The translations under genes were made by a program, and so were the position numbers. Below are positions 1-21,560 of a DNA stretch of 21,560 bases, in pieces. Position 1 is the stretch's first letter. Every line of letters begins with the position of its first letter. Origin of the DNA: a virus; IMG/VR virus record IMGVR_UViG_3300030389_004093, positions 1-21,560 of that record; one strand, given 5' to 3'. The notes below the pieces were generated by a model. The model was not told the origin of the DNA and did not search any database. It saw only the letters and a list, made by a program, of their open reading frames with translations.

Positions 1-1373
1 GCGCCATCTCCCGCTTGAGTAGTATTGATAATGAATGCAGATGAACCATAAAATATATTGAATGGGTCTAACGAAGTTGCACCAGAGCCAACAGGTGTCC
101 ACAACACACTACCAGAACTTACTAAGTTTTCTATACCCTCTTCCATCAACAATTCGTCTTGATCGTCATTTATTACTAATAATCCACCGTGATCAAAGGA
201 ACCACCACTCAATGAAAAGAAACTATATTCTCCAGAAGATGATTTTATTTGTGAACCTTGAACTAATGTTCTTTCTTCGGAAAAGTCAATAGCAGCTCTA
301 AAGTTTTGTGGTGTGCCATTATGACTATATGCTGTAGAGTCTACGATACTATCTTTTACATCAGCAAACAAATCGGTTGCTGATAGTGTTTCAAGTCTCC
401 AAGACGCAGCAAGATAATCACCACTTGGTGCAAACTGATTTTTTACTGCATCGACAATACCCGCACCAGACCCATCTTGACTATTAAAGTCTTCTGGTGA
501 TAAACCGATATTACCTAAACCACCGATGCCTTTAATAGAAGTAGTTGTTCCAGAGTTTAACCACATTCTCATTTCATCTAACTTGCCGTCAAAACTTATA
601 CTTCTGTCAAATGAAAAAGTAAGAGAACCAGCGGTTGTTGGAAAAGGATCAGTATCTCTGGCATTATCCATACAATCATCACCCGTTTGATATTTACTCA
701 AATCTCCATTGATGTATATTTTGAAAACGTGTTTTGGTGATGGTGTAAAAAACGGATTCTCGTTTTCTCCCGTTACAGTATGTTCACACCATATGTGTGT
801 CCAAGTATCAAAAGGTATATTACACGCAGAAGTTACTGAATAGGCAAAGGAATCGCCTGTTGCAAACATAAAGTTTAGAAAGTATGCTGATGCTGTACCT
901 TGTTTAGTAGATGCATCAGAATCAAAAGCTGATGCAGCTGCAATAGTTCTTACAGCGTATGTTCCATCAAAACCAGTTGTTGATGATGCTGAGTTTCTTT
1001 GAACAGTTATTTCAAATATTTCACTATTGTCACTATCCGCTGTAAGTGACGGATCAATCTTTACCCAAGCATCAAAGGCAACATTATTAGCTGTTGCTCC
1101 GTGTTTTACCGTATTTGTTCCAATACCTTCCAACAATATTTCTGTTCCAAGACCTTGAGTAGTTGGTAAAACAATGAAGTCATCAACACCGTCAAACTCT
1201 ATTGACCTTAGTGAACCAGTAAGGTGTCCATCAAGATTTTCGGCTGTTTGAGCTAAGTTAGGCAATCCACGCGTTGGTGTATCATCTAAACTCAAAGTTT
1301 CTGGATCGGGTATTAGTCTTGAATCTATAGATTGAAATAGACCCGATGCGGCTGCTGGTGTTATTTTAAACAT
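1..1373 (-). CDS. LamG-like phage tail/adhesin protein (3' end beyond window)
   Basis: The reading frame is open from an ATG at 1373 to the left edge, giving 457 codons without a stop, so the C-terminus is missing. The start overlaps the end of the upstream gene by 8 bases and has an AAGG ribosome site about 9 bases upstream. Residues about 55-275 look like a concanavalin/LamG beta-sandwich: IEFDGVDDFIVLP, then FDAWVKI, FDTWTHIWCEH, FKIYINGDL and finally FDGKLDEMRMWLNSG. A second stretch around 320-350 (LAASWRLE, then DVKDSIVDSTAYSHNGT) fits the layout seen after LamG folds in phage fibres. LamG-like domains usually bind glycans or act as structural lobes. Its place at the end of the fibre gene run suggests a surface-exposed tail adhesin. 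Whether it carries the C-terminal module of its three upstream neighbours cannot be seen. The exact function is inferred. Confidence 0.8.
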   Translation of the reverse strand, partial: MFKITPAAASGLFQSIDSRLIPDPETLSLDDTPTRGLPNLAQTAENLDGHLTGSLRSIEFDGVDDFIVLPTTQGLGTEILLEGIGTNTVKHGATANNVAFDAWVKIDPSLTADSDNSEIFEITVQRNSASSTTGFDGTYAVRTIAAASAFDSDASTKQGTASAYFLNFMFATGDSFAYSVTSACNIPFDTWTHIWCEHTVTGENENPFFTPSPKHVFKIYINGDLSKYQTGDDCMDNARDTDPFPTTAGSLTFSFDRSISFDGKLDEMRMWLNSGTTTSIKGIGGLGNIGLSPEDFNSQDGSGAGIVDAVKNQFAPSGDYLAASWRLETLSATDLFADVKDSIVDSTAYSHNGTPQNFRAAIDFSEERTLVQGSQIKSSSGEYSFFSLSGGSFDHGGLLVINDDQDELLMEEGIENLVSSGSVLWTPVGSGATSLDPFNIFYGSSAFIINTTQAGDG

Positions 1374-2349
1374 CTATACTTACCTTAAAAGTTAATGGTA
1401 GATCAGTTGGTTTCTTCATCGGTTTAGTCAACTTGGCGACAGCTAGTAAGTTACATTCGTCATCATACAAACCAACAGAAGTTATGTACGGTGAAAAGTC
1501 TGTGGCAGAAGATACCAAACTTGATAATATTTTTGCTTGATCTGTATTTGCTGTTATTGTAGAATGTACAAGTATGTTATTAAATGATTGTCTTATTTCT
1601 CCCGCAGCAACCGTTTCACTACTGATTGCATTTTGCATGTAGATAGTCGGGTTGAAAGTAAAAGCCATTTCATTTGGAGCACATTTACAAAAAACATTTA
1701 GCGTCGTGTTTAATACTTTTGTTCTATACTTTACTGATGTGACAGATGTAGCAATCTCTCTGAGATTAGAGGCGGTAACGACAAACATACCATCATCGGG
1801 TAACGATACACCCACACTAGTGTTATCTGACTTCCTAACAAATGCACCAGAACCAGAGTCAAAATAGTCACCCCTGACATCTGTTCCACCAAAAGTAGTT
1901 CCCGTCACAGTTGCCGTAAGACTGCCTGGTTCTATACAAACATCATACGTCTTCTTTCTTAGGGTAATCACGCCGATGTCTCTGGCGTCCGTCTGAGACT
2001 CTAATTGACCCGTTGACGTTGCTGTTAGTGTGCTAAGAAAACCTCTTTGATTCAATAACCCTCCAACGACAAAGAAAAATGCTGATGATGAACCAGTAAC
2101 ACTAGCAGTAAATGCAGATATGGTTTCACCATGACCAACCATATGGTCAGCAGCGCCAGGCGTTGCATTGTGCATACCACTGATAGTTCTTAAATTTGTT
2201 GTCTCCCAATTATTTATAAACTGATCTTGTGGTAACACCGAAACATAAGCACTTTGTATGTTTGGGTGTACAGGAACAGGAACTCTTGGGCCGCCTGTCA
2301 AAGAGCCGTTTAAAAACTGTTGTTCTAAGTCTGTATAAATGTTAGGCAT
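1366..2349 (-). CDS. Tail fibre/adhesin-like structural protein, shared C-terminal module (327 aa)
   Basis: I do not recognise the N-terminal half (residues 1-120, rich in Thr, Ser and Gly, no signal peptide or membrane segment). Residues about 125-327 are related to the ends of the two upstream genes. They begin with IGVITLRKKTYDVCIEPGS, continue through a long variable insert to NEMAFTFNPTIYM (226-238), and finish with YITSVGLYDDECNLLAVAKL (288-307) and a final beta-rich tail. The start is the ATG at 2349, with AGGAAC overlapping the upstream stop as ribosome site, 8 bases after the previous gene. Its position in a run of fibre-like genes downstream of baseplate wedges suggests a tail fibre or baseplate decoration. 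It is the most diverged copy of the three: the block after the first motif is longer and hardly alignable by eye. Confidence 0.8.
   Translation of the reverse strand: MPNIYTDLEQQFLNGSLTGGPRVPVPVHPNIQSAYVSVLPQDQFINNWETTNLRTISGMHNATPGAADHMVGHGETISAFTASVTGSSSAFFFVVGGLLNQRGFLSTLTATSTGQLESQTDARDIGVITLRKKTYDVCIEPGSLTATVTGTTFGGTDVRGDYFDSGSGAFVRKSDNTSVGVSLPDDGMFVVTASNLREIATSVTSVKYRTKVLNTTLNVFCKCAPNEMAFTFNPTIYMQNAISSETVAAGEIRQSFNNILVHSTITANTDQAKILSSLVSSATDFSPYITSVGLYDDECNLLAVAKLTKPMKKPTDLPLTFKVSIDV
1369..1977 (-). repeat. Shared fibre C-terminal module, copy 3 (most diverged)
   Basis: This is protein-level paralogy with the two upstream genes, ending in YITSVGLYDDECNLLAVAKL. It contains extra sequence between the first motif and the NEMAFTFNPT motif compared with the other copies. 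Confidence 0.7.
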
Positions 2350-2357
2350 TATAGTTC

Positions 2358-4733
2358 CTAAAAGTCAAGTTTTACTTGTGTCGTTAGATTTATTGCATCA
2401 TCTTTTCTTACAGGTTGTGCTAATTTAGCAACAGCCAATAAATCATTTTGATGATTGTAAAGACCCACAGTTGTTATAAATGTTGTTGGTACATCAAATA
2501 CAGGTTCGTTATTTTCTGGATTATAACCAGATGGATTACCAGCAAAATTCATTTCTTCACCAGATGCAGTAGCATCTAATATTAATCTTCCTCTAAAAGT
2601 ATTTGCCCCAAACACGTTTCTTTCAATGTTTATAGAGGTGTTTAAGTTTCCAGTAACAGCAAAACCAAAGTCACCAGTTGTGCCTGATGTTGGGTTGGTA
2701 AACTCAAACTTTGCATTGGGATCATCACCATCTATAGTTGCTAAACCTAAATCGTAATAAACCAAACCTATTCTATGACTACTACCATCAATACCGTTTC
2801 TAAGTAAACGACCTTGATTTAATCTGTTGTTTACAGGATTTATAGCTGATGGTTGGTCAAAGTATAAAAATGTTCTTGGGACATCAACCATTTGTGCGTC
2901 TGTTATGGCGTTTCCAGTAATACCCAATGTTGTATCTCTTACGTCATACAATTTTACTTTAGCGTTACCCACAGTAGTTCCAGTATTAGATGACAAGTTT
3001 CCAGTATCACCAGCCAATTTCTGAGCATCTCCACCAGTAAGTCCACCACAAATGTCTACACCTGTAACACCGTTCAAATTATTAAAATACCACCATGATA
3101 CTATTTTAGCTGCAGAAGTACTGGTAAGTGTGCCGTGTTTAAAGTTAGTAAAACTAAGGGCTAATGAGCCGCTACCAGAATAAGTCGTAGGTGCTGCCTT
3201 GGTTATTAGTTGTCCGACATTTGTATTGAAACCTGTTGTTCCATCTACTAGTCTTTGATTCCACACTCTAAGATGTTGTATTTGTCCATCATATAAACCA
3301 CCAAGTCTTGCATCAAAAGTAGAGGCAAGTTCTCCATGATCGCCCTTTCTATCACCATCTGCTCTATTGTAGTTTGATGCACCAATATAAACATTGTTAC
3401 CCGAAGGGCCTGGATCAACAACAGTTGATGCGTGTAAAGGAGTTGTCTTTATGGGTATTCTATTTTCAACCATATTTGCTTGAACTGTTGGGCCACCTGC
3501 ACCATCAGAGCCTGCAAGTCTTGGTGACACTTGTTCTTTATTTTGTAGTTTGAATCCATCAATATAACCCATTACAATACCAGCACCTCTTTCTGGTGCT
3601 TGTCTTGGTTCTGATGTGTTATCGTTTACTTCAAATATATCCCAAGTAACCACAATGTGATGAAAATTTCCATCAAAAATATTTATACCTACATCATTAG
3701 GAACAAACAAACCAGATGTTTGAACATTTAGTTTTGCAAAGTCTTGAACAAAATCTTCTGCACCAGTTACTGATCTAATAGAAAATCTAAAAGCCGGAAA
3801 TCTACCATCTGCAGATTGTGTTAGTTCCAACTTCATAAAATTGTCTTTTGTAAAGTTTGCTTGTGTGCTTGCTAGTCTTCTAAAATAAATTGTAGAATCT
3901 GTTTGATAAGGTCTTATAATAGCCTCAATAGTACAAGCATTTTTTATGGTGTCTAAATTATTACCAGCAGTATATCCTTGACCATTTCTTACAGCAAAGG
4001 CATTACCTAATGCAGCAGAAACGGGAACACCAAAGAACGATCTTCTTGAAGTTCCCTCAGCACCACCAAAAGGATTTTTTATATCAAGTGCAGTTGTGTA
4101 TCCAGAAACATTGGGTGTCTCAGAACCAAATATTCCAGAGGCAATAGTTGTGTATCCTGTATTAGCTGATGCTCCATCAATAGCTGCTGTAAGACTAGTA
4201 TTAGAATTATTCATTTCTAAACGAAAACTTGTTTCATCTATAGATGTTTTGAATAAATCTTTTCTTAGGTTTATTTGTCTTGTTACAGAAGTTTCAAAAC
4301 CAGCAGATGAAGAACTTCTTAGTGCAGAAGTGGATTGACCACCTTCTAATAAATCAATATCGTTTCTATAAAGATACCCTTGATCAAATCTAAAAATGTC
4401 TTGGTGTGATTCAACAGACCCTGCATTACTAGCGCTAATAAACCTTTGATCAGCGGAACTAATAAAAGACCCGTCTGTTAAACGACCAGTTAGTGATGAT
4501 TGTCCAAACAAAACAGTATTATCAAAGGCCCACCTGTATTGAACCTCTCTACTTTGGGCAGTCTTGAATGATACATTATCAACCAAGTCAAAAAAGTTTA
4601 TTTTACCTAACGACCTTATACCTGTAAAAACATGTACATGAGAGGCACATGGACTATCTTCACTAATAGAGATAGTTGTCCTCTCGTTTGTCGGAAAGGG
4701 TTGGATTTCAAATTCGTTAAATGCTTTATACAT
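2358..4733 (-). CDS. Large tail fibre/adhesin with LamG-like domain and shared C-terminal module (791 aa)
   Basis: Three parts are visible. Residues 1-260 are an unrecognised N-terminal part. Residues about 265-545 are LamG/concanavalin-like, with CTIEAIIRPYQTDSTIYFRR near the start, then FDGNFHHIVVTWD, GYIDGFKL, NNVYIGAS and YDGQIQHLRVWNQRL in the order typical of phage LamG domains. Residues about 650-791 carry the module shared with the two flanking genes: IGLVYYDLGLATIDG, EEMNFAGNPSGY, then FITTVGLYNHQNDLLAVAKL. No signal peptide or membrane helix is evident, as expected for a virion protein. The start ATG at 4733 follows the upstream stop by 8 bases, with AAAGATG as a modest ribosome site. 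The likely role is a fibre or baseplate-attached adhesin, with the LamG-like part as candidate receptor-contact or glycan-binding lobe. The general class is well supported; the receptor role is inferred. Confidence 0.82.
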   Translation of the reverse strand: MYKAFNEFEIQPFPTNERTTISISEDSPCASHVHVFTGIRSLGKINFFDLVDNVSFKTAQSREVQYRWAFDNTVLFGQSSLTGRLTDGSFISSADQRFISASNAGSVESHQDIFRFDQGYLYRNDIDLLEGGQSTSALRSSSSAGFETSVTRQINLRKDLFKTSIDETSFRLEMNNSNTSLTAAIDGASANTGYTTIASGIFGSETPNVSGYTTALDIKNPFGGAEGTSRRSFFGVPVSAALGNAFAVRNGQGYTAGNNLDTIKNACTIEAIIRPYQTDSTIYFRRLASTQANFTKDNFMKLELTQSADGRFPAFRFSIRSVTGAEDFVQDFAKLNVQTSGLFVPNDVGINIFDGNFHHIVVTWDIFEVNDNTSEPRQAPERGAGIVMGYIDGFKLQNKEQVSPRLAGSDGAGGPTVQANMVENRIPIKTTPLHASTVVDPGPSGNNVYIGASNYNRADGDRKGDHGELASTFDARLGGLYDGQIQHLRVWNQRLVDGTTGFNTNVGQLITKAAPTTYSGSGSLALSFTNFKHGTLTSTSAAKIVSWWYFNNLNGVTGVDICGGLTGGDAQKLAGDTGNLSSNTGTTVGNAKVKLYDVRDTTLGITGNAITDAQMVDVPRTFLYFDQPSAINPVNNRLNQGRLLRNGIDGSSHRIGLVYYDLGLATIDGDDPNAKFEFTNPTSGTTGDFGFAVTGNLNTSINIERNVFGANTFRGRLILDATASGEEMNFAGNPSGYNPENNEPVFDVPTTFITTVGLYNHQNDLLAVAKLAQPVRKDDAINLTTQVKLDF
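2361..2786 (-). repeat. Shared fibre C-terminal module, copy 2
   Basis: The last 142 residues of the 791-residue protein align by eye with copy 1: YYDLG, FTNPTSG, then MNFAGNP and FITTVGLYN, with small length differences between motifs. Confidence 0.75.
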
Positions 4734-4741
4734 GGCATCTT

Positions 4742-5617
4742 TTAGTATTGAAGTCTAATAGAAAATGTTTTCTCTGTGCTAAAGTCCTTCTTTACTGGTG
4801 GCGAAATTTTTGCCACGGCCATAAGATCATTATCCTCGTTATAAAGACCAACAGTTGTTATAAAGGTTGATGGGTTGCCAGTTAGATTTGATGATATAGA
4901 ACCTAAACTAGCATTTTGAATTGCTGTTGGATTATTAGTATAATTAAATTGTCTATTAAAAGCTCTTGTAAAGAAAAGACTTCTTTTTATTAGGTTTAGA
5001 CTTACAAAGCTAACCTCATTTATTGCAACAGTTCCGGCAGTTGCTCCCGTTCCAAAAACAAAACCAGAGCTTGAGTCTACAAGAAAGTTTGTGTTACGTG
5101 TACTGTCACCACCATGAAATATCATCGTCCCTGTATCATAGAAAACAGTACCAACTACATTTGTGGGTTGGGCCTTTTCTACTAAGTCACCCTTTCTACC
5201 GATATTGGCAGAAATAGATTGTTCTGGTTGATCAATTATAATACGATCAGTAATTGCACCAAAACTAAATTTAGCAGTAACACTACCAGAAAGTATGGCA
5301 TCGTCTGTTGTCGTTCTACCTATAGTAACAACTCTTGCAATACCAGTCGTAGACACATTATTTTGTGCCACTGGAACCACATTTGCAGCAGAGGATGAAA
5401 AATAGTAGTTGGAAATAGATCGAAACGCCGAAGATAATGGAGTGCTAGTTGTAGTGCCCTTTGCGTTTACTAAAAAACCAGTAGAAGTAGATTCCATAAC
5501 AAACGCGTTTAAGCTTCTTTCACTAGCTGCCGTAGCTGATGTTATTTGAAAGTTTGTCTTTGAGACAATACCGGCTGTAGTAACATCTTGTTCTAAATCA
5601 AAATTTATTAAAGACAT
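4742..5617 (-). CDS. Tail fibre-like structural protein, shortest carrier of shared C-terminal module (291 aa)
   Basis: Residues 1-150 are not recognised; they are Ser/Thr/Ala-rich and look like beta-structured fibre sequence. Residues about 153-291 match the end of the downstream 791-residue protein most closely: VVGTVFYDTGTMIFHGGD, SSSGFVFG, KRSLFFTRAFNRQFNYTNNP, then FITTVGLYNEDNDLMAVAKI and a final FSIRLQY strand. The start at 5617 has a strong ribosome site (AAGGGA, overlapping the upstream stop region). The gene lies 10 bases after the small Ig-domain gene and 8 bases before the next fibre gene, so the set is almost certainly cotranscribed. A role as tail fibre or baseplate-associated structural protein follows from family resemblance and context. 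No enzymatic motif is seen. Confidence 0.8.
   Translation of the reverse strand: MSLINFDLEQDVTTAGIVSKTNFQITSATAASERSLNAFVMESTSTGFLVNAKGTTTSTPLSSAFRSISNYYFSSSAANVVPVAQNNVSTTGIARVVTIGRTTTDDAILSGSVTAKFSFGAITDRIIIDQPEQSISANIGRKGDLVEKAQPTNVVGTVFYDTGTMIFHGGDSTRNTNFLVDSSSGFVFGTGATAGTVAINEVSFVSLNLIKRSLFFTRAFNRQFNYTNNPTAIQNASLGSISSNLTGNPSTFITTVGLYNEDNDLMAVAKISPPVKKDFSTEKTFSIRLQY
4745..5161 (-). repeat. Shared fibre C-terminal module, copy 1
   Basis: The last 139 residues of the 291-residue protein carry FYDTG, SSSGFVFG, FNYTNNP and FITTVGLYN in the same order as copy 2. It is the most compact copy and a good seed for searching. Confidence 0.75.
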
Positions 5618-5627
5618 AGTTTATCCC

Positions 5628-6200
5628 TTAGACAGTAGCACCAGAGGCACTAACATTAACAGTTACTTCTTTTCTTGCACCACTATTAATACCTGTTACA
5701 TCAATAATAGTTGTGCCGTCTTTACCACCTGCGAGTGCGCCTGTTTGTATAACAAAAGCGCCAACACCATTTTCATCTGGAATAGAAGTAGTATTTTGTA
5801 AACGAGCAATATCTAAATCCCTTGAGGTCGCTGCATATCCTTGTGGATCTTGACCATTATCAGTAGCTACAGTAATCTGTAAATCTGAGCCAAAATCTAC
5901 TGTAGCGGTTGTTGGTGTAATATTGAGAGTTGATATCTTAAGAGTGCCTTCTGGTAGTGTTACTAGTCTATACAGAAGGGCCACATTTTCGTTAGATACA
6001 GGCTCTAATACAGGTAGATTAAGTATGTCTGAATCTTGGTCTGTTGCTCTTGTGGCATCGAAAAGCTGATAATTTACTTCATCGTCACCGAAAGCAAATT
6101 TGGTAATTTGAAATGAGCCATCATTTTTAGCTAATAATTCTCTACCCTTTCTGGTGAGAATAGCGTCAATGACCGCGGTAGTGGAATCAAGAAAAGCCAT
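5628..6200 (-). CDS. Small tail structural protein: fibre-type N-terminal module plus Ig-like domain (190 aa)
   Basis: Residues 1-85 belong to a family I recognise from marine T4-like phages as a virion or tail protein: MAFLD, then LTRKGRELLAK, FQITKFAFGDDEVNY and ILNLPVLEPVSNENVALLYR. The pattern of G-R-x-L-A followed by I-T-x-x-A-F-G-D-D resembles the start of P2 gpH-type (DUF3751) fibre attachment domains. Residues about 93-184 look like a bacterial Ig-like (BIG_2 type) domain: it opens with ITPTTATVDFGSDLQITV and closes with TTIIDVTGINSGARKEVTVN. The gene is preceded by the longest gap in the window (66 bases) and has an AAGGA ribosome site at 6208-6212, 7 bases before the ATG. A role as baseplate-proximal adaptor or fibre component is inferred; the Ig-like domain may add weak glycan binding or spacing. 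Confidence 0.83.
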   Translation of the reverse strand: MAFLDSTTAVIDAILTRKGRELLAKNDGSFQITKFAFGDDEVNYQLFDATRATDQDSDILNLPVLEPVSNENVALLYRLVTLPEGTLKISTLNITPTTATVDFGSDLQITVATDNGQDPQGYAATSRDLDIARLQNTTSIPDENGVGAFVIQTGALAGGKDGTTIIDVTGINSGARKEVTVNVSASGATV

Positions 6201-6266
6201 AATAATTTCCTTTTATTTTATATTAATACATTTTTGAGTCAAAATAAATATAACACCAAATTAACT
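6201..6266 (-). promoter_or_regulatory. Longest intergenic gap; candidate promoter ahead of the fibre gene run
   Basis: This 66-base AT-rich gap separates the methyltransferase-like gene from the small Ig-domain gene, where all other nearby junctions are 3-12 bases or overlaps. On the minus strand it holds TTGACT (6242-6237), then 16 bases, then TAAAAT (6220-6215), a fair sigma-70-like pair. The overlapping TATAAAATA (6222-6214) loosely resembles a T4 late element (TATAAATA). AAGGA at 6212-6208 is the ribosome site. A start of transcription about 7 bases after the -10 would fall on the ribosome site, which counts against a classical promoter. I see no clear hairpin terminator. Confidence 0.3.
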
Positions 6267-6815
6267 TTATACCGTAGATTCTACTTCGGTTTTAGGTTGC
6301 TTTGGCGTCTTAGCTGTTTTTTGTCTTTTTGTCGGAGTAACCTTTTCTTCTGTCTTTGACTTTGTTACTGTTCTTTTTGGTGCTTGCAATTTGGTTACTG
6401 TAAATTTTTGATCTTCATAACAAACAACCGTTACATCTCTTGTTTGTGCTTTTTTTATTCTATCAATAAAAATATTAGATGGAATATCTCTATGTACATA
6501 AATAAAATCAAAATCGTTGGTAAAATGTTTATCAAATAATTCTACTAAATCTGGCCCTGTATATCTATCAATAAAATTCATAGAGTTTATTCTTTTATGG
6601 TCATCAATATCGGGACTTACAAATTGATCATAGTCAATAGTGGTTACATCATTAATATACCCACCTAATAAAAGTGTAACATATCCGGCATATGTTCCTA
6701 CTTCAAAGGCTTTACTACACTTTGGTGTTTCCTTTTCTAGCAATCTATCCAACTCTTCTATTTTTTCTTGATCAAGTTGTTTTAAGTTTGAAATAAATTT
6801 ATAGTTATAACTCAT
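6267..6815 (-). CDS. SAM-dependent methyltransferase-like protein with Lys/Pro/Thr-rich tail (182 aa)
   Basis: Residues about 30-135 resemble a class I Rossmann methyltransferase of the Methyltransf_24 kind. AFEVGTYAGYVTLLLGG (36-52) fits motif I, VTTIDYD (57-63) ends in the acidic residues expected of the ribose-binding strand, and FDFIYVHRDIPSNIFIDRI (102-120) fits the later strand motif, followed by VTVVCYED. The motif I glycine pattern is E-V-G-T-Y-A-G rather than the classical G-x-G-x-G, so activity is uncertain. Residues about 141-177 form a basic low-complexity tail rich in Lys, Thr and Pro with acidic residues mixed in, likely disordered. It could contact nucleic acid or an acidic surface. 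The gene lies 12 bases downstream of the big wedge gene, with a strong AAGGAG ribosome site 8 bases before the ATG at 6815. The substrate is unknown; virion proteins or host components are both possible. It could also be a catalytically dead structural relative. Confidence 0.6.
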   Translation of the reverse strand: MSYNYKFISNLKQLDQEKIEELDRLLEKETPKCSKAFEVGTYAGYVTLLLGGYINDVTTIDYDQFVSPDIDDHKRINSMNFIDRYTGPDLVELFDKHFTNDFDFIYVHRDIPSNIFIDRIKKAQTRDVTVVCYEDQKFTVTKLQAPKRTVTKSKTEEKVTPTKRQKTAKTPKQPKTEVESTV

Positions 6816-6827
6816 ACTATTAACTCC

Positions 6828-9800
6828 TTATGAAGTAACTTTTTCGCCACCTTGATTTTCAATTTCTCTAATAAGGTTTTGATCTCTTGTAGAATCACTG
6901 TTTATAGCAACTCTAACTATTTGTGTATCGTTGTTAAAGAGATTTACTATTCTTATAGGTACTACGCCTAATGAGCCAGAAACTGTATCGTTTACTATAT
7001 CTTGACCAATTGATCTGCTTGTATTTATCGCAGTCAAGGCCCTTACTACATCTGCTAGTTGTAACTCAAATTCAACTTCTGGCGTTTCTAATGTAGTTGT
7101 AAAAGTAGAATCTTTATCTTTTATTAGTCTGCCCTTACCTTGAGATATATTACCAACTGTTGCCTCAAACAAGTTCGTCCCATCAGCAGAAGTTGGAAAC
7201 TCAAATCTTAAGCCTGGCTGATCAGTTTTAAATGAACGACCCTTTGTTAATAATCTTGCACTGCCCTTTATTATAGAAAGAACATTGCTTGATATTGGTG
7301 TAGCGGTTGGTGAAATCAAAACTTTATCTAATGTTACGTCAATAACTGAAACGGCACCAGCTGCGGGTTTTACTCTTACTGGTAAAACTCTTGCTATTCT
7401 TGTCGAAGAAAATCTTGGAACATTTGTTGAACTTTCTGTCGTTAAGTTAGGTATAGCTCTTGTTGCCGTAACAGACCTATCAACAAACTCTTGTAATCCA
7501 TCTCTGTACTTGAAGCCTTGAAAGGTTGCTGTTGTAGCGGCAGAAGATATAAAAGTTGTGTCATTAGCACTGTTACTACCCGCTGTGGAAAAATCTCCAC
7601 CAGTAAATCTATTACTAATTGTAAAACCAGTAACTGCGTGTTCTATAATAGATGGTGTTTGATTAAATGTTTCTCTACCCTCATCATCAGAAATGTGTCC
7701 TAAGTCACCACTAGTTGTAGGTGCACCAACGTAACCAGTAGATGTTGATTCTCTAAAACCAAACTGCCGACGCATTTTATTGCGTTCAAACATGGGGCTT
7801 TCTATGTATACACCCTCACCTATGATACTAGTCTTTGCTGGCAAAAACTGTTGTACAAAAGGAAACAATCCACCAAAAGTATCGCTAAAGTTGCCCATAC
7901 CTTTTATAAATGTGTTTAGGTCAACAAGACTTGATGTGTTTCCACTAGCGCCTGATACACCTGACCCTAAAACTCCGCCACCACTTTTTATAACTTCATT
8001 TATCAAGGCATCACCAGTAATACCTGCTTCTGGTGCTAAACCCCACTGACCCGTAATCTTATGCCACTCTTCTTTGAAGGCACCTTCATAACTCTTAGCG
8101 AATAAATCCTCTGGATCACCAAGTAGTTCTGATGGTGAAACATTGTGAACAGAGTTTTTGATGGCTCTGTTTACAGCGTTCATTGGGTTCATACTAAAAC
8201 TAATGTAACCTGTATCACGTATACTATCAGATGGATCGTCTTGTCTTATTCTATCATTGTCAGCAGCAAATCCAACGGGGAAGAATCTGTTTATCTTCTT
8301 CATGTTTTGGAATACACGATATCTTTTCTTATCGGGTATAGATTCAAAACCAACTGGTATAGCAGTGTTTGATGCTGTTGTAGAATCAACTATAAAATTA
8401 AAGTCACCAGTAAGAATCATATTCTCTTTGAGTTTATAGTGTGCTGATAAACTACCATAGTAAGCTCTGTTATCAACACTGTTGACTATATCTGTACCAG
8501 TTGATGATTGAAAAGAAATAGACTCAAAGTTTCTTGTATGTTGTTTTAGGTCTTCATCTTTTAAAGCAACATTCCATTTTCTTACTTGATGTATGTATCC
8601 AATAAATCTTGTTGAGCCAGTGCCAGGAAAGTAAGATGGGAACTGAGAATAACTTACTCCACCTATTGACATTGCTGCACCAACACCACCACTTGAGTCA
8701 AAGTTAGCTTTTGATATAGCACTACCACCATTACCGTTAGATGTTATTGCCTTATCCATTATAACGATGTCATTACCACCTGTAGGTGACGCGGACAATG
8801 CCATAGCGTATACACTTAGTGTATCACCAGAACGGCTTACAGCTACGTTTAGGAAGTTATCAGCACTACCACTACCTCTAACAAAACTAGATAAAGATGT
8901 AAGATCAGTTTGTGCTGATAGTGAAGCAGTAACATTTGATTTAAATGCAACCTGTCCACTAGCGTTCATCTCTATTCTGTAAAGTGGGTGAACAAATAAT
9001 GTATAACCAGATGAACCAAGACTTGCACCTGTAGCAGACACTCTCATCTGTAAAGTAAAATTATTGTTTGCAGGCATATCAAAAACTCTTGCTGAACCAG
9101 TAGCTGCAGCAGTTGTTTGAACATATGTAGAACCAGTAGCAAACAATACTGGTGTATCAACTTCTTCTATTTCTCTTATTTCAGTTGGTCTATGAAAAAC
9201 TGAGTATTCATTTGTTTTGAGAAAGTTTGAATCTACACCATATATTCTACCTATCGCCTCTAATGTTTCTCTTGTTCCCTTTGTTTTTAAGAGGTGCATA
9301 ATATTATTTAGAATACGATTTTGAATCTCATAATTTATTGATTGAGTAGTAAAACCCCCACTGCTTGAGTTGACTAAACTTTTTTCAAAACTGCTCCTCT
9401 TAGCGTTTTCAAAAACATTTACACCAAATTGTCTTAAAAAAGTAGGTATAAATTTATTAGGGACTCTATTTACTTTGCCGTAATCAATAACTTTTGAAAA
9501 TGGTATTTGATTAGCAAAAGACTTAATTTCATCTAACTCATCTCCAAAACCTGCTAACAATCTTTTGAGAACATCACTACTATCTTCACGGAATAAGACT
9601 TCTGGTAATAAGTTCTCTAATTTTTCTGATCTTGTTATTTGTTCAGAGGCAGTAATAGGATAATGTATTTCCGACTTAAAAGCACCTGTTGATGTTCCTA
9701 TTATCTCTGTTCCTGTACCGGCCGTTTGATCAATAACATTTAACTCTTCATCTTCATACAATATAGCACGAGCAGACAAAGACTCTATCATTCCTGTTTG

Positions 9801-10271
9801 ACTACCACTAATAGCGTTGACTGCGTTTCTATAAACAGCAATCAGTGGAACGTGCTCCCCATTTTCATTTACTGCAAATACAGTATTGTTCGCATTTGCA
9901 TTAACATTTCCAGATGAAGATCCTGTAACACCTAATCTATCTAAGACATAAGTAGTAAAACCATCAGCCTCTTTTCTAAACTTATCAACCTCAAATATAG
10001 CCTTTGGGCCGACGTTAGCGTTTAATAATACACTGTCAGCTGATAAGCCAGATAGACCGATTGGATACTTATCTATAATTTCTTTTCTAACGGACAGAAA
10101 CCGTCTTAGGGCGTTCCCGAAGAAAATATGTTGTGAGTAGTCATTATAATCCACCAAAGGTAACACACGGGATTTAGCACCTGTTATAGATAAATCTACG
10201 AGTGTTCCGCTAGAGCTGCCTAAACCAGATAGTGAAGCTACTAAACTTTCAAATGTAAAGCCGTCAGCCAT
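6828..10271 (-). CDS. Large baseplate wedge protein: P2 gpI-like region plus LamG-like domain (1147 aa)
   Basis: Size and position, two genes after gp6, fit the large wedge component (T4 gp7 is of similar length), but sequence identity to gp7 is not claimed. Residues about 215-350 resemble the P2 gpI tail-protein family: KLENLLPEVLFRED, LLAGFGDELDEIKSF, PNKFIPTFLRQFGVNVF and a conserved-looking LLKTKGTRETLEAIGRIYGV. Residues about 385-590 look LamG-like: NNFTLQMRVSATG, FLNVAVSRSGDTLSVYAMAL, AAMSIGGV and FIGYIHQVRKWNVALKDEDL. From about 690 comes a conserved-looking segment NPMNAVNRAIKNSVHNVSP with GDPEDLF, then a long C-terminal part (750-1147) I do not recognise. The start ATG at 10271 follows the upstream stop by 3 bases, with GGGA about 10 bases upstream. 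The likely role is wedge assembly linking the inner baseplate to fibres. Confidence 0.75.
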   Translation of the reverse strand: MADGFTFESLVASLSGLGSSSGTLVDLSITGAKSRVLPLVDYNDYSQHIFFGNALRRFLSVRKEIIDKYPIGLSGLSADSVLLNANVGPKAIFEVDKFRKEADGFTTYVLDRLGVTGSSSGNVNANANNTVFAVNENGEHVPLIAVYRNAVNAISGSQTGMIESLSARAILYEDEELNVIDQTAGTGTEIIGTSTGAFKSEIHYPITASEQITRSEKLENLLPEVLFREDSSDVLKRLLAGFGDELDEIKSFANQIPFSKVIDYGKVNRVPNKFIPTFLRQFGVNVFENAKRSSFEKSLVNSSSGGFTTQSINYEIQNRILNNIMHLLKTKGTRETLEAIGRIYGVDSNFLKTNEYSVFHRPTEIREIEEVDTPVLFATGSTYVQTTAAATGSARVFDMPANNNFTLQMRVSATGASLGSSGYTLFVHPLYRIEMNASGQVAFKSNVTASLSAQTDLTSLSSFVRGSGSADNFLNVAVSRSGDTLSVYAMALSASPTGGNDIVIMDKAITSNGNGGSAISKANFDSSGGVGAAMSIGGVSYSQFPSYFPGTGSTRFIGYIHQVRKWNVALKDEDLKQHTRNFESISFQSSTGTDIVNSVDNRAYYGSLSAHYKLKENMILTGDFNFIVDSTTASNTAIPVGFESIPDKKRYRVFQNMKKINRFFPVGFAADNDRIRQDDPSDSIRDTGYISFSMNPMNAVNRAIKNSVHNVSPSELLGDPEDLFAKSYEGAFKEEWHKITGQWGLAPEAGITGDALINEVIKSGGGVLGSGVSGASGNTSSLVDLNTFIKGMGNFSDTFGGLFPFVQQFLPAKTSIIGEGVYIESPMFERNKMRRQFGFRESTSTGYVGAPTTSGDLGHISDDEGRETFNQTPSIIEHAVTGFTISNRFTGGDFSTAGSNSANDTTFISSAATTATFQGFKYRDGLQEFVDRSVTATRAIPNLTTESSTNVPRFSSTRIARVLPVRVKPAAGAVSVIDVTLDKVLISPTATPISSNVLSIIKGSARLLTKGRSFKTDQPGLRFEFPTSADGTNLFEATVGNISQGKGRLIKDKDSTFTTTLETPEVEFELQLADVVRALTAINTSRSIGQDIVNDTVSGSLGVVPIRIVNLFNNDTQIVRVAINSDSTRDQNLIREIENQGGEKVTS

Positions 10272-10274
10272 TTG

Positions 10275-11813
10275 TTAATATCCCGCTGTGTAATCAATGT
10301 CGTAGATGTCACCACAAGCAAACTGCCATTTCTCTGGATAATCATAGACAAGCGTCTCACCCCTAACATTAAGTTTAAGAACTACCTTGTATCTTAGTCC
10401 CTCATATAGTAAGGTATTATCCAAATCAAAAAAGTTTCCTTCTGCATCGTAGGATAGTGCCTGTTCTGGCACTTCTACATCATTTGTCACTAACTCTCTT
10501 ATCTCAACTGTTCCACTCTTAATAATTGCTGTATTCAAAGCGGTAGATGTACCAGTTAGTGTTTGCCATTGTGTTTGATTGTTCTTTACAAAAACTCTAA
10601 TTCTTGCTTTAGTTGTTGGGTCATATTGGTCACTTAGGTTTGGTAGAGTTACAACGTGATTAGAAGTAACGTAATTACCATAACCAGAAGTTGGCAATAG
10701 ACAATCAAAAGAAAATGAATCTGTTCTGTATTCACCAGCAGTTGTCACCGTCCAACTATCAGTGAAAGATGTTGAAGATGATAAACCTAAGTTGATACCC
10801 GTTAGGTTTAGGTATCCAGCAGCATTTGTTGCTGAACCTATGTGTACTTTATAAATACCTTTTGAAAATCTTGAAGCGGTAACTGCCATTCCCGAAGCAG
10901 CATCCGTCAACATACCCACACCGTTAGCACTAAGGGTGACATGGCCAGGAAATGGACCTGTTCCATTTAGGTCTGTCAACTCGCCATCAATCAAACTATA
11001 ATAGAATAGGTTTGCTGTCTTAGAGAATAATAAGTTTTCTCTATTGTCTTTTATTGCTCCATCCCACTCTAACTCAAAGTATGGTCTTTTACGAGTGTTT
11101 GTTTCTCTACTGTAAAACTTCTTACTATAAAATGCAGTGCCAGATATAGATACAGCCTGTCCAGCAGATAATGCTTCTGGTGCATCTTTGGCTTCATAAG
11201 CATCTGTCATACGAATAAGAAATCCATGATCAGCACTACCACCATCTTCAATAGAGGTTCCAGTAGAAAAATTTAGATATGACTTGAAGTAGTCGGTCAC
11301 ATCCATTCGTAAGTCTTCTTCACCTAAGAATGATTGTGTAGCACTATTAGAATCATAAACTCTACTTGCAGCACCTATATATACTGAACCACCAGTTTGT
11401 CCATTGTTTATATTCCAAGCATTAGTATTTGTAGCACTCAGAGCGTTAGCAAATCCAGTGTTTGTGTAGTTATCATTATCAAGTCCTCTACCCTCCATCC
11501 ATGAAGCAGTAAGAGGGAAAGCTACCAAATCAAAGTTTACAGCTTGGTTGTCACTGTGTTTCACATTCTTTAGGTTGATAAAAGCAGAAACACCGCTATC
11601 GGTTCTTGGGTCGGGTATTCTACCGTTGTTTACAATATCGGCACTCAAAGAAGAGAGAGAAAACTTTATCAGTATTCTTGCATACTCTTTTCGTTGAGTA
11701 ACTTCATTTATATTATTCCATATTTCTAATATTGGTGTTTCACCAAAGTTAGATGTTACAGATGCTTCTGTTATCCAAGTGTCTTTATCGGCGTAAGCTC
11801 TGGCGATAGACAT
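10275..11813 (-). CDS. DNRLRE-like virion structural protein (512 aa)
   Basis: The N-terminal half resembles DNRLRE-type beta-sandwich domains: AYADKDTWITEASVTSNFG, then IWNNINEVTQRKEYARILIK, FSLSSL, FDLVAFPLTASWMEGRGLDN and, near residues 140-200, VYIGAASRVYD and EEDLRMDVTDYFKSYL. Such domains usually appear in secreted adhesins and some phage tail proteins. The second half (about 265-512) is beta-rich and unrecognised. The start codon overlaps the gp6 stop by one base (TAATG), so translation is probably coupled to gp6. A fixed place between gp6 and the large wedge protein suggests a baseplate component or a collar around the wedge. No catalytic motif or membrane segment is seen. The virion role is likely; the exact subunit is unknown. 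Confidence 0.72.
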   Translation of the reverse strand: MSIARAYADKDTWITEASVTSNFGETPILEIWNNINEVTQRKEYARILIKFSLSSLSADIVNNGRIPDPRTDSGVSAFINLKNVKHSDNQAVNFDLVAFPLTASWMEGRGLDNDNYTNTGFANALSATNTNAWNINNGQTGGSVYIGAASRVYDSNSATQSFLGEEDLRMDVTDYFKSYLNFSTGTSIEDGGSADHGFLIRMTDAYEAKDAPEALSAGQAVSISGTAFYSKKFYSRETNTRKRPYFELEWDGAIKDNRENLLFSKTANLFYYSLIDGELTDLNGTGPFPGHVTLSANGVGMLTDAASGMAVTASRFSKGIYKVHIGSATNAAGYLNLTGINLGLSSSTSFTDSWTVTTAGEYRTDSFSFDCLLPTSGYGNYVTSNHVVTLPNLSDQYDPTTKARIRVFVKNNQTQWQTLTGTSTALNTAIIKSGTVEIRELVTNDVEVPEQALSYDAEGNFFDLDNTLLYEGLRYKVVLKLNVRGETLVYDYPEKWQFACGDIYDIDYTAGY

Positions 11814-13633
11814 TATGCTGTTCTCCCTACTATATCAAAGTTTGGAAATTTTAGTTCCCAACAAACATCTTCTGGAAAACATAAAATACCATTTTTAGTA
11901 TTTGACTTAATATCAAAACTATAACCAGAATAAGTTCTATTATCTTGATTGGTGTTTATATTAGTAAACTTAAATTCAACAACAGACCTAACTTTTTCTA
12001 ATGCTTGAAGTCTAGCAATGTAGTTAGGAATAACAAGATTAGAACCAAAGTTTGTATTTTCGGCAATAAATATTCTTTTTAGTGAAATAAAACAATCTAC
12101 TAAGGCATCATTTGAATTAACATCAGCTGATGGAAGAATAGTAAAATCAATACCAATATTACACACCTTACCCTCTGTTATTTTTATAGTGTCAGAAAAT
12201 GACTTGAAATTTTTCAAGTATGTTTCTATGTTGTTTTTTAATGTGCCCGTCGCTGGGGTCAAAAATCCATTAGCGTTCCTTGCTATGGTAATTAACTCTA
12301 CACCTAATGCGTTTGCTGGATCTTTTCTTGCATAACTTCTAAAAACTGAACCAAACTCTGGTGGCATAGACAATACTCTTACTTGGTAGTCTTGTAATGT
12401 CACAGCTCTATTTTGAGAGTTAAAAAATTGCAATGCATTTTGTTTTATAGATGTTCTATTTTCTGCATCTGAACCACCAGTAGCTTGTTCAACATTTTCA
12501 ACTATTAGTGATGATAAAATTGTATTAGCCTGAGAGGCAGAAGCCGTAAGAAATGTTGAGTTATTAAAAGAAACTACTCTTGATGAAAATCTATTTAATG
12601 TTCTTGGTCCAACATTGGTTTCTGTTCCACCTCCATATCTATATTTTATATCTAAATTAACATCTCTTGGCGCAAAACCTAATCCTTTAGTTTTTAAAAA
12701 ATTAGACGAATCAACAACAGAAGGCGCAAATCCAGATGGCGCGCCCCTAAGACTTGGTGGTAATACAAAGTCTTCGGGGTTCGGTATTATTTCAGAATCT
12801 TCTAAATCTGTTGTTCCGGCACCAAATATTATAGAAGTTTCGCCTTCTGGCCCAACTTCAGTTGTAAACCTATATGGTATTTTTTTGTATTGTAATACAT
12901 ATTGAGCATCAGCGCTACTAGATCCATCGGTATTTAAGAAACCAGTAAAAACACTTCCTTGTGCCAAGTTGTCAACGTGAAAATATTCTTTACCGTCAGA
13001 AGAAGTTACAGACATAATTTCTGTTATTTCTCTATCAGGCATAGTTAATTTTAAAAATGGTATTGAATCACCGGCCCTATAAGAAAATGTTCTCGTTGAT
13101 CCAGCAATAGCAGATACACTTGTTATAGAGTATTGTGTTTGTGTAGGGCTTAATTGTTCCGTAACTCTATTTTCCGGCCTTGAAAAGTCTGCATCTACCA
13201 ATGTTTCAAATTGCACTGACGGTTCAAAATTAGTTACTACTTTTGTTCCCTTCTTTAAGGTAAACATTGAGTTGGCGGAAGTTGAGTTAGTAAATATTGC
13301 ACTTATAGATAAGTTTACAACAGCTGGCCGAGAAAACTTTGGTTGATATCCTAAATTTTGAGCAAGAGAAAAAATATTTTTATCCTCAACAGCTCTTTCT
13401 ATAAAGCCCTCATTAACCTGTCTGTCTATATAAAAAGACATTGAGTCACCAATGTAGGCTAACAATTCTATAATAGCCATACCACCAGATGCCTCATTAA
13501 AATCTTGAAAATCATTTGGAAAATATCTTTTCAGATAATCCATTAAGTCTGATTTTATAGAATCAAAATCTTTTGATAAATAATTGACATCAGCAATCTG
13601 TCTTGTGCTCTGTCTTGTTGATTGATAATTCAT
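11813..13633 (-). CDS. 6: Baseplate wedge protein gp6 (baseplate J-like)
   Basis: This is the wedge subunit whose homologues form the inner ring of contractile-tail baseplates and clamp neighbouring wedges. The N-terminal signature is clear: NYLSKDFDSIKSDLMDYL (17-34), then NEASGGMAIIELLAYIGD (46-63) and SFYIDRQVNEGFIERA (66-81). The J-like core shows at about 393-433 with RTSIKQNALQFFNSQNRAVT, LQDYQVRVLSMPPEFG and the following SVFRSYA strand. Length 606 compares with about 660 in T4. The start ATG at 13633 is 9 bases after the gp25 stop, with an AGAGAG ribosome site running on from that stop codon. The order gp25-gp6 and the one-base overlap with the next gene point to cotranslation of wedge parts. 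Confidence 0.92.
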   Translation of the reverse strand: MNYQSTRQSTRQIADVNYLSKDFDSIKSDLMDYLKRYFPNDFQDFNEASGGMAIIELLAYIGDSMSFYIDRQVNEGFIERAVEDKNIFSLAQNLGYQPKFSRPAVVNLSISAIFTNSTSANSMFTLKKGTKVVTNFEPSVQFETLVDADFSRPENRVTEQLSPTQTQYSITSVSAIAGSTRTFSYRAGDSIPFLKLTMPDREITEIMSVTSSDGKEYFHVDNLAQGSVFTGFLNTDGSSSADAQYVLQYKKIPYRFTTEVGPEGETSIIFGAGTTDLEDSEIIPNPEDFVLPPSLRGAPSGFAPSVVDSSNFLKTKGLGFAPRDVNLDIKYRYGGGTETNVGPRTLNRFSSRVVSFNNSTFLTASASQANTILSSLIVENVEQATGGSDAENRTSIKQNALQFFNSQNRAVTLQDYQVRVLSMPPEFGSVFRSYARKDPANALGVELITIARNANGFLTPATGTLKNNIETYLKNFKSFSDTIKITEGKVCNIGIDFTILPSADVNSNDALVDCFISLKRIFIAENTNFGSNLVIPNYIARLQALEKVRSVVEFKFTNINTNQDNRTYSGYSFDIKSNTKNGILCFPEDVCWELKFPNFDIVGRTA

Positions 13634-13642
13634 TTATGCTCT

Positions 13643-14059
13643 CTATGTTGGTGCGTTTTGAAATGGTAATTGAATAGAGTCCGTAATACCAGCAGCATTT
13701 AATAGTGTGTAAGTCATGTTTACTAAAATATCATTTTCATTTATGTTTGTTCCGATAGGTGGGTTGTCTGTTGTAAAAATTTCTATGCTATCCATTCTTA
13801 CGAAAGGCATCCAGCTTTCAAGAGCGTCTCGTATTTCAGCTCCTATTCTCGCTTCCATTTCATTCTTTTTTATCGGCTCAAACAATTCACCCAGTAATAT
13901 TGGTATATTTGTCCCTATTGTTGGATTAATGACCCTCTCACCCTTCTTGGTTAGTAAAAGTATTTTTATATCCTCTCTTACCGCATCTAATGTTGTGTTG
14001 TTCATTTCAAAGAAACCCTTACGAAAAGCTCGTAATGGAAATTTTAAATTAACACCCAT
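13643..14059 (-). CDS. 25: Baseplate wedge protein gp25 (GPW/gp25 family)
   Basis: At 138 residues it has the usual length of the family. The diagnostic pattern is present: DAVREDIKILLLTKKGERVINP (25-46, split here at the conserved GER), TIGTNIPILLGELFEP (47-62), EARIGAEIRDALESWMP (69-85) and a closing beta-hairpin with INENDILVNMTYTL. gp25 joins the wedge core next to gp6 and contributes to tail-sheath nucleation in contractile systems. The start at 14059 is 10 bases after the spike gene stop. The stop itself is part of the TAAGAG ribosome site. Nothing appears missing or broken. Confidence 0.93.
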   Translation of the reverse strand: MGVNLKFPLRAFRKGFFEMNNTTLDAVREDIKILLLTKKGERVINPTIGTNIPILLGELFEPIKKNEMEARIGAEIRDALESWMPFVRMDSIEIFTTDNPPIGTNINENDILVNMTYTLLNAAGITDSIQLPFQNAPT

Positions 14060-14069
14060 ATCATTTCTC

Positions 14070-15566
14070 TTAGTTTAAAAAATTTCTGTTACTTAAGTGT
14101 TGTGATAAACTATTTGTTAGACTAAGGAATCTATTTCTAATTTTATCAAATTTAACTTTTAATGAATTTATATTGTTTTGTACATCAGTAGTTTTTGAAT
14201 CAGTTTCTATTGGCACTGTCATACGGGGATTACTAGAACCACCTATGTTTATATCATCAAATTTTATTGTTCTCCTAAAAGTTCTAGTTTTATAGCCTAA
14301 ATTAATTGTTCTATCAGGCATCGGGACAGTTATAAACTTTGATGGTATGGTTATTGTAGTTCCAGGCGCTCCTCTTGCTACTAACACACGTTCGGTTTTT
14401 GGTCCAACAGGAGTTCTAATTGTTCTAGTCTCATAAACATTACCACTGCCAGGCACTCTTACATTTTTTGCAGGGACAAAAATCCTTCTTGGTCGTTGAG
14501 GTTCAGTTCTAAAACCTAAATTAATAGTTTGTTTATCTACTATTGTTTTGTCAGGAATGTTAATGTTTATTTCTGGTATTGCATGCTCGTGATCAATGTA
14601 AGAATTAAACAATTCTTGTACTACATCAAGTATACTTTGTGTTGTCTGAACAAACCCCCTCATCATTGTATCTTGTTTTTTAAAATATTCATTTAGTCTA
14701 TCACCTAAAACCATTTTATGCATTGTGCTTTCAGAGTCCTTTGTTGTTGATATGTTGTAAATTTCTTCCGCTATATTAACTATGAAATCTCTTCTTATGT
14801 CGGACTCGTCAGCTTCTTCAGTATTTTTTGTTAAAAAAGGTGATATGTCTGTCGGCCTTGCATCTGAAAAATGAACCGTTTTTGTTTTTGTTGACCCAAC
14901 CGTTCCTCTTGGGTTTCTTTGATATGGTCTATTTTCTAAAATACCCATTTCTAAAAGGCCTGGCTTATTAGAATATATTGGTAAAAATGTATTTCTTATA
15001 TAAGATCCACTTCTACCTTGTATTAATACATCACCAAGACTTAATGGCAATTGGAAAACTTTTTTACTTGACTTTGATGAAGGTTGTCTTGATTGACCAT
15101 TTACTTTTTTAACATCAAATCGCATACCATATCTTGTTATGGAATCTGGATTTCTCTTTTCGTTTTGTTCATTAGTTAATTTAGTGCTAACCACATCAGT
15201 ATCATTAACTCTACCCATCCAAAAACCTTTTGAGTTGTTTAGTGTTGTCTCCCTTACTACAAATACTTGTTCACCAACCTCTGGAACTGCAACTATAACA
15301 TTAGGCAGAAAGGGTGGATACCAACGGGGCGGTTCGTTTTCTGGACTATCACTACTAACATCTTCTCCTATAATTCTTGCGTTTATAGAAAATTGTGGAA
15401 GATTAGCGCTACCTTGTGGATGCACATCAGTGCCTAATTTTACACTTATTACAATTGCTCTATTCAGAATGAATAGTTCTGGCTTTTTCCACCCAAGAGC
15501 GTTTGCATATAAATCATCTTCATAACTACCCGATGCAAACAAATTCTCCATTGTTGGTCTATTCAT
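14070..15566 (-). CDS. gp5-like baseplate spike protein without visible lysozyme domain (498 aa)
   Basis: Residues about 50-125 fit the OB-fold of gp5/VgrG-type spikes: LPNVIVAVPEVGEQVFVVRE followed by FWMGRVND. LSLGDVLIQGRSGSYIR (175-191) matches a motif I associate with T4-like marine phage spike proteins. Residues 285-330 (MVLGDRLNEYFKK, ILDVVQELFNSYIDHEHAIP) resemble the usual ending of the family, yet 170 residues follow. That extension holds two related segments, KQTINLGFRT (345-354) and DRTINLGYKT (418-427), each followed by an Arg-rich stretch. No lysozyme motif is seen between OB-fold and C-terminus, unlike T4 gp5. The predicted role is the central spike or membrane-puncturing hub cap. 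The start at 15566 overlaps the upstream small gene by 8 bases; a GGA lies about 9 bases before the ATG. Confidence 0.75.
   Translation of the reverse strand: MNRPTMENLFASGSYEDDLYANALGWKKPELFILNRAIVISVKLGTDVHPQGSANLPQFSINARIIGEDVSSDSPENEPPRWYPPFLPNVIVAVPEVGEQVFVVRETTLNNSKGFWMGRVNDTDVVSTKLTNEQNEKRNPDSITRYGMRFDVKKVNGQSRQPSSKSSKKVFQLPLSLGDVLIQGRSGSYIRNTFLPIYSNKPGLLEMGILENRPYQRNPRGTVGSTKTKTVHFSDARPTDISPFLTKNTEEADESDIRRDFIVNIAEEIYNISTTKDSESTMHKMVLGDRLNEYFKKQDTMMRGFVQTTQSILDVVQELFNSYIDHEHAIPEININIPDKTIVDKQTINLGFRTEPQRPRRIFVPAKNVRVPGSGNVYETRTIRTPVGPKTERVLVARGAPGTTITIPSKFITVPMPDRTINLGYKTRTFRRTIKFDDINIGGSSNPRMTVPIETDSKTTDVQNNINSLKVKFDKIRNRFLSLTNSLSQHLSNRNFLN
14271..14540 (-). repeat. Two-copy internal repeat in the spike C-terminal extension
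   Basis: Two copies of the protein pattern xTINLG(F/Y)(R/K)T lie 73 residues apart (DNA about 14505-14528 and 14286-14309), and 19 of the 24 or so bases look the same by eye. Both are preceded by an I-x-I/V-P-(D/M) segment and followed by Arg-rich sequence. This suggests an internally duplicated beta-structure added to the spike. Confidence 0.5.
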
Positions 15567-15768
15567 TTTCTTTTTCCACTGGCTTTATTTTTATATTTCT
15601 TTTTTTTAATTCTGACTCTATTTCATGTAGATCATTTCTAACGCCTATATATTTTTTTCTTAAAAAATCCATAATTGTTATTTGATCTTCGTAAACCTGC
15701 AAACCATCTACATATAATTTACCAATTTCTTCGTCAGATAGTTTTGAAAAATCAATTAATGAAGTCAT
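15559..15768 (-). CDS. Small helical protein overlapping the late sigma gene (69 aa)
   Basis: I do not recognise this protein. It is charged and probably helical: an acidic N-terminal third (LIDFSKLSDEEIGKLYVDGL), a middle with ITIMDFLRKKYIGV, and a likely coiled-coil stretch NDLHEIESELKKRNIKI before a Lys/Glu tail. The ATG at 15768 lies inside the last codons of the sigma gene (17-base overlap) with no good ribosome site, so translation is probably coupled to the sigma factor. Its end overlaps the spike start by 8 bases. Tight coupling on both sides favours a real gene. One possibility is a sigma partner comparable in role to the T4 coactivator gp33, but there is no sequence evidence for this; a small baseplate or chaperone protein is equally possible. 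Confidence 0.65.
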   Translation of the reverse strand: MTSLIDFSKLSDEEIGKLYVDGLQVYEDQITIMDFLRKKYIGVRNDLHEIESELKKRNIKIKPVEKENE

Positions 15769-16405
15769 CTTTTAAAACCACATAACTTGTTTTTATCTTT
15801 TTTATAGACTTTGTTATCTTCCTACTTGGAAGATCAGTTGCTTCTCTTACATACATATACAATTGTTTCTTATTATAAATATTTAGCTTGTGATAGTTTT
15901 TGAGTATTTCGTTGATAATATTTAGAACTGCTCTATCATCTTTGTTCATGGTTTCATCAACCATCAAGTCATCAAAGTGTTCTATAACAACACCAATGAA
16001 GGCAACATCTTCTTCTTCTTTGTTACCATCATGGTAACCTTCCATACTTTTATCGTAAATAATAGTGTCTTCGTTTTCACTATCAACAAACACTTGGCGT
16101 TTAGCTAAGTTAGCTTGTTGTATTAACCAATTTTTTACAATCATTCCAAAGTATGAAAATGATTTCTTACCACTAGTATGATCAAATTTGTGGATTTTTT
16201 CATAGAGGTGGGCCATTGCTTCGTGCTCAATGTGTCGATAGTCAGACAAGATTTTATTGAAATTGTATGTGTAGTAAATGTTTTCTATTAGCTTTTTGAA
16301 AGCTGGATAAATTATATCTTTATAAACCTTGTGCCTATCGTGCACACTTATGTCACTATTAAAATAAACAATGGCCTGTTCTTGGTCAGCGCCCCAATAT
16401 TTCAT
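15752..16405 (-). CDS. 55: T4 gp55-like late-transcription sigma factor (217 aa)
   Basis: gp55-type sigma factors bind host RNA polymerase and, with the sliding clamp and a coactivator, recognise short late promoters. Residues about 24-100 resemble sigma-70 region 2: RHKVYKDIIYPAFKKLIENI, HEAMAHLYEKIHKFDHTSGK and KSFSYFGMIVKNWLIQQANL, the last being the most typical block. An acidic linker (108-150, with DGNKEEEDVAF) follows. The C-terminal REATDLPSRKITKSIKKIKTSY resembles a helix-turn-helix ending, and the tail finishes with LKDDFIN. Length 217 compares with 185 in T4 gp55. The ATG at 16405 has an AAAGG ribosome site and follows a 60-base gap. In T4 this gene is not within the baseplate cluster, so its place between hub and spike genes is unusual. 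A sigma factor is very likely; assignment to the late class rests on family resemblance. Confidence 0.82.
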   Translation of the reverse strand: MKYWGADQEQAIVYFNSDISVHDRHKVYKDIIYPAFKKLIENIYYTYNFNKILSDYRHIEHEAMAHLYEKIHKFDHTSGKKSFSYFGMIVKNWLIQQANLAKRQVFVDSENEDTIIYDKSMEGYHDGNKEEEDVAFIGVVIEHFDDLMVDETMNKDDRAVLNIINEILKNYHKLNIYNKKQLYMYVREATDLPSRKITKSIKKIKTSYVVLKDDFIN

Positions 16406-16465
16406 AGTATACCTTTCATTTACATTTACACAATATTTTAATAATAATGTTGTTTTTTCTATACT
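16406..16465 (-). promoter_or_regulatory. 60-base AT-rich gap upstream of the sigma gene
   Basis: This is the second-longest gap in the window. The minus strand reads A/T-rich with ATTATTATTAAAATATTG near the centre and an AAAGG ribosome site 7 bases before the sigma ATG. No good -35 element and no exact TATAAATA late motif are present, and I see no hairpin followed by a T run. It might hold a promoter for the sigma factor, but the sequence gives only composition as support. Confidence 0.2.
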
Positions 16466-19400
16466 TTAATTATTTCTGTTATCCAATCTTGTTGCTTCAA
16501 GAACAATTTCTTGAAAATTTATAGGATCTATTGTAGCGTCACCTTTATTGCCATAATCTAGTCTCATACTCTTATTTATTTCAGCAAGTCTTTCAAAACT
16601 ACCAACACCCCTATAAGCCAAAGGATTCCTTTCCGGCCTATTTTCAGTATATTCTACTAATTTACACTCTATCGTTGTTGTAAAAGTCGTTGGGGTAACA
16701 CTCTCATTTACACTACTTATTACATATAGACCTTCAACACCACTTAACAAACCTTTCAAATAAATGTAGTTGAAAACATTAAGGTTTGTCGTGCCATGGA
16801 TAGTCAAAGTTACAGTGCGTAAATAAGTGTTAAGTATGTTGCCATAAAAACGACTACCAGCAAATCTTTGATTTTCCTGTAAATTAGTAGTGTTTGTTGT
16901 TGCTTCGTTTAAACCATTGAAGTATTCATTTTGTAATGCTGTAATTTTTGAATAAAGAGCAACATCTTGAGACATAAGGTCTTCTATAAAACCTTGTGCA
17001 GCTTTTCTTATTATTGGATCAGATTGATTTGTTAAAATTTCTGTAAGGTTATTTTGACCCGCTTCTGTTACTTTACCAAAAGTAGAACTTTTAGGATCAC
17101 TATCTATTATTTGTAACTCTTTCAAAACTTCTTTACCACCAACTGGACCTTTATTAATTATATCTACTATGTCATTAAGTAAACCACTGGACTCTAATTT
17201 TCCACTTATTACATTACCTATGTCTACTGAAACACCACCCATTACAGTTGGTAATCTAAAAGTAGCAAACGCGTTTGCATCTATTTTAGAGGACATTTGA
17301 AAGTTCTCCACAAGAGAATCACCTGTACCAAAATTACAAACCATAACTAAGTTTGATTTTAAATAATCTCCTTCACCCGTTCTTGCAGCATTGCCTCTTG
17401 TCACTGATCTTCTAAATGAATCAGCGCCAATGTCACCACTGCTGGTAAGTTTAGATACTTCTATTTCACTAAAAACTTCTTGTATTACTCCATCTTCGTT
17501 TATTGCATTAACAAAAATTTCTATGTAAGATGAGTCTAAACTATTTGGCCTCATTGATAACATAAGCTGAGGCATGGCATCAGAAGCAGCAGAAAGTAAT
17601 TTTTTTAACATGCTATGAGTTGGTGCACCACCTTCGGCTGTTAGTATTTGATCAACCGCTCCGATCTCTATAGGTATTTCATAAGTTGTTTTTATTTCTA
17701 ATGATTTAAAGGCTGAATCAAATTGTAGTGCACTCAATTGATTGAGTAAAGATGTTGCATTTTCTTTCACTCTGTTAAATAAAGGCAAATCTTTTTCTGG
17801 TACTTCACTTGGTATTCTTAGAAACTGTGATATTGTTGGAAAGGGCCTGCCTGTTCTTATCTCTCCTTGTGACCACTGGGCTGCAAACCCATCATTTCTG
17901 ATAAAATCAGTAAGAAAGATGCGCGGTTGTGGTACATTCTCAGGCATAAGATAGAAATCTGGGCCTTCTGCAGTTACTTTAGTCAAGAACTCGGATTCGT
18001 CTGTATTAAGCATATAACTCTGTACGGCTTGCCGTGTCCCAGCTTGTTTGGCTGGATCTACAGAATATACGCCCGGCCTAATAACAGGCCCATCTTCAAC
18101 GTCATTAGAATCTCCCATAATAGGAAAAGGTATGGCGAAATAAAATTTTCCCACTTCGTTGGTCGCCTGTCTTCTGACAGTCTCTCCATTATCATTTCCT
18201 CCACCGTATATACTCGCTAAAAAATTTTTAAAACCAATCCCGTCTGAAGGTATGCCAGTTTCTATACCAAAAAGATCCCCACTACTTATATAGTCCTCAA
18301 CTCCAGTATTTTCAAAAGAGAAAGCACCTTGTTCTGCTAAATCTTCTACACGTGCTAACATGTATCTAGAAAAGTCTAGCCCCCAATTAACAGCTTCTTC
18401 AAGTATTGCTTCATCGGCAGCCTCTTCTCTCCTAGCAGATTGACCCTGTTCTATGGTATATTGTTCTCTGGTTCCCGAAACTGGGTCACCTCCTAAATTT
18501 ACTAATTGTTGATTTAGATCGTCCAATTGAGCCTGTAATTCACCTATCTCTCCGCCCTTTCCACTATCAGGCATCGGAATAGTAAAAGCTTTTTCGCCAG
18601 TTCTTGTTGGTAACGGCTTATAAAAAAACTTTACTCTACTATTTAATGTTTCACTTAAAGCCTCTAAAACAGAACCCAACCAATAATAAGTTGGCCTCAT
18701 TATAACATTATATTTTACATTATTTATTTCAACATCAATATTAGCTGTATTACCTAACGATCTTTGGTTAAGCAGTGATGATTGAGGTACATGTTCTTCT
18801 ACTGCAAGAGCTAATCTTTCGATTAATAATTTGTGTTCTGTTTTAGTTGAACTCTGGCTTAATATTGTTTTTATTTCTGGTATGTGGGCGGATACTCCAT
18901 CGCCATCTTTACGCATTAATTCTTGAGCTGGTTTGTCTACAAAATCTTGTAAAGGATCAGTTCTATCAGAAATCATAGTATATCCTGTTGTAAAAACGAA
19001 AACCTTTCTTGCTACAAAATAATCGTTTTCTCCCTCACCAATCTGAACGGGAGGATCGGACTCCGGCCCATTAATAACTATTTTCATATAATTATTAAGT
19101 GCGTTGGCCGAGCCTTCTGCATCGGGTGGATTAGCAAATTTATAAATATTTTCAGTTGTTACTGTATATCCATTTGGTATGTGTATACTTCCGACCAATA
19201 GCGGATTTGGTGGTGCTGAGGGATCATCTGGTTGCTCTCTTTTTGTAACCAAATCAACCCTTAACAATGTTTTATTTATCGTATTTGGATCAGTTGAAGA
19301 TAAAGGAAGATCGGGTGGTGCCGGTATTTCTGGAGCGGTAACTAAAATTGGTAAACTTAAAATTGATGTTTGTTGCATCGTCTGTTTGACATCTTGATTA

Positions 19401-21560
19401 AGTATTGTTGCCTCAGATGATAAATTAACAAAATTTAGATTTTTTTCATCGTTAAATCTTTCTAATATACGTCTTTGAAGTGGTTGACCAAAATCAGGCA
19501 TACCTTGTGGAGTAGGTGGTCCTGTAAATTTTGGAACAGCATCAGCTAATGCCGTATCTATTAGTTGACCTTTTGGCATACCTATAACAAAACCTAACAA
19601 AGTTTCTTCGTCGGCCTCTGATATTTCATCTTCTACACCGTCTACAATACGATGTTTACCGTTTACTTTATTAACAGTAAAGTTTTTTGGTGGAATAAAG
19701 GTAATATCGGGATCTCTTAAAGCATTGTGTAACAATACAGAATTGTAAACGTAGTTTCTTAAATCGCCACCACTCTTATAAGTAAAAGGATCAAAACTAT
19801 TAAATCTTTTATTAAGTTTATTTTCCTTGCTATCTGCAGCATCTCTATACTCTTTATCACCGAAGATATCATTCTGTTGCCCACCTCCTCTAAACTGAGC
19901 TTCTAGCAAGTTACTTATGCCGGACTGGCGTCTTCCGCTTGCACCGTAAAGCTGTATGAGATTAAATTGTATAAAACCCCTTTTTGTTGAATTTTCTGAC
20001 GCCTCAACAAAACTTCCATCTGATAGCTGGATTAGGCCGTCTTCGTCGATTGCTGATTCAAATTGTCTGTAGGCCTCAAGCACATCGCTTTTTGCAGCGC
20101 GCAGAAACTTATTGCCGAGTTTCGCGCCCCATTTACCAGTATCTCGATTCGGCCGAATAGGTTTAATATCAACAAATCGGGGATCTATTTCATCAATTAT
20201 ATAATCAGAAGCGTTTGTAAAATCTCCTAGAACTGGTAAAACAATTCTTGAACCATAGACCTTATTGCCCGAGTTCCACACCGATGTAGCTGGATCTTTA
20301 ATTTCTCCATAAAGAGCAAAAACATTTCTAACTACCGTTGCTGCGTGCAATACAGCTCTTTCTATTTTTATTTTTATTCTTCTGTATCTTTTAATGCTAT
20401 ATGTTTCTTCTGCGCCTGCAAAAAATGCATCTTGTAAGTCTCCGCCAGAAAAAAGATTTTTATCGTTTAGTTGTGCATAAGCGTTTCTTAATGCCGCTTC
20501 TGTTGCGGCAGATGATATAGCCTTTTCTCCATCGGAAAAATCAGCTTGACTCCACGGCACCCCATTAGCAAAAATAAACTTTTGTTTATCTTCTGGTTTT
20601 TTACCTCTTGCTCTATTTAATAAATTCTGTGGAACTTCTTTTAGCCCTTTTAACATTGTTGATGATACCATATCTGTAGATATGGCACTCATAAATGCTC
20701 CTTGACTGGTAAGAAATCTTAATTTACCTACAAGATGCCCAACATTATCAAACTCAAATGTAAAGTTATATAATTTTATTATAGATGCTGACCAAAAACC
20801 GCCGTTTCCTCCACCTATTATAACATCAGCGGGTAACGGATTATTTGGATCTAGTCGTGGAGGATATGAATTAGCATCAAAATCAGTATCTTTAATATTC
20901 CATCCATGAAAAAGTAAAAAAGTCGAATTTAATAAGAGTAATTTACTATATTCATATTGTTCATTTACTATTTCTGGATTAGGTAAGGTTAAACTTATGT
21001 CATACTTTATATTGTAAGAGCCGGAAGAGGCTCTACTTATTGCTACATCTGATAATCCTGGCTGTCCCTTATAAGACCTTACATCACTACTTGGATCAGT
21101 GTAGTCACTGTAAAAATCTGGTTGTGTTTGACTTGCTGTTGACCCTATTTTTGCTACTTTTACAATTTCATCAACGTCTGATGGTATAGGAGGAGGAATA
21201 GAAACACCATCATTGTCACTGCTTAAGTCACTAACAAATCTTACAGTTGATACTCTCTTTTTTATACCAGTAAATCTGTTTATGCCACCATTAAAAACAA
21301 TATCGTCATTATTAAAAACAACATATAAATCGGCAAAAGGAACTAATGAGCTTAGTTTTACATTGTTAGCAGATAGTTTACTATTCCATCCATTTACAAT
21401 ACTTCCATACATAGGATCATTAAGTAATTTATAAGTAGTACTGTTTTTTGATTGTAACAAAGGAGGATCAATTCCATCTATATCATTATCAAAATCGTCT
21501 TGACCTTGATCTTCGTGTGGATCAACTTGCCCGTCATCTGGTGAATTGGTGGACCCGTTG
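16466..21560 (-). CDS. Giant baseplate hub-like structural protein (5' end beyond window)
   Basis: The frame is open through to the right edge, giving at least 1697 residues, so the true start lies outside. A TTG at 21460 could be read as a start, but it has no need to be one: the 33 codons before it are in frame and encode an Asp/Gly-rich, probably disordered linker. Numbering from that TTG, residues about 150-270 carry SYNIKYDISLTLPNPEIVNE, LLLLNSTFLLFHGWN and IIKLYNFTFEFDNVGHLVG. A Pro-rich linker sits near 690-750 and a short coiled coil (EIGELQAQLDDLNQQLVNL) near 970. Residues about 1543-1625, with VTLTIHGTTNLNVFNYIYL, GLYVISSVNESVTPTTFTTT and IECKLVEY, resemble the final beta-domain of phage hub proteins of the gp27/gpD type. 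Hub identity fits its place upstream of the spike gene but is inferred. A tail-associated structural protein is safe. Confidence 0.7.
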   Translation of the reverse strand, partial: NGSTNSPDDGQVDPHEDQGQDDFDNDIDGIDPPLLQSKNSTTYKLLNDPMYGSIVNGWNSKLSANNVKLSSLVPFADLYVVFNNDDIVFNGGINRFTGIKKRVSTVRFVSDLSSDNDGVSIPPPIPSDVDEIVKVAKIGSTASQTQPDFYSDYTDPSSDVRSYKGQPGLSDVAISRASSGSYNIKYDISLTLPNPEIVNEQYEYSKLLLLNSTFLLFHGWNIKDTDFDANSYPPRLDPNNPLPADVIIGGGNGGFWSASIIKLYNFTFEFDNVGHLVGKLRFLTSQGAFMSAISTDMVSSTMLKGLKEVPQNLLNRARGKKPEDKQKFIFANGVPWSQADFSDGEKAISSAATEAALRNAYAQLNDKNLFSGGDLQDAFFAGAEETYSIKRYRRIKIKIERAVLHAATVVRNVFALYGEIKDPATSVWNSGNKVYGSRIVLPVLGDFTNASDYIIDEIDPRFVDIKPIRPNRDTGKWGAKLGNKFLRAAKSDVLEAYRQFESAIDEDGLIQLSDGSFVEASENSTKRGFIQFNLIQLYGASGRRQSGISNLLEAQFRGGGQQNDIFGDKEYRDAADSKENKLNKRFNSFDPFTYKSGGDLRNYVYNSVLLHNALRDPDITFIPPKNFTVNKVNGKHRIVDGVEDEISEADEETLLGFVIGMPKGQLIDTALADAVPKFTGPPTPQGMPDFGQPLQRRILERFNDEKNLNFVNLSSEATILNQDVKQTMQQTSILSLPILVTAPEIPAPPDLPLSSTDPNTINKTLLRVDLVTKREQPDDPSAPPNPLLVGSIHIPNGYTVTTENIYKFANPPDAEGSANALNNYMKIVINGPESDPPVQIGEGENDYFVARKVFVFTTGYTMISDRTDPLQDFVDKPAQELMRKDGDGVSAHIPEIKTILSQSSTKTEHKLLIERLALAVEEHVPQSSLLNQRSLGNTANIDVEINNVKYNVIMRPTYYWLGSVLEALSETLNSRVKFFYKPLPTRTGEKAFTIPMPDSGKGGEIGELQAQLDDLNQQLVNLGGDPVSGTREQYTIEQGQSARREEAADEAILEEAVNWGLDFSRYMLARVEDLAEQGAFSFENTGVEDYISSGDLFGIETGIPSDGIGFKNFLASIYGGGNDNGETVRRQATNEVGKFYFAIPFPIMGDSNDVEDGPVIRPGVYSVDPAKQAGTRQAVQSYMLNTDESEFLTKVTAEGPDFYLMPENVPQPRIFLTDFIRNDGFAAQWSQGEIRTGRPFPTISQFLRIPSEVPEKDLPLFNRVKENATSLLNQLSALQFDSAFKSLEIKTTYEIPIEIGAVDQILTAEGGAPTHSMLKKLLSAASDAMPQLMLSMRPNSLDSSYIEIFVNAINEDGVIQEVFSEIEVSKLTSSGDIGADSFRRSVTRGNAARTGEGDYLKSNLVMVCNFGTGDSLVENFQMSSKIDANAFATFRLPTVMGGVSVDIGNVISGKLESSGLLNDIVDIINKGPVGGKEVLKELQIIDSDPKSSTFGKVTEAGQNNLTEILTNQSDPIIRKAAQGFIEDLMSQDVALYSKITALQNEYFNGLNEATTNTTNLQENQRFAGSRFYGNILNTYLRTVTLTIHGTTNLNVFNYIYLKGLLSGVEGLYVISSVNESVTPTTFTTTIECKLVEYTENRPERNPLAYRGVGSFERLAEINKSMRLDYGNKGDATIDPINFQEIVLEATRLDNRNN

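Follow-up and report, generated by a model that had tools for sequence, protein, structure and literature searches.

Why should the gene for a gp55-like sigma factor lie among the tail and baseplate genes of a phage, and does the small gene that overlaps its end belong to the sigma factor or to the baseplate? We studied these questions in a stretch of viral DNA of 21,560 nt (IMG/VR record IMGVR_UViG_3300030389_004093, positions 1 to 21,560), called the window below, in which every gene is carried on the minus strand. Our best explanation, to which we assign a probability of roughly 60%, is that a gp55-like late sigma gene is held in front of a baseplate cassette and that the small protein is borne by the cassette.

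The late sigma-like gene (15752–16405, minus strand, as are all features given here) encodes 217 amino acids. It lies 60 nt behind a giant tail gene (16466–21559, with its 5' end beyond the window) and is followed by a gene for a 69-aa protein (15559–15768), a gene for a spike-like protein of 498 aa (14070–15566), a gp25-like baseplate wedge gene (13643–14059; Pfam GPW_gp25, 34.7 bits, cut-off 27.2) and a gp6-like baseplate wedge gene (11813–13633; phrog_219, E = 1 × 10−33). The overlaps are of 17 nt between the sigma gene and the small gene (15752–15768) and of 8 nt between the small gene and the spike-like gene (15559–15566). Both overlaps had been described in an earlier note on this DNA, and the ORF coordinates agree with them. 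The same order, from the giant gene to gp6, is kept in every contig of the window group that reaches that far.

The giant gene is a hub candidate by its position. It had no PHROG match, and no match was obtained for it as a hub or as the counterpart of gp33 or gp35 of Flavobacterium phage immuto. The spike-like gene is so labelled for its position and because its profile resembles that of its positional counterpart in immuto, the two having an OB-like N-terminal part in common; between the window and immuto groups, this part and a GD...QGR.G..IR stretch can be aligned (hhalign, E = 5 × 10−5). Two proteins of 1147 aa (6828–10271) and 512 aa (10275–11813) follow gp6 at a conserved position throughout the window group, and neither gave a convincing PHROG or Pfam match. 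A 182-aa protein among the tail genes (6267–6815) is weakly similar to the phage methyltransferase family phrog_15516 (E = 1.5 × 10−4).

We compared the sigma-like protein with known families by profile and by fold. Residues 25–150 of the window protein matched phrog_234, the late sigma transcription factor family (E = 3 × 10−4), and 11 of 24 family members matched it too (best E = 7 × 10−7). The family alignment was also compared with an alignment of nine gp55 sequences from T4-like phages (T4 and cyanophages), and the two matched over residues 25–113 (hhalign, E = 1.3 × 10−7, probability 94), a sigma region 2 part that lies at 16067–16333. The Pfam model Sigma70_r2 gave 13.9 bits for the window protein, below its 24-bit cut-off, and a weak match below the cut-off was found in most family members. 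The family profile had no match among PDB sequences.

The structure was predicted with intermediate confidence (pLDDT 79, pTM 0.49), its linker being disordered, and its fold matches in the PDB were nearly all sigma factors. The top match by VIA-align was T4 gp55 (7d7c_F, Z 11.0, 119 residues, rmsd 6.5), and region 2 of sigmaE (1or7) superposes on the model over 99 residues with an rmsd of 2.7 Å. It is thus well supported that the gene encodes a sigma factor, and its role is likely to be a late one. The earlier note had called the gene gp55-like and had made this depend on region 2 similarity in profile searches; such similarity is present in the profile searches, and in the predicted fold as well. 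In T4 gp55, contact with the clamp helices of the polymerase has been reported for residue D74 (PMC7892883). The acidic residue E62 of the window protein aligns with D74, and the immuto protein needs a one-residue gap there. One sigma homologue of 185 aa (L032:293–850) is short of about 31 residues in the linker that joins the region 2 part to the C-terminal domain.

This C-terminal domain (residues 150–217, 15755–15958) is helical, carries a conserved KK..Y..RE.T and is absent from gp55. Invariant or nearly invariant residues of the pattern KK..Y..RE..T are common to both the window and the immuto groups. T4 gp55 has a hydrophobic and acidic epitope at its C-terminus that binds the sliding clamp (PMC2988020); its tail is SPSLDFLYEAND, and the sigma family studied here has the conserved domain instead. 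The family tails end, for example, in KDDFIN or EDFIG after the helical domain, and inspection of these tails found no T4-like clamp-binding motif. Sequence comparisons of the C-terminal domain with sigma region 4, Pfam and PDB returned no credible match. VIA alignments of the whole model to several complete sigma chains cover residues 1–217, which hints that the domain may have a role like that of region 4. The four cyanophage gp55 proteins in our alignment (L042, L046, L048, L049) stop short of the position of the T4 clamp-binding tail.

The IMG/VR search found 36 close relatives, and a broader alignment confirmed at least 575 relatives among 600 candidate stretches. Bacterial and archaeal genome contigs were scanned as well and yielded no relative. 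We examined 136 loci. In 69 of them the sequence continued for over 6 kb beyond the sigma gene, and all 69 had gp25 and gp6 at 1.7–5.3 kb downstream of it. The group with this fixed order is a large one of T4-like phages, most of them uncultured. It includes marine contigs as well as an uncultured phage of 484 kb, Flavobacterium phage immuto and Microcystis phage Mel-JY01; in the latter three, the sigma gene was annotated as hypothetical or left unannotated.

The gene order of the immuto group is a phosphohydrolase, a gene of about 100 aa, the sigma gene, a gap of about 20–33 nt, a gene of about 120 aa, a spike-like gene, two more genes, gp25 and gp6. In most loci of this group, the ~100-aa gene (L001:11697–11990 and its homologues) overlaps the start of the sigma gene by 20–44 nt. 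Within the baseplate cluster of immuto we also found gp115 (L001:14189–15304), which is annotated as 'DNA repair ATPase RecN' and is probably a misannotated structural protein.

A TATTTAT element (consensus TATTTATAATAAA) was present in 74 of the 77 distinct gaps that follow the sigma stop codon in the immuto group, while shuffled sequences gave 3.7. In the complete immuto genome, 20 of 63 head and tail genes have this late-type motif at most 55 nt ahead of them, in most cases 18–38 nt from the start codon, and its sites include the terminase, portal, sheath, tube and tape measure genes. None of the 31 genes in the block closed by the sigma gene has it, and it precedes 7 of the 79 genes in the first 45 kb. 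Upstream of the unit that contains the sigma gene the motif is depleted (3 of 71, with 15.6 expected). We took the element as a promoter from its position and recurrence, and TATTTATAATAAA is the probable late promoter of the immuto group. Some TATTTATAATAAA sites in the immuto genome (L174, L175) or in the gaps after the sigma gene contain the TATAAATA of T4.

The window group has a different element. The gap between the giant tail gene and the sigma gene, about 49–100 nt long, holds a conserved TTATTAAAAT followed by TGTTACTATA or a similar sequence; in the window this promoter-like motif A reads TTATTAAAAT...TGTAAATGTAAAT (16418–16444) and does not match the PWM of the late motif. We looked for the TATTTAT late motif in the regions upstream of the window-group sigma genes and rejected it there (p-values 0.24–0.82). 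Apart from this gap, only one intergenic stretch of the window reaches 30 nt (6201–6266), and it contains TATTTAT and TATTAATAT before a 190-aa gene.

The earlier note had suggested that a late sigma gene inside a late structural operon would create positive feedback. Under such a reading, the sigma gene would belong to the late genes, share a late promoter with the tail operon and amplify its own expression after a small early supply. The window-group sigma gene does lie between tail genes on one strand, and by eye the 60-nt gap before it has no terminator. The TTATTAAAAT element also precedes two tail genes, the hub-like f17 (phrog_150) and the 190-aa gene, so a late class for this element is conceivable. 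However, the element does not score as the TATTTAT late motif, and in the sister group the motif follows the sigma gene and is lacking upstream of its unit. Moreover, gp55 counts as a middle protein in T4 (PMC6024815). The sequence evidence leans against a late promoter serving the sigma gene, and we consider such feedback unlikely, although it survives better than the other alternatives.

The small gene was analyzed separately. Its ORF is under purifying selection (dN/dS 0.03–0.28 in 11 pairs) and the gene order recurs, so its overlap with the sigma gene is more than a chance feature. The product is predicted to be a single helix of 45 residues. It had no phage relatives by tblastn, the PHROG and Pfam matches of the protein and its homologues were scattered and at chance level, and their alignment has no conserved stretch. 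Homology to the immuto-group protein in the same place, or to the ~100-aa protein before the sigma gene, was considered and was not detected.

Comparison of close relatives indicated which neighbor the small gene follows. Between the window and three loci (L008, L026, L036), the sigma proteins are 96–100% identical over the 97–130 residues present in these partial genes at contig ends, whereas identity is 32–33% for the small protein, 50–51% for the spike-like protein, 58–59% for gp25 and 72–73% for gp6. At the DNA level, identity in the swapped loci is 89–97% in the sigma gene, 52–68% from the sigma stop through the small and spike-like genes, low in gp25 and gp6, and 98% at the end of gp6. 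In L008 it is about 94% up to the sigma stop, where it drops to 58%, and it recovers to 98% where gp6 ends; the alignment puts the break at the stop codon itself. The exchange point thus lies at the sigma stop, within the overlap, and a block of about 3.9 kb with the small, spike-like, gp25 and gp6 genes (11813–15768 in the window) has been replaced between close relatives. A comparison of L017 with L020, both of them complete, gave a similar pattern, with identities of 96% for sigma, 37% for the small protein, 47% for the spike-like protein, 44% for gp25 and 54% for gp6.

Because the small gene is swapped with spike, gp25 and gp6 while sigma stays nearly identical, it moves with the cassette, and it seems to belong to the baseplate cassette and not to the sigma gene. 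Its conserved overlap then means that the start of the small gene is merely placed within the conserved end of the sigma gene. The protein is most likely a helper in the assembly or structure of the spike or baseplate.

The earlier note had instead suggested that the small protein could be a dedicated partner of sigma. It could be a gp33-like coactivator or a small anti-sigma factor, translationally coupled to the sigma gene. The two genes overlap or lie 1–5 nt apart in every window-group locus, the protein is small and helical, and its partial rank correlation with sigma, given spike, is still 0.31. However, it correlates more strongly with spike when sigma is given (0.50), and it shows no profile similarity to gp33 (phrog_254; hhalign, E = 0.78). 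The immuto-group protein at that place is unrelated by sequence and is separated from sigma by the late-type motif, so that it sits behind a putative promoter. Together with the cassette exchange, these results make a dedicated partner quite improbable. The exchange indicates that the small protein and sigma need not match closely, and binding between them may still occur. By its position, the ~100-aa protein of the immuto group is the better candidate for a partner of sigma.

The least probable alternative is that sigma is a middle-type factor, or one specific to the structural cluster, that serves the adjacent baseplate genes only, for its adjacency to the baseplate cassette is fixed across a very wide group, but TATTTAT also precedes the terminase and other head and tail genes listed above, and no second gp55-like gene was found in immuto by a gp55 profile that barely finds sigma in some relatives.

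We therefore return to the late sigma gene held before a baseplate cassette. The sigma factor would redirect host RNA polymerase to late genes, and its gene would be kept directly before the cassette of small, spike-like, gp25 and gp6 genes. In the immuto group, the sigma gene would end a non-late block and be expressed from another promoter. Since the late-type motif sits right after the sigma stop, the baseplate operon of this group appears to begin beside sigma, directly behind the gene of its putative activator. In the window group, sigma and cassette would be joined, and transcription from the conserved promoter-like element of sigma would continue through the cassette. The helical protein of 69 aa would serve this cassette, as a helper in spike or baseplate assembly.

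In T4, late transcription is coupled to the replication clamp, a textbook feature of this phage. We searched five relatives with long genomes for the T4 clamp Pfams (PF09116, PF02916) and for gp33 (phrog_254), and found no significant match. The only trace was an insignificant partial match to PF02916 (E = 0.011) in the 484-kb phage LR756508, and the gp45 Pfams did not match in immuto or Mel-JY01. As positive controls, T4 matched all three models and S-RIM8 matched PF09116 and phrog_254. The sensitivity of the gp45 and gp33 profiles is low here, since even the gp55 profile barely finds sigma in two of these genomes. Models of PCNA and of the bacterial beta clamp had no match in the five relatives either.

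Immuto encodes a family A DNA polymerase, a DnaB helicase and a DnaG primase. Because this replisome is not of the T4 type and the C-terminal domain replaces the clamp epitope, the data suggest that late transcription by this factor may be independent of the clamp. A fuller proposal, which we hold tentatively and judge to have less than an even chance, is that this widespread gp55-like lineage performs T4-type late transcription without clamp and gp33: the C-terminal domain would replace the clamp-binding tail and do the work of region 4 or gp33, and the factor would act on promoters of the TATTTATAATAAA type, the closest one forming part of the end of the sigma locus.

Cultured immuto combines a T4-like baseplate and capsid and a gp55-like sigma with a different replisome, so whether clamp coupling is ancestral or an add-on becomes directly testable. 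In addition, hundreds of 'hypothetical' proteins gain a likely role, Flavobacterium phages and their relatives gain a candidate late promoter, and the fixed sigma/baseplate junction is recognized as a site of baseplate cassette exchange. In the literature searched, whose coverage excludes most subscription journals, we found no report of the sigma–baseplate arrangement. Within the limits of these searches, three features are new: the fixed junction, the candidate late promoter and the exchange of the cassette.

Compared with known systems, the sigma family resembles T4 gp55 (phrog_234; 7d7c chain F) in its region 2-type core, by both profile and fold, and in being a phage-encoded factor that is expected to act with host RNA polymerase. 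The gene order is different. The earlier note had placed T4 gene 55 apart from the baseplate cluster and had proposed a comparison across marine T4-like phages; the T4 gene order confirms the former, since gene 55 lies beside a-gt and genes 46/47, and our comparison separates the 69 loci from both T4 and cyanophages. The four marine cyanophages examined (S-RIM8, S-CAM1, Sf-FS3, S-CAM7) are likewise marine T4-like phages with a gp55-like region 2, but their gp55 gene is followed by the recombination genes gp47 and gp46 and not by spike, gp25 and gp6. In Agrobacterium phage Atu_ph07 (L043:4527–12357), gp55 also adjoins gp47/gp46, and baseplate genes lie 1–7 kb off on the other strand.

T4 gp33 is mostly helical. 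The 69-aa protein is like this coactivator in being small and mostly helical, and differs from it in its profile and in moving with the baseplate cassette. Close systems are also gp118 of Flavobacterium phage immuto and WWT39502 of Microcystis phage Mel-JY01 ('hypothetical protein'), which belong to the same family, with 86–88% of the window protein covered. They hold the same place before spike, gp25 and gp6, and differ from the window in the ~100-aa gene that lies ahead of sigma and overlaps it.
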